From Halarcobacter ebronensis (lineage in GTDB: Bacteria; Campylobacterota; Campylobacteria; Campylobacterales; Arcobacteraceae), in contig NZ_CP053836.1 in NCBI RefSeq assembly GCF_013201825.1, positions 310,001 through 374,000 of the forward strand: a stretch of DNA of 64,000 bases, in the 5' to 3' direction. Each line of letters starts with the position of its first letter. Position 1 is the first letter of the stretch. Shown here piece after piece: positions 1 to 64,000 of this stretch. Made by a program: the position numbers and the translations under genes. Below the pieces are notes generated by a model that made no database searches, had not been told where the DNA came from, and was given only the letters and a program-made list of their open reading frames with translations.

Positions 1-169
1 TGGAGATGTTTTAAGTGGACTTGTGGGAGCACTTTTAGCTCAAGGGTATAGTGCAATTGATGCCGCAATACATGCATCTTTAGCGCACACAATAGCAGCA
101 AGTAACTACAAAAAAAACAACTACTCTTTGATACCATCAGATTTAATTGAAGAGGTTAAAAAATTATGA
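1..169 (+). CDS. nnrD: ADP/ATP-dependent NAD(P)H-hydrate dehydratase, C-terminal end (partial)
   Basis: The reading frame is open from the left edge (first full codon at position 2) to TGA at 167-169 and gives about 55 residues. It begins with GDVLSGLVGALLAQG, the phosphate-binding GTGDVLSG segment of the ribokinase-like NAD(P)H-hydrate dehydratase family (NnrD/YjeF C-terminal domain). It continues with an alanine-rich helix and a tail resembling the family's end (SLIPSDLIEEV). The enzyme repairs hydrated NADH/NADPH in the cytoplasm. Only the last part is in the window, so I cannot tell whether it is fused to the NnrE epimerase domain, as is common. The stop overlaps the cutA start (ATGA), so the two genes are probably co-translated. 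Confidence 0.8.
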   Translation, partial: GDVLSGLVGALLAQGYSAIDAAIHASLAHTIAASNYKKNNYSLIPSDLIEEVKKL

Positions 170-477
170 AAACTATAATAGTACAAACAACTTGTGCAAA
201 CAAAGATGAGGCGAAAGCAATCTCAAAAATTCTAATACAAAAAAGACTGGCAGCTTGTGTTCATATGAGTAAAATTGACTCCTTTTATCTTTGGAATAAT
301 GAGTTCTGTGAAGATAGTGAGATGTTACTTAGCATCAAAACGAAAAAAGAACTTTTTAAAAAGGTGGAAAGCAAAATTAAAGAATTACATAGCTATGATG
401 TGCCTGAAATTATAAGTATAAATATAAAAAATGTTAGTAAAGATTATAGAAAATTTATAGGTGAGAGCTGTAAATAA
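166..477 (+). CDS. cutA: Divalent-cation tolerance protein CutA
   Basis: This 103-residue protein is the normal size for CutA, a small trimeric, ferredoxin-like-fold cytoplasmic protein related to the PII signalling proteins. Family signatures are visible: an N-terminal strand followed by DEAKAISKILIQKRLAACVH (residues 14-33), the tryptophan of FYLWNNEF, and the C-terminal YDVPEIISINI block. CutA was named for copper tolerance in E. coli, but its molecular role is unsettled, so only the family assignment is firm. The start codon overlaps the nnrD stop (ATGA), placing it in the same transcription unit. About 70 bases separate it from thiG. Confidence 0.9.
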   Translation: MKTIIVQTTCANKDEAKAISKILIQKRLAACVHMSKIDSFYLWNNEFCEDSEMLLSIKTKKELFKKVESKIKELHSYDVPEIISINIKNVSKDYRKFIGESCK

Positions 478-546
478 AAAGTGAATTGTTCCCTTTTTTC
501 AAGCTTGAAACCGAAAGTTTTATGTTAAACAAATTGGAGGCAAAAA

Positions 547-1326
547 ATGAGTGACATTTTAAGAATAGGTAAATATGAATTTAATAGTAGATTAATCGTA
601 GGTTCTGGAAAATATAAAGATTTCCAAACTACAAAAGAAGCAACATTAGCTTCAGGTTCTGAACTGATTACTGTTGCAATTAGAAGAGTAAATATTACAA
701 ACCCAAATGAAGAGAATCTACTAGATTATTTTAAAGATACAAATGTAAAACTTCTTCCAAATAGTGCAGGTTGTTTTACAGCCCAAGAGGCAATAACTAC
801 TTTTAGACTTATGAGAGAAGCAACTGGAATTGATTTAATAAAATTAGAGGTAATTGGAGATGCACAAAAAACTCTATATCCTGATGTAATAGAAACAATA
901 AAAGCTTGTGAAATCTTAAAAAAAGATGGTTTTACAATAATGGCATACACAAATGATGATCCAATTATTGCAAAAAGACTAGAAGAGGTAGGAGCTGATG
1001 CAATTATGCCATTAGCTGCACCAATTGGTTCAGGTCTTGGTATTCAGAATAGATACAATATTGCTTTTATTAAAGATGCGGTAAAGGTTCCAGTAATTGT
1101 GGATGCAGGAGTTGGATGTGCAAGTGATGCTTCAATTGCAATGGAACTTGGGGCTGAAGCCGTTTTAACAAATACAGCGATTGCTGGGGCACAAGATCCA
1201 ATAGCTATGGCACAAGCTATGAAATATGCAGTAATTGCAGGAAGAATGGGTTATAAAGCAGGAAGGATCCCTAAAAAACCTTATGCAACAGCATCTTCTC
1301 CTGTGGATGGTTTGATTCAGTTTTAA
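547..1326 (+). CDS. thiG: Thiazole synthase ThiG
   Basis: ThiG condenses 1-deoxy-D-xylulose 5-phosphate, dehydroglycine and ThiS-thiocarboxylate sulfur into the thiazole moiety of thiamine. The 259-residue protein carries the family hallmarks in order: the N-terminal [15 protein letters not shown] segment, KLEVIGD (residues 99-105; its lysine forms the imine with the sugar), the YTNDDP segment, [14 protein letters not shown] and the phosphate-binding [14 protein letters not shown] 547 is preceded by a good ribosome binding site (TTGGAGG, 535-541). Unusually for a thi locus, thiS, thiF and thiH are not adjacent in this window. The substrate-supplying enzyme Dxs is encoded at 46390. I see no TPP riboswitch in the 69 bases upstream. 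Confidence 0.95.
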
Positions 1327-1327
1327 G

Positions 1328-1362
1328 AAAAGTTAGAAATTATAAAAATTTCTAACTTTTTT
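1328..1362 (+). terminator. Intrinsic terminator after thiG
   Basis: An inverted repeat AAAAGTTAGAAAT / ATTTCTAACTTTT with a short AT loop is followed by a run of T (1357-1362). It begins two bases after the thiG stop and separates thiG from the tRNA promoter. Confidence 0.8.
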
Positions 1363-1373
1363 GAGAGAAAGTC

Positions 1374-1402
1374 TTGACTTTTTTTTTAAAACTTTGTATA
1401 AT
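1374..1402 (+). promoter_or_regulatory. Sigma-70-type promoter of the tRNA cluster
   Basis: TTGACT (1374-1379) and TATAAT (1397-1402) are separated by 17 bases, the ideal spacing. The predicted start lies about 25 bases before tRNA-Pro. A clear -35 box is notable because Campylobacterota promoters usually have only an extended -10 element, so this is probably a strong promoter for the whole seven-tRNA run. Confidence 0.75.
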
Positions 1403-1433
1403 TCCGTCCACTTTTTGAAAGATTAGTGTTTGT

Positions 1434-1511
1434 CGGGGCGTAGCGCAGTCTGGTTAGCGCACCTGGTTTGGGACCAGGGGGCCGGAGGTTCGAATCCTCT
1501 CGCCCCGACCA
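1434..1511 (+). tRNA. tRNA-Pro (anticodon TGG)
   Basis: A full cloverleaf can be folded: acceptor CGGGGCG/CGCCCCG, D arm, anticodon stem CCTGG/CCAGG with loop TTTGGGA (anticodon TGG), T arm GAGGTTCGAATCCTC, discriminator A and encoded CCA. Confidence 0.95.
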
Positions 1512-1546
1512 TTTGGAAATTAATAAAATATGATAAAACCCAGGAT

Positions 1547-1624
1547 GGTAGATATAGCTCAGTTGGTTAGAGCATCGGGTTGTGGTTCCGAGGGTCGTGG
1601 GTTCGAGCCCCATTATCTACCCCA
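1547..1624 (+). tRNA. tRNA-His (anticodon GTG)
   Basis: The cloverleaf has the extra 5' G (1547) opposite discriminator C (1621), the identity element of tRNA-His. The anticodon loop is TTGTGGT (GTG). The T arm contains GGGTTCGAGCCCC, and CCA is encoded. Confidence 0.95.
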
Positions 1625-1653
1625 TTTATCTATTTTAGATTTTTCTTATTGAT

Positions 1654-1730
1654 GCGTCTGTAGCTCAGCTGGATAGAGCACACGCCTTCTAAGCGTGCGG
1701 TCACAGGTTCGAATCCTGTCAGGCGTACCA
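1654..1730 (+). tRNA. tRNA-Arg (anticodon TCT)
   Basis: Acceptor GCGTCTG pairs with CAGGCGT through wobble pairs at the first and fourth positions. The anticodon stem is CACGC/GCGTG with loop CTTCTAA (TCT), which reads AGA, the main Arg codon in this AT-rich sequence. CCA is encoded. Confidence 0.95.
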
Positions 1731-1774
1731 CTTTAATTAGATTTGAGTTTTACTCAGTCTTTTAAACTTTTTGT

Positions 1775-1859
1775 GCGGATGTGGTGAAATTGGTAGACAC
1801 GCCAGACTTAGGATCTGGTGCCTCACGGTGTGGAGGTTCGAGTCCTCTCATCCGCACCA
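1775..1859 (+). tRNA. tRNA-Leu (anticodon TAG)
   Basis: This is a class II tRNA of about 85 bases with an extended variable arm (TGCCTCACGGTGT). The anticodon stem is CCAGA/TCTGG with loop CTTAGGA (TAG). The T arm is GAGGTTCGAGTCCTC and CCA is encoded. Confidence 0.95.
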
Positions 1860-1922
1860 CTTTTTAAATATAACTTATCTTTAATTTATCACTTGATTTA
1901 ATTAGATTTATTTTAAACAAAC

Positions 1923-1999
<77 letters not shown>

Positions 2000-2079
2000 A
2001 ATTGAAATTTTTTTAGGAATTTATAAGAATAAATTGTTTATAATTCTTTCCTCATAAGATAATCAATTATGATTATATT

Positions 2080-2156
2080 GCGGGAGTAGCTCAGTTGGCT
2101 AGAGCTTCTGCCTTCCAAGCAGATTGTCGCGAGTTCGAGTCTCGTCTCCCGCTCCA
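2080..2156 (+). tRNA. tRNA-Gly (anticodon TCC)
   Basis: Acceptor GCGGGAG pairs with CTCCCGC. The anticodon stem is TCTGC/GCAGA with loop CTTCCAA (TCC). Discriminator T and CCA are present. Confidence 0.95.
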
Positions 2157-2179
2157 CTTTTTAAAAATCATTTTTTTGT

Positions 2180-2254
2180 TGGGGTATCGCCAAGTGGTAA
2201 GGCAACGGTTTTTGGTACCGTTATTCGCAGGTTCGAATCCTGCTACCCCATCCA
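2180..2254 (+). tRNA. tRNA-Gln (anticodon TTG)
   Basis: Acceptor TGGGGTA pairs with TACCCCA, beginning with the weak first pair typical of tRNA-Gln. The anticodon stem is ACGGT/ACCGT with loop TTTTGGT (TTG). The T arm is CAGGTTCGAATCCTG and CCA is encoded. It is the last tRNA of the cluster. Confidence 0.95.
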
Positions 2255-2334
2255 CTCTACTTCACTTCAATTTTATGCAAAGTAAAAAAAATTATTTTCT
2301 CTTTTTTGTTAAGATTACATTAATATTAATTTAG

Positions 2335-2368
2335 TATAGTTTCAAACCATAAATGACCGACGGTCATT
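2335..2368 (+). promoter_or_regulatory. Promoter and palindromic operator for the TetR regulator / RND efflux genes
   Basis: A -10-like TATAGT (2335-2340) is followed by a 17-bp palindrome at 2352-2368 (AATGACCG-A-CGGTCATT). GACCGnCGGTC-type palindromes are typical TetR-family operators. The site would cover the transcription start about 25 bases before the regulator's ATG, so autorepression is the natural reading. No second copy is visible in the 56 bases before the tolC-like gene. Confidence 0.7.
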
Positions 2369-2390
2369 CATTTATTTTTTAGAGGACAAT

Positions 2391-2981
2391 ATGGCAATTA
2401 TAGTTGACAAAATAAAAAAGAGACAAGATATTGCACTTGCATGCAAAGATATTTTGATTAAACAATGTATTAATAACGTCTCTATAGCTTCTCTAACAAA
2501 AGCTGCAGGTATTAGTAAAGGGAGTTTTTATGACTATTTTACCAATAAAGAGGATTTATTATTTGAAGTTATTAATATATATTTGTCATTTCATAATGAA
2601 ATTAAACAGAATAAATTAAATAGTGTTAATTCTGCTAGAGAAAAAGTAAAAGTCTTTTTACAAGTATTTTATGAAGAGGATGATGATAATTTAAAAGAGT
2701 TATATAGAGAGTTTTTATCTATTACTTTATCCAATCCATCAAAAGAGATGATGGAATATCATTTGAAAAGAAATGATGAATATTATAAATGGTTTGAATC
2801 AATATTTGAAAATGGAATAAAAAAAGGTGAATTAAAACCTATATCAAGAGAGGTAGTCAATGGTTTATATATTTTAGGACATGGGGTTTTTATGTCAAGG
2901 TTAACTTGTAATAGTATACAAAGTAACCAAACAGAGGCAGATAAGTTTATAGATGCAATTTTCAATTTTATTGAAGTGTAG
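2391..2981 (+). CDS. TetR/AcrR-family transcriptional repressor of the adjacent efflux system
   Basis: This 196-residue protein has a TetR-type N-terminal helix-turn-helix domain (about residues 10-58). The signature AGISKGSFYDYFTNKEDLLFEV contains the recognition helix. An all-helical C-terminal ligand-binding and dimerisation domain follows. It sits 56 bases upstream of a three-gene RND efflux set on the same strand, the arrangement of local repressors such as CmeR or AcrR. A 17-bp palindrome immediately upstream (2352-2368) is the probable operator. I infer that it represses itself and the pump until an amphipathic inducer binds. The ligand cannot be read from the sequence. Confidence 0.9.
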   Translation: MAIIVDKIKKRQDIALACKDILIKQCINNVSIASLTKAAGISKGSFYDYFTNKEDLLFEVINIYLSFHNEIKQNKLNSVNSAREKVKVFLQVFYEEDDDNLKELYREFLSITLSNPSKEMMEYHLKRNDEYYKWFESIFENGIKKGELKPISREVVNGLYILGHGVFMSRLTCNSIQSNQTEADKFIDAIFNFIEV

Positions 2982-3037
2982 TTATTGTAATTCAATTATA
3001 GTAGAATAAAAAATAAAAAATCATACAAGGATATCAA

Positions 3038-4273
3038 ATGAAAAAGAGTTTAGCCTTAATTTTTATTATACCTTTTTCTTTGTACGCAGAGAGTTTAAGT
3101 CAACTTGTTGAGTTGTCTAAGAATAATAAAATGATAGAGTCGTCTCAAAGAAATTTAGAGAGTGTTGAAAAAGGTTATGATAGTTTAAAAGCTGGTTATC
3201 TACCTCAAGTAAGTATCTCTGCTGATTATCAAGAGACAAACAAAGAGACAAGTAGTGTCCCTGATAATAGAAGTACGGTTCAAGGAACAGTAAGTTATGT
3301 TTTATATGATGGTGGTAAAAAATATGACCTTTTTGATTCATATGAAGCACAAATTAAAAGTAGTAGTGAAAACTTAACAAATCAAAAAAATGAGATCGTA
3401 TTACAAGTTATCAACTATTATTATAGTTATTTGACATATGAAGCACAAAAAGAGTCAAAACAAAAAGAGATTGAACAATTAAATGCTGAGTATAAAAGAT
3501 TAAAAAGATTCTTAGATGTAGGAAGTGCAACAGAAGATGAAGTACAAAAAATCATCTCAAATATTGAGAGTGCACAAGTTGAACTACATGAGTTAGAACT
3601 AAACATACAAACAATTATTCATAATCTTGAGTATGTAGTTGGAAAATCAGTAACAATAGAAGATGGTTCACAAATTAAAGACTATGAGTCAAAAGAGGTG
3701 AAATTAAGAGCAGATTTAAGAGCTTTAGAACATGATTTAGAAGCACAACTAGCAACAGCAAAATCTCAAAGAAGTGATTATTTACCAACGTTAACAATAA
3801 GTGATAGTTATTCATCAAATGATCTTAACTATAAAACAGCAGCACTTAGCGGTAATTCAAGTGATTATGAGCAAAATATTGCAGCTGTTAACTTAAATTG
3901 GAAAATATTTGATTTTGGTTCAGCAAATAAATCATACGAATCAGAATACAAAAAATATTTAGCATTGAAATCTCAATATGAGTATGAAAAAAATAAAGCA
4001 AGTGTTGATTTAAAACTTGCATTAAAAGCTTATGAAATTGGAAAACTAAAAATTAAATCTGCAAAAGCTGGATTAAAAGCAGCGAATAGTGCATATGAGT
4101 CAATTAAAGCTAAATTTCAAAATGGTTTAGTGGATAATGTATCATATCTAGAAGCATTAAGTGAAAAATATGATGCAAAAAGTACACTTGATAAAGCACT
4201 AAATGAGTTAGAAGTTGATAAAGCAAATATTATATATTATAGTGGTGAAAACTTAGAGGAGTTTGTAAAATGA
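3038..4273 (+). CDS. TolC-family outer-membrane efflux channel
   Basis: This 411-residue protein starts with a cleavable signal peptide (MKKSLALIFIIPFSLYA, residues 1-17). It has the two long helical OEP repeats typical of TolC-type outer-membrane factors, rich in Ala, Glu, Lys and Gln with coiled-coil periodicity (residues about 100-200 and 300-405). Trimers form the trans-periplasmic exit duct for RND pumps. It is the first of three genes (channel, adaptor, pump), and its stop overlaps the adaptor start (ATGA-type overlap at 4270-4273), so they are translationally coupled. It is shorter than E. coli TolC and closer in size to the short TolC-like channels. Confidence 0.9.
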   Translation: MKKSLALIFIIPFSLYAESLSQLVELSKNNKMIESSQRNLESVEKGYDSLKAGYLPQVSISADYQETNKETSSVPDNRSTVQGTVSYVLYDGGKKYDLFDSYEAQIKSSSENLTNQKNEIVLQVINYYYSYLTYEAQKESKQKEIEQLNAEYKRLKRFLDVGSATEDEVQKIISNIESAQVELHELELNIQTIIHNLEYVVGKSVTIEDGSQIKDYESKEVKLRADLRALEHDLEAQLATAKSQRSDYLPTLTISDSYSSNDLNYKTAALSGNSSDYEQNIAAVNLNWKIFDFGSANKSYESEYKKYLALKSQYEYEKNKASVDLKLALKAYEIGKLKIKSAKAGLKAANSAYESIKAKFQNGLVDNVSYLEALSEKYDAKSTLDKALNELEVDKANIIYYSGENLEEFVK

Positions 4274-5391
4274 AAAAATTAAAGAGTTTATTTGTATCTG
4301 GTATTGCATTAGTTGTAGTATCAGGGAATCTATTTGCAGCAGATGGTGCACCAAACAAAATGCCAGCTCCCAAAGCTGATATTTATATTGTACCAAAAGC
4401 ACAGGATTTAAAGATTGCTTTAAAATATCCTGCACAAATTAAAGCTTATGAAAATGTACAAGTTTATTCAAGGGTTTTAGGAGTTCTTGAAGAGAAAAAT
4501 TTTGAAGAGGGGCAAAGAGTAAAAAAAGGTGATTCTCTATTTAAAATTGAAGATGAGTTGTATCAAGCAAAATATGATGCATCATTAGCTAATCTAAAAA
4601 TGAGTGAAGCTACATTAGATAATGCAACAAGAAATTGGGATAGAATTAAAAAGCTTTATAAAAGCAAAGCTGTAACAACAGAACAAAGAGATAATGCTTT
4701 ATCAACATATGAGAGTGCATTAGCAGGTGTTGCAATGGCAAAAGCTGAATTAAAACAAGCTCAAATTGATTTAAATTATACAAAAGTTTATGCGCCAATT
4801 TCAGGAATTACAGGAATAAAAAAAGTTGATTTAGGGAATTTAGTTACTTCAAACCCTCCAATGGAACTTGTAACAATAACACAAAATGATGAAGTGTATG
4901 TTGATTTTTCTATGCCATTAAGTGATTATAAAAATATTAAAAATGGTTTATGGGTAATGCCAGAAAGTGGAAAAATTGAAGTTGGAATAAATTTTGAAGA
5001 TAAACCTACAAGTGCAAAAGGTTATGTAGATTTTATTGATGTAAATATTGATAAAGATACTTCAACAGTAAAAATGAGAGCCTTAGTAGATAATAAAAAT
5101 AATACATTAATGCCAGGTAGTTTCGTAAGAGTTACTTTAAAAGGCATTGTTCAAAAAAATATTATCACTATTCCTCAAAAAGCACTATTACAAAACCCAT
5201 TAGGAACAGTTGTTTTTGTTGAAAACAATGGAATTGCAGCTGTTAAACCAGTAATTATTGGAAATGAGAGTGGGGATAAATATGTAGTAGTTGGTGGTCC
5301 ACTACAAAGTGGTGATAGAGTGATTGTTAATAACTTCTTTAAAGTTAAAGCTGGAAGTCCTGTTGTTGTTGACAAAATAATTAACAAATAA
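4270..5391 (+). CDS. RND efflux periplasmic adaptor (membrane fusion protein)
   Basis: This 373-residue protein has an N-terminal signal sequence (about residues 1-24, ending VVSGNLFAADG). The HlyD/AcrA-type order follows: lipoyl half-motif (VYSRVLGVLEEKNFEEGQRVKKGDSLFKI), helical hairpin (about 95-150), second lipoyl half (IDLNYTKVYAPISGITG), beta-barrel and membrane-proximal domains. No lipobox cysteine is evident, so it is probably membrane-associated through an uncleaved helix or is soluble in the periplasm. It would connect the TolC-like channel and the RND pump encoded on either side. It overlaps the upstream gene by 4 bases and lies 9 bases before the pump gene. Confidence 0.92.
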   Translation: MKKLKSLFVSGIALVVVSGNLFAADGAPNKMPAPKADIYIVPKAQDLKIALKYPAQIKAYENVQVYSRVLGVLEEKNFEEGQRVKKGDSLFKIEDELYQAKYDASLANLKMSEATLDNATRNWDRIKKLYKSKAVTTEQRDNALSTYESALAGVAMAKAELKQAQIDLNYTKVYAPISGITGIKKVDLGNLVTSNPPMELVTITQNDEVYVDFSMPLSDYKNIKNGLWVMPESGKIEVGINFEDKPTSAKGYVDFIDVNIDKDTSTVKMRALVDNKNNTLMPGSFVRVTLKGIVQKNIITIPQKALLQNPLGTVVFVENNGIAAVKPVIIGNESGDKYVVVGGPLQSGDRVIVNNFFKVKAGSPVVVDKIINK

Positions 5392-5400
5392 GGAAAATAG

Positions 5401-8400
5401 ATGTTTTCACGGTTTTTTATAAATAGACCAATTTTTGCAACAGTTGTATCTATTTTAATTATACTAGCAGGATTAATATCAATTAATATATTACCAGTTA
5501 AAGAGTATCCTGCGGTAACACCTCCTCAAATCAATGTTAGTGCAACTTATCCTGGTGCAGATGCAGTTACACTTAACTCAACAGTTGCGACTGTTCTTGA
5601 AAATGAGATTAATGGTGTTGACAATTTGAGTTATATGACAGCTACAGCTTCACCAAGTGGTACATTATCTATTAGTGTTGTATTTGATGTTGGAACTGAT
5701 GTTGCGCAAGCAAAAGTTGATGTAAACAACAGGGTTCAGTTAGCGTTAAATAAGCTTCCTGAAGAGGTACAAAGACAAGGTATTTCTGTAAAAGAGAGAT
5801 CTCCTGATATGCTTAAAGTACTTGCTTTTAGATCTAAAGGGCAAGTTCATGATACAACTTATATTTCAAACTATTTAAAAGTAAATGTAATTGATGATAT
5901 TAAGAGAATCAAAGGTATTGGAGATGCTAATGTTTTTGGAGCAAAAGATTATGCAATTAGTGTTTGGATTGATCCAGAAAAACTTGCATTTTACAATTTA
6001 ACCCCTGATGATGTTACAGCTGTTATTAATAGTCAAAATAATCAGTACTCTACTGGTTCTGTTGGTGCTGAACCTATTAAAAATATTCAACCTTTTACAT
6101 ACTCTATCTCAACAGAGGGTAGATTAAAAAGCGTAGAAGAATTTGAAAATATTATTGTAAGATCAAATGGCGATGGTTCAACTTTAAAGTTAAAAGATAT
6201 TGCAAGAATTGAGTTGGGAACAGATTCAGTTTATACATCAGCTAACTATAAAAAAGAGCCAATGATTCCTGTTGGTATCTTTTTATCTCCAGGTGCAAAC
6301 GCATTAGAAGTGTCAGCCGCTCTTGAAGATAAATTACAAGAGTTGTCTCAAAAATTTCCTGAAGATTTAGAGTATAAAATTCCTTATGATGCAACACTAT
6401 TTGTTGATGAGTCAATTAAAGAGGTTGTAAAAACTCTATTTGAAGCTATTGTATTTGTTGTTATTTTAATCTATCTATTTTTAGGGAATATTAGAGCAAC
6501 AATTATTCCAGTTTTAGCTATTCCTGTATCTGTTATTGGTACTTTTGCGGGATTATATGCAGCTGGATTCTCAATTAACCTTTTGACCTTGTTTGGTATG
6601 ATTTTGGCTATTGGGTTAGTTGTTGATGATGCTATTATTGTTATTGAAAATGTTGAGAGGGTTTTAAGAACCAAAAAAATTAGCGTAAAAGATGCAACCA
6701 TAGAAGCAATGAAAGAGTTAACAACTCCACTTATTGCAATTATTTTAGTTCTTTCAGCTGTATTTATTCCTGCTGCACTTACAGGTGGATTTAGTGGAGT
6801 TATGTATAAACAGTTTGCTATTACAATTGTTATGTCTGTTGTAATTTCTGGACTTGTTGCACTTACATTGACTCCTGCACTTTGTGCCCTTTTCCTAAGA
6901 GAACACGAACCTGAGCCAATTTGGTTGATTAGAAAATTTAATGATTTCTTTGATTGGTTAACTATCTTATTCATAGGGATTACTAAAAAAACTATTAAAT
7001 TGTGGTTTTTTTCATTAGCACTTTTTGCTATTTTATTAACGGCAACAATCTCTATTATGAAGATTACACCTTCAGGACTTGTCCCAACTGAAGATAAAGG
7101 GGTATTGTTGGTTATTGTAAATATGATGCCTGCAACTTCTTTAGGTGAGTCTAAAAAAATTACAGAAAATATAGAAGAACAATTATTAGCAAATCCTAAT
7201 GTTTTCTCAACAGGAGCAATTACAGGATTAGATATCTCTGCATTTGCATATAAAACAGATGCTGCACTTATGTTTGCTATGTTAAAACCATGGGATGAAA
7301 GACCATTAGCAAGTCAAAATGCTCAAGCAATTGCCGGACAGTTAATGGGGCAATTCTTTATGACAAGTAAAGAAGCTTTTGTTATACCAGTTAATCCACC
7401 TCCAATTATGGGGATGAGTACAACTGGAGGATTTGAGATGTGGATTCAAGATAGAACAGGTGGAGATTTAAGTACATTAAATGGATATATTCAAGAGATT
7501 GTTTCAAAAGCACAACAAGATCCAAGACTTACATCTGTTAGAACAACATTAAATACAAATGTGCCTCAGTATTTATTAACTGTAGATAGAGAAAAAGCTA
7601 GATCAATGGGAATTAGTATTGCATCAATTTACAGTGTAATTCAACAAACTTATGGAAAGGGTTATATTAATGATTTTAATCTTTATAGTAGAACTTTCCA
7701 TGTAAATATTCAATCAGAGTCACAATATAGAGAGACTAGAGATAATTTTAAAAATATTTATGTTAAATCATCAACTGGTAATTTAGTACCAGTTAGTGAA
7801 TTAGTCTCTTTAGAGAGAAAAGTAAATGCAAGTATTATTCAAAGATTTAATATGTTTAATGCAGCACAAATAACAGGTAACCCAACTTTTGGATTTGCTT
7901 CAAGTGATGCAACAAATGCAATTGAAGAGATAGCAGCATCAGTATTACCAGATGGTTATACTGTAGCTTGGTCGGGAACAACATTCCAAGAGAAAAAACT
8001 TCAAAAAGAGGGTAGTAATACATCAATATATGCAGCAGTCTTTGTTTTCTTAATTCTTGCAGCATTATATGAAAGCTGGAGTATCCCTTTAGCAGTTATT
8101 ATCTCTATTCCATTTGCAATATTTGGGGCAGCTCTTGCAGTATATTTAAGAGGACTAGAAGCAGATATATATTTCCAAGTAGGGCTTGTAACTTTAGTTG
8201 GTCTGGCAGCAAAAAATGCAATTTTGATTGTTGAGTTTGCAATGGATAAATTAAAAGCTGGATATTCACTATTTGATGCAACTATTGAGGCAGCAAGACT
8301 TAGATTTAGACCTATTGTTATGACTTCATTGGCATTTATTGTTGGTACTTTACCTCTTGCTATTAGTAGTGGGGCAGGTAGTTCAAGTAGACATATTATT

Positions 8401-8520
8401 GGAACAACGGTTGTTGGTGGAATGATATCAGCAGTTGTAATTGGAGTATTGTTTATTCCATTATTCTTCTACGGAGTAGTAAAAATAAAACAAAAAATAG
8501 ATTCTATAAGAGGTAAATAA
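5401..8520 (+). CDS. RND multidrug efflux transporter, HAE1 (AcrB/CmeB-like) family
   Basis: The 1039-residue length is standard for hydrophobe/amphiphile efflux (HAE1) pumps. The protein begins MFSRFFINRPIFATVVSILIILAG, the usual first membrane helix. Two periplasmic loops (about residues 40-335 and 560-870) separate twelve predicted membrane helices. The proton-relay residues are visible: consecutive aspartates in LAIGLVVDDAIIVIENV (helix 4) and lysine in GLAAKNAILIVEFA (helix 10). The pump exchanges protons for drugs, bile salts or dyes and works with the adaptor and channel encoded just upstream. A hairpin follows 9 bases after the stop. The substrate range cannot be predicted from sequence. 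Confidence 0.95.
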   Translation: MFSRFFINRPIFATVVSILIILAGLISINILPVKEYPAVTPPQINVSATYPGADAVTLNSTVATVLENEINGVDNLSYMTATASPSGTLSISVVFDVGTDVAQAKVDVNNRVQLALNKLPEEVQRQGISVKERSPDMLKVLAFRSKGQVHDTTYISNYLKVNVIDDIKRIKGIGDANVFGAKDYAISVWIDPEKLAFYNLTPDDVTAVINSQNNQYSTGSVGAEPIKNIQPFTYSISTEGRLKSVEEFENIIVRSNGDGSTLKLKDIARIELGTDSVYTSANYKKEPMIPVGIFLSPGANALEVSAALEDKLQELSQKFPEDLEYKIPYDATLFVDESIKEVVKTLFEAIVFVVILIYLFLGNIRATIIPVLAIPVSVIGTFAGLYAAGFSINLLTLFGMILAIGLVVDDAIIVIENVERVLRTKKISVKDATIEAMKELTTPLIAIILVLSAVFIPAALTGGFSGVMYKQFAITIVMSVVISGLVALTLTPALCALFLREHEPEPIWLIRKFNDFFDWLTILFIGITKKTIKLWFFSLALFAILLTATISIMKITPSGLVPTEDKGVLLVIVNMMPATSLGESKKITENIEEQLLANPNVFSTGAITGLDISAFAYKTDAALMFAMLKPWDERPLASQNAQAIAGQLMGQFFMTSKEAFVIPVNPPPIMGMSTTGGFEMWIQDRTGGDLSTLNGYIQEIVSKAQQDPRLTSVRTTLNTNVPQYLLTVDREKARSMGISIASIYSVIQQTYGKGYINDFNLYSRTFHVNIQSESQYRETRDNFKNIYVKSSTGNLVPVSELVSLERKVNASIIQRFNMFNAAQITGNPTFGFASSDATNAIEEIAASVLPDGYTVAWSGTTFQEKKLQKEGSNTSIYAAVFVFLILAALYESWSIPLAVIISIPFAIFGAALAVYLRGLEADIYFQVGLVTLVGLAAKNAILIVEFAMDKLKAGYSLFDATIEAARLRFRPIVMTSLAFIVGTLPLAISSGAGSSSRHIIGTTVVGGMISAVVIGVLFIPLFFYGVVKIKQKIDSIRGK

Positions 8521-8529
8521 AATATTTAA

Positions 8530-8548
8530 GTAGTCTTTTTAAGACTAC
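8530..8548 (+). terminator. Hairpin after the RND efflux operon
   Basis: A perfect 8-bp stem GTAGTCTT/AAGACTAC has a 3-base loop and begins 9 bases after the pump stop. It lacks a long T tract, so it could be a terminator or an mRNA 3'-end stabiliser. The remaining 150 bases up to the next promoter are very AT-rich and show no gene I can support. Confidence 0.5.
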
Positions 8549-8697
8549 ACCTCTTATAAAAAACTAATCTCTTTTCTAAACCTTCTCTCATAAATTTAAC
8601 TATTAACATATAATCTTTTTTATCTCTTATAATAAATACTAAAAAAATAAATTAAGAAAAAAATAATAAAAGTATATATATTTTAAAATTTATTGAG

Positions 8698-8703
8698 TAT
8701 AAT
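8698..8703 (+). promoter_or_regulatory. -10 element (TATAAT) upstream of the NMT1-GGDEF gene
   Basis: A consensus TATAAT lies 37 bases before the ATG at 8740. It is preceded by T-rich sequence without a clear -35 box, as usual for Campylobacterota. Confidence 0.5.
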
Positions 8704-8739
8704 ATTTATAAAATATATACTATATGGAAAAATAAATAT

Positions 8740-10344
8740 ATGAAAATATTATTTACATTGCTTTTGTCTTTTTCACTTTTATACTCTTATGTGGGAAATA
8801 AAATAATTTCATTACAATTAAATTGGAAAAATCAGTTTCAATTTGCTGGATATATAATGGCAAAGGAGTTGGGATATTATAATGATGTAAAACTTGATGT
8901 TAGACTAATAGAATTTTCAAGAGGGCGTGACGCAATAGAACTTCTGAAAAGTGGTGATATAGAGTTTGCAATTGGGCGTCCATCTTTAATGATTGATAAA
9001 AGTAAGGGAGAAGATCTTGTTGCATTAGGAGCAATTTTTCAGCACTCTCCAATGGTTTTATTAACAAGAGATAGTGTAGATATAAATGATATTACTGATC
9101 TTAAAAACAGAAAAGTAATGATTACAAATGATGCAAAAATTTCAGCCTCTTTAATAGCAATGTTTATCTCAAATAATATACAACTAAAAGATATAAAAAT
9201 ACAAGAACACAGTTTTAATATACAAGATTTAATAGATAAAAAAACTGATGCAATGGCATCATATATTTCAAATGAACCAATAGTGCTAAAAAATAGAGGA
9301 ATAAATTATAAAATATTTAATCCAAGAGATTATGGATTTGATTTTTATGAAGATATCCTTTTTACTTCCTCTTTATATCTTGAAAATAATCCCCAAATAG
9401 TAAAAGATTTTTATGAAGCCACAATAAAAGGTTGGAAATATGCTTTTGATAATATTAGAAAAAGTGCAACTGTAATATATGAAAAATATAATACACAGAA
9501 AAAATCATTGAAGAGTTTAATAGAAGAGGGATATTCTTTAAAAGAGTATGCAATTGATAATGATATAAATAAAATAGGACATTTAGATAAAAGAAGATTA
9601 GAAAAGATTTGTGATGTTTATAAAATAATTGGACTTTTAGATTCTGAAGTTGATATTGATAGTTTTGTATATAAAAATAATAATTATGACGTTATTGAGT
9701 TGGAGTTAAGTAATAATCAAATCTATTTATATATCTTCTATTTTTTAATTATTTTTGGACTCTTAACTCTACTAATCATTTATTATATAATAAGAAAAAG
9801 ATGGCTTATTCCTACTGCAACACTAGATGATGTTATAGAGACAAAAACTAATCAGTTAAAAGAGGAGAGTATTACGGACTCTTTGACTGAAGTTAAAAAT
9901 AGAAAAGCCTACAACGAAAAAATAAAAGAGCTTCTAAATACAAAAAAGAGACATAGCACTCCTTTTTGTTTAGTCTCAATTGATATAGATGATTTTAAAA
10001 AGATAAATGATGAATTTGGACATGATATAGGTGATGAGGTTTTAATAAAATTTTGTAGATTAGTTGAAATGCATCTAAGAGCCAATGATACAATATTTAG
10101 AGTTGGAGGAGAAGAGTTTATGATTTTATTGCCAAATACAGATATTGAAAATGGTCATAAAGTTTGTAAAAAACTTTTACTTTGTACTCAAGAATCTTTG
10201 TTGGTTGAAGAGAAAAAAAATGTTACAGTAAGTGTTGGTTTGGTAGAGGTTAAAGAAGATGATACAGAAGAGAGCATATATAAAAGAGTAGATATTCTTT
10301 TATATAAATCAAAAAGAAATGGTAAAAATCAGATAAGCTTTTAA
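8740..10344 (+). CDS. Periplasmic NMT1/THI5-like sensor with C-terminal GGDEF diguanylate cyclase
   Basis: This 534-residue fusion protein has a signal peptide/anchor (residues 1-16). A periplasmic substrate-binding domain of the NMT1/THI5 class follows (about 20-310, with LQLNWKNQFQFAGYIMAKELGYY and the GRD/S-type ligand loop near 62). One membrane helix (about 325-348) leads to a cytoplasmic GGDEF domain. The active site is GGEEF (456-460). The inhibitory I-site RAND (447-450) lies exactly five residues before it, so product inhibition by c-di-GMP is expected. It probably makes c-di-GMP in response to a pyrimidine-like or other small periplasmic ligand. No ABC permease or ATPase is adjacent, so the binding domain was recruited for sensing rather than transport. 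Confidence 0.9.
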   Translation: MKILFTLLLSFSLLYSYVGNKIISLQLNWKNQFQFAGYIMAKELGYYNDVKLDVRLIEFSRGRDAIELLKSGDIEFAIGRPSLMIDKSKGEDLVALGAIFQHSPMVLLTRDSVDINDITDLKNRKVMITNDAKISASLIAMFISNNIQLKDIKIQEHSFNIQDLIDKKTDAMASYISNEPIVLKNRGINYKIFNPRDYGFDFYEDILFTSSLYLENNPQIVKDFYEATIKGWKYAFDNIRKSATVIYEKYNTQKKSLKSLIEEGYSLKEYAIDNDINKIGHLDKRRLEKICDVYKIIGLLDSEVDIDSFVYKNNNYDVIELELSNNQIYLYIFYFLIIFGLLTLLIIYYIIRKRWLIPTATLDDVIETKTNQLKEESITDSLTEVKNRKAYNEKIKELLNTKKRHSTPFCLVSIDIDDFKKINDEFGHDIGDEVLIKFCRLVEMHLRANDTIFRVGGEEFMILLPNTDIENGHKVCKKLLLCTQESLLVEEKKNVTVSVGLVEVKEDDTEESIYKRVDILLYKSKRNGKNQISF

Positions 10345-10358
10345 AATAGATTTTTAAA

Positions 10359-10380
10359 TTATTTCATAAATAACTTTTTT
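10359..10380 (+). terminator. Weak AT-only hairpin with T tract
   Basis: TTATTT-CAT-AAATAA is followed by CTTTTTT, 14 bases after the cyclase stop. The stem has only six A-T pairs, so termination would be weak. Confidence 0.3.
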
Positions 10381-10449
10381 AGTCTTTTTTAAGTATCATA
10401 GGCTAGACTTACATAAACTACAACAAAAAAATGCTTAAAAGAGGTATAT

Positions 10450-11646
10450 ATGAATGAATCTTTTTTAAAAAATATTACTATTTTAATTGCTGAAGATAAT
10501 GAAGATGATTTGCAGATACTAGTCTCAACATTAAAAAAATACTTTAATAAAATATTTACTGCAAGTAATGGTTTGGAAGCATTAAAAATTTATAGAGAAA
10601 ATCAAGATATTGACATTATTATTTCAAAAATACAAATGGAAAAAATGAATGGCATAGATCTTCTAAAATCTATTAGATTCACAAATTTATATATTCCTTT
10701 TATAATAATATCTGCAAAAATTGATAATGATATATTATTAGAAGCAATAAACTTAAATGTTAGTTCATATATATTAAAGCCGATTGATATAAAAACTCTT
10801 TTAGAAAAAATTGATATTTTATGTGAAAAGAAATATTTTGAATTTAGATTAGAGAGAAAACAAGAGGAACTTAATAACTATATCTCATCTGTTGATAAAG
10901 TTGCTGTTGTTTTCAAATTGAAGAGAGACGGAACTATTACATATATGAATGACTCAATGTGTGAAATAAGTGGATATAACAAAGAGGAGATAGGAAAGCT
11001 TAATTTTAATGATATTATTCATCCAGACATTCCAAAAATATATATAGAAGATAGTTGGTCAAAGATTGAAAAGGGCGATATTTGGAGAGGTAATACAAAA
11101 TTTATCTCTAAAAAAAATGAAGTTTTTTATTTAAATAGTTCAATATTCAAAAACTCAGAAGGGGAAGATGAATATACTACTGTAGCTTTTTTAACAACAA
11201 AAGAGAATCTTGAAAAAAGAGATTTTCATAGAAAAGTATTATTAAGTATCAAAGAGTTTAACCTAAGAGAGCATAGATATAAAGAGGAGATTAGAGCTTT
11301 AAGGGAAGAACTTGCTGCTATAAATATAACAAGTTATGAAAGTAAATTAGTCTCACTAAAACAGAAGATGGCAAATTGTGAAGCCCAACTAAAAAGTTAT
11401 GAAAATAGACTTCATGAAGATGAAAAAAAATATAAAGCTATGTTGGAAACTAAAAAGTTAGAGATAAATAAATATGTAGATTTAATACAAGTTGAAAAAG
11501 TAAAAAATCAAAAAAATGAAGAGGAAAAAAGAAAATTTATTGAAGAGATGGAGATAGTAAAAGCAATAAATGAAAAGCAAGAAGATGAGATAAAAAAATT
11601 GACTAGAAAAGTTGAAGAGATGAGAAAAGAGATTTGGAAAAACTAA
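10450..11646 (+). CDS. Receiver-PAS-coiled-coil protein with the phospho-acceptor Asp replaced by Lys
   Basis: This 398-residue cytoplasmic protein has three parts. The first is a CheY-like receiver (residues 8-125) with the acidic pair E15/D16, the S/T of IIISAK and the conserved lysine of YILKPI. The second is a PAS domain (about 140-260, with [20 protein letters not shown]). The third is a long charged coiled coil (about 270-398). At the phosphorylation site the usual D-x-x-M-P reads K60-I-Q-M-E. The codon AAA at 10627-10629 is unambiguous, so normal aspartyl phosphorylation is impossible. There is no DNA-binding, GGDEF, kinase or other output domain. It probably works as a phosphorylation-independent adaptor or scaffold. 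It follows the NMT1-GGDEF gene and its end overlaps the convergent sodium channel gene by 4 bases. Confidence 0.85.
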
Positions 11647-12446
11647 TCTCTTTTTTTGTTTATAAGAAATTCTTTTAACTCTTTAATCTCGCTTTTTAAC
11701 TCTTTAATTTCATCATGAATAGAGTTTTCACTCCCTTTTACTTCAGTTATAATATTACTCTCTTCCTCAGTTTTTAGTACGGCCATTGCATCTACAATCA
11801 CTGCAACAATTAAATTTATCATTACAAAAGTTGCCAAAAAAATAAAAGGGATAAAAAAGAGCCAAGCATAAGGGTGTTGTTCCATTACAGGTCTTACTAT
11901 TCCCATTGACCAAGACTCCAAAGTCATAACTTGAAATAGAGTATAAAAAGAGTCTCCTAACGTTCCAAACCACTCAGGAAAGTTTTCTCCATAAAGATTT
12001 GTTGCCATAATTGCAAAGATGTAAAAGATAAGGGACATTAAAGCCATAATTGAAAGCATTCCAGGAATTACACTTAAAAGTGCAGAGACTATTTTTCTCA
12101 TTTGAGGAACTACTGTTATTAGTCTAAAAAGCCTAAAAACTCTTAAGATTCTAAAGATTGCAAAACTCTCATTTGCGGGAAAAAGTGAGATTAAAACAAT
12201 AAAGAAATCAAACAGTGACCAAGGGTCTTTAAAAAAAGAGACTCTATATACAAATATTCTAAGGGCAATCTCCAAAGTAAATATTGCAATAACAAATTTA
12301 TCAAAAGTTAGAATAAAACTAGAATAAGAAGACATTATTGTTTTAGAAGTCTCTAATCCCATAGAGATTCCATTTAAAATTATCAATCCAATGATAAAAC
12401 TTTGAAACTGTGATGATTTTACAAGAGATTCAATGCTTCTATACAT
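11643..12446 (-). CDS. Bacterial voltage-gated sodium channel, NavAb-like
   Basis: This 267-residue, six-helix channel subunit would form homotetramers in the inner membrane. The S4 voltage sensor has arginines at 99, 102, 105 and 108 ([12 protein letters not shown]). The selectivity filter is TLESWS at 175-180 with Glu177. S6 (about 200-222) ends in VDAMAVL and is followed by a C-terminal coiled coil (about 240-264). From memory these positions coincide with the structurally solved Arcobacter butzleri NavAb, including E177 and the four S4 arginines, so orthology is very likely. It selects Na+ and opens on depolarisation. It is transcribed divergently from the HD-GYP regulator and its 3' end overlaps the convergent gene by 4 bases. 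Possible links to motility or pH homeostasis are known for relatives such as Bacillus NaVBP but are not shown here. Confidence 0.95.
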
Positions 12447-12587
12447 TTATAAATATCCTTTTTTTCTGCAATTATACTAATAAAATAGATATTTTTGAGC
12501 TTAAATAGTTATAATTTTTATACTAATTAGTTTAAGCACTTTAAGAAGAATAATTATAAAATGTAAACTAACTATAACAAAGGCAAA

Positions 12588-13637
12588 ATGATGCAATTTG
12601 GTGATATGACGATAGTTTCTATAGATGATAATGAAAATAATCTTTATCTTATAGAAGCAATATGTTCAGAAATGAATCTATCTGTAATAAGTTTTTCAGA
12701 ATCATTGGAAGCTTTAATGTATGTATTGAAAAATAAAGTTGATTTGATAATTACAGATTATATGATGCCAACTTTAAATGGACTTGAGTTTATTAAAGAG
12801 TATAGAAACAGTAATAAAGTGGTACCTATTATTATGATAACAGCAGCTGGGGATGATGAAAGAATTCATAAAGAGGCTTTTGAGTTAGGAGCAAATGATT
12901 TTTTAAATAAACCAATAAATAGCGTAGTTTTTCAAGCAAGAGTATTAAATCTTTTGAGTAATTATAGAAATAGAATTTTGCTTGAAAATAAGGCAAAATT
13001 TTTAGAAGATGAGGTTCAAAAAGCAACAGAAAGATTAATAAATAGAGAGCATGAAACATTACAAATCTTAGGGAAAACAGCTGAATATAAAGATCCTGAA
13101 ACAGCATCTCATGTGGCAAGAGTCTCTAACTATAGTAAACTTTTGGCAAAAGAGTATGGACTTTCAGAAGAGGAACAAGAGATTATTTTTTATGCAGCAC
13201 CTTTTCATGACTTAGGTAAAGTTGGAATAGAAGATAAAATACTTTTAAAACCTGCAAAGTTAGATGAAGATGAGTTTGAGATTATGAAAACACATGCCCA
13301 AATAGGGTATGAAATTTTAAAAGATTCCCAAAGTGAATATTTAAAAGCTGGAGCTATTATTGCTTTGAATCACCATGAGAAATATAATGGTAAAGGGTAT
13401 CCAAAAGGGTTAAAAGGTGAAGATATACATATTTATGGGAGGATTGTTGCAATTGCTGATGTTTTTGATGCACTAACCTCTATAAGACCCTATAAAAGAG
13501 CTTGGAGCTTTAATGAAGCTGTTGAGTTTTTAAAAGAGGAGAAAGGTAGGCATTTTGATCCTAAAATGGTAGATATTTTTATAAATAATTTAGACAAAAT
13601 TGAAAATATTTACAACTCTTTTAAAGAGGATGTGTAA
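12588..13637 (+). CDS. Response regulator with HD-GYP cyclic-di-GMP phosphodiesterase output
   Basis: This 349-residue protein has an N-terminal receiver domain (residues 7-125) with phospho-acceptor D57 in IITDYMMPTLNG and lysine in FLNKPI. A short helical linker follows. The HD-GYP domain (about 155-345) shows metal ligands H207/D208 (FHDLGKVG), H236 (KTHA), H262/H263 (NHHE) and the GYP motif at 270-272. Such proteins hydrolyse c-di-GMP to pGpG/GMP, opposing the GGDEF cyclases at 8740 and 24398. No cognate kinase is adjacent. The orphan kinases at 20627 and 25871 are possible partners, which is inference only. Two ATGs are adjacent at the start; ATG 12588 gives the longest reading. Confidence 0.92.
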   Translation: MMQFGDMTIVSIDDNENNLYLIEAICSEMNLSVISFSESLEALMYVLKNKVDLIITDYMMPTLNGLEFIKEYRNSNKVVPIIMITAAGDDERIHKEAFELGANDFLNKPINSVVFQARVLNLLSNYRNRILLENKAKFLEDEVQKATERLINREHETLQILGKTAEYKDPETASHVARVSNYSKLLAKEYGLSEEEQEIIFYAAPFHDLGKVGIEDKILLKPAKLDEDEFEIMKTHAQIGYEILKDSQSEYLKAGAIIALNHHEKYNGKGYPKGLKGEDIHIYGRIVAIADVFDALTSIRPYKRAWSFNEAVEFLKEEKGRHFDPKMVDIFINNLDKIENIYNSFKEDV

Positions 13638-13664
13638 AGTTACCAAACTTTAATCAAAAATTTT

Positions 13665-13670
13665 TATAAT
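13665..13670 (+). promoter_or_regulatory. -10 element (TATAAT) before the GH15/phosphorylase-kinase-like gene
   Basis: TATAAT preceded by a T run lies 24 bases upstream of ATG 13694. A ribosome binding site (AAAGGAAGA, 13680-13688) lies between them. It would start the two-gene transcript with glucokinase. Confidence 0.55.
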
Positions 13671-13693
13671 CTCTTGTAGTAAAGGAAGAATAT

Positions 13694-16600
13694 ATGAACA
13701 GTGAACTCTACGATAAGCTACAAAAGCACTTTATTGATGTTGAAAGAGATGTATTATCAAAACAAAATCCAATTACTGGACTACTTCCTGCAAGTACAGC
13801 AGTAAATGCACATGGAGACTACACTGATGCTTGGGTTAGAGATAATGTCTATAGTATTCTTTGTGTTTGGGGTTTAAGTTTAGCCTATAAAAAATATAAT
13901 CCTTCTGATTGTAAAACTTACTTATTATCTCAAAGTGTAGTTAAACTTATGCGTGGATTGCTTTTAGCTATGATGAGACAAAGAGATAAAGTTGAAAAGT
14001 TTAAATACACATCAAATCCTTTAGATGCACTTCATGCAAAGTATGGAACAAATACAGGGTTACCTGTTGTAGGCGATGATAAATGGGGACATCTTCAACT
14101 AGATGCTACCTCCTTATATGTTCTGATGTTAACACAAATGATTGCTTCAGGGTTAAATATTGTTTATACAATTGATGAAGTAAATTTTGTTCAAAATCTT
14201 GTTCACTATATTAGTAAAACCTACTGCATCCCAGATTTTGGAATATGGGAAAGAGGACACAAAATAAATACAGGAAGTACAGAGATTAACTGTAGTTCTG
14301 TTGGAATGGCAAAAGCAGCTTTAGAGGCAATAAACGGATTTAATCTTTTAGGAAATTATACAGGAAGTGAAGGAATAATTCATGTTATCTCAAGTGATAT
14401 TGCAAGATCAAAATTCACTTTAAGGGAGCTTTTACCACGGGAATCAAGCTCTAAAGAGAGCGATGGGGCACTTTTAAGTATTATAGGATATCCAGCTTAT
14501 GCTGTGGAAGATGTTGATTTAATAAAAAAGACAAAAAACAAGATACTAAAAAAACTTATGGGGAACTATGGGTGCAAAAGATTTTTATTAGATGGTCACC
14601 AAAGTTCTTTAGAAGATAGTTCAAGATTACATTATGAAAAGTCCGAACTAAGAGAGTTCAAAAATATTGAATCAGAGTGGCCTCTATTTTTTACATATCT
14701 ACTTTTAGACTCCCTTGTTCAAGGGGAAAAAGAGGAGGCAGTAGTTTGGCTTGAGAAACTTGAACCTCTATTTGTTGAAAAAGATGGTAAAAGACTTCTT
14801 CCAGAACTCTATTATGTGCCAAAAGAATTTATTGAAGAGGAGAAAAAAAATCCAGGAAGTCAAAAAAGAGTTCCAAATGAGAATATCCCTTTAGTATGGG
14901 CACAAAGTCTTTATTTGTTATCTAGTATGATTTTAGATGGCATTTTAGATGTAAATGATATTGATCCTGTTAACAGAAGAAAAAGAGTAGGACATAAGAG
15001 AAAAACCTATCCAATGGTTGCAATTCTTTCTGAAGATGAGTTTGTAAAACAGCAACTTCTAAATTATGGATTTAATACACAAACAATTGAGGAGTTAAAA
15101 CCTCTAAAAATTGCCCATGCTTCTGAATTATCTTCGGTACATAAATTATTAGGGAAAAATGAAAAATTGAGATTAACTGGTAAACCATCTTGGGTACCAC
15201 GTTCTATTACTACTTCAAGACTTCATATTTTAGCAGGTGAGTATGTAGTCTTTCTTCCATACTTTTTTAATCCAAAAGGTTTCTATTTTAGTAAAGACAA
15301 TATTCTTTTAGTTGAGCATTTTAGAGCTTCATTAAAATTTTTGTCAAGCTATTGGGACCAAGCAGGGCAGCCTATTCTTCCTTTTCTTGTTAAAGAGGAG
15401 ATGTTAGAAGTTGATCAAAAAGATGAAATTTTGAAACTTCTAAGTGAGTTACAAAGTGGTTATTCTGGCAATATAGAAGTCAAAGTCGGCTTTCTAGAAC
15501 AGCTTTTAACAACTGCAGGATTAGAAAGAATTGACAATCTTCACGGTTACAAAGTGGAGGATTTTAATTTTGATATTACAAATAGAACTTTTTATACTTC
15601 AAGTCTTTTAGAATGTGAAATATCAAAAACAATTAGACTAGAAGATATGCAAAAGTATGAGCAAGAAGAAGATAATAATTTAGTTGATAGCCTTATAAAA
15701 ACTATCTCTTTAAAAGAGAAAACCTATATTTTAGAGATTTTATATAGAAGACACAACTTAGAGTACGAGGTTCTAATTGAAGATAAAATGATATCTTTAG
15801 GTTCTTTAGCTCAACACTATTACGAGTATGCCACAGTGTGTCAAAATTGGGCAGTAATTAGAAAACTAAGTGATATTTTAAACTCATATGATGAAAGATT
15901 AGAAGATGCTGTCCTTGAGATAGTTATAAGGCAAAAAAGATTAGGTATAGGAAGAGCATATAGCGAAGGTGCTACTTTGTCAAAACCAGCTGATAATTAT
16001 ACTATTTTGGAGATGATTAAAAACTTCTCAGGAAAAAATTCGGCTGAAAGAGCATTAACCCAAGAACTTATTCTTCATTTAGGGCATTTAATAAGAGTTG
16101 AATCTCAACTTTTTGAGGGAATATTAACAATAAGAAGCTGGTATTTTGTACAGCTGTTAGTAAGTAATATTTGCAAAGATGAGCAAATACCTATTTCAAG
16201 TGGTTATGAAAGATTGATAAGTATGCCACCAAGTAGTATTTATAGTGATTTAAAAAAGATTTTATTTTCATTTTCATCTAAAGTTGAACAGATAAAAGAG
16301 CAAGAAAATCTTCTTGTTACTGGTATTACTAATTTAGATACAATTTTTACAAAACAGAAAATTGATGATAATTTAGATATTAAAGATTGGGCACAATATA
16401 GAAAAGATATTGGAATGATTTCTAAATTATCACATAGTTTTTATATTGGAATTTGGTATCTGTTACAGCAGTGTAAAGGTTTGGTTATTGGAGATAAATA
16501 TGACTCGAATAATAGAATAGGTTCTGAATCAACATTGGATACCACAGCAGGAGAGAGAAACTTTGAATTAAGGGTTGATTCTTTGCTTCAAAGTATTGAA

Positions 16601-16873
16601 GCTCCTGATTATAGACAGCTAAATTTAGAACTTTTACAAACATTGATAACAATCTTTGAAGAGAATCCTGATATTAGAGTTAATACAGATTTGCTACTTG
16701 ATGTTTTAATAGGTTATGCGGTAAAAATTGCGTGGCAAAAACTAAATGGTGAAGAGAATTATGATGAGCAAAAAGGACAAGCTTGGGAGTATTTTTATAA
16801 ACTTACACCCAAAGAGGCAAATGAGTATTTTATAGAATCTTTTATGTATTTGATAACTTTAGAGGAGAAATAA
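13694..16873 (+). CDS. Phosphorylase-kinase alpha/beta-like protein with GH15 glucoamylase-type domain
   Basis: This 1059-residue protein has no signal peptide and no membrane helices. The first 430 residues form an (alpha/alpha)6 GH15-type domain strikingly like the eukaryotic phosphorylase b kinase alpha/beta regulatory subunit. Visible motifs are NPITGLLPAS (25-34), DAWVRDNVYSI (45-55), VVKLMRGLL, KFKYTSNPLDALHAKYG, VVGDDKWGHLQLDATSL (125-141), IWERG with E186, NIESEWPLF (324-332) and PLVWAQSLYLLSSM. From memory, likeness to the animal protein continues into the region after 430, so it is not merely a shared glycosidase fold. Candidate catalytic acids are retained. It may hydrolyse or bind intracellular alpha-glucans. 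The coupled glucokinase gene (TAATG) supports release of glucose in the cytoplasm. A regulatory role on a phosphorylase is the alternative. Enzyme activity is unproven. Confidence 0.85.
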   Translation: MNSELYDKLQKHFIDVERDVLSKQNPITGLLPASTAVNAHGDYTDAWVRDNVYSILCVWGLSLAYKKYNPSDCKTYLLSQSVVKLMRGLLLAMMRQRDKVEKFKYTSNPLDALHAKYGTNTGLPVVGDDKWGHLQLDATSLYVLMLTQMIASGLNIVYTIDEVNFVQNLVHYISKTYCIPDFGIWERGHKINTGSTEINCSSVGMAKAALEAINGFNLLGNYTGSEGIIHVISSDIARSKFTLRELLPRESSSKESDGALLSIIGYPAYAVEDVDLIKKTKNKILKKLMGNYGCKRFLLDGHQSSLEDSSRLHYEKSELREFKNIESEWPLFFTYLLLDSLVQGEKEEAVVWLEKLEPLFVEKDGKRLLPELYYVPKEFIEEEKKNPGSQKRVPNENIPLVWAQSLYLLSSMILDGILDVNDIDPVNRRKRVGHKRKTYPMVAILSEDEFVKQQLLNYGFNTQTIEELKPLKIAHASELSSVHKLLGKNEKLRLTGKPSWVPRSITTSRLHILAGEYVVFLPYFFNPKGFYFSKDNILLVEHFRASLKFLSSYWDQAGQPILPFLVKEEMLEVDQKDEILKLLSELQSGYSGNIEVKVGFLEQLLTTAGLERIDNLHGYKVEDFNFDITNRTFYTSSLLECEISKTIRLEDMQKYEQEEDNNLVDSLIKTISLKEKTYILEILYRRHNLEYEVLIEDKMISLGSLAQHYYEYATVCQNWAVIRKLSDILNSYDERLEDAVLEIVIRQKRLGIGRAYSEGATLSKPADNYTILEMIKNFSGKNSAERALTQELILHLGHLIRVESQLFEGILTIRSWYFVQLLVSNICKDEQIPISSGYERLISMPPSSIYSDLKKILFSFSSKVEQIKEQENLLVTGITNLDTIFTKQKIDDNLDIKDWAQYRKDIGMISKLSHSFYIGIWYLLQQCKGLVIGDKYDSNNRIGSESTLDTTAGERNFELRVDSLLQSIEAPDYRQLNLELLQTLITIFEENPDIRVNTDLLLDVLIGYAVKIAWQKLNGEENYDEQKGQAWEYFYKLTPKEANEYFIESFMYLITLEEK

Positions 16874-17859
16874 TGATATTAGCTGGCGATATAGGTGGAA
16901 CCAAAACAAATTTAGCTCTATATAAAATAAAAGAGAACCAACCAATATTAGTCATAAAAGAGCAGTTTTCAAGCAAAAATTATGATAGCTTAATGCAAAT
17001 AATAAAAGAGTTTCATATAAAAAATGGTACTCCTTTAATCGAAGCAGTTTGCATAGGAATAGCAGGTCCAATTATAGAACAAAGATGTAAAACAACAAAC
17101 CTTCCTTGGCACATTAGTGCAAGTGAAATTATGGATTTTTTTAATACAAAAAAAGTAAGATTGTTAAATGATTTGGAAGCAACAGCTTATGGAATGTTAT
17201 ATTTAAAAGAAGAAGAGTTTGTTGAGTTAAATCCAAATGCAAAAAAACAAAAGGGTAATATTGCAGTAATTGCTGCTGGAACAGGCTTGGGCGAGGCAAT
17301 CTTATATTGGGATGGAGTCTCATATACTCCAATTGGAACAGAGGGTGGACATAGTGATTTTGCTCCTACAACTACAAAAGAGGATGAACTTCTTCTTTGG
17401 CTTAGAAAAAAATATCCTTCACATGTAAGTGTTGAGAGGGTAGCCTCAGGTATGGGAATTAGTAATATCTATGATTTTTTAGTAAGCAGTGGTTTTGCAA
17501 AAGAGCCTTCAAAAATTTTGAATATGAGTGAAGGAATGGACAAAGGTGCCATGATAAGCAAATGTGCCTTGGAAGATAAAGATATTTTGTGTCAAGAGAC
17601 ATTAAAACTCTTTATGGAAGTTTATGGTTCTGAAGCTGGTAACCTTGCACTAAAATCTTTCTCTTTGGGTGGAGTATTTATAGGTGGAGGAATAGCTCCC
17701 AAATTATTAACCATACTAAAAGAAGAGTATTTTTATAATAGATTTATTAGTAAAGGAAGATTTGAAAGTCTATTAAAAACAATCCCTCTAAAAGTCTCTT
17801 TAAATCAAGAAACAGCACTACTTGGTGCTGTAAGATTTGCCTTTGATAAACTAAGTTAA
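16873..17859 (+). CDS. glk: Glucokinase
   Basis: This 328-residue protein belongs to the bacterial Glk family (hexokinase/ASKHA fold). It has the N-terminal phosphate loop GDIGGTKTNLALY (5-17), GIAGPI, the sugar-binding LLNDLEATAYG, AAGTGLGEA and GTEGGHSDFAP. It phosphorylates free glucose with ATP in the cytoplasm. Its ATG shares one base with the stop of the phosphorylase-kinase-like gene, showing tight translational coupling and a joint pathway. That is notable because many Arcobacter relatives are described as not using sugars. The product could enter a pentose phosphate or Entner-Doudoroff route, or a storage cycle. None of those upper-pathway genes is in this window. Confidence 0.92.
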   Translation: MILAGDIGGTKTNLALYKIKENQPILVIKEQFSSKNYDSLMQIIKEFHIKNGTPLIEAVCIGIAGPIIEQRCKTTNLPWHISASEIMDFFNTKKVRLLNDLEATAYGMLYLKEEEFVELNPNAKKQKGNIAVIAAGTGLGEAILYWDGVSYTPIGTEGGHSDFAPTTTKEDELLLWLRKKYPSHVSVERVASGMGISNIYDFLVSSGFAKEPSKILNMSEGMDKGAMISKCALEDKDILCQETLKLFMEVYGSEAGNLALKSFSLGGVFIGGGIAPKLLTILKEEYFYNRFISKGRFESLLKTIPLKVSLNQETALLGAVRFAFDKLS

Positions 17860-17868
17860 GAGAGTATT

Positions 17869-20634
17869 TTGAACCAACTAATTACAAATAGTGAAAACAG
17901 CAATTTTTTTAATCACTTGACAAAACTTCTTTTAGAGTGCAAATCCTTTATTTTTAATGTGGCATTTATAAACTATTCAGGGACTCAACTACTTTTAAAC
18001 TCTTTAGAAGATTGCGAAAAAAGAGGAGTAAAAGGGAAAATTCTAAGCTCAACATATTTGGATTTTACTGATCCAAAGGCATTAGAAAAACTCTCTTTAT
18101 TTAAAAATATAGAGATAAAAATCTTTGATTCTTCAAAATGTGGTTTTCATCCAAAAGCATATATTTTTGAGTTTGAAGATGAATATAGAGTTCTTTTAGG
18201 TTCTTCAAATATTACTGCAAGTGCATTTAAAACTAATATTGAGTGGAATATAAAAATCTTCTCTAAAAAAGAAAAGGAGTTTACAAAGAGGATTCTTTTT
18301 GAATTTCAATCTTTGTGGGAAGAGGCTATTAGACTAAATAAAGAGTTTCTAGAAGAGTATAAAAATCATAAAGAAAAAGAGATAAAAAGAGAGTTTTTTT
18401 ATAGTTCTAAACCAAAAATAAATTTGATGCAAAAAAAGGCTTTAGATAGATTAACTTTTTTTAGAGAAAAGGGTGAAGATAAAGCTTTAGTTATAGCAGC
18501 AACAGGTACAGGAAAAACTTATCTTGCAGCTTTTGATGTAGCAACATTTAAACCTAAAAAAATGCTTTTTATTGTTCATAGAGAAAATATTCTAAAGAAG
18601 GCAAAAAGTACCTTTGAAACTATTTTAGAAGAGGCTAGTTGTGGATTATTAAGTGGTAACCATAAGCAGATAAATAGTAACTACTTATTTGCAACAATAC
18701 AATCTTTAAGTAGTTGTTATGAAAGTTTTAAAAAAGATGAGTTTGATTATATTATTTATGATGAAGCCCACCATATAAGCTCTCCTTCTTATACAAAAGT
18801 AAGAGAGTACTTTAAACCAAAATTTCAATTAGGACTTACTGCTACTCCAAATAGAATGGATAACTCTTCCATATATGAACTTTTTGATGATAATATTGCA
18901 GCAAATATTGGACTGAATGAAGCACTTAAAGAGGATTTAGTAAGCTCTTTTCACTACTACGGAATTGCAGATATTAAAGCAATAGATTACCAAAGTATAG
19001 ATATTGAAGATATCTCAAAACTTGCAAAACTATTGATGGTAAATAGAAGAGTAGAGTTTATTATTGAGAAGATGAACTTTTATGGAAACTCTGGAAAAAA
19101 GAGAAAAGTTTTGGGTTTTTGTGTCTCTAAAGAGCATGCTTTATATATGGCAGAAGAGTTCTCTAAAAGAGGAATAGAAGCTTTAAGTTTAACAAGCGAA
19201 GATAGTATAACAAAAAGGGAAGAGGTTTTAAAAAGAGTAGAAGATGATAAGGATTCTTTAGAAGTAGTATTTAGTGTTGATATCTTTAATGAAGGGGTTG
19301 ATATCCCTTCAATTAATACAATTTTGATGCTAAGACCCACAAACTCTTCTATAGTATTTATCCAACAATTAGGAAGAGGACTTAGAAAATATAAAGATAA
19401 AGAGTTTTTAACTGTAATTGATTTTATAGGTAACCACAAAAAAAGTTTTTTAATTGCATTGGCGCTTTGTGGAAATAGAGTTTTAGATAAAGAGAGTGTA
19501 AAGTTCTCTCTTTTGAATAATTTTGCAAATTTTCAAAATACACATATTGTAATTGATGAGATAACTAAAACAAGGGTTTTAGAGCAATTAGATAATGAGA
19601 ACCTAAGTAGTTTTAAATATCTAAAAGATAACTATATGAAGTTTAAATTGCAGCTAAATAATAAAATACCAATGCTTGAAGACTATTTTGAGTACAAAGA
19701 GTTAATTTCTGCTCTTCCTTTTATTGGTGAATCAAAATCTTATGTGGAGTTTGTAAATAGAGTTGAAGAGGATAAAAGTATAAAAACCATCTGCAAAGAT
19801 GAGGCTTTCTTGAAATTTAGTAGATTTTTAGACTCCATGTTGCCTTTACGAAGAGTATATGAGTTTGCAATATTAAAAAGAGTAATACAAAAGGGAAGTT
19901 GCAGTTTTGTTGAAGCAAGAAGTGTAGTTAATAAATATCTAGATAATGTTGAAGAGCAAACCATAAAACACTCTTTTTCTTATTTAAATCAAAACTTTTT
20001 TGATATTTCTCAAAAAGAGAGATTTTTAAAGGTGGTTACTTTATCTAAAGATAAACTAGAGTTAACAGATGAAGCCAAAGCTATTTTAAAAGATCAGATA
20101 AAAAGTGAGTTTCTTTTAAATAGTATAAATTATGGTTTGTTAGTTTATGAAGAGGAGTTTGGTTCAAAAGATTTTAAACTTCCATTTTTAAAACCATATG
20201 AAAAATACAATATGCTTGAAATTGCTCTTTTATCAAATTTTGACAAAATTCATAGCTCCTTTAGGGGAAGTGGTTTTTTAAAATACAAAGATGACTTTTT
20301 TCTTTTTATAACTTTGGAAAAAGATAAATACTCAAAAGCCTCAGCTTATGTAAATACTTTCTCTTCAAAAGATACTTTTACTTTTGTTAGCAAACCTCTT
20401 ATGTCTCAAGATAAAGGAGATGGTTATAGATTAATAGATAATAAAAAGCAAGGTGTAAATCTTCATATATTTGTTAGAAAATTTTCCCATGTTGATAAAA
20501 AAGTTCAAAAGTTTAGTTATTTAGGTTTAGCTGATTGTATTGAGTATAATGGAAATAAACCCATAAATACAATATTAAAGTTAAGAAAAGAGCTAAATGA
20601 TGAACTCTTTGAAGAGTTTACAAAGGTTATTTAA
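17869..20634 (+). CDS. PLD-family nuclease / superfamily 2 helicase fusion with DUF3427 C-terminus
   Basis: This 921-residue protein starts with TTG at 17869, ten bases after glk. Residues 1-165 form a phospholipase D-like (HKD) nuclease domain: H94-P-K, an aspartate eight residues after the lysine, then GSSNIT. That spacing resembles the COG3886-type nuclease variant. A DEAD/DEAH helicase core follows, with Walker A ATGTGKT (about 211-217), DEAH (about 297-300), TATPNRM and QQLGRGLRKY. The C-terminal 170 residues resemble DUF3427. It should move on or cut nucleic acid using ATP. Relatives are often found as single-gene accessory nuclease-helicases, and a role in defence or repair is inference. 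No methylase or other restriction gene is adjacent. Its end overlaps the convergent kinase by 8 bases. Confidence 0.85.
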   Translation: MNQLITNSENSNFFNHLTKLLLECKSFIFNVAFINYSGTQLLLNSLEDCEKRGVKGKILSSTYLDFTDPKALEKLSLFKNIEIKIFDSSKCGFHPKAYIFEFEDEYRVLLGSSNITASAFKTNIEWNIKIFSKKEKEFTKRILFEFQSLWEEAIRLNKEFLEEYKNHKEKEIKREFFYSSKPKINLMQKKALDRLTFFREKGEDKALVIAATGTGKTYLAAFDVATFKPKKMLFIVHRENILKKAKSTFETILEEASCGLLSGNHKQINSNYLFATIQSLSSCYESFKKDEFDYIIYDEAHHISSPSYTKVREYFKPKFQLGLTATPNRMDNSSIYELFDDNIAANIGLNEALKEDLVSSFHYYGIADIKAIDYQSIDIEDISKLAKLLMVNRRVEFIIEKMNFYGNSGKKRKVLGFCVSKEHALYMAEEFSKRGIEALSLTSEDSITKREEVLKRVEDDKDSLEVVFSVDIFNEGVDIPSINTILMLRPTNSSIVFIQQLGRGLRKYKDKEFLTVIDFIGNHKKSFLIALALCGNRVLDKESVKFSLLNNFANFQNTHIVIDEITKTRVLEQLDNENLSSFKYLKDNYMKFKLQLNNKIPMLEDYFEYKELISALPFIGESKSYVEFVNRVEEDKSIKTICKDEAFLKFSRFLDSMLPLRRVYEFAILKRVIQKGSCSFVEARSVVNKYLDNVEEQTIKHSFSYLNQNFFDISQKERFLKVVTLSKDKLELTDEAKAILKDQIKSEFLLNSINYGLLVYEEEFGSKDFKLPFLKPYEKYNMLEIALLSNFDKIHSSFRGSGFLKYKDDFFLFITLEKDKYSKASAYVNTFSSKDTFTFVSKPLMSQDKGDGYRLIDNKKQGVNLHIFVRKFSHVDKKVQKFSYLGLADCIEYNGNKPINTILKLRKELNDELFEEFTKVI

Positions 20635-22390
20635 TCTCTTTTTTTAGAGGGATTATTATTTTAAAAAGTGCTCCATCTTTTATATTTGAAACAACAATTT
20701 TACCATGAAGATGTTTTTCAATTATTATCTTACTCATATATAGACCAAGACCTGTTCCTTGTGACTGATGTTTGGTTGTGAAGTATGGGTCAAATATCTT
20801 AGAGATAAGACTCTCTTCAATTCCTCCTGCATTATCTTCTATATAGATGTAACACTCTTTTTCATTTGAGTATTGAGAGATTTTTATCCAGCCTTCTTTT
20901 ATTTGGTTTATTATTATGGCATCTTTAGCATTGTTTATAATATTTATAATAACTTGAGACAACTCTTCTGATATCATATGAATCAAAACTGGATTGTTAT
21001 AATCGATCTCTTTTATAAGTTTTATATGATTGTTTTCTAAAGAGGATTGAACAATTTTTAAGCTCTCTTCAATTTTTTCTTGGATAAGAACCTCTTTTTC
21101 AACTCTTTTCTCTTTTATAAAATCCCTAAAAGTATCAATAGTTTTTGAGAGATATTTTGTATTTTCTACAATAATATCCATATTTTTAGAGATATCATCT
21201 TGATTTAAAATGCCATATTCATAGTTTAGTTTAATACCACTTGCAACAGTACTAATAGCACTTAGAGGTTGTCTCCATTGGTGGGCAATATTCCCAATCA
21301 TTTCACCCATTTGTGCCATTTTTGCTTGTTCTAAAAGTTGTTGGTCTTTTTTTAGCATCTCCTCATTTAAACTCTTATCTTTTAATATTTTTATTCTTTG
21401 TTGAAGAAATAGAAGAGTCAAAGAGAAATACAAAATAATAAGTAAAGTTAAGATTGTATAGTGATTACTATTTATAAGATTTATTGTATTTCCTTTACTA
21501 ATTAAAGAGATAAACCCTAAATACTCTTTTGTTAAAAGATGATGGATTGGAATTATTGTCACAATTGAATCTTTTTCATCTATAAAAATAGATGAAGCCT
21601 CTTTTTTTTCTCCTCTTTCATAGAGTACTTTAGAGATATCTTCTGAAGGTTTTATTTGGTTTATATTCTTTTGTGAATACTCTTTTAAATCTTCTAAAAC
21701 CTCTTTTCTATGCAAGAAATTATCAAAATGAGCTCTTTGATAAGTGTTTGTATAGTTTAAAAACTCTTTGTCAAAATCTTTATTATAGATTATAAAATTA
21801 CTAAAAACTTCATATTGATTCATTAAAGATGAGGTAATAGCTCTTTCGCTAAAAGTTAATGAGATAATTCCTAAAAATGTATCATTTTTAATAATTGGAT
21901 AGGCAAACCTGTATCCAGAACCATATCTTCCTATTTCATAACTATATGTTGGAATTTTATTTTTTAAAACAAAGTTTATAGTCTCTCTTTTAGAACTAAG
22001 TTCCATTCCATAATCTAAAGGATCAAGCATTTTTAAAAAGATAGTATTGTCAGGAAGAATATAGTTTATACTTATAATATGTTTTTTCTCTAAAGAGTTA
22101 AATCTACTAATAGTTTGTAAATATAACTCTTTTCTTATACTGTTTCTCTCTTCAATGTTTTTTGATTGGATATCTAACAACTTTTCATCAACTCTTGTAA
22201 ATCGCAAGAGTCCTGTAAAAATTACTTCTGATAGATCTTTATACTGTGACAATACACTATTATAGGCTTTTTCATAGTTTAAAGTTGTTTGTTCAAGGAA
22301 TTTATCTTTACTATCTTTTACTATAAAATTTAAAGCTAGGTAGGTAATAAAAGAGAGAACAATAAAAAATATAAAATATTTCAATCTCAA
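20627..22390 (-). CDS. Orphan membrane sensor histidine kinase
   Basis: This 587-residue protein has membrane helices at about 5-23 and 311-330 bounding a periplasmic sensor of roughly 285 residues (double-Cache-like by size; family not certain). A coiled linker leads to the dimerisation/H box with H370 (NIAHQWRQPLSAI). The HATPase domain has an N box (NIINNAKDAI), G1 (DNAGGI) and G2 (GTGLGLYMSK). It should autophosphorylate and pass phosphate to a response regulator, but none is encoded next to it. The nearest candidate is the HD-GYP regulator at 12588. The stop lies inside the 3' end of the convergent helicase gene. Confidence 0.9.
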   Translation of the reverse strand: MRLKYFIFFIVLSFITYLALNFIVKDSKDKFLEQTTLNYEKAYNSVLSQYKDLSEVIFTGLLRFTRVDEKLLDIQSKNIEERNSIRKELYLQTISRFNSLEKKHIISINYILPDNTIFLKMLDPLDYGMELSSKRETINFVLKNKIPTYSYEIGRYGSGYRFAYPIIKNDTFLGIISLTFSERAITSSLMNQYEVFSNFIIYNKDFDKEFLNYTNTYQRAHFDNFLHRKEVLEDLKEYSQKNINQIKPSEDISKVLYERGEKKEASSIFIDEKDSIVTIIPIHHLLTKEYLGFISLISKGNTINLINSNHYTILTLLIILYFSLTLLFLQQRIKILKDKSLNEEMLKKDQQLLEQAKMAQMGEMIGNIAHQWRQPLSAISTVASGIKLNYEYGILNQDDISKNMDIIVENTKYLSKTIDTFRDFIKEKRVEKEVLIQEKIEESLKIVQSSLENNHIKLIKEIDYNNPVLIHMISEELSQVIINIINNAKDAIIINQIKEGWIKISQYSNEKECYIYIEDNAGGIEESLISKIFDPYFTTKHQSQGTGLGLYMSKIIIEKHLHGKIVVSNIKDGALFKIIIPLKKEIK

Positions 22391-22458
22391 AAAAAGAATA
22401 TCTCTATTAGTATTTATGACTTTTCCTTATTTTAGGTATAAGATAAAGAAATATTTTA

Positions 22459-22950
22459 TCATAAATGAGCTAATACTTTTTCAAAATCACCAACTACTAT
22501 TTTTTTTATGGAACAAGAGAGCATTAGGTTTAAAGGGTAGTTGAAATCTTCTATAGCTTTGTTATTTAAATCATAATAACTTCCTGCTTCTTCTACTTTT
22601 TCTTCTGTAGAAAATTGGTCAATATAGTCTCCCTCTCTTTGCAAATAACCATATACCTCTTTTTTTAACCCTGCTGCATATCCACACTCCCAAACTGTGC
22701 CACTATCACACTCATAACCTCTAAAAGAGTTTAAGTTTGCAATTACAATATCACACTCTTCAATAAGTTTTTTATTTGCAATAAAAATATCTTGAGCTAT
22801 TTTTTGTTTATCTTGATTAAAATCTATTCTGTTATCTAAAGGATAAAGTCCAATAAAACCATATTTTTTACAAAGATTTACATACTCTTTCCCTATTTGT
22901 ATTGAATTTTTCTCAAACACATCAGGTCCAGCTATATAGATTTTTTTCAT
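22459..22950 (-). CDS. Nucleoside 2-deoxyribosyltransferase-family protein
   Basis: This 163-residue protein has the family start MKKIYIAGPDVF, the ECDIVIANL strand-loop and the active-site segment DSGTVWECGYA. E88 there is the expected nucleophile. Characterised members transfer or release deoxyribose between bases, for salvage or to hydrolyse 5'-deoxynucleotides (DNPH1/RCL-like). The start overlaps the stop of the MazG-like gene (ATGA at 22947-22950), so both are made from one mRNA and probably act together on non-canonical or excess deoxynucleotides. The exact substrate cannot be assigned from sequence. Confidence 0.85.
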   Translation of the reverse strand: MKKIYIAGPDVFEKNSIQIGKEYVNLCKKYGFIGLYPLDNRIDFNQDKQKIAQDIFIANKKLIEECDIVIANLNSFRGYECDSGTVWECGYAAGLKKEVYGYLQREGDYIDQFSTEEKVEEAGSYYDLNNKAIEDFNYPLNLMLSCSIKKIVVGDFEKVLAHL

Positions 22951-23294
22951 TTTTTCTTTCCATATTCTATTTTATTACCTTGCTCATCAAAGAGTGGGTA
23001 TTTCTTTTCATTTAGTTTCATTTTTTCAATAATTGCCTCTTCTAAATCTATATTATAGTGCATACAGATTCTAATAAGATAGACTGCAATATCAGCAATC
23101 TCCTGTTTTGCATGCTCTTTTTTTTCACCTTCTAAATTTGCTGCTTGCTCAAAATCTAACCATTGAAAAATCTCTACAAGTTCTGAAGCTTCAACACTAA
23201 GAGCCATTGCAAGATTTTTTGGGTTGTGAAACTTTTCCCAGTCTCTTTGCGTAGAAAACTTATTAATAAGTGATTCAATCTTTTTCATATCCAT
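22947..23294 (-). CDS. MazG-like nucleotide pyrophosphohydrolase
   Basis: This 115-residue, all-alpha protein is of the MazG/RS21-C6 (dCTPase-like) type. The metal-binding glutamates are visible in SVEASELVEIFQWL (E35, E38) and QEIADIAVYL (E65, D68). Such enzymes convert NTPs or dNTPs to monophosphate and pyrophosphate, cleaning the nucleotide pool. The two-gene operon with a nucleoside deoxyribosyltransferase suggests sequential action: dNTP to dNMP, then release of the base. It is divergently transcribed from truD, with only 58 bases between the start codons. Confidence 0.88.
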   Translation of the reverse strand: MDMKKIESLINKFSTQRDWEKFHNPKNLAMALSVEASELVEIFQWLDFEQAANLEGEKKEHAKQEIADIAVYLIRICMHYNIDLEEAIIEKMKLNEKKYPLFDEQGNKIEYGKKK

Positions 23295-23321
23295 TTTAAA
23301 GCCTTGTAATTAGTTTGTGAG

Positions 23322-23327
23322 TATAAT
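23322..23327 (+). promoter_or_regulatory. -10 element (TATAAT) for truD
   Basis: TATAAT lies 25 bases before ATG 23353. It falls inside the 5' extension that starts at GTG 23317, which argues against that upstream start. Confidence 0.6.
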
Positions 23328-23352
23328 ACCAAAATTTAAAAAAAGAATAAAA

Positions 23353-24348
23353 ATGAATAATAGAGTATTTATCCAAAAACATAAGCCTTTAACCTTTGAT
23401 TTCTTTCAAAATAAAGATGATTTTATTGTTGAAGAGAATCCAATAAAATTTAGTGGAAGAGGGAATTTCATAGTTGCAAAAATTAGAAAAGAGAACTATG
23501 GAACTTGGGATTTAATAGAGAAACTATCAAAACAGTTAAAAATTTATGAAAATGAGATTGGTTATGCAGGGCTGAAAGATAAAAATGCAACAACAACCCA
23601 ATATATCTCTATTCCTAAAAAATACTCAAAAGAGCTTAAAAGATTTAAGGCAAAAAATATTGAAATATTAGATACTGTTTTGCATACAAGTAAATTAAAT
23701 ATTGGTGATTTAGAGGGAAATAAATTTAGTATAAATTTGCATAAAGTTGAAGAAAAAGATTTGATAATTATTGAAAAACTTCTAAAAGAGATCTCTTTAG
23801 TTGGAGTACCAAACTATTTTGGTTATCAAAGATTTGGAAATGATGCATTAGAGAATATAGAGAAAGCAAAAGCTCTTATTTATGGTGATTTAGTAATAAG
23901 AGATAATAAAATGGCAAAGATGCTTATTAGTATCTATCAAAGTAGTTTTTTTAACTCTTGGTTAGCAAATAGAGTTTTACTAAGTGAAAACTCTTTTAAA
24001 CTTTTTGATGGAGATATTTTTAAAGAGTATTCAAATAATAAACTATTTACAGCAAAAACAATTACTCAAGCCATACAAAAAGATTTTGAGCAAAAAAAAG
24101 TAGTGCCAACAGGATTACTTCCTGGTAGAAAAGTCTTTAGAAGTGTAAATAAAGCAAGAGAACTAGAAGAAAAATATGATGATTTGTATATTCAGGAAAA
24201 GGGTTTTAGAAGAGATGCTTTAGTCTATCCAAAAGAGATTTTAGTCAATTATAATAGGAAAGATAAAAAGTTAAATCTCTCATTTAGTTTACCAAAGAGT
24301 TCATATGCAACAGTATTAATAGAGAATTTAGCTAATAAAAATTTTTAA
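23353..24348 (+). CDS. truD: tRNA pseudouridine(13) synthase TruD
   Basis: TruD isomerises U13 of tRNA-Glu to pseudouridine. The catalytic motif is YAGLKDKNATT with Asp76 when counted from ATG 23353. The downstream NYFGYQRFGND segment and the C-terminal LLPG region match the family. A longer frame begins at GTG 23317, but a -10 box (23322-23327) lies within it and the extra residues (MSIIPKFKKRIK) do not look like the family N-terminus. I therefore use ATG 23353, giving 331 residues. That is close to the usual size. It stands alone, divergent from the MazG-like operon. Confidence 0.9.
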   Translation: MNNRVFIQKHKPLTFDFFQNKDDFIVEENPIKFSGRGNFIVAKIRKENYGTWDLIEKLSKQLKIYENEIGYAGLKDKNATTTQYISIPKKYSKELKRFKAKNIEILDTVLHTSKLNIGDLEGNKFSINLHKVEEKDLIIIEKLLKEISLVGVPNYFGYQRFGNDALENIEKAKALIYGDLVIRDNKMAKMLISIYQSSFFNSWLANRVLLSENSFKLFDGDIFKEYSNNKLFTAKTITQAIQKDFEQKKVVPTGLLPGRKVFRSVNKARELEEKYDDLYIQEKGFRRDALVYPKEILVNYNRKDKKLNLSFSLPKSSYATVLIENLANKNF

Positions 24349-24372
24349 GTCAGTTTTCCTTTATTCAAATGT

Positions 24373-24378
24373 TATAAT
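24373..24378 (+). promoter_or_regulatory. -10 element (TATAAT) for the CHASE4-GGDEF gene
   Basis: TATAAT lies 19 bases before the TTG start at 24398 and is followed by a strong ribosome binding site AAGGAG (24388-24393). Confidence 0.55.
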
Positions 24379-24397
24379 ATTTTCTTAAGGAGTAAAA

Positions 24398-25879
24398 TTG
24401 AATTTAAGAATACCCAAAAATCTACTATATTTAATATTTATTTATATTGTATTGGTTATTACCTTAGGAACAATTAGCTACAAATTTTTTATTAATGATT
24501 TTATAGATTTAGAAAAAACTCAAAATCAAAACAATTTAACATCACTTATAAAATTCATGGATACAGATTTGAAAAATCTTGCTGTAATAACAAATGATTA
24601 CTCTAAATGGGATGAAACCTATGATTTTATTGAAAACAAAAATGATATTTATATTTATGAAAATTTTAGAGAAGAAAGTTCAACTTTGGATGATTTAGGA
24701 GTGGATGGATTTATTTTTATAAATAAAAATGGCGAAGTAATATATTCTAATTATAGTAAAGAATTTTACTCTTTAAAACTAGATAAAGAAGCATTTCAAA
24801 AAAATATTCTTCCAAAACTATCAGGTTTGGAAGAAATTTCAACCCTATTAAAATATGAAAATAGACTTCTTTATGCCTCAAAACAAAAAATATTAAGAAG
24901 TGATTTTAGTGGCAATGATAGAGGTTTTTTAATATCGGTTAAGTTTTTAAATAAACAAGTTTTAAAAAATGAAGTTAAATCACTCTTTGAAAAGTTGCAA
25001 TTAGATAGGGAAAAGATTACCACTAACGTGACCAAAAATAGTATTTCAATAGGAGATCTTAAAAATATACAAATAATTACTGATTTGGATAACAAAAGAG
25101 TTATAAACTATATTGAACTCTATAATTATAAAGGTGAGTATCTATCTACAGTTCTTGTTTCTAATAGAAGTCAAATAATTGTTCAAGGTAACAGAACAAT
25201 AAACATATTTAATACAATCAACTCTATAATTCTTCTTTTTGTTTTTATTGTTATTTATCAAAAACAGAAACTAATTCTTAGCCAAAATAGAGTTTTGAAT
25301 AATAAGGTTGAAAAGAGAACTAGACAATTAACAAATGCTTACAGAAACTTGAAAAATAAAAACAGAGAACTTTATAAATTGGCACATACAGACTTCTTGA
25401 CACAAATAAGAAATAGGGGGAATTTTTTTGAACAAAGCATTAAAAACTTAAAAAAATCAAATAGTGAAAATTCAACTTTTTCCGTAATAATGGTAGATAT
25501 TGATCACTTTAAGAGGATTAATGATACCTATGGACACGATATAGGGGACAAAGTTTTATTAGAGTTTTGTGATATAGTGAACAAGATAATAGATAAAGAT
25601 ATGATATTTGGTAGATTAGGTGGAGAGGAGTTTGCAATCTCTATTAGCAAGTACAATGAAGAGGATGTTTATAAAATCTCTGAAAAGATAAGAGAAACTT
25701 GCGATAATACAAAAATCAAAATAAGTGAAAATATAGAAGTTGAATTTACTGTCTCTATTGGAGTTGTTTTTAAAGAGAACAATGAAGAGTCAATTGATTT
25801 AATTCTACAAAAAGTAGATAAACTCCTTTATAAAGCAAAAAATATAGGAAGAAATAGAGTTGTTAAAAGTTTAATTTAG
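24398..25879 (+). CDS. Membrane diguanylate cyclase with CHASE4 sensor domain
   Basis: This 493-residue protein starts with TTG behind AAGGAG. Membrane helices at about 10-32 and 265-287 flank an extracytoplasmic CHASE4 domain (about 35-260, with NDYSKWDETYDF and the FINKNGEVIYSN strand). A short coil leads to a GGDEF domain with GGEEF at 408-412, which should be catalytically active. The RxxD inhibitory site is missing at the expected position five residues before it, unlike the cyclase at 8740, so product inhibition by c-di-GMP may be weaker. The ligand is unknown. Its 3' end overlaps the convergent kinase by 9 bases. Confidence 0.9.
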   Translation: MNLRIPKNLLYLIFIYIVLVITLGTISYKFFINDFIDLEKTQNQNNLTSLIKFMDTDLKNLAVITNDYSKWDETYDFIENKNDIYIYENFREESSTLDDLGVDGFIFINKNGEVIYSNYSKEFYSLKLDKEAFQKNILPKLSGLEEISTLLKYENRLLYASKQKILRSDFSGNDRGFLISVKFLNKQVLKNEVKSLFEKLQLDREKITTNVTKNSISIGDLKNIQIITDLDNKRVINYIELYNYKGEYLSTVLVSNRSQIIVQGNRTINIFNTINSIILLFVFIVIYQKQKLILSQNRVLNNKVEKRTRQLTNAYRNLKNKNRELYKLAHTDFLTQIRNRGNFFEQSIKNLKKSNSENSTFSVIMVDIDHFKRINDTYGHDIGDKVLLEFCDIVNKIIDKDMIFGRLGGEEFAISISKYNEEDVYKISEKIRETCDNTKIKISENIEVEFTVSIGVVFKENNEESIDLILQKVDKLLYKAKNIGRNRVVKSLI

Positions 25880-27967
25880 TGGCAACTCTATTATAAATTT
25901 TGCTCCAAAATACTCTTTTGAGTTCCAAGTAAAATTTGAGTTTTTAACATTGAGTTTACCTTTAAAGTGTTTAGTAATAATCTCTTCACTCATATATAAA
26001 CCAATTCCTGTTCCTTGAGATTTATATTTTGTTGTAAAATATGGCTCAAATACTTTTTCTATTGTATCTTTACCAATCCCTCCTGCACTATCTTGAAATG
26101 TAATCAAAATGGCATTTGATGTAATAGTTGATTCAACTAAAATGATTTTTTTCTCTGCATCTAAAAGATTAAATGCATCTATACTGTTATTAATAAAATT
26201 CAAAAAAACTTGTATAAACTCATTTTTATAGCCTCTAATTTTATACGAGTTGTCGTTAATTAGGTTAAAATCTATATTGTTTGTTTTTAGTTTTATACTA
26301 ATAATTTTTAACAAATCTTCTACTGCTTCTTCCAATGTGAAAGTCTCTTTTGTATTGCTTTTTTTAAAAAAGTTTCTAAAATCTTCAATGGTTTGTGATA
26401 AAAAGTTTGAAGATTTAACAATAGTGTCAATCGAGTCATTAAAAAATTTGTCATCTAAGATGCCAAACTCTTTTTGTATTTTCATTCCAGAAGCAGCTGT
26501 GGTTATTGTAGATAAAGGTTGTCTCCATTGGTGGGCAATATTTTCTAACATCTCTCCCATTGAAGCCATTTTTGCTTGTTGGTAAAAAAGTTTTTGTTTC
26601 TCTTCATACTCATTTTGGAGTTTCAAATCTTCTGTAACATCTCTTAAAATACAGTAAATATACTCTTTATCACCAATATTAACTAAAGAGGCGTGTATCT
26701 CAATATCTTTTATCTCTTCGTTTGACAATTTATGTTTAATTACAAATCTATACTCTTCATTTTTTAATATTTTTTCAAAGATAAAATCATCTCCATCTGT
26801 TCTATTTGCATTAAAATCAAGGGTGGTAAAGGAAGTTATCTGCTCTTTTGTATAACCATAAAAATTTAGTGTTGATTTATTTGCATCATAGATTTTTTTT
26901 GTAATAGGGTCAACTAAGATTTTCATAACCTTTGAACCATCAAATATCTGTTTATATCTTTTGTTTAGTTGTTCTATCTCTTTTGTTCTTAAATTAACTT
27001 CCTCTTCTAGTTTTTCTGTATATTTTGCTTTGTTAAAATAGTAAAAAATTGTAAAAATCGCAATAATAATCAAAATAAGAAGATAACCAATAATTTTAAT
27101 AAAGTTTTCTAAGTTGTTTATCTCTTTTGAAAAAACTTTATCATAATCTTGAAGAGTAAAGATATACGCCATATGCTCTTTTTTGAAATCGTATAGCTTA
27201 AAAAGGGTGATAAACTTATCATTATTGATTGTGTAGTTTTTAATGTTAAGTAGTTTATCTAAATTTTTATCCATAATTTCAAGTGCAGAATCTTTCGCAT
27301 CTATATTTGCAACATAATACTCTTTGACAAATTTTTTAGTAAAAGGTTTTTTTATTTGATCTTTATACTTTTTATCAACTAAAAGTAGAAAATCTATACC
27401 TTTGTCTTGGAATTTATCTGCAATAGAATTGAATTTTGTAATTGTTTCAATAAAACCTTGAAACTCTCCTTCTTCATAAACAGGAATAATACTTTTAAAA
27501 GTAATATCAAAAATTCCAACACTAATAATGTTAGTGATTTTTGGATTTTTTATTAAATCTATTAACTCTTTTCTTTTAGAGAGTACATTATCTCCTACTT
27601 TTTCTGTCCAAGTTCTATATCTACTAACACCATTTTTATCCACAATGTGAATCCAAAGATGTTTAAAATTACTATTATTTTTTATTTCAGAAGATATATT
27701 TTTTAGTACTTCAAATTTTTTATTATCTCTTTGTGTAAAAAGAGTATTTTTTGAGGCAAACTCAGAGATGGCTAAGGCTATATTTAGAGTTGCTTTAGAT
27801 TTGTCTTCAATTGATTGTTCAATCAAAGAGTTTATACTAGAAGCTAAAGCTTGGTGTTTGTTATCCATAATAGAATCAAGTTTTACTTTTAAAAAATAAT
27901 TTATTGTGAAAAAAATTGGAATAACAATTATAAGTAAGATAAGCAGATATCTAAAACTATTTTTCAT
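25871..27967 (-). CDS. Orphan sensor histidine kinase with periplasmic Cache-like and PAS domains
   Basis: This 698-residue protein has membrane helices at about 7-27 and 290-310 enclosing a periplasmic sensor with a Cache-like pattern (HLWIHIVDKNGVSRYRTW). A coiled coil follows, then a PAS domain (about 335-448, ending in the CILRDVTE signature). The H box carries H479 (NIAHQWRQPLSTI) and the HATPase has NFINNSIDAF, DSAGGIG and GTGIGLYMSEE. No response regulator is adjacent, so it is an orphan kinase like the one at 20627. The two share the same kinase core style. Confidence 0.9.
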   Translation of the reverse strand: MKNSFRYLLILLIIVIPIFFTINYFLKVKLDSIMDNKHQALASSINSLIEQSIEDKSKATLNIALAISEFASKNTLFTQRDNKKFEVLKNISSEIKNNSNFKHLWIHIVDKNGVSRYRTWTEKVGDNVLSKRKELIDLIKNPKITNIISVGIFDITFKSIIPVYEEGEFQGFIETITKFNSIADKFQDKGIDFLLLVDKKYKDQIKKPFTKKFVKEYYVANIDAKDSALEIMDKNLDKLLNIKNYTINNDKFITLFKLYDFKKEHMAYIFTLQDYDKVFSKEINNLENFIKIIGYLLILIIIAIFTIFYYFNKAKYTEKLEEEVNLRTKEIEQLNKRYKQIFDGSKVMKILVDPITKKIYDANKSTLNFYGYTKEQITSFTTLDFNANRTDGDDFIFEKILKNEEYRFVIKHKLSNEEIKDIEIHASLVNIGDKEYIYCILRDVTEDLKLQNEYEEKQKLFYQQAKMASMGEMLENIAHQWRQPLSTITTAASGMKIQKEFGILDDKFFNDSIDTIVKSSNFLSQTIEDFRNFFKKSNTKETFTLEEAVEDLLKIISIKLKTNNIDFNLINDNSYKIRGYKNEFIQVFLNFINNSIDAFNLLDAEKKIILVESTITSNAILITFQDSAGGIGKDTIEKVFEPYFTTKYKSQGTGIGLYMSEEIITKHFKGKLNVKNSNFTWNSKEYFGAKFIIELPLN

Positions 27968-28030
27968 AATATTATTTTATCTAAAGATTAGTTAATAGTA
28001 GTTATTTAATGATTATTTTTTATATGAAGA

Positions 28031-28060
28031 TTAAAAGAGAAGAGTTAACTTCTCTTTTAA
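28031..28060 (-). terminator. Intrinsic terminator after the YfgM/BamB-like operon
   Basis: A perfect 12-bp inverted repeat TTAAAAGAGAAG / CTTCTCTTTTAA with a 6-base loop starts 10 bases past the lipoprotein stop on the minus strand. Confidence 0.75.
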
Positions 28061-28069
28061 AAAAGTGGA

Positions 28070-29044
28070 TTATTTTAAAATGATATATTCGTTATCGTAA
28101 TAGATTGTATCTCCAAGTGCTATTACTTTCTCTTCATTATTAAATCCAAAATCATAAATTTTTTCAGATTTAAAATCATTTGAAATATTTATCAAATATC
28201 CTTGAGATTCCAATGCATAAAGTGAACTACCATAAGCTAGTGCATAGATTTTTGCATATTTGTATTTTTTTCTATCCATAACATTTAAAGAGATATCAGT
28301 TTTGATAATTTGGCCATCAATTGTAGCTAAATAGATGTTAGTTCCTTTAGAGATAACATCTCTTATTGTATAATCCTTAACATTTAAAACTCCATCTCCA
28401 ACAGAGATGATTTTATTTCTTGTAGCAGCAACAAGAGTATCATCAATTACATCAAGAAAAATTATATTGTTAAATTGTCCATCAGCATCAACAACAATAT
28501 TTCTGATAATTTGATTTTTATCTTCAGCAACAACTATTATTTTCCCATCTAATGTAGGGAATAAAATAATATTAGTCATAAAATATGGATTTGCAATTCT
28601 TGTATCATTTACAAATGAGTGATTATAATACTCTTTTAAAAGAATTTTTTCACTATTTATATCATAAAGCTGAATTGAGTTATTTGAAAAAATCATTGCT
28701 AACTTGTTATCTTTTAATGAAGCAGCAACTACAACACCACCAGTTTTAATCACTTTTTTATCTATCATAATACTATCTTTATAGTTTGAAGTGATAACTT
28801 TATTATCTCCAATATTTAAAAAGTGATAATCTTCAGGAATAGTAAATGTTGAGAGTCCTCTTCTTGTGATAATCTCACCATTATCTAAAGTTGCACCATC
28901 TCTATTCATTGAGATAATGTCGCCTTTTAAATCCTCTTTAGTGTTGTCATAACTACCCACTGTATTTTCTGGTTCAAAATACTCTTTTTGAGAGCACCCT
29001 GCAAAAATAAAAATAGTGGTGATTAGAAAAATTAAATACTTCAT
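28070..29044 (-). CDS. Lipoprotein with predicted beta-propeller, BamB-like
   Basis: This 324-residue protein has a signal peptide and lipobox (IFIFAGC, lipidated C17). Repeated beta-strand units follow, with patterns such as ILFPTLDGKIIVVAED, NIYLATIDGQIIKTD and SLYALESQGYLINI, as in PQQ/WD-type propellers. The gene lies 9 bases after a YfgM-like gene. In E. coli yfgM is directly followed by bamB, whose lipoprotein propeller helps the BAM complex insert outer-membrane proteins. I infer a BamB-like role from gene order plus fold pattern. Sequence likeness to E. coli BamB is not obvious by eye, so other propeller functions remain possible. Confidence 0.65.
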   Translation of the reverse strand: MKYLIFLITTIFIFAGCSQKEYFEPENTVGSYDNTKEDLKGDIISMNRDGATLDNGEIITRRGLSTFTIPEDYHFLNIGDNKVITSNYKDSIMIDKKVIKTGGVVVAASLKDNKLAMIFSNNSIQLYDINSEKILLKEYYNHSFVNDTRIANPYFMTNIILFPTLDGKIIVVAEDKNQIIRNIVVDADGQFNNIIFLDVIDDTLVAATRNKIISVGDGVLNVKDYTIRDVISKGTNIYLATIDGQIIKTDISLNVMDRKKYKYAKIYALAYGSSLYALESQGYLINISNDFKSEKIYDFGFNNEEKVIALGDTIYYDNEYIILK

Positions 29045-29053
29045 TTGAATTCC

Positions 29054-29635
29054 TTATTTAGTTGCCAAGTAATGTTTTAATATATTTACTAAGTTGTTAA
29101 CTTTAGAGTCTGTTGGAATTAACTTTAAAGTTGCTTTTGCATCTTCAAATTTACCATTTTCTGCCTCAAGTAATGCTTTGTTGAAAATTGCAAACTCTTT
29201 TAATAAAAAATCATTTTGCATAGAAACTGAATTTAACTCAGAAATACTTTTATCTTTAAGTGCTTTTTCGTATTGAACTAACTCTTTTAAAAATTTAACA
29301 TCAACATTAGGAGTTTTCCCTTCTGCTTTTGTATTAAGATATTGTGCAATCTCATACAACTTTTCGTTTTTAGTTTTTAAAACTTCTAAAGCTTCACTAT
29401 CTTTAGGGTTTTCTAAAACTTTATTGAACGCAATATTTGCTTCGTTTTTATTTGTCTCTTGAATATATTTTGTTATATAAAATCCAATTACAAGTGCCAG
29501 AACAACAACAATAGCTGCAACAATTAGCTTTTTGTTTCTTTTATAAAATCTCTCAATTTTTACAAAACTTTCAAGAAATTTCTCTTCGCTACTTATTTCA
29601 TCTTTAACATAGTTTACGTTATCTTTAAGACTCAT
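29054..29635 (-). CDS. YfgM-like tetratricopeptide membrane protein (translocon-associated)
   Basis: This 193-residue protein has a charged cytoplasmic N-terminus of about 35 residues, a single membrane helix (about 36-58) and a helical C-terminal region of about 130 residues with TPR-like spacing. This is the layout of YfgM, an ancillary protein of the SecYEG translocon linked to periplasmic chaperones. It is followed after 9 bases by the propeller lipoprotein, as yfgM is followed by bamB in E. coli. Divergent from ctpA, it shares a 109-bp intergenic region with that gene. Confidence 0.7.
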   Translation of the reverse strand: MSLKDNVNYVKDEISSEEKFLESFVKIERFYKRNKKLIVAAIVVVLALVIGFYITKYIQETNKNEANIAFNKVLENPKDSEALEVLKTKNEKLYEIAQYLNTKAEGKTPNVDVKFLKELVQYEKALKDKSISELNSVSMQNDFLLKEFAIFNKALLEAENGKFEDAKATLKLIPTDSKVNNLVNILKHYLATK

Positions 29636-29709
29636 TTAAAACCCTCTAAAAAAATTAGTCAATATCATACAAAAAAAATCATAAAACCTTACTTTTATCT
29701 AATTTTTTA

Positions 29710-29715
29710 TATAAT
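29710..29715 (+). promoter_or_regulatory. -10 element (TATAAT) for ctpA
   Basis: TATAAT preceded by a T run lies 29 bases upstream of ATG 29745 in the divergent ctpA / yfgM-like intergenic region. Confidence 0.55.
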
Positions 29716-29744
29716 ACTACCTCTTAATAATAAATAAAAGGTTT

Positions 29745-31055
29745 ATGATGAAAAAATTAAGCAAACTTTTTCTTATCGCATCATTAGTTACTCTTTTATC
29801 ACAATCAGTAATTGCAAAAGAAGAGCAACAAGAAAACAATCAAAGTAGATTTGAATCACTTTCAAAATTAACACAAGTAATAGGTACAGTTGAAAAATAT
29901 TATGTTGATGATATAAAACTAGAAGAGATAGTAGATAAAGCCTTAAAAGGTCTAATGCAAGAGTTAGATGCTCACTCTACATATCTTGATAAAAAAGCTT
30001 CAAAAGAGATGAGTATCCAAACCTCAGGTGAATTTGGAGGTTTAGGAATTACTGTTGGAATGAGAGATGCAGCTTTAACAGTTATTGCTCCAATTGATGA
30101 TACCCCAGCATACAAAGCAGGAGTTGAATCAGGAGATATTATTCTTAAAATAGATGATAAATCAACACTTAATATGACACTTGATGAAGCGGTTTCTTTA
30201 ATGAGAGGTAAACCAAAAACTTCAATTACCTTAACAGTTGTTAGAAAAGGTGAAAACAAACCAATCAAGATCGATATTGTTAGAGATATAATCAAAATCA
30301 AATCAGTGTTTGCAAAAACAATTGAAGATGAAAATATCCTTTATATCAGAGTTTCAAGTTTCGATAAAAACGTAACTGATAAAATGAAAGAAGCTATAAA
30401 AGCAAATCCAAAAGCAAAAGGTGTAATCTTGGATTTAAGAAACAATCCAGGTGGACTTTTAACTCAAGCTATTGGGGTAGTTGATCTATTTGTAGATAGT
30501 GGAGTAATAGTTTCTCAAAAGGGAAGAAATATTTCAGATGAAGAGAAATTTGAAGCAATCCCTGCAAATACAATTACACACAAACCTCTTGTTGTTCTTG
30601 TAAATGGTGGTTCTGCATCAGCTTCTGAAATTGTAAGTGGTGCACTTCAAGATCATAAAAGAGCAATCGTAGTTGGAGAGAAAACTTTTGGTAAAGGTTC
30701 TGTTCAAGCAATCTTACCAATAACAGCAGATGGAAAAGAGAATATTAAATTAACTATTGCAAAATATTACCTTCCAAGCGGAAGAACTATTCAAGCAACT
30801 GGAATAACACCTGATGTTGTTGCATATCCAGGAGCAGCTGTAAAAGAGAATGGTTCAGAGTTCAAAATAAAAGAAGCAGACCTAAAAAAACATTTAGAGG
30901 TTGAACTTCAAAAAGAGAATGGTACTAAAAAAGCAAAAAATACAGATGAAGATGATGAAAGTAACAAGGTTCTAACTAAAAAACAGATTGAAGAAGATAA
31001 TCAAGTAACAGTTGGTCTTGCTATTTTAAAAAGTTTAATAATTGTTAACAAATAA
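29745..31055 (+). CDS. ctpA: Carboxy-terminal processing protease (S41 family)
   Basis: This 436-residue exported protease has a signal peptide (residues 1-24), a PDZ domain (about 95-175, FGGLGITVGM) and an S41 catalytic domain. S292 in NGGSASASEIV and K317 in GEKTFGKGSVQ form the Ser-Lys dyad with the 25-residue spacing seen in Prc/Tsp. It trims or degrades periplasmic proteins from their C-termini. The last 50 residues are charged and low complexity (KAKNTDEDDESNK). It starts a run also found in C. jejuni as I recall it (ctpA-purC-purS-purQ-unknown-plsC-crcB); purC follows after 12 bases. Confidence 0.93.
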   Translation: MMKKLSKLFLIASLVTLLSQSVIAKEEQQENNQSRFESLSKLTQVIGTVEKYYVDDIKLEEIVDKALKGLMQELDAHSTYLDKKASKEMSIQTSGEFGGLGITVGMRDAALTVIAPIDDTPAYKAGVESGDIILKIDDKSTLNMTLDEAVSLMRGKPKTSITLTVVRKGENKPIKIDIVRDIIKIKSVFAKTIEDENILYIRVSSFDKNVTDKMKEAIKANPKAKGVILDLRNNPGGLLTQAIGVVDLFVDSGVIVSQKGRNISDEEKFEAIPANTITHKPLVVLVNGGSASASEIVSGALQDHKRAIVVGEKTFGKGSVQAILPITADGKENIKLTIAKYYLPSGRTIQATGITPDVVAYPGAAVKENGSEFKIKEADLKKHLEVELQKENGTKKAKNTDEDDESNKVLTKKQIEEDNQVTVGLAILKSLIIVNK

Positions 31056-31067
31056 TTAGGAGATTAG

Positions 31068-32021
31068 ATGAAAATAGGTGATATTGTAGAGCTTGGTCTT
31101 TGGCCAGAGTCAAAGAAAACTACATCACAAAAAGGTATTTCAGAGTTAGAAGAGTTGGGTTATAACCTATTTTATATTGGAAAAAATGCAGATCTTTATA
31201 CTTGTCCAGGGGATGAGCCAAAGATATTATTAGTTAGAAGTGATAGATGTTCTGTATTTGATATTCCTTTAAAACTTGAAATTGAAGGTAAAGGTATTTT
31301 ACAAACTGCTATCTCAAATAGCGGGGCAAAATTTGCAAAAGAGGCAGGTATTCGAACTGCAATTTTATCTGAGAATGTAGATGAATCATTAAGTATCTAT
31401 CCAAGATGCCAGTTTATGGAACTTTGTAAACCTCTTGAAGCTGAGATTGATGGAGATGTAGTTCAATTTGAATTTATTTTTAGAAATTACTTAACAGGTT
31501 CTTTATTTGATGCTTGTCAAAGTGGAAATGATCCTTATGGATTAAATCTTCCAGCAGGATTACAACAGTGGCATAAATTTGAAACACCAATCTTTACTCC
31601 AACTACAAAAGGGGTAAAAGATATCCCTTTGAACTCTGCAAAAGTTAGAGAAAAATTCCCAGAAATTATTTCAAGTATGGAGAATCTTTTCAAAAAATTT
31701 ACACAATTTGCTGAAGATAATGGCATTGTTGTTGTAGATACAAAATTTGAAATATTTATTAACTCAAAAGGTGAATGGGTTTTAGGTGATGAAGTTTTAA
31801 CTCCAGAGAGTTCTAGATTTATTGCACGTGAAGATTTTGATAAGGGTGAATTTATCTCTATGGATAAACAAATTCTTAGAAATTTTGCAAAAGAGAATAA
31901 CTGGAAAGAGAAAGCTAAAGATTTAAAACCAGGAGAAAAACTTCCTGTTGATGTTCCAGACTCAATTAAAAACAAAGTATTAGATGGTTATAGCACTATC
32001 AAAAGTAGATTAAGTAAATAG
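31068..32021 (+). CDS. purC: Phosphoribosylaminoimidazole-succinocarboxamide synthase, long form
   Basis: SAICAR synthase ligates aspartate to CAIR with ATP in purine synthesis. Recognisable segments include the DRCSVFDIPL substrate-binding region, IFRNYLTGSLFDAC, ETPIFTPTTKG, VVDTKFEIFI and DEVLTPESSRF. At 317 residues it is longer than the compact enzymes of about 235-240 residues found in E. coli. It resembles the yeast Ade1-type architecture, including the C-terminal DVPDSIKNKVLDGYSTI helix. It is separated from purS by a hairpin and a new -10 box, so purC may be transcribed with ctpA while purS-purQ have their own start. Confidence 0.9.
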   Translation: MKIGDIVELGLWPESKKTTSQKGISELEELGYNLFYIGKNADLYTCPGDEPKILLVRSDRCSVFDIPLKLEIEGKGILQTAISNSGAKFAKEAGIRTAILSENVDESLSIYPRCQFMELCKPLEAEIDGDVVQFEFIFRNYLTGSLFDACQSGNDPYGLNLPAGLQQWHKFETPIFTPTTKGVKDIPLNSAKVREKFPEIISSMENLFKKFTQFAEDNGIVVVDTKFEIFINSKGEWVLGDEVLTPESSRFIAREDFDKGEFISMDKQILRNFAKENNWKEKAKDLKPGEKLPVDVPDSIKNKVLDGYSTIKSRLSK

Positions 32022-32031
32022 TTTAAAAGGA

Positions 32032-32056
32032 CAAAAGCACCTAAAAGGTGCTTTTG
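32032..32056 (+). terminator. Hairpin between purC and purS
   Basis: A perfect 10-bp stem CAAAAGCACC/GGTGCTTTTG with loop TAAAA lies 11 bases after the purC stop. Only a TTTT run inside the 3' stem is present, so it is a terminator or attenuator candidate. Confidence 0.65.
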
Positions 32057-32058
32057 GA

Positions 32059-32064
32059 TATAAT
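32059..32064 (+). promoter_or_regulatory. -10 element (TATAAT) for purS-purQ
   Basis: TATAAT begins two bases after the purC hairpin and 28 bases before ATG 32092. It indicates a fresh start of transcription within the pur run. Confidence 0.55.
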
Positions 32065-32091
32065 CGCAAAAATATTAACTGAAGGTAATGA

Positions 32092-32337
32092 ATGAAAGCA
32101 ATAGTAAATGTAGCATTAAAAAAAGGTGTTTTAGATGATCAAGGTAAAGCAACACACCACGCTTTAGATACATTGGGATTCAAAGATATTGTTAAAGATG
32201 TTAGAATTGGTAAACAAATTATCATGGAACTAAATGCGTTAAATGAGCAAGAGGCTAAACAAGAGGTTACAAAAATGTGTGAAAAACTTCTTGCTAATAC
32301 AGTAATTGAAGATTATCAAATTGAGATTATAGGTTAA
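32092..32337 (+). CDS. purS: Phosphoribosylformylglycinamidine synthase subunit PurS
   Basis: This 81-residue protein has the typical PurS size and pattern: VNVALKKGVLDDQGKATHHALDTLGF, then VRIGKQI. It bridges PurL and PurQ in the three-part FGAM synthase used by organisms with a short PurL. purQ follows after 4 bases. purL is not in the window. Confidence 0.93.
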   Translation: MKAIVNVALKKGVLDDQGKATHHALDTLGFKDIVKDVRIGKQIIMELNALNEQEAKQEVTKMCEKLLANTVIEDYQIEIIG

Positions 32338-32341
32338 GATT

Positions 32342-33013
32342 ATGAACATAGCTGTATTACAATTTCCAGGTACAAACTGTGAATATGACACAAAATATGC
32401 TTTTGAGAAATTGGGATGTAAAGTAACAATTGTTTGGCATAAAGATAGTAGTATTCCACAAGATACTGACCTTGTAGTAATCCCTGGAGGGTTCTCATAT
32501 GGGGATTATTTAAGAAGTGGAGCAATCGCAAGATTTGCAAATGTTATGGAATCTGTTCAAACATATGCTGCAAAAGGTGGTAAAGTTCTTGGTATTTGTA
32601 ATGGATTCCAAATTCTTTTAGAAGCTGGGCTTCTTCCTGGTGCTATGAAAAGAAATAACACTTTACACTTTATCTCTAAATTTAAACATTTAAAAGTTGT
32701 AAACAATGATAATATCTTTTTATCAAAACTAAAAAAAGATCAAGTTGTTAATATTCCTGTGGCTCACTTTGATGGTAATTATTTCATTGAAGAAGAGGGA
32801 TTAAAAGAGTTAGAAGAGAATAATCAAATTCTTTTAAGATATTGCGATGAAAATGGAAATGTTGAGAGTCTAAATGGTTCTGTCTCTCATATTGCAGGTA
32901 TCTGTAATAAAGAGAAAAATGTATTTGGACTTATGCCACACCCTGAAAGAGCAATGGAAGATATTTTAGGATGTAGTGACGGTGAAGCTATGTTAAGAGG
33001 GTTCTTAAAATAG
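32342..33013 (+). CDS. purQ: Phosphoribosylformylglycinamidine synthase glutaminase subunit PurQ
   Basis: This 223-residue class I glutamine amidotransferase supplies ammonia to PurL in the fourth step of purine synthesis. The nucleophile is C86 in KVLGICNGFQ, the oxyanion region is PGGFSYGDYLRSG, and the His/Glu pair is in MPHPERAMED near the C-terminus. It forms a complex with PurS and PurL. The stop overlaps the GTG start of the next gene by one base, which ties the unknown downstream protein to this transcript. Confidence 0.95.
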   Translation: MNIAVLQFPGTNCEYDTKYAFEKLGCKVTIVWHKDSSIPQDTDLVVIPGGFSYGDYLRSGAIARFANVMESVQTYAAKGGKVLGICNGFQILLEAGLLPGAMKRNNTLHFISKFKHLKVVNNDNIFLSKLKKDQVVNIPVAHFDGNYFIEEEGLKELEENNQILLRYCDENGNVESLNGSVSHIAGICNKEKNVFGLMPHPERAMEDILGCSDGEAMLRGFLK

Positions 33014-34164
33014 TGAAAAAAATAGCACTTCTTTTATTTGTAGCTATCAATCTTCTTGCAAATGTATTTATAAATGAAGAGAGTCCTGTTTTTGCAGGAG
33101 TTGAACAAAACAAAGAAGTAGCTATTTCTGAAAATTATAATCAGACAAAAAACCTATATCTCTCATATTTATATCAACCTAAACATATTTATAAAAATCA
33201 AAGATTTGAGATAGAGATAAAAGCCCTTATTACTAGAAGTGATTATGATACTATAAAAACAAATTTTTTAAATGATATAAATATGACCCCATTAAATGCA
33301 GATAATCAATGGATAAAATCTGTAGATAATGATAATATCTACACAAATAGATACTATTTTAAAGCCTATGAAGAGAATTTTAAATTACCAGATTTTGAAG
33401 TACAACTTTTTAATAAGGGTGTTTTAGTTGAATCAAGAGTTCTAACTGCACCAGAAGTTAGTTTTTCAGAGATTGCTAAAAATGATGATAAATTTTCTAG
33501 TGTAATTGCAAGTGAACTAACTTTAATTGGTTCTAAATCAAAACAATACACAAACAAAGAGGCTTTAACTATTTTAGATATAGTTGCAAAAGAGTCAAAT
33601 CTGGAAGATTTTAATCTAAAAGGTATAGAAGAACAAGGTTTTACTGTAATTGAAGACAACTATCCAGAACAACATATAATCTATTATATTGTTATACCTA
33701 TACATAAAAAAGATATTGTATTTAACTACTACAATAGCGTTAAAAATAAACTAGAAAAAATTACTGTACCCATTGTTTTTGAGGAAGAGTTAGTTAGTAC
33801 TCAAACTGATTTGAATCCAAATAATTCAAGCTTTGAATTTTATAAAAAAGTTGGAACAGGGATTTTAGCTTTAGTTCTTTTGATAGTTTTTGCAATACGA
33901 AGAAAATTTTATATTTTGATCCTATTTTTAATAGTTGCGATTACTTTTACAATATTTGCAATACCAAATAAGTTAATAAAACTAAAAGCTGATACTGTAA
34001 TATATATTTTACCAACAAAAAATTCTACAATTTTTAGAAAATTAAGTGGCGAGATTATTGTTGAAGATATGAAAAGAAAAAATGGTTTTGTAAAAATTAT
34101 GTTTAATAAAGATGGAAATAATTTTATAGGATGGGTTAAAGAAGAAGATGTTATCAAGAATTAG
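33013..34164 (+). CDS. Membrane protein of unknown function with C-terminal SH3-like domain
   Basis: This 383-residue protein starts with GTG at 33013, sharing one base with the purQ stop. It has a signal peptide (about 1-16, MKKIALLLFVAINLLA) and a periplasmic region of about 260 residues with beta-rich, BatD-like features but no motif I can name. Two adjacent membrane helices (about 281-297 and 300-320) follow. The C-terminal 60 residues (TVIYILPTKNSTIFRKL...GWVKEEDV) look like a bacterial SH3 domain. It lies between purQ and plsC, as in C. jejuni from memory. The conserved place and the SH3 domain suggest a role at the cell envelope; function unknown. Confidence 0.75.
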   Translation: MKKIALLLFVAINLLANVFINEESPVFAGVEQNKEVAISENYNQTKNLYLSYLYQPKHIYKNQRFEIEIKALITRSDYDTIKTNFLNDINMTPLNADNQWIKSVDNDNIYTNRYYFKAYEENFKLPDFEVQLFNKGVLVESRVLTAPEVSFSEIAKNDDKFSSVIASELTLIGSKSKQYTNKEALTILDIVAKESNLEDFNLKGIEEQGFTVIEDNYPEQHIIYYIVIPIHKKDIVFNYYNSVKNKLEKITVPIVFEEELVSTQTDLNPNNSSFEFYKKVGTGILALVLLIVFAIRRKFYILILFLIVAITFTIFAIPNKLIKLKADTVIYILPTKNSTIFRKLSGEIIVEDMKRKNGFVKIMFNKDGNNFIGWVKEEDVIKN

Positions 34165-34828
34165 AGGTTTTGTAGTTTTAATACAGTTTTCAATTACTGT
34201 AGGTATTGTAATATTTTTTATGTATACCTTTAGAAACCATACCCATAAAGTAATTAAAATTTGGATGAAAGTTCAAATGTATCTTTTAGGAATAAAACTA
34301 GAACAAGTTGGAACTTTAGATACTTCATGCGATATGGTTGTCATGAACCATCAAAGTATTTTAGATATTATTGTAATGGAATATATTCACCCTAGAAACT
34401 TAGCGTGGATTGCAAAAAAAGAGATAACTAACCTTTTATTTTTTGGACATATAATAAAAGCACCAAGAATGATATCTGTCGATAGAGAAGACAAAGCAGG
34501 AATTATTTCACTTTTAAAAGATTGCAAAGATAGATTAGATAAGGGAAGACCTATTGCATTGTTCCCAGAAGGAACTAGAAGTGATGGTACAAATATGCTT
34601 GAGTTTAAACCAGGTGCAAAAATGATTGCAAATAAGTTTGGACTTAAAGTTCAACCAGCAATTATCTTAAATACAAGAACTATTCTTGATTCAAAAAGTT
34701 TAAAACAAAAACCAGGAATTGTAAAAGTTATCTATTTAGAACCAGTTCAAGCTGATAAAAAAGTAGATTGGTTTGAAAAGCTTGAAGAGGATATGAATCG
34801 AGTATTTAAAGAAGAGATAGGTAAATAA
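34148..34828 (+). CDS. plsC: 1-acyl-sn-glycerol-3-phosphate acyltransferase
   Basis: This 226-residue inner-membrane enzyme makes phosphatidic acid from lysophosphatidic acid. An N-terminal membrane helix (about 5-27) is followed by the HX4D motif NHQSILD (H68, D73) and the FPEGTRSDG motif that binds glycerol phosphate. The start lies 17 bases inside the upstream gene. The stop overlaps the crcB start by one base (TAATG). Confidence 0.93.
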   Translation: MLSRIRGFVVLIQFSITVGIVIFFMYTFRNHTHKVIKIWMKVQMYLLGIKLEQVGTLDTSCDMVVMNHQSILDIIVMEYIHPRNLAWIAKKEITNLLFFGHIIKAPRMISVDREDKAGIISLLKDCKDRLDKGRPIALFPEGTRSDGTNMLEFKPGAKMIANKFGLKVQPAIILNTRTILDSKSLKQKPGIVKVIYLEPVQADKKVDWFEKLEEDMNRVFKEEIGK

Positions 34829-35214
34829 TGTCTATCTCTTGGCAAACACTACTAGCAATTGGAATAGGTGGATTTCTAGGAGCAATATCAAGAGCTTATA
34901 CAGTTCATTTTGTTAATAAACATATACCTTTGGAGTTCCCTTTAGGTATTCTAATTGTTAATATTGTAGGTAGTTTTATAATTGGAGCACTTTTTTCAGT
35001 ATTTGCACACTATAGTGTAAATGAATCACTTAAAGCTTTTTTAACTACAGGTTTTCTAGGAGCTTTGACCACATACTCTACTTTTGCCATTGAAAGTTTC
35101 TTTTTACTTCAAACTTCACTCTTCCTTGGTATTACAAATATGGCATTAAATCTATTTGGCACAATACTAGCTGCAGCAAGCGGATATAGACTTTTTCTTA
35201 TATTTATTAAATAG
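34828..35214 (+). CDS. crcB: Fluoride ion channel Fluc
   Basis: This 128-residue protein with four membrane helices forms dual-topology dimers that export fluoride. Signature pieces are GGFLGAISRA, LIVNIVGSFIIGAL (with the conserved Asn) and FLGALTTYSTFAIES. It is translationally coupled to plsC. I see no fluoride riboswitch, and it has no separate leader, so expression probably follows the operon. Confidence 0.93.
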   Translation: MSISWQTLLAIGIGGFLGAISRAYTVHFVNKHIPLEFPLGILIVNIVGSFIIGALFSVFAHYSVNESLKAFLTTGFLGALTTYSTFAIESFFLLQTSLFLGITNMALNLFGTILAAASGYRLFLIFIK

Positions 35215-35255
35215 CGTTAGAACCAATAAGCAATTTTTTTTAAGCTTCAAAAAGA

Positions 35256-35261
35256 TATAAT
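35256..35261 (+). promoter_or_regulatory. -10 element (TATAAT) for tatA-argS
   Basis: TATAAT lies 32 bases before ATG 35294, in the 79-base gap after crcB. A T-run upstream (35234-35241) resembles the periodic T-rich signal of Campylobacterota promoters. Confidence 0.55.
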
Positions 35262-35293
35262 AGTTCCCAAAATTTAGAAATTAAGGATTAATT

Positions 35294-35521
35294 ATGGGTA
35301 TGCCTGGTGGTATGGAATGGGTTTTAATTGCCCTAGTAGTTTTATTATTATTTGGTGGGAAAAAAATTCCAGAATTAGCTAAAGGTTTAGGAAGTGGTAT
35401 TAAAAACTTCAAAAAAGCAGTAAAAGAGGATGATGAAGTAGCTTCAACTGATAAAAATGAAGAGATAGAAAAAAAAGCAGAAGCAAAAACTGAAGAACCA
35501 CAAGAGAAAAAAACAGTATAA
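35294..35521 (+). CDS. tatA: Sec-independent translocase subunit TatA
   Basis: This 75-residue protein has one N-terminal membrane helix (about 8-21), the [14 protein letters not shown] hinge and an amphipathic helix ([10 protein letters not shown]), then an acidic-lysine tail. This is the TatA/E type that forms the pore of the twin-arginine pathway. argS follows after 13 bases, an order I recall from Campylobacter. tatB and tatC are not in the window. Confidence 0.93.
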
Positions 35522-35534
35522 GTCGGGATTAATA

Positions 35535-37127
35535 TTGCAAAAAAGAGTAAAGAAATTTATTGAAAGTGTATTAGAAAAAGAGGTAGTTTTAGAGAAACCA
35601 AAAGATTTATCTTTAGGACACTTTGCTACACCTATTGCCTTTTCACTAGCAAAAGAGTATAAGAAATCTCCAATGATAATTGCTGAGGAGTTGGCTTCAA
35701 AATTGAGTAATGAAGAACTGTTTGAAAAAGTAGAAGCTATAAAAGGGTTTATCAATTTTAAATTATCAAATGCATTTTTAGAGAAACTTACAAAAGAGGT
35801 ACTTTTAAATAAGAGTGATTTTGGTAAAGATGAACCAAAAAAACAAAAAATACTTCTTGAGTATGTTAGTGCAAACCCGACTGGACCACTTCATATTGGT
35901 CACGCTAGAGGGGCAGTTTTAGGTGATTCATTGGCAAGAGTTGGAAGACATCTAGGTTTTGATATTACAACTGAGTATTATGTAAATGATGCTGGTGCAC
36001 AAATGGAAATGTTAGGACTCTCTGTTGCTTTAGCAGGAAGAGATTTTATCTTAAAAGAGAGTGTTGAGTATCCAGAAAAATATTATAGAGGTGAATACCT
36101 TATAGATATTGCTCAAAAAATTTATGATGAGTTCGGAAAAGATATTTTCTATGATGAATCAAGATTTAGAGAGATGGCAGAGTTTGCAAAAAACATAGTA
36201 TTAGAAATTATAAAATCTGATTTAAAAGATATTGGTATTGAGTTTGATAACTTTGTATCTGAAGCTTCACTTTATGACTCTTGGCCTGATACAAAAGCTG
36301 TTTTAGTTAAAAATGGTTCTTTATATGAAAAAGGTGATAAGTTATATCTAAAATCAACTCAATATGGAGATGATTCAGATAGAGTTGTTGTAAGAGAGAA
36401 CGGTATTCCAACTTATCTAGCTGGAGATATAATCTATCATAAAAACAAGTTTGACAGAGGTTTTGATCACTATATTAATATTTGGGGTGCGGATCACCAC
36501 GGATATATAAAAAGAGTTGAAGCTGCAATTGAGTTTTTAGGAAATGATTCTAAAAAACTTGAAGTTCTATTATCTCAAATGGTTCAACTTTTAAAAGGTG
36601 GTGAACCATATAAAATGAGTAAAAGAGCTGGTAATGTCATTCTTATGAGTGATGTTGCGCAGGAGATAGGTTCAGATGCACTAAGATTTGTTTTTTTAAC
36701 GAAAAAAAGTGATACTCACTTAGAGTTTGACCTTGATATCTTAAAAAATCAAGATAGTTCAAATCCAATCTTTTACATTAATTATGCCTACGCTAGAATA
36801 AATCAAGTATTTAAAAAAGCAGAAAAATCTTTTGATGATGTAGTTGAAGTAACTTTTGACAAGTTAAAAGAAGAAGATGCCTTGAATTTGATTTATGAAT
36901 CTTTATTGTTGCCTTCAGTTTTAGAAGAAGCATTTATAAAAAGAGATATGCAAAAAATTACAGATTATCTGTATTCTTTGGCATCATCAATCCATAGATT
37001 TTATAACAACTATAAAATTATTGGAAATGAACTTGAAGATGAGTACTTAAAAGTACTAAGTCTTTGTGCTTTAAGCATAAAAGTTGCTCTTAACATTTTA
37101 GGAATAAAAGAGAAAGAGGTTATGTAA
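35535..37127 (+). CDS. argS: Arginyl-tRNA synthetase
   Basis: This 530-residue class I synthetase starts with TTG at 35535, just after the tatA stop. It has the N-terminal Add1-type domain, the HIGH motif in GPLHIGHARGAV, the KMSK-like segment PYKMSKRAGN and a C-terminal DALR anticodon-binding domain (ALRFVFL, ASSIHRFYNNYKI). The stop is followed without any gap by the ATG of a 42-codon gene. Confidence 0.95.
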   Translation: MQKRVKKFIESVLEKEVVLEKPKDLSLGHFATPIAFSLAKEYKKSPMIIAEELASKLSNEELFEKVEAIKGFINFKLSNAFLEKLTKEVLLNKSDFGKDEPKKQKILLEYVSANPTGPLHIGHARGAVLGDSLARVGRHLGFDITTEYYVNDAGAQMEMLGLSVALAGRDFILKESVEYPEKYYRGEYLIDIAQKIYDEFGKDIFYDESRFREMAEFAKNIVLEIIKSDLKDIGIEFDNFVSEASLYDSWPDTKAVLVKNGSLYEKGDKLYLKSTQYGDDSDRVVVRENGIPTYLAGDIIYHKNKFDRGFDHYINIWGADHHGYIKRVEAAIEFLGNDSKKLEVLLSQMVQLLKGGEPYKMSKRAGNVILMSDVAQEIGSDALRFVFLTKKSDTHLEFDLDILKNQDSSNPIFYINYAYARINQVFKKAEKSFDDVVEVTFDKLKEEDALNLIYESLLLPSVLEEAFIKRDMQKITDYLYSLASSIHRFYNNYKIIGNELEDEYLKVLSLCALSIKVALNILGIKEKEVM

Positions 37128-37256
37128 ATGAGATGGTTTATAGTTATACTTATAATAGCTTTAGGTTATGCTATAATCACAGATTATATGGGTGGGGCAC
37201 GAGATGCCGCAAGTAACTATAACAAACTTCTTAGAGAGGCACCTGCTGGACAATAA
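37128..37256 (+). CDS. 42-residue single-helix membrane peptide of unknown function
   Basis: The frame starts with ATG directly after the argS TAA and encodes MRWFIVILIIALGYAIITDY, then a 22-residue polar tail ending LREAPAGQ. It has one predicted membrane helix (about 4-18) after a short Met-Arg start. Its stop codon (37254-37256) sits in the first arm of the terminator hairpin. Zero spacing to argS suggests coupled translation. I do not recognise a family. The hydrophobic/polar organisation and the tight packing make it a credible real gene rather than noise. Confidence 0.55.
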   Translation: MRWFIVILIIALGYAIITDYMGGARDAASNYNKLLREAPAGQ

Positions 37257-37277
37257 GAGGGGAAACTCCCTCTTATT
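37252..37277. terminator. Bidirectional terminator between argS unit and rsfS
   Basis: A perfect 10-bp stem AATAAGAGGG/CCCTCTTATT with loop GAAACT is flanked by T-rich sequence on the plus side and sits between convergent units. Its right arm ends one base before the rsfS stop codon. Confidence 0.8.
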
Positions 37278-37604
37278 TTAGTGTTTTTTAATTTCTAACT
37301 CACTTAAGAAATCTTCTAATGAGTATTTCTCTCTATACTTTTCACTAATTAGATGAATGAAAATATCTCCAAGGTCAATAATTGTCCAATTATCATCTTC
37401 ATCAACTCTTAAAAACTCTTCACCAAGTGGTTTCAAATCAGTTTTTAAATGGTTTAAAAGAGCAAAAGCATGTTTTGGATTTAGTGTTGTTGCAATTACA
37501 ACATAATCAACAATATACTCTTTTGAAGTTAAATCAATAACCTGAATATTTTCAGCTTTCTTGTCACTTAAGATTGATTCTATTTTTTCTAATCTTTTAT
37601 TCAA
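37278..37604 (-). CDS. rsfS: Ribosomal silencing factor RsfS
   Basis: This 108-residue protein of the RsfS/Iojap family binds ribosomal protein L14 and blocks joining of the subunits in poor nutrient conditions. Family features are the N-terminal ENIQVIDLTSKEYIVDYVVIAT and the central WTIIDLGDIFIHLISEKYREKYSLEDF block. The start overlaps the nadD stop by 4 bases (ATGA), a pairing common across bacteria. Confidence 0.93.
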   Translation of the reverse strand: MNKRLEKIESILSDKKAENIQVIDLTSKEYIVDYVVIATTLNPKHAFALLNHLKTDLKPLGEEFLRVDEDDNWTIIDLGDIFIHLISEKYREKYSLEDFLSELEIKKH

Positions 37605-38152
37605 ACTTTACCTTTTTTATGCCAAATTTTTTCTACATTTCTTCTTATTTTTTTAGGAATATAATCAAGATTAAAAGTATTTCTAAGTTGTGTAGAACTT
37701 ATTTTTATATCAACTTTTAGTCTTTTTACATCACTATTTTTACTATGTTTAATCCCATCTCTTGTAACTACTACCAAAGTAACTAGTTTCTCAATCTCTT
37801 CATAACTTTCCCAAAGATGAAAAGATTTGTAATTGTCTGCACCAATAATTAAATACAATTTTTCTGGCTTATATTGTTCAATTATTTGTTTGATTGTTTC
37901 AATCGAGTAGACAGGTCTTCCCATATCTATCTCGTAAGAAGAGACAACCACTCTCTCTTTTTTTGCAAAAAGTTTTTTAAGAAGTTTATATCTTACTTTT
38001 GCATCTAAAAAAGATTTTACTTTTAATGGGTTTAAATATGCTGGTACAACAATCAAAAGGTCAATATCAAGTTTTTTTAAAGCCTTTTTTACAATTGTTT
38101 GATGACCAATATGGGGAGGATCAAAACTTCCACCAAAAATAGCAATATGCAC
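37601..38152 (-). CDS. nadD: Nicotinate-nucleotide adenylyltransferase
   Basis: This 183-residue enzyme converts nicotinate mononucleotide and ATP to deamido-NAD. It has the nucleotidyltransferase motif GGSFDPPHIGHQTIV (7-21), the IIGADNYKSFHLWESYEEI segment and the C-terminal ISSTQLRN motif. It is the first gene of the nadD-rsfS unit and is divergent from gap, an arrangement I also recall from C. jejuni. Confidence 0.95.
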   Translation of the reverse strand: MHIAIFGGSFDPPHIGHQTIVKKALKKLDIDLLIVVPAYLNPLKVKSFLDAKVRYKLLKKLFAKKERVVVSSYEIDMGRPVYSIETIKQIIEQYKPEKLYLIIGADNYKSFHLWESYEEIEKLVTLVVVTRDGIKHSKNSDVKRLKVDIKISSTQLRNTFNLDYIPKKIRRNVEKIWHKKGKV

Positions 38153-38241
38153 CTAAATAAACCTTTGAAATATGATTAAATAATATTATAGCAATATTTT
38201 GATAAAATCTCTACCAATTTCATAAATACAAAAGGGAAGAT

Positions 38242-39240
38242 ATGGCTGTTAAAGTTGCGATTAATGGATTTGGTAGAATTGGAAGATGTGTAGCAAGAAT
38301 AATTGAAAAAAGAGACGATGTAGAACTTGTTGCAATAAATGATACTGCATCTATAGAAATGTTAGAATATATTACAAAATATGATACTGTACATGGTACA
38401 TTTGATGGTGAAGTAAAAGTTGAAAATGGATTCCTAAAAATGGGAAAAATCAATGCAAAACTATACTCAACAAGAGATGCAAAAGAGCTTACATTTACAA
38501 AAGATTGTGGAGCGCAGATTGTATTAGAGTGTACAGGAGCTTATCTTACACAAGAAAAGTGTCAAGTGCATTTAGATAATGGAGCTAAAAAAGTTGTTAT
38601 GAGTGCTCCTGCAAAAGATGATACTCCAACATTTGTAATGGGTGTAAACAATGATAAGTACAAAGGGGAGAATATAATCTCTAATGCTTCTTGTACAACA
38701 AACTGTTTAGGACCAGTTGCAAAAATTATTGATGACGCATTTGGCATCGAAAAAGGGTTAATGACTACAATTCACTCTTATACAAATGACCAAAATATTT
38801 TGGATGTAAAACATCAAAAAGATAAAAGAAGAGCAAGAGCAGGAGCATTAAATATGATTCCTACTACAACAGGTGCTGCAAAAGCTATGAAACTAATTAT
38901 GCCTCAACTTGATGGGAAACTTCATGGGCAAAGTGTAAGAGTACCAACTCCAAATGTCTCAATGGTAGATGTAAACTTTGTTATCTCGAAAAAGACAACA
39001 AAAGAGGAGTTAAATGAACTTTTTGAAGCAAAAGCAAAAGAGTTAGCAGGAATAGTTGCAGTTGATAATGAGATGATGGTATCTTCTGATTTAGTTGGAA
39101 ATACAAATTCAACAATCATTGCTTCTGACCTTACGCAAGTTATTGGCGGAGATATGATTAAGGTTATGACTTGGTATGATAATGAATGGGGATATTCAAG
39201 TAGATTGGTTGATATGGCAGTTTTCGTAGCAAATAAATAA
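38242..39240 (+). CDS. gap: Glyceraldehyde-3-phosphate dehydrogenase
   Basis: This 332-residue protein has the NAD-binding INGFGRIGR motif (7-15), catalytic C151 in [12 protein letters not shown] and H178 in TIHSYTNDQ. It runs reversibly between glyceraldehyde 3-phosphate and 1,3-bisphosphoglycerate. It is first of a four-gene unit gap-pgk-tpiA-fabI with gaps of 10, 24 and 2 bases. In organisms of this group lacking phosphofructokinase, these enzymes serve mainly gluconeogenesis. A TAAAAT element at 38213-38218 may be the -10 box. Confidence 0.96.
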
Positions 39241-39250
39241 GGGATTCAGT

Positions 39251-40447
39251 ATGAAACTTCAAGAGATTAAAAATATTAATATTGACGGTAAAAGGGTATT
39301 TATCAGATGTGATTTTAATGTTCCAATGGATGAGTACAATAATATCACTGATGATAGAAGAATTAGAAGTGCACTAAATACAATTAGATATTGTATTGAT
39401 AGAGATTGTTCGATTATTCTAGCTTCTCACTTTGGAAGACCAACTGAGGCTGCTGAAGAGAAATACTCTTTAAAACCTGTTGCAAAAAGATTGCACACTC
39501 TTCTAAAACAAGATATTAAAATGGCAAAAAATGTTGTTAAAGAAGATACTTTAGAGATGGCAAAAAATCTGAAATCTGGTGAAATAATGCTTTTAGAAAA
39601 CCTAAGATATAACTCTGGTGAAAAAGCAAATGATAAAGAGTTTGCTAAAAAACTTGCTTCAATGGCAGATATTTATATCAATGATGCTTTTGGAGTTTCT
39701 CACAGAGCTCACGCTTCAGTTGAGGCTATAACAGAGTTTTTTGATATAAAACATAAAGCAGCTGGATTTTTATTGGCAAAAGAGATTAAATTTTTCCACA
39801 ATATTGTTCAAAATCCAAAAAGACCATTTGTATCAATTGTTGGTGGGTCTAAGGTATCTGGAAAACTTGAAGTTTTACATAATCTAATTACAAAAGTTGA
39901 CAAAATATTAATTGGTGGAGGTATGGCGTTTACCTTCTTAAAGGCTCAAGGGTATGAAGTTGGTAAATCTTTAGTTGAAGATGATTTAATTCCTGAGGCT
40001 CTTAAAATAATGGAAGAGGCAAAAGCGTTAGGTGTAAAACTATACTTACCTGTTGATGTTGTTGCAGCAGAAGCTTTTGATGCAGAAGCTATTGCAAAAC
40101 TTGTTACAACACAAGAGATACCAGAAAACTGGATGGGATTAGATATAGGACCTGCAACAGCACAACTATTTAGACTTGCTCTTGGTGATGCAAATACGAT
40201 TCTTTGGAATGGACCAATGGGTGTTTATGAGATGGAAAAATTTGCAAAAGGAAGTACTAGAATCTCTAATGCAGTTGCTCAATCATTTGCAACAACAGTT
40301 GTTGGTGGTGGAGATACAGCTGATTTGGTTAGAGTAACTGGAGATGAAGAAGATATGACTTTTATCTCAACTGGTGGAGGAGCTTCACTTGAATTGATTG
40401 AAGGGAAAGTTTTACCAGGTGTTAAAGCTTTAGTTTTAGAAGAATAG
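39251..40447 (+). CDS. pgk: Phosphoglycerate kinase
   Basis: The 398-residue, two-domain enzyme is of normal length. It shows the substrate-binding [10 protein letters not shown] (22-31), the histidine segment [22 protein letters not shown], and the nucleotide site region [11 protein letters not shown] / [14 protein letters not shown] near the C-terminus. It transfers phosphate between 1,3-bisphosphoglycerate and ADP in the cytoplasm. Confidence 0.96.
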
Positions 40448-40471
40448 AAAAAAACTTAAAGGATAATATAC

Positions 40472-42009
<1,538 letters not shown>

Positions 42010-42042
42010 GAAACTCTCTTTTTAAAGAGTTCTTCGTTTACA

Positions 42043-42095
42043 AAAAAATCTTAGTTAGTCATTTACTATATGTAAACTCCTAACGAAGATTTTTT
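42043..42095 (+). terminator. Strong terminator after gap-pgk-tpiA-fabI
   Basis: A long inverted repeat AAAAAATCTTaGTTAG / CTAACgAAGATTTTTT (15 of 16 pairs) encloses a second small hairpin TTTAC/GTAAA and ends in T6. A weaker hairpin AACTCT/AGAGTT precedes it at 42012-42031, immediately after the fabI stop. Confidence 0.85.
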
Positions 42096-42153
42096 CAAGC
42101 CTTGAACTCTAATAAAAATATAGCTTCTTAAAAGTTTTTATTTAGGATTTAGA

Positions 42154-42174
42154 AAAATCTTAAATTAAGATTTT
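42154..42174. repeat. 21-bp perfect palindrome in the lysA leader
   Basis: AAAATCTTAA-A-TTAAGATTTT ends 21 bases before the lysA ATG. With a single central base it is better suited to binding a protein dimer than to forming an RNA hairpin. It could be an operator for the lysA operon. Confidence 0.5.
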
Positions 42175-42195
42175 AAAAAGTACAGGAAAAATATT

Positions 42196-43404
42196 ATGAG
42201 TATTAATTATAAAGAGTTAGCACAGAAATATCAAACACCATATTATGTATATGATTTTGATTATATAACAAATCAATACAATGAGTTAAAAGAGTCATTT
42301 AAAGCTAGAAAATCTTTAATTGCTTATGCACTTAAAGCAAACTCAAATCTATCTGTGATAAAACATTTGGCACAACTTGGTGCTGGGGCTGACTGTGTTA
42401 GTATAGGAGAGGTTAAAAGAGCTTTAAAAGTTGGAATTCCTCCATATAAAATCATCTTTTCTGGAGTTGGAAAAATTGATGGGGAGATTCAAGAGGCTTT
42501 AGAATTTGATATTTTAATGATAAATGTTGAGAGTGCAGCAGAGCTTAACAGAGTAGAAAAAATTGCAAAAGAGCTTGGAAAAGTTGCAAGAATATCTATT
42601 AGAGTTAATCCAAATATTGATCCTAAAACACACCCATATATCTCAACTGGATTGCATGAGAATAAATTTGGAGTAGATATTGATACAGCAAAAAGAATGT
42701 ATATTCAATGTAATAACTCTGAATTTTTAGAGCCAGTTGGTATCCATTGTCATATTGGTTCTCAACTAACTCAATTACAACCAATTAAAGAGTCTGTTCA
42801 GATTATTGCTGATTTAGTAAGAAATCTAAAAGCAATTAAAATTGAACTATCTTTTATGGATGTTGGTGGTGGATTAGGAATTATTTATGATGATGAAAAA
42901 CTAATCGATACTTATGAGTATGCTCAAGCAGTTTTAGAGAGTATGTTTGGACTTGATATTACAGTTGTTTGTGAACCAGGTAGATTTATTGTTGGAAATG
43001 CAGGAACTTTTGTGACAAAAGTTTTGTATGAAAAAGTAAATGGTGAAAAAAGATTTGTAATTGTTGATGGAGCTATGAATGACCTTATTAGACCAAGTTT
43101 ATATAATGCATATCATAAAGTTGAAGTTCTAAATAATAATAATGAACTTAGCAAATGTAATCTTGTAGGACCTATTTGTGAAAGTGGTGATTTTTTTGCA
43201 AAAGATATAACTCTACCAAAAACAGAGCATAATGATTTAATTGCAATTCATAGTGCTGGAGCGTATGGTTTTGTAATGTCTAGTAACTACAATACAAGAG
43301 GAAGAGTAGCAGAGATAGCTGTTGAAAATGGCAAAGATAGACTTATTAGAAAAAGAGAAAGCTTTGAAGATATTATTGCCCTAGAAGAGGAGTTTATAAA
43401 ATAG
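42196..43404 (+). CDS. lysA: Diaminopimelate decarboxylase
   Basis: This 402-residue PLP enzyme (fold type III) converts meso-diaminopimelate to lysine. The cofactor lysine is K47 in LIAYALKANSN. The HCHIGSQ, GGGLGI and EPGRFIV segments and the catalytic cysteine in GPICESGDFF are all present. It leads a five-gene run lysA-HAD-pheA-hisC-dxs with very short gaps. A palindrome just upstream (42154-42174) may be a control site. Confidence 0.96.
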   Translation: MSINYKELAQKYQTPYYVYDFDYITNQYNELKESFKARKSLIAYALKANSNLSVIKHLAQLGAGADCVSIGEVKRALKVGIPPYKIIFSGVGKIDGEIQEALEFDILMINVESAAELNRVEKIAKELGKVARISIRVNPNIDPKTHPYISTGLHENKFGVDIDTAKRMYIQCNNSEFLEPVGIHCHIGSQLTQLQPIKESVQIIADLVRNLKAIKIELSFMDVGGGLGIIYDDEKLIDTYEYAQAVLESMFGLDITVVCEPGRFIVGNAGTFVTKVLYEKVNGEKRFVIVDGAMNDLIRPSLYNAYHKVEVLNNNNELSKCNLVGPICESGDFFAKDITLPKTEHNDLIAIHSAGAYGFVMSSNYNTRGRVAEIAVENGKDRLIRKRESFEDIIALEEEFIK

Positions 43405-43408
43405 ATTA

Positions 43409-44185
43409 ATGAACAGAGGTTTTTTTATAGATGTACAAGGTACATTAATTGATGATATTGATAAAAGACCAATAAAAGGTGCATGTGAATTTATCTCATA
43501 TTTAAATGAAAACTCAATTCCTTATGTTGTTATAACAAACAATAGTAAAAATAGAAGTGAAGATTTTATAGAAGAACTTAGAAATATGGGTTTTGATATA
43601 AAAAACTATATTGACCCTTTTTATACTTTAAAAGAGATTTTGAAGAGTAAAAAAATTGCAGCATTTGGAACAGATAAGTTTTTAAATGTTTTACAAGAGA
43701 TGGGATATGAGATAGATTTTGAAGAGTTTGACTCTTTGGTTGTTTCAATTAAACAAGACTACACAAATGAAGATTATGTAAAAATGATTGAGTGTGCATT
43801 TAAAGCAAAAAATTTAATTGCAATGCACGGAACATCAACTTATAGTAAAGAGGGGAAAAGATACCCTGGAGTTGGTGCAATTATGAGCATGATAAAGTTT
43901 GCATCAAATAGAGGTTATGAGATAGTTGGAAAACCAAGTTTCAACTTCTATGACAAAGCTAGAGCACTAATTAATTTGGATTTTAAAGATATTACTGTTA
44001 TAAGTGATGATATGATTGGTGACTTGATTGGTGCCCAAGATTTGGGCATGAAAACGAATTTAGTTTTAAGTGGAAAAGTTAAATCAAAAGATGAAATAAA
44101 TAGTTTTCCACAAGAGAAAATGCCAAATAGAGTATTTAGTGATTTAGAAGAAGCGTTAGAAAGTTTAAAAAAGGGTGAAATATGA
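43409..44185 (+). CDS. HAD-superfamily (class IIA) phosphatase
   Basis: This 258-residue protein is of the NagD/PGP-like class IIA HAD type. Motif I appears as FIDVQGTLIDD, where the usual DxDGT reads D-V-Q-G-T, so the second aspartate (general acid/base) is replaced by Gln. Motif II is VVITNNSKN and motif IV is ISDDMIGDLIGAQ. The missing second Asp suggests reduced or altered phosphatase activity. It sits 4 bases after lysA and overlaps pheA by 4 bases. A homologue holds the same place in C. jejuni as I recall. Substrate unknown. Confidence 0.82.
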   Translation: MNRGFFIDVQGTLIDDIDKRPIKGACEFISYLNENSIPYVVITNNSKNRSEDFIEELRNMGFDIKNYIDPFYTLKEILKSKKIAAFGTDKFLNVLQEMGYEIDFEEFDSLVVSIKQDYTNEDYVKMIECAFKAKNLIAMHGTSTYSKEGKRYPGVGAIMSMIKFASNRGYEIVGKPSFNFYDKARALINLDFKDITVISDDMIGDLIGAQDLGMKTNLVLSGKVKSKDEINSFPQEKMPNRVFSDLEEALESLKKGEI

Positions 44186-45249
44186 GTGAAGAGGGATTAA
44201 AAGAGTTAAGAAATAAGCTTGATTCCATAGATAATGAACTTTTAAAACTATTAAATGAGAGAATGGAACTTGTACATCAAGTTGGAGTTTTAAAAGCTCA
44301 AAGTGGAGGAGCTATTTATAGACCAGATAGAGAAAAAGCTATTATAGATAGATTGGACTCTTTAAATAAAGGAAAATTAAATAGAAAAGCAATTGAGGCT
44401 TTATTTCTAGAGATATTTGCAGTATCAAGAACTTTTGAATTACCTGAAAATGTAGCATATTTGGGACCTGAGGGAAGTTTTACCCATCAAGCAGCAGAAA
44501 CTAGATTTGGAGCCATGAGTTCATATATCTCAATTGGTTCTATAAAAGGAGTTTTTAGAGAAGTTAGTACTAAAAAAGCTAGATTTGGAGTTATTCCTAT
44601 TGAGAACTCTTCAAATGGAATTGTAAGTGACACAATTAGCTGTTTAAGTAACTATAATTTAAAAATTATTGCAGAAGTAATTCTAGATATTCACCACACT
44701 TTGGCAACTACTTGTGATAAAGTAAGTGATATTAAAAGAATCTACTCAAAAGATATAGCTTTTGATCAATGTCATAACTTTTTGGAAAACTTTGGTTTAG
44801 ATGAGGTAGAACATATTCCCGTAGAGTCAACAACAAAAGCTGCAAAATTTGCTTTAAACGAACCAAATAGTGCGGCTATTTGTTCTCATGTTGGTGCAAA
44901 GATGTATAATCTACCAATTTTGTTTGAGAATATTGAAGATAAAGATAATAATAAAACAAGATTCTTTATAATAAGTGATTTTGAAAATGCAAGTTCTGGA
45001 AATGATAAAACATCAATTTTAGCAAAACTTCCAAATACTCCTGGGGCACTTGTGGATTTTCTTACAAGTTTTAATAAAGCAGGGATTAACTTGACAAAAA
45101 TCAAATCACATATTGTGGAAGGAATATCAATATTTTTTATTGATTTTGATGGACATAAAGATGATGAAAATGTTAAAAAAATCTTTGAAAAACATAAAAA
45201 TAGTATTAAGTTTTTAGGCTCTTATGTTAAAGAGATTGATGATATATAA
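44182..45249 (+). CDS. pheA: Bifunctional chorismate mutase / prephenate dehydratase
   Basis: This 355-residue protein has an AroQ-type chorismate mutase (about 1-85, LRNKLDSIDNELLKLLNERMELV), a prephenate dehydratase (about 92-272, YLGPEGSFTHQAA, PIENSSNGIV, TRFFIIS) and a C-terminal ACT domain (about 278-350) that should bind phenylalanine for feedback control (PGALVDFLTSF). It makes phenylpyruvate from chorismate. Its start overlaps the HAD gene (ATGA). hisC follows after 12 bases and could transaminate phenylpyruvate. Confidence 0.95.
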   Translation: MSEEGLKELRNKLDSIDNELLKLLNERMELVHQVGVLKAQSGGAIYRPDREKAIIDRLDSLNKGKLNRKAIEALFLEIFAVSRTFELPENVAYLGPEGSFTHQAAETRFGAMSSYISIGSIKGVFREVSTKKARFGVIPIENSSNGIVSDTISCLSNYNLKIIAEVILDIHHTLATTCDKVSDIKRIYSKDIAFDQCHNFLENFGLDEVEHIPVESTTKAAKFALNEPNSAAICSHVGAKMYNLPILFENIEDKDNNKTRFFIISDFENASSGNDKTSILAKLPNTPGALVDFLTSFNKAGINLTKIKSHIVEGISIFFIDFDGHKDDENVKKIFEKHKNSIKFLGSYVKEIDDI

Positions 45250-45261
45250 AAAGAGGAAAAA

Positions 45262-46383
45262 ATGAAATTTAAAGAACTTTTAGATGAGTGTAAAATTTAT
45301 GAAGCAGGTAAACCAATTGAGTTGGTTGTAAGAGAGTATGGTGTAAATGAGAAAGATATAATCAAACTTGCATCAAATGAGAACCCATACGGAACTTCAC
45401 CAAAGGTAGTAAAAAAAATTCAAGAGTTATCAAAAAATATGTTTATGTACCCTGATGACTCTATGTATGAATTAAAAGATTCTCTATCAAAAAAATATGG
45501 TGTCTTAAGTGATAATGTAATTATTGGAGCAGGAAGTGACCAAATAATTGAATTTCTAATTAAAGCAAAGTGTCATGTTGGTTCAAAAATACTTATGGCA
45601 AAAACAACTTTTGCAATGTATGAAATTTATGGAAAACAAGAGGGTGCTACAATCCTTAGAACTCCTAGTAATGAACACAATTTAGCTGAATTTGAAGCTA
45701 TGTATAAAGAACATGGAGCAGATATTATCTTTTTATGCCTTCCAAACAATCCATTGGGAGAGTGTTTAGATAAAGAGGATGTTTATAATTTCTTAGCAAA
45801 AGTTAATAAAGAGACTTTGGTTATAGTTGATTGTGCATATATGGAGTACGCAGCTTACAAAGATTCAAAAAAAGCAATTAATCCTTCAGATTTAATTGAG
45901 AGATTTCCAAATGCGGTTTATCTTGGAACTTTTTCAAAAGCTTATGCTCTTGGAGGTATGAGGGTTGGATATGGAATAGGGCAAGTTGGTATAATCAAAA
46001 CCCTTTATAAAGTAAGACCTCCTTTTAATATTACAACTCTATCTTTAGCTGCTGCAATTGAAGCTTTAAAAGATGAAGAGTTTGTAAAAAAATGTATTGA
46101 ATTAAATTTTGTAGAGATGAAAAGATATGAAGAGTATGCAAAAAGCAGAGGGTTTGAATATATAGAAAGTTTTACAAACTTTATTACAATGAAATTTGAT
46201 AATAAATTTATCTCTTCACATGTTGCACAAAATCTTTTAGAAAGAGGTGTTATAATTAGAGATTTAACAAGCTATGGTCTAAATGCAATTAGAATAACTA
46301 TAGGAAGAGAAGATCAAAATACAAAAGTATTCAAAGTTTTAGATGAAGTACTAGAACAATTAAAAAAAGAAGAGAACTTATAA
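45262..46383 (+). CDS. hisC: Histidinol-phosphate / aromatic aminotransferase
   Basis: This 373-residue fold-type I PLP aminotransferase has SNENPYG at the N-terminus, CLPNNPLGE, the PLP lysine in [18 protein letters not shown], and a C-terminal arginine region (IRITIG). HisC acts in histidine synthesis. Placed behind pheA and away from other his genes, it may also finish phenylalanine and tyrosine synthesis. It is preceded by a good ribosome binding site AAGAGGAA. Confidence 0.93.
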
Positions 46384-46389
46384 CTTATT

Positions 46390-48192
46390 ATGGAACTAAA
46401 AGATAAAAACCTCAAAGAATTAGAAAAAATTTGTCAAGATATAAGAGAGAGGATAATTGATGTTGTATCAAAAAAGGGGGGACATTTCTCCTCTCCTTTA
46501 GGTGCAGTTGAATTAACTGTGGCTATGCATAAGGTTTTTGATATAAAAAAAGACCCTTTTATATATGATGTTTCCCATCAATGTTATCCCCATAAACTTA
46601 TAAATGGAAGATGGGATGATTTTGAAACCCTTAGACAATACAACGGAATAAGTGGATTTACAAAACCCAATGAATCCAACGCAGATTTTTTTGTAGCAGG
46701 ACATAGTTCCACATCAATATCCCTTGCAATTGGTGCAGCAAAAGCTATAAAACTAAAGGGAGAAGATAGGATCCCTGTTGTTATGATTGGTGATGGCTCT
46801 ATGACAGCTGGGATGGTTTATGAGGCTTTAAATGAATTAGGAGATAGAAAATATCCTGTGGTTATAATCTTAAATGATAATGAGATGTCAATAGCAAAAC
46901 CTATTGGTTCTATATCAAAATATCTATCAAAAATATTAGCTGGTAAGTTTTACCAAAATTTTAAAGATAGAGTAGATAGAAATATAATTCAGAAACTACC
47001 AGAGGGAGCAACTTATCTAGCTAAAAAGATAGAAGAGAGTATGAAACTTATCACTCCTGGTATTATTTTTGAAGAGATGGGGATAGATTATATAGGTCCA
47101 ATTGATGGACATAACTTAGAAGAGATAATTGAAACCCTACAAATAGCAAAAGAGATAAAAAAACCTGTAATAGTTCATGCAAGAACCATAAAAGGTAAAG
47201 GGTATGAATTTGCAGAGGGACAACATGAAATATGGCATGGGGTATCTCCTTTTGATGTACAAACTGGTGAGTTTGCAAAAAAATCTTCAGCAAAAGCTGC
47301 AACAGCAGTATATGCAGATGCACTTTTAGAACTGGCTAAAAAACATGAAAATATTGTAGGTGTAACAGCAGCTATGCCAAGTGGTACAGGTATTGATAAA
47401 CTAATGAAAGAGTTTCCTACTAGATTTTGGGATGTTGCAATTGCAGAACAACATGCAGTAACTTCAATGGCAGCTATGGCAAAAGAGGGATTTAAACCTT
47501 TTATTACTATCTATTCAACTTTTTTGCAAAGGGGATATGACCAAATAATACATGATGTCTGTATTATGAATTTACCTGTTGTTTTTGCAATAGATAGAGC
47601 TGGAATTGTAGGAAATGATGGAGAGACTCATCAAGGTGTTTTTGATATCTCATTTTTAAGAGTTTTACCAAATATGATACTTTGTGCTCCAAGGGATGAT
47701 AAAACATTAGAGTATGCATTAGAGTTTGGTTATGAGGCTAAATCTCCCTGTGCAATTAGATATCCAAGAGGAGCCTTTGCTAAATTAAATTATGAAGCAA
47801 CAAAATTTGAATTAGGTAAGGCTCAGCTTTTAAAAGAGGGAAGTTCAAAAAAACTCTTTATTGGATATGGAGCAGGGGTTAGTAGAGCTTTACAAACAGA
47901 GAGTTTACATAGTGAAGATATTGCAGTATTAGATTTAAGATTTGTAAAACCTCTTGATGAACAACTTTTAAAAGAGTTAAGCCTTAAATATGAGCAATGG
48001 TATATTTTTAGTGATTCTCAAAAACAAGGTGGGGTAGGAAGTGCTATTTTAGAGTTTTTAAACAAAGAGAGAATCTGTATAAAAGTTAACTCTTTTGAGT
48101 ACGAAGATGAGTTTATAGGACATGGAGATACAAAATTAGTGGAAGAGTCTTTAGGATTACTTCCTTCTCAACTTGTAAACAAAATAGTATAG
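46390..48192 (+). CDS. dxs: 1-deoxy-D-xylulose-5-phosphate synthase
   Basis: This 600-residue thiamine-diphosphate enzyme condenses pyruvate and glyceraldehyde 3-phosphate into DXP, the precursor of isoprenoids and also of the ThiG thiazole. The cofactor motif is GDGSMTAGMVYEALN...ILNDNEMSI. The pyrimidine-domain glutamate lies in VAIAEQHAVT, and DRAGIVGNDGETHQG is clear. It is 6 bases after hisC. In C. jejuni, from memory, fliF-fliG-fliH lie between hisC and dxs; here they are absent. Confidence 0.95.
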   Translation: MELKDKNLKELEKICQDIRERIIDVVSKKGGHFSSPLGAVELTVAMHKVFDIKKDPFIYDVSHQCYPHKLINGRWDDFETLRQYNGISGFTKPNESNADFFVAGHSSTSISLAIGAAKAIKLKGEDRIPVVMIGDGSMTAGMVYEALNELGDRKYPVVIILNDNEMSIAKPIGSISKYLSKILAGKFYQNFKDRVDRNIIQKLPEGATYLAKKIEESMKLITPGIIFEEMGIDYIGPIDGHNLEEIIETLQIAKEIKKPVIVHARTIKGKGYEFAEGQHEIWHGVSPFDVQTGEFAKKSSAKAATAVYADALLELAKKHENIVGVTAAMPSGTGIDKLMKEFPTRFWDVAIAEQHAVTSMAAMAKEGFKPFITIYSTFLQRGYDQIIHDVCIMNLPVVFAIDRAGIVGNDGETHQGVFDISFLRVLPNMILCAPRDDKTLEYALEFGYEAKSPCAIRYPRGAFAKLNYEATKFELGKAQLLKEGSSKKLFIGYGAGVSRALQTESLHSEDIAVLDLRFVKPLDEQLLKELSLKYEQWYIFSDSQKQGGVGSAILEFLNKERICIKVNSFEYEDEFIGHGDTKLVEESLGLLPSQLVNKIV

Positions 48193-48221
48193 TTTAGGAA
48201 AGGTTTGAAACCTTTTCTAAA
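48193..48221. terminator. Bidirectional terminator between dxs and maf
   Basis: A stem TTTAGgAAAGGTT / AACCTTTtCTAAA (one G-T pair) with a 3-5 base loop begins directly at the dxs stop codon and lies between convergent genes. Confidence 0.7.
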
Positions 48222-48230
48222 TAGTTGAAA

Positions 48231-48779
48231 TTAATTTAAAAATACTTTTAATTTCTCTACACAAAGTCCCATGGCTGTACTTTCATACCCTTTTACATCT
48301 AATATATAGGGTTTACAAAAACCTTCAACCATAATAGCACCTGCTTTTCCATAACATTTTTTAGAACTTATATAATCTTCAATATCTTTTTTGTCAAACT
48401 CTTTGAATTTATAAGTAGTTATTGAGATATCTATTAACTCTTTTTTCTTGCTTTTATATATCATACAAGTGATAACCGAGGTTTCACTTCCACTTTGAAG
48501 ATTTAACATTCTTCTTGCATCTGCCTCATTTTTAGCTTTTCTAAGAAGCTCCCCTTTTGAAGTTACAACAGAATCTGCAACAAGAAGTGGCATATCTTCA
48601 ACTCCATACTTCTTATAAAGTTCATTATATTTACCTAATGTTGCCAAATATACAAAAGATTTTGGATTTTTTGTGCTTATAGAATCTTCATCAAAATCTC
48701 CACCATTTTGTATAAACTCTATTTTATGATTTTTTAGTATAAGTGCTCTTGTTTGTGAATTAGAACCAAGTCTTATCAA
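48231..48779 (-). CDS. Maf-family nucleoside triphosphate pyrophosphatase
   Basis: This 182-residue protein is of Maf type. The N-terminal signature is degenerate (LGSNSQTRALIL instead of LASxSPRR), as in other Campylobacterota. VADSVVTSKGELLRKAKNEADARRML keeps the catalytic Asp and the Lys/Arg cluster, and the GKAGAIMVEGF segment matches the family. Maf proteins hydrolyse modified or canonical NTPs and can affect septum formation. It is convergent with dxs. Confidence 0.85.
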   Translation of the reverse strand: MIRLGSNSQTRALILKNHKIEFIQNGGDFDEDSISTKNPKSFVYLATLGKYNELYKKYGVEDMPLLVADSVVTSKGELLRKAKNEADARRMLNLQSGSETSVITCMIYKSKKKELIDISITTYKFKEFDKKDIEDYISSKKCYGKAGAIMVEGFCKPYILDVKGYESTAMGLCVEKLKVFLN

Positions 48780-48845
48780 GCTTTTCCTTTTTTTATATCT
48801 TAAATTATTTTATCAAAGCAAGAGAAAAAATGAACTAAATTTATG

Positions 48846-48851
48846 TATAAT
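48846..48851 (+). promoter_or_regulatory. -10 element placing the start of transcription at the ATG of the 48858 gene
   Basis: TATAAT at 48846-48851 is only six bases before ATG 48858 and overlaps the alternative ATG 48843. If used, transcription would begin at or next to the ATG and give a leaderless or near-leaderless mRNA. Confidence 0.45.
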
Positions 48852-48857
48852 TACCAA

Positions 48858-50135
48858 ATGAATTTATCACTATTATCTGGCATTTTGATTTTTGCCTCTT
48901 TTTTAATTACTATTTTTAGTTACTTTTTTTTAAATGAGCTTTTTATCTTTTCAGGTATTTTTGCTTGGTTAGCACTAATCCTTTTATTTAGAAAAGTATC
49001 AAATATAAAACTTTTGATTTTATTACTTGGTCTTTCATTTGCAATATTTCTTTTTTGTATGATAAAAAATTTTCAAATAGATTTTGCGAGGGCAATTTTA
49101 GTAAATCAATATCTTCTTACTCTTTTAATAGGTGTAGGTTTTTTAAGACTTATTGCAACACCCAAAAATGAGAATATAAAAGAGCTTCCCACAGGAAAAA
49201 ACTCTTTTATTAAAACCTATTGGGGAGTTCATCTTTTTGGTTCTGTTATTAATCTCTCTTCTCTTATTTTAGTTGCAGATAAACTATATAAAAGAGCTTC
49301 TTTATCAAAACTACAAATTATTCTTTTAACTAGAGCCTTTTCAACAGATGCCTATTGGTCGCCTTTTTTTGTTGCTTTTGCTGCAGCAATAACCTATGCA
49401 CCAAACCTAATGACTTCTAAAATTCTAGTAATAGGAATAGTTTTAGCAGTAACTGCTTTTTTTATAACCTTAAGAGAGTTAAAAGATTGTGATTTTAGTG
49501 AGTTTAGAGGTTATCCAATGCAGTTTGATACGCTTCTTTTACCATTTTTATTGGCTATTTTAGTTTTAGTTACCAATCATTACTATCCAAATCTAAAGGT
49601 AATTCTTTTAATTTCTATGTTTTCAATACTTTTAACAAGTCTAATTTTACCCTTTAAAGTTGGAATAAAAAATGCTATAAAAAATCTAAATTCCCATGTA
49701 ACTACAGAACTTCCTAAAATGAAAAATGAGATTGCACTGTTTCTAGTTGCAGGGATGTTTGGGGTTAGTGTTAGTAGTTTATTAATGGGATATAATATTG
49801 ATTTTCCTTTTAAAAATTTTGATGCTTTTGCTGCATCAATAATGCTATTAGTTTTTATTTTAGTTTCATTTATTGGAATACATCCAATTATCTCAATTGC
49901 AATAGTAGGTAACTGGACAATGGATCTAAATCATACCCTATTAGCTGCAACATTTTTAATGTCTTGGTCAACTTCAGTATCAACTTCTCCCTTTAGTGGA
50001 GTTAATCTTACAATGCAAGCAAGATATGATTTAAATGCAAAAGAGATATTTAAAACAAACCTTCCTTACGCCTTTAAGATGTATATTTTTTGTGTTATAA
50101 TCCTTTTTCTTTTAGCCAAATATTTAGGAATATAA
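48858..50135 (+). CDS. Multi-helix inner-membrane protein, probable transporter
   Basis: This 425-residue protein (from ATG 48858; ATG 48843 would add MYNYQ) has about eleven hydrophobic helices and a two-halved look. The region IGIHPIISIAIVGNW...MSWSTSVSTSPFSGVNLTMQARY resembles the re-entrant loop segment of ion-transporter (IT) superfamily carriers. I do not recognise a specific family. The next gene, an AEC-type carrier, starts one base after its stop, so the two are probably co-expressed. Confidence 0.7.
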   Translation: MNLSLLSGILIFASFLITIFSYFFLNELFIFSGIFAWLALILLFRKVSNIKLLILLLGLSFAIFLFCMIKNFQIDFARAILVNQYLLTLLIGVGFLRLIATPKNENIKELPTGKNSFIKTYWGVHLFGSVINLSSLILVADKLYKRASLSKLQIILLTRAFSTDAYWSPFFVAFAAAITYAPNLMTSKILVIGIVLAVTAFFITLRELKDCDFSEFRGYPMQFDTLLLPFLLAILVLVTNHYYPNLKVILLISMFSILLTSLILPFKVGIKNAIKNLNSHVTTELPKMKNEIALFLVAGMFGVSVSSLLMGYNIDFPFKNFDAFAASIMLLVFILVSFIGIHPIISIAIVGNWTMDLNHTLLAATFLMSWSTSVSTSPFSGVNLTMQARYDLNAKEIFKTNLPYAFKMYIFCVIILFLLAKYLGI

Positions 50136-50136
50136 T

Positions 50137-51063
50137 TTGAATGTTTTATTTATTTTACTTGGAAAAATTTTCCCTTTGTATCTTACAATTTTTGTGGGAT
50201 TTATCTTAACAAAATATTTCAAAGTAAAAAGAGAGCAGATTGCCTTTTTACTAATCTATATTTTAGGACCAGTGGTAATATTTTTTGCTGTTTTATCAAT
50301 TGAAATAAATCTCCAACTTGTCTTTTTACCAATGTTTATTTATATTTTTGGAAGTTTGATTGCTTTTTATATTTTGTATAAATACAAAAATCAATGGAAA
50401 GATGCAAGTGTAAATACTTTAGCCTTTACTTGTGGTACAGGAAATAGCGGATACTTTGGTATCCCTTTGGCTATGATTTTGCTTGAACCAAGTGTAGCAA
50501 ATATCTTTATTTTTGGAACTTTAGCTTCTATTTTATATGAAAATAGTACAGGTTTTTTTGTAACAGCAAAAGGGAGTTTTACTGCAAGACAATCAATTAT
50601 GAAAGTTATAAAACTTCCAGTACTTTACTCTTTTATTGCAGGAATTATATTTAATATTTTGGGATTTAGAACACCTGAAGTTATTGTTCCATATTTTGAG
50701 AATTTTAAGTGGGCATATGGACTTTTAGGAATGATGATGCTTGGAATGGGAATGAAGGGTTTTAATATCCATGAGGATTTTGATAAAAAATATATAAAAA
50801 TTGCATACTTCTACAAATTTATTTTTTGGCCTGGAGTTGTTTTGGCAATAATTTTTATAGATAAAAATTTTATAAACTTTTTAAATGAAGATATTTATAA
50901 AGTGCTATTTTTATTCTCTATTATTCCACTAGCTGGAAATACAGTGACTTTGGCAATTTTATTAAAAGCAAAACCTGAAAAAGCCTCTTTTACTGTTCTT
51001 TTATCAACACTGATTTCAGTTATATATATACCTGTTGTTTTGGCATTATATGGTGGATTTTAG
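50137..51063 (+). CDS. AEC-family (auxin efflux carrier-like) transporter
   Basis: This 308-residue membrane protein of about ten helices starts with TTG at 50137. It has the family-type N-terminus (FPLYLTIFVGFILTKYF), the NSGYFGIPLAM motif in helix 4 and the C-terminal PLAGNTVTLAILLKAKPEKAS repeat of the same motif. Bacterial members export or take up organic anions such as malate. It is coupled to the upstream membrane protein, and its stop overlaps the convergent NlpC/P60 gene by 4 bases. Confidence 0.88.
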   Translation: MNVLFILLGKIFPLYLTIFVGFILTKYFKVKREQIAFLLIYILGPVVIFFAVLSIEINLQLVFLPMFIYIFGSLIAFYILYKYKNQWKDASVNTLAFTCGTGNSGYFGIPLAMILLEPSVANIFIFGTLASILYENSTGFFVTAKGSFTARQSIMKVIKLPVLYSFIAGIIFNILGFRTPEVIVPYFENFKWAYGLLGMMMLGMGMKGFNIHEDFDKKYIKIAYFYKFIFWPGVVLAIIFIDKNFINFLNEDIYKVLFLFSIIPLAGNTVTLAILLKAKPEKASFTVLLSTLISVIYIPVVLALYGGF

Positions 51064-51560
51064 AAGATTACTCTTCTAGAAGTCCAGTAAGTTTTTATAT
51101 AAAAAGGTTTATCAAGACTTGTAAGTTTTACACCTTTTATTGAAGCGTGCATAAATCTTCCATCTCCAACATATATTCCAACATGTCTATCTATTTTACT
51201 TGTTTTAAAGAAGATTAAATCTCCCTCTTCAAGCTCTGATTTATCAATTTTTTCACCAATTTTAACTTGATTTGTTGTTGTTCTTGGAATATCTAAATTA
51301 AACTTCTCTTTAAATAATCTTTGGGCAAAAGCAGAGCAGTCAATACCTTTTTTTGTTGCTCCACCAAACTTATATTTTACATTTTTCCATTCATTGTAAA
51401 ATGACATTAATGACTCTTGAATATACTCAGTATCAGTTAATGTTTGCTGTGTTGTCTTATGATTACTTAATGTTTCTGCAATCTCATTTGATTTATTTGA
51501 GATACATCCTGAAAATAGAGTAATAATAGATATTAGTAGTATAAATTTTTTTAATTTCAA
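51060..51560 (-). CDS. NlpC/P60 lipoprotein, peptidoglycan endopeptidase (copy 1)
   Basis: This 166-residue lipoprotein has a lipobox ending at C19 (ITLFSGC), a linker of about 30 residues, and an NlpC/P60 domain. Catalytic C75 lies in GIDCSAFAQ, H126 in RHVGIYVG and H138 in FMHAS. Such enzymes (Spr/MepS-like) cut peptide cross-links in the cell wall to allow growth. It lies 9 bases after a paralogue of the same layout, so the pair arose by tandem duplication. Confidence 0.9.
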   Translation of the reverse strand: MKLKKFILLISIITLFSGCISNKSNEIAETLSNHKTTQQTLTDTEYIQESLMSFYNEWKNVKYKFGGATKKGIDCSAFAQRLFKEKFNLDIPRTTTNQVKIGEKIDKSELEEGDLIFFKTSKIDRHVGIYVGDGRFMHASIKGVKLTSLDKPFYIKTYWTSRRVIF

Positions 51561-51569
51561 ATATTTCCT

Positions 51570-52064
51570 TTAGTATAGAACTCTTCGTATCTCTTTTATA
51601 TGTTTTGAGTAGTATGGGTTATTAATTCGCGAGATTATTACCCCTTTTTTAGTTGAGACATGCATAAATTTTCCATCTTTTAAATAGATTCCCACATGAT
51701 TTGTTTTAAATCCAGTCGAAAAGAAAATTAAATCTCCAGTTATTAAACTATTTGTATTTATCTCTTCTCCAACTTCAAGCTGTAAAGCTGTTGTTCTAGG
51801 AAGATTTAAATTAAGTTTTTCTTTAAAGGTTCTTTGTACAAAAGCAGAGCAGTCTATTCCTTTTTTAGAGTAGCCTCCATATTTATACTTAACACCTTTC
51901 CAATCTTTGTATTGGGTAATTAAATTATCATATATTTTATTGTAATCTAAATTTGCACTTGGAGTAGTTTTTGGTGCTGTGGTTATATTACCACTATTAA
52001 AAGAGCAACCTTGAATCAATAATAACAATAGAAAAAATAAAAAATTAGAAATGTAATTTTTCAC
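51570..52064 (-). CDS. NlpC/P60 lipoprotein, peptidoglycan endopeptidase (copy 2)
   Basis: This 164-residue lipoprotein has a lipobox at C20 (LLIQGC), a proline/threonine-rich linker and an NlpC/P60 domain with C72 (GIDCSAFVQ), H123 (NHVGIYLK) and H135 (FMHVS). It is the upstream partner of the copy at 51060, with the same domain layout and the conserved KYxFGG/KYGG...KKGIDCSAF block. The catalytic triad is complete in both, so both are probably active. Confidence 0.9.
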   Translation of the reverse strand: MKNYISNFLFFLLLLLIQGCSFNSGNITTAPKTTPSANLDYNKIYDNLITQYKDWKGVKYKYGGYSKKGIDCSAFVQRTFKEKLNLNLPRTTALQLEVGEEINTNSLITGDLIFFSTGFKTNHVGIYLKDGKFMHVSTKKGVIISRINNPYYSKHIKEIRRVLY

Positions 52065-52148
52065 TAAAATACCCGATAAATTGAAGTTTTAAGAAAATTT
52101 ATTGTAACTTAAAATCTCTTAAGATAAAAATTTTTAATAAAGAAAATA

Positions 52149-52182
52149 AAATAAGAGTTTGTTTTAAACAAAGCTCTTATTT
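52149..52182 (-). terminator. Terminator after the alaS unit
   Basis: An inverted repeat AAATAAGAG / CTCTTATTT with an inner TTTGTTT/AAACAAA extension is followed on the minus strand by T-rich sequence. It starts 7 bases past the stop of the small membrane protein gene. Confidence 0.75.
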
Positions 52183-52188
52183 CAAGGT

Positions 52189-52668
52189 TTACATTCCTCT
52201 TAGGGTAATACCAAAGTAGATTGCCACAAGACCTAAAACTATATTTAGAGGAATAAAATATTTTGCAATTATTACAAGGTTATCTTTTGCTAAAGTTATA
52301 TTTCCCTCATCAAAAGCAGCTTGTGCATTTTTTCTTTTTCTAAATATTATAATAAAAACCAAAGTCATAACTGTCCAAATAGCCTCTTTTGCAATTACAA
52401 AAGAGTATAAAGGTGTTCCTTTAAATCCAAGTGCTATTATCATTATAATTGCAGTTAAAAGAAGAAGAACTATAGAAGGAATTACCATATTAAAAAATCT
52501 TCTAAGATTTTCTAAGGTTCTTCCAATTTTTACTTTAGGTTCTTCAATCTCTTGCATTGAGTAGTGTACTGCAAATCTAATTGCAATCATTCCTCCTACC
52601 CAAATTACAGCACTAAATACATGAAGAAAAACAATAATTGATGAAAAGTTATGAAATAGGTTTTCCAT
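52189..52668 (-). CDS. Four-helix membrane protein, CopD-like
   Basis: This 159-residue protein (MENLFHNFSS start) has four predicted helices. Conserved-looking residues are HVFSAVIWVGGMIAIRFAVHY, RRFFNMVIPSI and the C-terminal IPLNIVLGLVAIYFG. This pattern occurs in CopD-like and other small haem- or copper-linked membrane proteins. The histidines could bind haem or metal, but this is inference. I prefer ATG 52668, with AAGGA ten bases before it and immediately after the alaS stop, over an upstream ATG 52689 inside alaS. Confidence 0.7.
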   Translation of the reverse strand: MENLFHNFSSIIVFLHVFSAVIWVGGMIAIRFAVHYSMQEIEEPKVKIGRTLENLRRFFNMVIPSIVLLLLTAIIMIIALGFKGTPLYSFVIAKEAIWTVMTLVFIIIFRKRKNAQAAFDEGNITLAKDNLVIIAKYFIPLNIVLGLVAIYFGITLRGM

Positions 52669-52669
52669 T

Positions 52670-55225
52670 TTATAGATTTTCCTTTGCAAACTCTAAAGCA
52701 GCTTTTTTTGCTTCCTCAATTTTTGAAACATCTTTACCACCCGCTTGTGCGAAGTCTGGTCTTCCACCACCACCTCCACCAACAATTGGAGCAATAGCTT
52801 TGATCCAATCACCAGCTTTAACACTACAATTTTTAGAACCAGCTACAAGCATAACTTTGTCACCTTTTGCTTGAATAAGCATTATTGCAACTTTGTCATT
52901 TCCGTTTTTATAGTCATCAACTATTTTTTTAATATCGCCATTGTTCACAATGTCAACTACAACTTTTATATCTCCAATCATCTCTTCAGTAATTGGTGCA
53001 GATATAGAGTTTTGTGCCTCTTCAAGCTCTCTTTTAAGCTCTTTTATTTGATCTTTTAGTTTTTTAACTCCAAGAATAATATCACTGTTTTTAAGCTCAT
53101 TTTGTAGTTCATTTACTTTTGTAATATACTCTTTTGTATATTTAATAGCAGCAAGTCCACAAACTGCCTCTATTCTTCTAACTCCAGCACTAACTCCTGA
53201 CTCTTTTGTTATATAAAAAGAACCAATATCTTGAGTATTTCTTACGTGTGTTCCTCCACAAAATTCAACAGAGATTCCTCCAAAGCCAACAACTCTTACC
53301 ATATCTCCATATTTCTCTCCAAACATAGCTATGGCACCTTTTTTCTTAGCCTCTTCAATAGGTAACTCTTCTACACTTCCAGGTAGACCTCTTATAATCA
53401 TAGAGTTTACTAAGTCTTCAACCTCTTCAATCTCTTCATTTGTCATAGCTTTTGGGTATGTAAAGTCAAATCTTAATCTATTTGAATCATTTAAAGAACC
53501 AGCTTGTGAAACTGTATCCCCAAGTACCATTTTAAGTGCACTTTGAAGTAGGTGTGTTGCACTATGGTGTTTTGCAACTTCCCATCTATTTACAACAACA
53601 GCAGAAACAGCTTCACCAACTTTTAGATTAGATTTTTCAACTTTAATTTTTGATAGGTTTAATCCATGAAATTTTTGAGTATCTTTAACTATAGCAATAT
53701 GTCCTTCATCTTCTAAAGCACCAATATCACCTGTTTGTCCACCACTTGTAGCATAAAAAGGAGTTTTGTCAAGCATTACCCAACCACTTTGTCCTTTTTC
53801 AAGAGCTTGAACTTCATTAAAACTCTCATCTAAAAGGGCAACAATTTTACTCTCAAATGTTGTAGTATTGTAACCTACAAATTCATTAATACCATATTTC
53901 TCTATTAATGTTTTAAAATCACCTTCCGTTGCACTATCTCCACTACCTTTCCAAGCAGCTTTTGCTTTAGCTTTTTGTAAAGACATTAACTCTTCAAATT
54001 TTTCAACATCAACTTTTATATCTCTGTCTCTTAACATATCTTCTGTTAAGTCTAAAGGGAAACCTTTTTCATCATATAGTTTAAATGCAATCTCTCCTGA
54101 GAATAGATCTTTAGTATTTTTAAGCTCTTCATTAAATAGAGTCATTCCCGAATCAATTGTTTTGAAAAATCTCTCTTCTTCTAAAGTCAACTGCTCTTTT
54201 ACATAACTTTTTTGTTCAACTAATTCACTATAATGAGACCCCATAATATCACAAAGTGTATCATATAGTTTTGCCATAAATGGTTCTCTAAATCCAAGTA
54301 AATAACCATGTCTTACAGCTCTCCTCATAATTCTTCTATTTACATAAGGTCTTCCTTCATTTCCAAAAAGAATACCTTGAGATAGCATAAATGAGTTTGC
54401 TCTTAAGTGGTCTGCAATTACTCTATATGAACCTATAGTTTCAGAAGTTGCTTCTTTTTCTGCTAACTCTTCAAGTTTTTTGATTATAGGTTGAAAATTA
54501 GATGAATCGAAGTTATTAAAAACTCCCTCTTTGATTGCCATAACTCTTTCTAGTCCCATACCTGTATCAATTGAAGGTTTTGGAAGAGCAGTTAAAGTTC
54601 CATCACTGCTTCTTTCATACTGCATAAATACTAAGTTCCAAATCTCTAGAAATCTATCACCATCTCCACCCATTTTATCTTCAGGACCATTGAAGTGTTC
54701 TTCTCCTTGGTCGTAGAAAATCTCTGAACATGGTCCACATGCACCTGTATCTCCCATAGACCAGAAATTGTCTTTGTCTCCAAATCTCATTATTCTTGAA
54801 GGATCAATATGTTTAGACCAAATCTCAAAGGCTTCATCATCGCTATCATGAACTGTAACCCAAAGTTTTTCAATTGGAAGTGCAAGATTCACTGTTACAA
54901 ACTCCCAAGCATATGCAATTGCATCCTCTTTGAAATAATCTCCAAAAGAGAAGTTTCCTAACATCTCAAATAGAGTGTGGTGACGTGCAGTGTACCCAAC
55001 ATTTTCTAAATCGTTATGTTTCCCTCCTGCTCTAACACACAATTGACAAGATGTTGCCCTTGGATTAACTGGTCTAGGAACAGCTCCTGTAAAAATATCT
55101 TTAAATTGAACCATTCCTGCATTTGTAAACATTAAAGTTGGATCATCAGGAACAAGTGGCATTGATGAGATTACCTCATGTCCTTTACTCTTAAAAAACT
55201 CTAAATACTCTTTTCTAATATCCAT
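52670..55225 (-). CDS. alaS: Alanyl-tRNA synthetase
   Basis: This 851-residue class II synthetase starts at [17 protein letters not shown] (55225). An in-frame ATG nine codons upstream adds residues unlike the family. The catalytic domain includes [30 protein letters not shown] and [12 protein letters not shown]. The editing domain has the zinc ligands in KHHSATHLL and EFCGGTHV. The C-terminal C-Ala domain ends with a glycine-rich [16 protein letters not shown] small membrane protein gene follows directly. Confidence 0.96.
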
Positions 55226-55324
55226 ATAAACTACCCATATTAAATTTGGCAATATTCTAACTAAAATTTTATTTATGCTAGATTAGGGTATATAAAGATA
55301 CAACTTGATTTAAGGTTTAAACAG

Positions 55325-55330
55325 TATAAT
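55325..55330 (+). promoter_or_regulatory. -10 element (TATAAT) for trx
   Basis: TATAAT lies 36 bases before ATG 55367. The GTG at 55334 just after it cannot be the normal start because it would coincide with the transcription start. Confidence 0.6.
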
Positions 55331-55366
55331 TTTGTGTACGTACATTTAAAAAAAAAGGAAATAAAG

Positions 55367-55684
55367 ATGGGTAAATATATAGATTTAACTCCTGAAAACT
55401 TTGATCAAGTAACTGGTTCTGGTGTATCATTAGTAGATTTCTGGGCTCCATGGTGCGGACCTTGTAGGATGATTGCTCCCGTAATTGAAGAATTAGCTGG
55501 TGAGTTTGAAGGTAAAGCTAATGTTTGTAAAGTAAATACTGATGAACAACAAGATTTAGCTGTAAAATATGGAATTAGATCTATTCCAACTATTATTTTT
55601 ATGAAAGATGGTGAAATAGTTGATCAAATGGTTGGGGCTGCATCAAAGCAAGCATTTGTCGATAAAATCAACTCTTTGTTGTAA
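55367..55684 (+). CDS. trxA: Thioredoxin
   Basis: This 105-residue protein has the active site [10 protein letters not shown], the cis-proline loop IRSIPTIIF and the FMKDGEIVD segment, all in a standard thioredoxin fold. It keeps cytoplasmic dithiols reduced. ATG 55367 follows AAAAGGAA with good spacing. An 11-residue extension from GTG 55334 (lysine-rich) is unlikely. A strong terminator follows. A trxB gene is not in the window. Confidence 0.95.
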
Positions 55685-55711
55685 TATTAAATATAGAGAA
55701 TAATTTTTGAG

Positions 55712-55745
55712 AGGAACGAAGTTTAGACTTTGTTCCTTTTTTTTT
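55712..55745 (+). terminator. Intrinsic terminator after trxA
   Basis: An 11-bp stem AGGAACgAAGT / ACTTtGTTCCT (one G-T pair) with loop TTAG is followed by nine T. It is a textbook rho-independent signal. Confidence 0.9.
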
Positions 55746-55766
55746 GAAAAAAAAATGTTTTTTTAA

Positions 55767-55812
55767 AATGCCACACTAATGCCACATAGATGAAATAAGA
55801 TTTCACTATAAG
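55767..55812 (+). promoter_or_regulatory. Tandem direct repeat and -10 box upstream of the DASS transporter
   Basis: AATGCCACA occurs twice, at 55767-55775 and 55778-55786, exactly 11 bp apart (one helical turn). A -10-like TATAAG (55807-55812) follows 20 bases later, so the repeats cover or adjoin the -35 position. Tandem 11-bp-spaced half-sites are the usual binding pattern of OmpR/PhoB-type activators. Two such regulators are encoded nearby (59482 and 60135). The link is inference. Confidence 0.55.
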
Positions 55813-55834
55813 AATTTAATTAAAAGGATAAGTT

Positions 55835-57241
55835 ATGAGCAATAATGTAAAAATGGCAATTCCAATTCTGGTTGCAGTTTTTGTAGCACTTCTTCCAACA
55901 CCTGAAGGATTAGCAGTAAATGCACACTACTTCTTTGCAGTGTTTTTAGGAGTTATCGTTGGTTTAATTTTGGAGCCTATCCCACCTGCATTAATAGGTA
56001 TGATTGGGGTTGCTTTTTGTGCTGCGTTTGGTCTTGTAGGAGATAGTGCAAAAGCAGCTAGAAGTTGGGCTCTTAGTGGTTTTTCAAATGGAGTTATCTG
56101 GTTGATTTTTGCAGCATTTATGTTTGCTCTTGGGTATAAAAAATCTGGGCTTGGTAAACGTATAGCGCTACTTTTGGTTAAAAAACTAGGTAAAACAACA
56201 CTTGGACTTGGTTATGCTGTGGCATTTGTAGATGGTATTTTAGCTCCATTTATGCCTTCAAATACAGCAAGAAGTGCGGGTACAATTTTCCCAATTGCTA
56301 TTAACATTCCTCAAATGTTTAATTCATTACCAGATAATGAACCAAGAAAAATAGGTTCATATATCTCTTGGGTAGCAGTTGCAGCAACTTGTGTTACAAG
56401 TTCAATGTTCTTAACTGCACTTGCACCAAATTTACTTGCAGTATCTTTGGTTGAGAAAAACGTTTCAGTTGCAATTGAATGGGGTACTTGGTTTACCTCA
56501 TTAGCAGCTATTATGGTTCCTCTATTCTTATTGGTTCCTTATTTAGCATATATTATCTATCCACCTGAACAAAAATACTCTCCAGAAGCTCCAATTTGGG
56601 CATCAGAAGAGCTAGAAAAAATGGGTAAAATCACAACTAAAGAGATTTTGATGTTATCTCTTGGAATCTTAGCTTTAGTTATGTGGATTTTTGGTAAACA
56701 AATAGGAATTGATAGTACGGTTGCAGCGATTGTTGTATTATGTTTGCTCGTTCTTACAAATGTTATCTCTTGGGATGATGTAATCACAAATAAAGGTGCA
56801 TTTAATGTACTTATTTGGTTTGCTACTTTAGTTGCTATGGCTGATGGTCTTAAAAAAGTTGGATATTTAAAATGGGCATCAGGATTAATTTCTAGCTGGC
56901 TTACAGGATTAGATCCAGTTACAATTGGTATAGTGTTATTGATACTATTCTTCTTGTTCCACTATCTATTTGCAAGTGTTACAGCACATGTTGTTGCATT
57001 ACTTCCACTGTTCTTAGGAATTGCAGCAAATCTATTGCCACCTGATATGATTCAACCAATGGCAATATTATTAGTAGGTTCTTTAGGGCTTATGGGGATT
57101 ATCACTCCATATGCAACAGGACCATCTCCGATATGGTATGGTGCAGGCTACATCTCACAAGCAACTTGGTGGATGTTAGGTGCAGTATTTGGAGCTATCT
57201 TCCTAGGTGCACTAGTTGTACTTGGGTTCTTCCTTCTATAA
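55835..57241 (+). CDS. DASS-family (SLC13-like) anion:sodium symporter
   Basis: This 468-residue inner-membrane protein has about twelve hydrophobic helices. It has the DASS-type segment FMPSNTARSAGTIFPI, the paired TSSMFLTALAPNLLAV (the SNT-like motif of the first half) and the second-half GIITPYATGPSPIWYGAGYI. Family members import C4-dicarboxylates, 2-oxoglutarate, citrate or other anions with Na+. The order transporter, kinase, regulator, regulator, kinase, asparaginase suggests a dicarboxylate or aspartate-related substrate. A direct-repeat promoter site and its own terminator bracket it. Confidence 0.9.
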   Translation: MSNNVKMAIPILVAVFVALLPTPEGLAVNAHYFFAVFLGVIVGLILEPIPPALIGMIGVAFCAAFGLVGDSAKAARSWALSGFSNGVIWLIFAAFMFALGYKKSGLGKRIALLLVKKLGKTTLGLGYAVAFVDGILAPFMPSNTARSAGTIFPIAINIPQMFNSLPDNEPRKIGSYISWVAVAATCVTSSMFLTALAPNLLAVSLVEKNVSVAIEWGTWFTSLAAIMVPLFLLVPYLAYIIYPPEQKYSPEAPIWASEELEKMGKITTKEILMLSLGILALVMWIFGKQIGIDSTVAAIVVLCLLVLTNVISWDDVITNKGAFNVLIWFATLVAMADGLKKVGYLKWASGLISSWLTGLDPVTIGIVLLILFFLFHYLFASVTAHVVALLPLFLGIAANLLPPDMIQPMAILLVGSLGLMGIITPYATGPSPIWYGAGYISQATWWMLGAVFGAIFLGALVVLGFFLL

Positions 57242-57254
57242 ATTATAGAGATAT

Positions 57255-57288
57255 AAAAAGTGGTACCTTTTAGAAGATGCCACTTTTT
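57255..57288 (+). terminator. Intrinsic terminator after the DASS transporter
   Basis: A stem AAAAAGTGG / CCACTTTTT, extended through t64-g79, a65-t78 and further inner pairs, ends in a run of six T. It lies 13 bases after the stop and overlaps the frame upstream of the kinase start, which supports ATG 57317 for the kinase. Confidence 0.8.
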
Positions 57289-57316
57289 TAATATAAACTC
57301 AATTATAATAACTTTT

Positions 57317-59485
57317 ATGAAGAAGTTGTTTTTATTTTTAATTTTTCAATCTTTTTTGTTTGCAAACAGTTCTATACTGATTATAAATTCATATCATAAA
57401 GGTTATGAATTTAGTGATAAAATAATAGCAGGGATAGAAAAAGTTCTTTATCCTAAGACAGATATAGACATAAACACTTTATATATGGATTCTAAAAGAG
57501 TTACTTCCCAAGAGTATTATGATAGTTTGAAAAAACTATATAGAGTTCAGCTAAAAAATAGAAAATATGATTTGGTAATGGCTATTGATAGATTTGCCTA
57601 TGATTTTGTGTTGGATATCTATAAAGATTTTTTTAATAATAAACCCATTTTGGCTGTAGGAATAGAGAATTTTTCATATGAAAAAGCAAAAAGATTTGGT
57701 GTAGAAAACAGAGTTTCGGCACTTCTTGAAAGAAGAGATTTACAAGGAAATGTAGATATTATTCGTACAATTTTTCCTAGCATGAAAAAACTTTATATAA
57801 TCAATGACAAAAGTTTAAATGCTCTTCATACAGAACCTTTAATAGATGAGTTAATTCAGAGCTTTAACGGGAGTTTTGAATTAAGTTATTTAAAAGAGGA
57901 TAATTTAGAAAACCTAATAAAAAGATTCTCCAAAAGGGATGAAACAACTGCAGCATTGTTTATAAGATTTTATAAAAATAGTAATGGAGAATTAAATAAA
58001 AATCAAGCAATTTCAAATTTTATTAAAAATGCAAAAATACCAATTTTTGTAACAGACTCAATTTTTATAAAAAAGGGTGCAACTGGAGGAAAAATTATAG
58101 ATCTCTTTAAATTTGGTGAAAAGTCTGGAAAAATGGCCCTTGATATTTTAGAAGGAGAACCACATAAAATTGTTGTTTCAGATGATTTGCAGTATGTTTT
58201 TGATTCCACAAAATTAAGCGAGTTTACCCTTCCTGTAGATGCTTTAAAAGTTCCTTATACCTTAGTTAATAAAAGGGTAACTTTTTATGATAAACATAGA
58301 GGATTTATCAACTTTGTTTTTACAATTTCACCTTTTTTAGTTTTTCTTATTTTGGGACTTGTTCATAATATATATATGAGAAAAAGAATTGAAAAAGATT
58401 TAAGAAAGAGAATAGAGTTTGATGAGACTCTTTTAAATGCAATAGATAGTCCAATTTTTTGGGAAGATTCAACAGGTATAATTGTAGAAGCAAATAACAA
58501 TTTTTGTAAATTATTAAAAGTGGAGGGTAAAACTTTATATGGAAAGAAACTTGAAGATTTTAAAGAGTTAGATAGTGTTAGAAAGATAATTGAAATTTTA
58601 GAAAATTATAGAAAAGATGTAAATGAAAATTATGAGTTTAAGTATATGGATGATAATGCTAAAACTAGAATATATCTTTTAAAACAAGAAAAATTCAAAG
58701 ATAAAAAGAGTAATTCAGAAGGTTTTGTTACAATTTTTACTGATATAACAAAAGAAAAAGAGATTATTTTAGAACAACAAAAAAATAGACAGTTTGTTAT
58801 TCAACAGAGTAAATTAGCAGAGATTGGAGAAATTTTCTCTTCAATTGCCCATCAATGGAAATCACCACTTGTTGAGATAACTGCAATTGCACAAGAACTT
58901 TTTTATACAAAAAGTTGTAAAGAGATAAAAGAGGATGATAGCTTTGTAAAAGATATTATGAATCAAGTAACATATATGACTGATACAATTAATGATTTTC
59001 AAAAATTTATAATGCCTTCAAATAAAAAAATCAGTTTTAATATTGAAGATGCAATAAAATCGATGCTTCATATTGTTCGTCATAATATGAAGTATAATAA
59101 TATAAAAATAGACCTTGAGATAAAAGAGAATACAAATCTTAATGTATATGGATACAAAAATGAGTTTATGCAATCAGTTTTAAATATACTTAATAATGCA
59201 AAAGATGCATTACTTAGTAAAGACTACAAAAACAGAAGAATAGAGATTAAAATTTTTAATCAAAATAATTTGTTAATTATAACTATCAAAGATAATGCAG
59301 GTGGAATAAAAAATGAGAATCCGTATAAAATTTTTGAACCTTATTTTACAACTAAAGAGGATGGGCATGGAATAGGTCTTTATATGACTAAAGTAATTAT
59401 CGAAGATAAAATGGATGGGCAGATATTTGTTAGGAATGTGGAAGATGGCGCAATATTTACTATAAAATTAGGACAAAGAATATGA
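57317..59485 (+). CDS. Sensor histidine kinase with periplasmic ABC-binding-protein-like domain (system A)
   Basis: From ATG 57317 the protein has 722 residues. A signal peptide (1-16) is followed by a periplasmic domain (about 18-300) like the ABC_sub_bind / TrpX-type family (SILIINSYHKGYEFSDKI; IFVTDSIFIKKGATGGKI). One membrane helix (about 331-352), a PAS domain (about 370-480) and the kinase core follow. H512 lies in SSIAHQWKSPLVE, and the HATPase has LNNAKDAL, DNAGGI and GHGIGLYMTK. ATG 57260 in the same frame is rejected because it lies in the preceding terminator. The gene overlaps its response regulator by 4 bases. A close paralogue is encoded on the other strand at 60772. Confidence 0.9.
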   Translation: MKKLFLFLIFQSFLFANSSILIINSYHKGYEFSDKIIAGIEKVLYPKTDIDINTLYMDSKRVTSQEYYDSLKKLYRVQLKNRKYDLVMAIDRFAYDFVLDIYKDFFNNKPILAVGIENFSYEKAKRFGVENRVSALLERRDLQGNVDIIRTIFPSMKKLYIINDKSLNALHTEPLIDELIQSFNGSFELSYLKEDNLENLIKRFSKRDETTAALFIRFYKNSNGELNKNQAISNFIKNAKIPIFVTDSIFIKKGATGGKIIDLFKFGEKSGKMALDILEGEPHKIVVSDDLQYVFDSTKLSEFTLPVDALKVPYTLVNKRVTFYDKHRGFINFVFTISPFLVFLILGLVHNIYMRKRIEKDLRKRIEFDETLLNAIDSPIFWEDSTGIIVEANNNFCKLLKVEGKTLYGKKLEDFKELDSVRKIIEILENYRKDVNENYEFKYMDDNAKTRIYLLKQEKFKDKKSNSEGFVTIFTDITKEKEIILEQQKNRQFVIQQSKLAEIGEIFSSIAHQWKSPLVEITAIAQELFYTKSCKEIKEDDSFVKDIMNQVTYMTDTINDFQKFIMPSNKKISFNIEDAIKSMLHIVRHNMKYNNIKIDLEIKENTNLNVYGYKNEFMQSVLNILNNAKDALLSKDYKNRRIEIKIFNQNNLLIITIKDNAGGIKNENPYKIFEPYFTTKEDGHGIGLYMTKVIIEDKMDGQIFVRNVEDGAIFTIKLGQRI

Positions 59486-60138
59486 AAATTTTAATTCTTG
59501 AAGACAACGACAGATTATCAAATGTGATGAAACAAGCTTTAGTTTCAGAGGGATATAAAGTAGAGTGTTTTAATGATGGTGATAAGGCTTTGGAAGCATT
59601 AGGGAATGGTTATGGATGTTTTATTTTAGATATAAATGTTCCAAATTTGGATGGTATTACTATTTTAGAATATATTAGGATGAATCATTCCCAGACACCT
59701 GTAATAATTGTTAGTTCTAATCATGATTTAGAGAAAATACAAAAATCTTATGAAACAGGTTGTGACGATTATCTCAAAAAACCTTTTTATATTTTTGAAC
59801 TTATCCAAAAAGTAAAAAAATTATGTAGTATTCAAGGAAGATATTTACAATTTGATGAAGTTTATAAGTATGATCTGCAAAATCACTTTTTATATAAGGA
59901 TGATAAAGAGATAGAACTTACTAAAAAAGAGATTCTTTTTTTAGAACTTTTTGTAAAAGATTTACATCATTTGGCAACTTATGAGGAGATTGAAGAGTAT
60001 GTTTGGGAAGGCGAAGAGACAAACCTTATAAATATACGTACAATGATAAAACGTTTAAGGAAGAAACTTCCTAAAAATGGAATAACAATTGTCAAAGGAA
60101 TGGGATATTCCTTAAACAAAAGTACAAAAATTATTTAA
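59482..60138 (+). CDS. OmpR-family response regulator (system A)
   Basis: This 218-residue protein has a receiver domain (1-115) with phospho-acceptor D50 in CFILDINVPNLDG and Lys in YLKKPF. A winged-helix DNA-binding domain (about 125-215) follows, with ELTKKEILFLELF, EEIEEYVWEG, IRTMIKRLRKKLP and the MGYSL wing. It is translationally coupled to the kinase (ATGA). It is highly similar to the regulator on the opposite strand; a 25-residue stretch of the receiver (residues 77-101) is identical. It meets that gene tail to tail with a 4-base stop overlap. Confidence 0.93.
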   Translation: MKILILEDNDRLSNVMKQALVSEGYKVECFNDGDKALEALGNGYGCFILDINVPNLDGITILEYIRMNHSQTPVIIVSSNHDLEKIQKSYETGCDDYLKKPFYIFELIQKVKKLCSIQGRYLQFDEVYKYDLQNHFLYKDDKEIELTKKEILFLELFVKDLHHLATYEEIEEYVWEGEETNLINIRTMIKRLRKKLPKNGITIVKGMGYSLNKSTKII

Positions 60139-60797
60139 AGTTCTTTTTTAATATTTTTTGCATTCATTGAGTATCCTACCCCTTTAACAATCTTAATTGC
60201 CTCTTCAGGTATTTTTTTTCTTATTCTTTTAATTAGTGCTCTAATATTTATCAAAGATGAGGGTTCTCCCTCCCAAACATACTCTTCAATCTCTTCAAAA
60301 CTAAAAGTTCTTTGAATATCTTTTGCCAATAATTCAAGGAGTAAAATCTCTTTTTTTGCCAATGTCACCTCTTCATTATCTTTCATTAAATATCTTTTTT
60401 GATAATTAAAAATAAACCCATTTCCTAAATCTAAAAGATAAGATTCTGTACTACAAAGTTTTTGAACTTTTTGGATAAGTTCATACATAAAAAAAGGTTT
60501 TTTGAGATAATCGTCACAACCTGTTTCATAAGATTTTTGGATTTTCTCTAAATCATGGTTTGAACTAATGATTATTGTTGGAGTATCTTTATGAAACATT
60601 TTTATTGATTCTAACACCGAAATTCCATCTAAATTTGGAACATTTATATCTAAAATAAAACATCCATAGCCATTTGATATCTTATCTAATGCTTCTTCTC
60701 CATCATAGATACAATCAACTATATATCCATGTTTTCCCAAAGCATTTTCTATTAGTTTACATAATCTTTCATTATCCTCTAAAACTAGTATTTTCAT
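60135..60797 (-). CDS. OmpR-family response regulator (system B)
   Basis: From ATG 60797 the protein has 220 residues and starts MKILVLEDNERL, matching its paralogue. An upstream ATG at 60842 would add 15 residues unlike a receiver. The receiver has D50 in CFILDINVPNLDG, and the winged helix has EEIEEYVWEGEPSSLINIR and IRALIKRIRKKIP. The recognition-helix region differs only slightly from that of system A, so both may bind similar DNA. The gene start overlaps the end of its kinase gene by 26 bases. Confidence 0.92.
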   Translation of the reverse strand: MKILVLEDNERLCKLIENALGKHGYIVDCIYDGEEALDKISNGYGCFILDINVPNLDGISVLESIKMFHKDTPTIIISSNHDLEKIQKSYETGCDDYLKKPFFMYELIQKVQKLCSTESYLLDLGNGFIFNYQKRYLMKDNEEVTLAKKEILLLELLAKDIQRTFSFEEIEEYVWEGEPSSLINIRALIKRIRKKIPEEAIKIVKGVGYSMNAKNIKKEL

Positions 60798-62991
60798 TGT
60801 ATGTCTCCAATTGTATAGTAAGTATTGCACCATCATTTGCATTTGAGGCTTTTATTTTTCCACCCATTTTATCTTCAATAATTACTTTTGCCATATAAAG
60901 TCCAATTCCATGTCCATTTTTTTTAGTAGTAAAATATGGATTAAAAACTTTATTTATATGTTTTTGAGGTATTCCTCCACCATTATCTTGAATCTCAATT
61001 TGAACTAAGTTATCTATATTTTCTATATTTATATTGATTACTCCTTTTCTTGAATCTTCTTTACTTTTTAGTTTTATAATAGCATCTTTCGCATTATTTA
61101 CTATGTTAAGTAGAGTTTGCATTAATTCATTTTTATAACCTAAAATCATCAGATTTGTATTAGGTTTTACTTCTACTTTTACAGTAATATAATTATATTT
61201 CATATTGTGTCTAATTATTTCGAGCATCTCATGTACAGATTCACTAATATCAAAGATTGATTTTTTGGTTGATGGCATAATAAATTTTTGAAAACTGTTA
61301 ATTGTTTCAGTCATGTATTTTACTTGAAACATAATATCATTTACATATTTACTATTAACTTCATCTATTTCTCCCTCTTTATTGTATAACTGCTCTTGGG
61401 CAATTGTTGCAATTTCTACTAAAGGAGATTTCCATTGATGGGCAATTGAAGAGAAAATTTCACCAATCTCGGCTAATTTACTCTGTTGAATTATAAACTC
61501 TTGGTTTTTAGCTCTCTCTTTAATTGCTTGTTTCTCTTTTGTAATATCTGTTAATACTGTAACTGTTCCACGTGTTTGATAAATATCTTCCACATAGTTT
61601 TCTTGGTTTATTAAATAACTTCTCTCTTTCCCTTTATTATCTTTTATAACTAGTTGATTCTCTCCCAAACTTTCATCAAAAAAAGGCTCTAAAGTTTGTT
61701 TTATAGGTATGTTTTTGTAATATTGCATACATTCAGAAAAAGTTGTTTTTTTACATTTTGATAGAAAGCCCATAAACTCTTTAAATTTTGTATTATATTC
61801 AACAATATTTCCGTAATTGTCTTGCCATACAATAGGACTATCAATAGCATTTAATAGAATTTTATCCAATTGAATTCTTTGTTGAGATATTTTTGATTTT
61901 TGTATTCTTAAAAAAAGATTGTGTATTAGTCCCAAAATCAACAAAACAAGAAAAGGAGATACAACAAAAACAGTATCAATAAATTTTCTATATTTTTCAA
62001 AAAATGATTTTGGAGCATTTATATAAGTGAATTTTACTTTTAATAGTTCTGGTTTGATTCCAAACTCTTTACATTTATTATAGTCAAATATAAAATCATA
62101 ATCTTCGTGGATTCTTGTAAAAGGAGTTTTTAGTTTTTTATTTAAGATATTTAAAATATCATCTCCTGCACTTTTACCTAAGCTATTAATATCTACTAAT
62201 TTTCCTCCCACAGAACCTTTGTTTATAAAAAGAGTATCTGTTGAAAAAACAGGTATTTTACAATTATCTATCATAGTTGCAATCTCACTATTTTTGTATA
62301 GCTCACCATATTTGTCATTGTAAAATCTGATAAAAAATATAGCTTCATTTTTTTTATAAACTGAAAATTTTTTTGTAAGATCATCTATCGTTGATTCTCT
62401 TATATATTCTATTTTAATATCTTTATGCAAATTTTCTATGGCATTTGTTATAAAAGGATCACTGTCATCCCCATTTTTACTTCCATCATTTATTATATAT
62501 AGTTTTTCTAATTTAGGTATCATTTTGTAAATATAAGTTGTCATCTCTTCTATAGCTCTTCTTTCAAGCAGACCTGAAACTTTATCTTCTAAATTATATT
62601 TTTGAACCTCTTGTTTGGAATATTGTTCAATTCCAATAAAATATACAGGTTCAGTGGTAAATAGTTCTTTATAATTTTGTAATACAAATTCATAAGCAAA
62701 TTTGTCAATAGCAACTACTAAATCATATTTTGATTTTTCTAATTGAACTAGATATAGTTCTTTTAATTCTTTATAATATTTTGTTGAGGCGATTCGTTTT
62801 GAATCCATATATAAAACATTAGCATTTATTTTTGTACCATAAAAGACTTTTTCCATTCCATTTATGATTTTGTCACTCCATTCAAAACCTCTGTGGTAGG
62901 AGTTTATAATAAGAATATTTGGATTTTTAGCAAATAGTGAGATATTTGTTAATAGTAAAAAGGTAAAAAGTAGGAAAAATTTTTTCTTCAT
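60772..62991 (-). CDS. Sensor histidine kinase with periplasmic ABC-binding-protein-like domain (system B)
   Basis: This 739-residue paralogue of the kinase at 57317 has the same layout: signal peptide (1-21), periplasmic binding domain (about 24-320, NILIINSYHRGFEWSDKI; VFSTDTLFINKGSVGGKL), membrane helix (about 339-361), PAS (about 378-488), H518 in SSIAHQWKSPLVE, and HATPase with VNNAKDAI, DNGGGI and GHGIGLYMAK. The periplasmic halves differ more than the kinase halves, suggesting that the two systems sense different ligands. It ends 26 bases inside the start of its regulator gene. The asparaginase gene lies upstream on the same strand, separated by a terminator. Confidence 0.9.
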   Translation of the reverse strand: MKKKFFLLFTFLLLTNISLFAKNPNILIINSYHRGFEWSDKIINGMEKVFYGTKINANVLYMDSKRIASTKYYKELKELYLVQLEKSKYDLVVAIDKFAYEFVLQNYKELFTTEPVYFIGIEQYSKQEVQKYNLEDKVSGLLERRAIEEMTTYIYKMIPKLEKLYIINDGSKNGDDSDPFITNAIENLHKDIKIEYIRESTIDDLTKKFSVYKKNEAIFFIRFYNDKYGELYKNSEIATMIDNCKIPVFSTDTLFINKGSVGGKLVDINSLGKSAGDDILNILNKKLKTPFTRIHEDYDFIFDYNKCKEFGIKPELLKVKFTYINAPKSFFEKYRKFIDTVFVVSPFLVLLILGLIHNLFLRIQKSKISQQRIQLDKILLNAIDSPIVWQDNYGNIVEYNTKFKEFMGFLSKCKKTTFSECMQYYKNIPIKQTLEPFFDESLGENQLVIKDNKGKERSYLINQENYVEDIYQTRGTVTVLTDITKEKQAIKERAKNQEFIIQQSKLAEIGEIFSSIAHQWKSPLVEIATIAQEQLYNKEGEIDEVNSKYVNDIMFQVKYMTETINSFQKFIMPSTKKSIFDISESVHEMLEIIRHNMKYNYITVKVEVKPNTNLMILGYKNELMQTLLNIVNNAKDAIIKLKSKEDSRKGVININIENIDNLVQIEIQDNGGGIPQKHINKVFNPYFTTKKNGHGIGLYMAKVIIEDKMGGKIKASNANDGAILTIQLETYNENTSFRG

Positions 62992-63032
62992 TATATATCC
63001 CTTCGATAAAATTTTGTATTTTATCTAAATAT

Positions 63033-63062
63033 ATAAAAGAGAGAAGTAAATCTCCCTTTTAT
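63033..63062 (-). terminator. Terminator after the asparaginase gene
   Basis: An imperfect 12-pair stem ATAAAAGaGAGA / TCTCcCTTTTAT with a 6-base loop begins 4 bases past the asparaginase stop on the minus strand. Confidence 0.65.
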
Positions 63063-63065
63063 TAA

Positions 63066-64000
<935 letters not shown>

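Follow-up and report, generated by a model that had tools for sequence, protein, structure and literature searches.

The GH15-like domains of phosphorylase kinase (PhK) are reportedly treated by Pallen (2003). According to the 2024 structure paper, human PhK alpha is inactive despite the presence of both catalytic glutamates, the human PhK subunits carry a C-terminal CaaX farnesylation motif, and the question why alpha shows no activity although its glucoamylase site looks intact is left open (PMC10978961). A review describes, in its accessible portion, the archaeal GH15 and GH57 hydrolases as secreted enzymes of starch use, with the exception of Sulfolobus glycogen mutants, and that portion does not mention phosphorylase kinase (PMC11046441). 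Our literature search, which covered titles and the beginnings of abstracts and had most subscription papers outside its scope, returned no paper naming a bacterial full-length PhK homologue. Here we analyse a stretch of 64,000 nucleotides from Halarcobacter ebronensis (the window), which encodes a PhK-like GH15 protein next to a glucokinase. Searches for papers on glycogen in Arcobacter and Epsilonproteobacteria returned nothing on this pair.

The gene pair and its family

The PhK-like gene (13694..16873, + strand) is an ORF of 1059 amino acids with a GH15 domain, a middle region and a KPBB_C domain. It is followed on the same strand by glk (16873..17859, 328 amino acids), the product of which scores above the curated cut-offs of PF02685 (336.7 versus 22.1 bits) and TIGR00749 (275.9 versus 225.45 bits). 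The end of the first ORF and the start of the second have one base in common (TAATG at 16871-16875), and an AGGAG within the last bases of the PhK-like gene (16863..16867, + strand) is the likely ribosome-binding site of glk, which is probably translationally coupled to the gene with which it overlaps. Judged from hydropathy alone, no signal peptide was found in the PhK-like protein, the N-terminus being free of hydrophobic stretches (maximal mean Kyte-Doolittle value of 0.95 for 19-residue stretches starting in the first 50 residues).

Over its full length, the PhK-like protein is homologous to the eukaryotic PhK alpha/beta subunits. Pfam assigns residues 17-814 to GH15 (PF00723; 256 bits, cut-off 22) and residues 829-1058 to KPBB_C (PF19292; 240 bits, cut-off 27), the latter domain being taken here as residues 829-1059 (16178..16870, + strand); the family is already represented in Pfam. 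A phmmer search against the PDB, with E-values up to 1 considered, matched only two sequences. One is human PHKA1, with 655 bits and an E-value of 1.3e-195 over the stretches 16-609, 661-861 and 885-986; the other is PHKB, with 539 bits and an E-value of 1.5e-160 over the stretches 2-820 and 897-1011. A sequence-only reading of the window had proposed this homology, apparently including the C-terminal region, and likewise a protein without signal peptide, located in the cytoplasm, that shares a base with the glk start; all of these proposals agree with the present data.

The fold leads to the same relatives, as all eight PDB matches with an E-value below 0.001 in Foldseek are PhK chains. The domains D1-D5 are collinear with those of 8z5r_A (Foldseek E 8e-55, TM 0.71/0.75; VIA Z 40.0 over 912 residues), and the large rmsd of 13 in this comparison is probably an effect of domain orientation. 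For 8jfl_A, the VIA Z is 37.4 with an rmsd of 3.1 over 773 residues (1-868). Within D1 (residues 1-430; 13694..14983, + strand), the (alpha/alpha)6-barrel of GH15 glucohydrolases such as KfIG (5Z3A) and the bacterial glucoamylase 1LF6 is found with a Z of 20.3-22.2 over approximately 330 residues to 1lf6 and the 5z3 series. The PhK-like protein differs from these glucohydrolases by some 630 further residues, which it has in common with PhK, and by the surroundings of the catalytic glutamates, which read WERG and ELY instead of the WEE and EQ of the GH15 sequence L062. A profile built from 22 bacterial homologues did not retrieve any ordinary GH15 from the PDB at an E-value of 0.01. In the plasmid collection, two E. 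coli records matched with 27% identity across 28% of the query; they represent an ordinary GH15 and were discarded.

The PhK-like protein has the length class, the domain order and KPBB_C in common with PHKA and PHKB, and both catalytic glutamates with human alpha. There are also clear differences. The genome of H. ebronensis contains a single PhK-like gene, which is also its only GH15 match, whereas PhK has an alpha/beta pair; the bacterial protein ends with YLITLEEK and not with a CaaX motif; two stretches of human alpha (approximately 617-696 and 990-1041, unaligned) are absent from it; and coupling to glucokinase sets the bacterial gene apart from PHKA and PHKB.

We do not propose a rooted origin of the animal subunits. 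In an unrooted D1-D2 tree, comprising only two eukaryotic sequences and leaving out the cyanobacterial one, human alpha and beta join with a support of 95/93 opposite all 22 bacterial sequences, both on long branches. When rooted on two ordinary GH15 proteins, the bacterial sequences form one clade with a support of just 27/0, and after removal of beta the p-AU for such a clade is 0.517.

Active site

The conservation of residues was counted over the 22 bacterial homologues (14 from Campylobacterota and 8 from Pseudomonadota, the Synechococcus sequence being left out). Invariant positions are concentrated in D1 (138 of 430 residues, versus 25 of the remaining 629) and include Y43, W47, R49, D50, W185, E186 and E371. 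All coordinates given in the following refer to the + strand. The two catalytic glutamates of GH15 are present as the general acid E186 (14249..14251; E185 in PHKA) and the general base E371 (14804..14806; E371 in PHKA, Lys in PHKB), the PHKA numbering being taken from PMC10978961. Subsite -1 is represented by R49-D50 (13838..13843) and Y43 (13820..13822), the latter equivalent to KfIG Tyr48 and TtGA Tyr337 by alignment, motif and spacing, not by coordinates. Tyr and Asp stand seven positions apart, as in TtGA (337/344) and AgGD (326/333) according to PMC12446779. The AF2 model has a pLDDT below 50 in the stretches containing Y43 and E186 and no coordinates were given, therefore it was not used for pocket geometry.

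The active-site residues named by the sequence-only reading (D45, E186, E326 and E328) have to be revised in part: E186 stands as the general acid, but the base is E371 and not E326 or E328, and D45 is retained in only 20 of the 22 homologues, the subsite -1 Asp being D50. That reading holds for the full-length homology to PhK, the cytoplasmic location (by hydropathy), the coupling to glk and the link to alpha-glucan.

Since both glutamates are also kept in human alpha, in which no activity is detectable, their conservation alone proves nothing. A rather improbable alternative is that the bacterial protein is a non-catalytic scaffold or sensor that binds glucan, like human alpha as assayed, and tethers glucokinase or glycogen enzymes to it. 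The inactivity of human alpha on maltose, isomaltose and glycogen, described in PMC10978961, would fit such a function, as would the large D2-D5 part, for which no catalytic role can be named. However, 138 of all 163 invariant residues lie in D1, and the bacterial sequences retain residues that human alpha has lost, among them Y43, H40, G41, E250, H302, Q303, N395 and N397. The HGDY loop, which bears the in-register Tyr, is lost in human alpha, Y43 being replaced by Gln in PHKA1 and by Asp in PHKB. Moreover, a glucokinase requires free glucose.

Gene neighbourhood and glycogen metabolism

KPBB_C was detected in 13 of 397 Campylobacterota genomes (including that of the window), in 8 of 398 Pseudomonadota genomes and in the control Synechococcus elongatus; the PhK-like protein is therefore not special to H. 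ebronensis. The coupling to glk was borne out at 13 of the 14 campylobacterotal loci (window included), where glk follows immediately in the same orientation; both genes overlap or are at most 25 bases apart in 12 cases and 125 bases apart in one. Adjacency to glk is no general rule outside this phylum, since glk was not found in the fetched stretch of any of the eight pseudomonadotal loci. Among the 397 Campylobacterota (counts uncorrected for kinship), a strong glk match occurs in 12 of the 13 genomes with KPBB_C, and conversely a PhK-like gene in 12 of the 13 strong-glk genomes outside the families f2 and f3. These two families account for 46 of the 61 glk genomes and lack KPBB_C. Two genomes with weak glk matches (G129 and G378) were excluded from the strong count.

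The occurrence of the PhK-like gene is also linked to glycogen. All 13 carriers possess a glycogen synthase (GT5) match, each of them strong, versus 71 of the 384 other Campylobacterota (60 strong; uncorrected for kinship), and within the genus of the window the numbers are three of three carriers versus none of two non-carriers. The genome of H. ebronensis contains a glycogen cluster with GT5, GT35, two GH57 proteins (one with BE_C, the branching enzyme), PGM, PFK and FBPase. In a second genome of the same genus (G292), this cluster, a NiFe hydrogenase, the PhK-like gene and glk all lie within 27 kb. Two pseudomonadotal loci (L016 and L017) show the order GlgB-GlgX-GH77-PhK-like, and GlgB and GlgX adjoin the PhK-like gene in two others (L043 and L044). 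At the loci L021 and L031, a GT35 phosphorylase is close to it. Among the eight neighbours scanned at the pseudomonadotal loci L040, L041, L042 and L045, no glycogen genes were found. Altogether, the alpha-glucan route suspected from the sequence alone is strengthened by these neighbours and by the cluster in the genome itself and in G292.

A hydrolase of another disaccharide, such as trehalose or isomaltose, imported or made by the cell and with glucokinase as partner, appears unlikely to a high degree. Trehalases and isomaltose glucohydrolases do exist within GH15 (PMC12446779), the isomaltose glucohydrolase 5z3e is the nearest non-PhK fold (VIA Z 22.2), and the TreH1 model scores weakly, with 26 bits versus a cut-off of 820. 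However, the recurrent neighbours and co-occurring partners are glycogen genes, and trehalose or import genes were not found among the scanned neighbours.

Proposed function and significance

We consider it probable that the two genes code for a glucokinase and for a catalytically competent GH15 alpha-glucosidase of PhK alpha/beta architecture, which acts in the cytoplasm and releases glucose from glycogen or from limit dextrins. The GH15 domain would remove terminal glucose from the alpha-glucan stored by the cell, or from those short or branched dextrins that remain after phosphorylase action, and glucokinase would then convert the freed glucose to glucose-6-phosphate for glycolysis. We infer the hydrolysis of glucan as well as the exact substrate; the D2-D5 part, including KPBB_C, would serve assembly or glycogen docking and not protein-kinase control. 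A similar role in glycogen breakdown has been proposed for archaeal GH15, a mutant of which contains excess glycogen, a precedent fitting a catabolic function (PMC11046441).

Leu372, next to the general base, is invariant in all 22 homologues, whereas the inverting GH15 enzymes named in PMC12446779 carry Gln there; this is not decisive, because the ordinary GH15 of E. coli has Ser at this position. A retaining transglucosidase remodelling glucan branches, as does dextran dextrinase, which has the same two glutamates and whose authors warn that sequence cannot discriminate between the two (same source), would agree with this Leu but is hardly credible, because a gene coupled to glucokinase would be expected to have free glucose as the product of its enzyme.

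Within the proposed glucosidase function, a more specific role is conceivable, if somewhat doubtful: the PhK-like protein might be the missing debranching glucosidase, which cuts the alpha-1,6 glucose stubs after trimming by GT35 and a GH57 transferase. The animal alpha and beta subunits might then be degenerate hydrolases of this debranching type turned into glycogen sensors, with alpha inactive due to the loss of the HGDY loop (its Tyr next to the general base) and not of the glutamate pair. This idea is based on the genome of the window, where the branching enzyme is a GH57 with BE_C, no recognised debranching enzyme was found (no GDE_C/GH133 and no GH77 match) and the sole GH13 match is sucrose-phosphorylase-like and below the cut-off of that model, and on the isomaltose-acting GH15 as nearest non-PhK fold. 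The nearly constant glucokinase partner could be explained as well, because cutting of stubs yields free glucose. The second GH57 (L049:13473-15560) could be an alternative debrancher.

The group of H. ebronensis is said not to use sugars, in the wording of the sequence-only reading. The unit of PhK-like gene and glk would provide a route from stored glycogen via free glucose to glycolysis, possibly replacing the normal debranching enzyme. The bacterial homologues, located beside glycogen genes and glucokinase, offer a tractable test protein for the question of the inactive alpha subunit, with 16 residues to examine. The existence of this bacterial protein points to kinship between the animal regulator and a glycogen-degrading enzyme that is probably functional.

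Homology of the PhK-like protein and its relation to the animal subunits

In the protein encoded by the PhK-like gene (13694-16873, forward strand; called as an ORF of 1059 residues), Pfam recognizes GH15 at residues 17-814 and KPBB_C, the C-terminal domain of phosphorylase b kinase, at residues 829-1058. When the PDB was searched by sequence with E-values up to 1, two human proteins matched and no others, PHKA1 with E 1.3e-195 and PHKB with E 1.5e-160, and a profile built from 22 bacterial homologues matched PHKA1 with 990 bits and PHKB with 825 bits, but no ordinary GH15 chain in the PDB at E 0.01. With the AF2 model (pLDDT 80, pTM 0.80), Foldseek gave eight matches at E < 0.001, and for this predicted structure all eight are PhK chains. 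In VIA-align, applied to the 948 chains ranked highest by Foldseek, the model aligned with 8z5r_A (Z 40.0, 912 residues, rmsd 13.2) and 8jfl_A (Z 37.4, 773 residues, rmsd 3.1); next after the PhK chains came GH15 enzymes with Z 20-22 on residues 1-434. The sequence-only reading had proposed PhK alpha/beta homology over the full length, apparently including the C-terminal region, and this is borne out by the two Pfam domains it had suggested searching for, the PHKA1 and PHKB matches and the fold.

In the trees, of the kind proposed at the same time, human alpha groups with beta (95/93 in the unrooted tree, 95/84 in the rooted tree), with both subunits on long branches. On the question whether the two arose within the bacterial family, a bacterial clade received a support of 27/0 in the rooted tree, and a test without beta gave a p-AU of 0.517 for a single bacterial clade.

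Descriptions of GH15-like domains in PhK go back to Pallen 2003, which PMC10978961 and PMC2639635 cite, and since the pair of GH15 and KPBB_C is present in Pfam, the bacterial members are already implicitly catalogued. Among the open-licence matches listed, titles and abstract openings neither name a bacterial full-length PhK homologue nor link such a homologue with glucokinase and glycogen genes.

Distribution and pairing with glucokinase

Of 397 Campylobacterota genomes, that of H. ebronensis counted, 13 from 6 of 68 genera gave a KPBB_C match, as did 8 of 398 Pseudomonadota genomes, including two carriers known beforehand (G398 and G399); among 14 control genomes, Synechococcus elongatus gave a match. 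Only 15 of the 397 Campylobacterota genomes contain a GH15 protein of whatever type, and in 13 of these it is the PhK type. The homologue set comprises 22 proteins of 982-1118 residues, all in alignment A1; it adds Arcobacter sp. SZUA-449 (L015/L033) to the carriers from the genome survey and leaves out the S. elongatus sequence.

The SZUA-449 homologue (L033:8416-11367) is shorter by about 80 residues in its middle region (between positions 626 and 710 of the protein in the window), so that nature has deleted this part while keeping the GH15-like domain and KPBB_C. Homologues from four loci (L022, L023, L024, L025) carry 29-64 extra N-terminal residues, probably because the mechanical ORF rule chose a start codon that lies too far upstream. 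The KPBB_C match of a pseudomonadotal genome, G766 (L045:5842-8928), crosses one TAA near its end, so its C-terminus may be shortened. In the plasmid collection, NZ_CP134663.1 (4.9 Mb) and NZ_OL790696.1 (4.8 Mb) are entered as E. coli plasmids and, because of their size, look like chromosomes.

The glucokinase gene glk starts on the last base of the PhK-like ORF, so that one base is common to both genes, as had been read from the sequence, and the junction, AGGAGAAATAATG, places a Shine-Dalgarno-like site for glk within the 3' end of the PhK-like gene. The proposed coupling is supported in Campylobacterota, where the window and 12 of 13 further loci (13 of 14) have glk as the next gene after the PhK-like one, with the strand shared, but not in Pseudomonadota, where it is absent from all eight fetched stretches. 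The locus without an adjoining glk is L030 of G284, and no glk was found elsewhere in that genome (an assembly of 240 contigs) either. Matches to glk occur in 61 of the 397 Campylobacterota genomes, 46 of them in two families (f2 and f3) and none of these 46 with KPBB_C. Outside both families there are 15, 13 strong and two weak (G129, G378), and 12 of the 13 strong ones are KPBB_C genomes, G327 being the exception.

Upstream of the pair lies a response regulator (12588-13637), HD-GYP-like by eye, and downstream a helicase-like gene (17869-20634). The latter recurs near the pair in L026, L032 and L033; the regulator adjoins the pair in L026 and is two genes upstream in L033. This is shared synteny without a clear functional link.

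Active-site residues

The general acid E186 and the general base E371 correspond to PHKA E185 and E371, named as the catalytic pair in the structure paper (PMC10978961). E186, E371, Y43, W47, R49, D50 and W185 are each invariant in all 22 bacterial homologues, and invariant positions amount to 138 of 430 in the GH15-like catalytic domain (residues 1-430), 11 of 398 in the middle region and, among the 231 positions of the KPBB_C part, 14. Of the 138, human beta differs at 44, including E371K, R49Q and W47K, and human alpha at 16: H40, G41 and Y43, within a loop six residues shorter, further E250, H302, Q303, N395, N397, L400 and A403, and finally T35, M94, A259, G265, K295 and D422.

In TtGA (337/344) and AgGD (326/333), according to PMC12446779, a Tyr hydrogen-bonds the general base and an Asp follows seven residues on. 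By this motif and spacing, Y43 is the predicted equivalent of that Tyr. In the isomaltose glucohydrolase KfIG we take its counterpart to be Tyr48, with Asp56. Two ordinary GH15 sequences also have a Tyr at this position; human alpha has Gln in this register and a Tyr two residues upstream, which could stand in, so that a loss of the Tyr in human alpha can only be hypothesized. The same source gives Gln directly after the general base for named inverting GH15 enzymes (PMC12446779). At this position all 22 bacterial homologues have Leu and the GH15 protein of E. coli has Ser, and the sequence therefore cannot separate inverting from retaining action.

Glycogen genes and a predicted function

Glycogen synthase is matched in all 13 KPBB_C genomes versus 71 of 384 other Campylobacterota (60 of the 71 strong; Fisher p 8e-10 for 13/13 versus 71/384, the genomes' kinship ignored) and, within the genus of the window, in all three carriers of the PhK-like gene versus neither of two non-carriers. 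The H. ebronensis genome (one contig, 3.17 Mb) has, as the sequence-only reading had suggested looking for, glycogen synthase and phosphorylase in one cluster at about C1:2.841-2.855 Mb, in the order FBPase, GH57 with BE_C, DUF4912, PGM, GT35 phosphorylase, GT5 GlgA, GalT-like, a second GH57, a nucleotidyltransferase-PGM fusion and PFK (partial, ending at the stretch border). NAD-linked NiFe hydrogenase genes adjoin it (L049:31-4606). A congeneric genome, G292, has these ten genes too (C29:114854-129316), followed by hydrogenase genes (131910-136643; L032:1911-6643), the PhK-like gene (C29:137342-140527) and glk (C29:140542-141531). The position of the hydrogenase beside the glycogen cluster, and in G292 between that cluster and the PhK-like-glk pair, suggests that glycogen is fermented in the dark and hydrogen turned over in the process.

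Other Campylobacterota loci show the orders GT35 (partial, at the contig end), PGK, PhK-like, glk, PGM (L021) and GT35, PhK-like, glk (L031). Among the Pseudomonadota, the order is GlgB, GlgX, GH77, PhK-like in L016 and L017, and GlgB and GlgX adjoin the PhK-like gene in L043 and L044; the remaining four loci have no glycogen gene among eight scanned neighbours, and in one of them, L040, a gene downstream encodes a CBM9-containing protein resembling glucuronyl esterases.

GDE_C and GH77 have no match in the H. ebronensis genome, and its sole GH13 match is sucrose-phosphorylase-like (236 bits versus a cut-off of 334). It overlaps a glucosyl-3-phosphoglycerate-synthase-like gene (GpgS-like, 323 bits versus a cut-off of 700; L065:676-3626, about 2.42 Mb), and the two likely serve glucosylglycerate metabolism. 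Opening a branched glucan would therefore fall to the PhK-like GH15, a GH57 or something unrecognized. The missing recognized debrancher leads to a bolder reading, in which the PhK-like protein would remove alpha-1,6 glucose stubs, releasing free glucose for which glucokinase would be needed.

Judged from its sequence, the PhK-like protein is a real full-length bacterial homologue of PhK alpha/beta with an intact GH15 residue set, and in Campylobacterota it and glucokinase belong to a predicted glycogen-to-glucose-6-phosphate unit.
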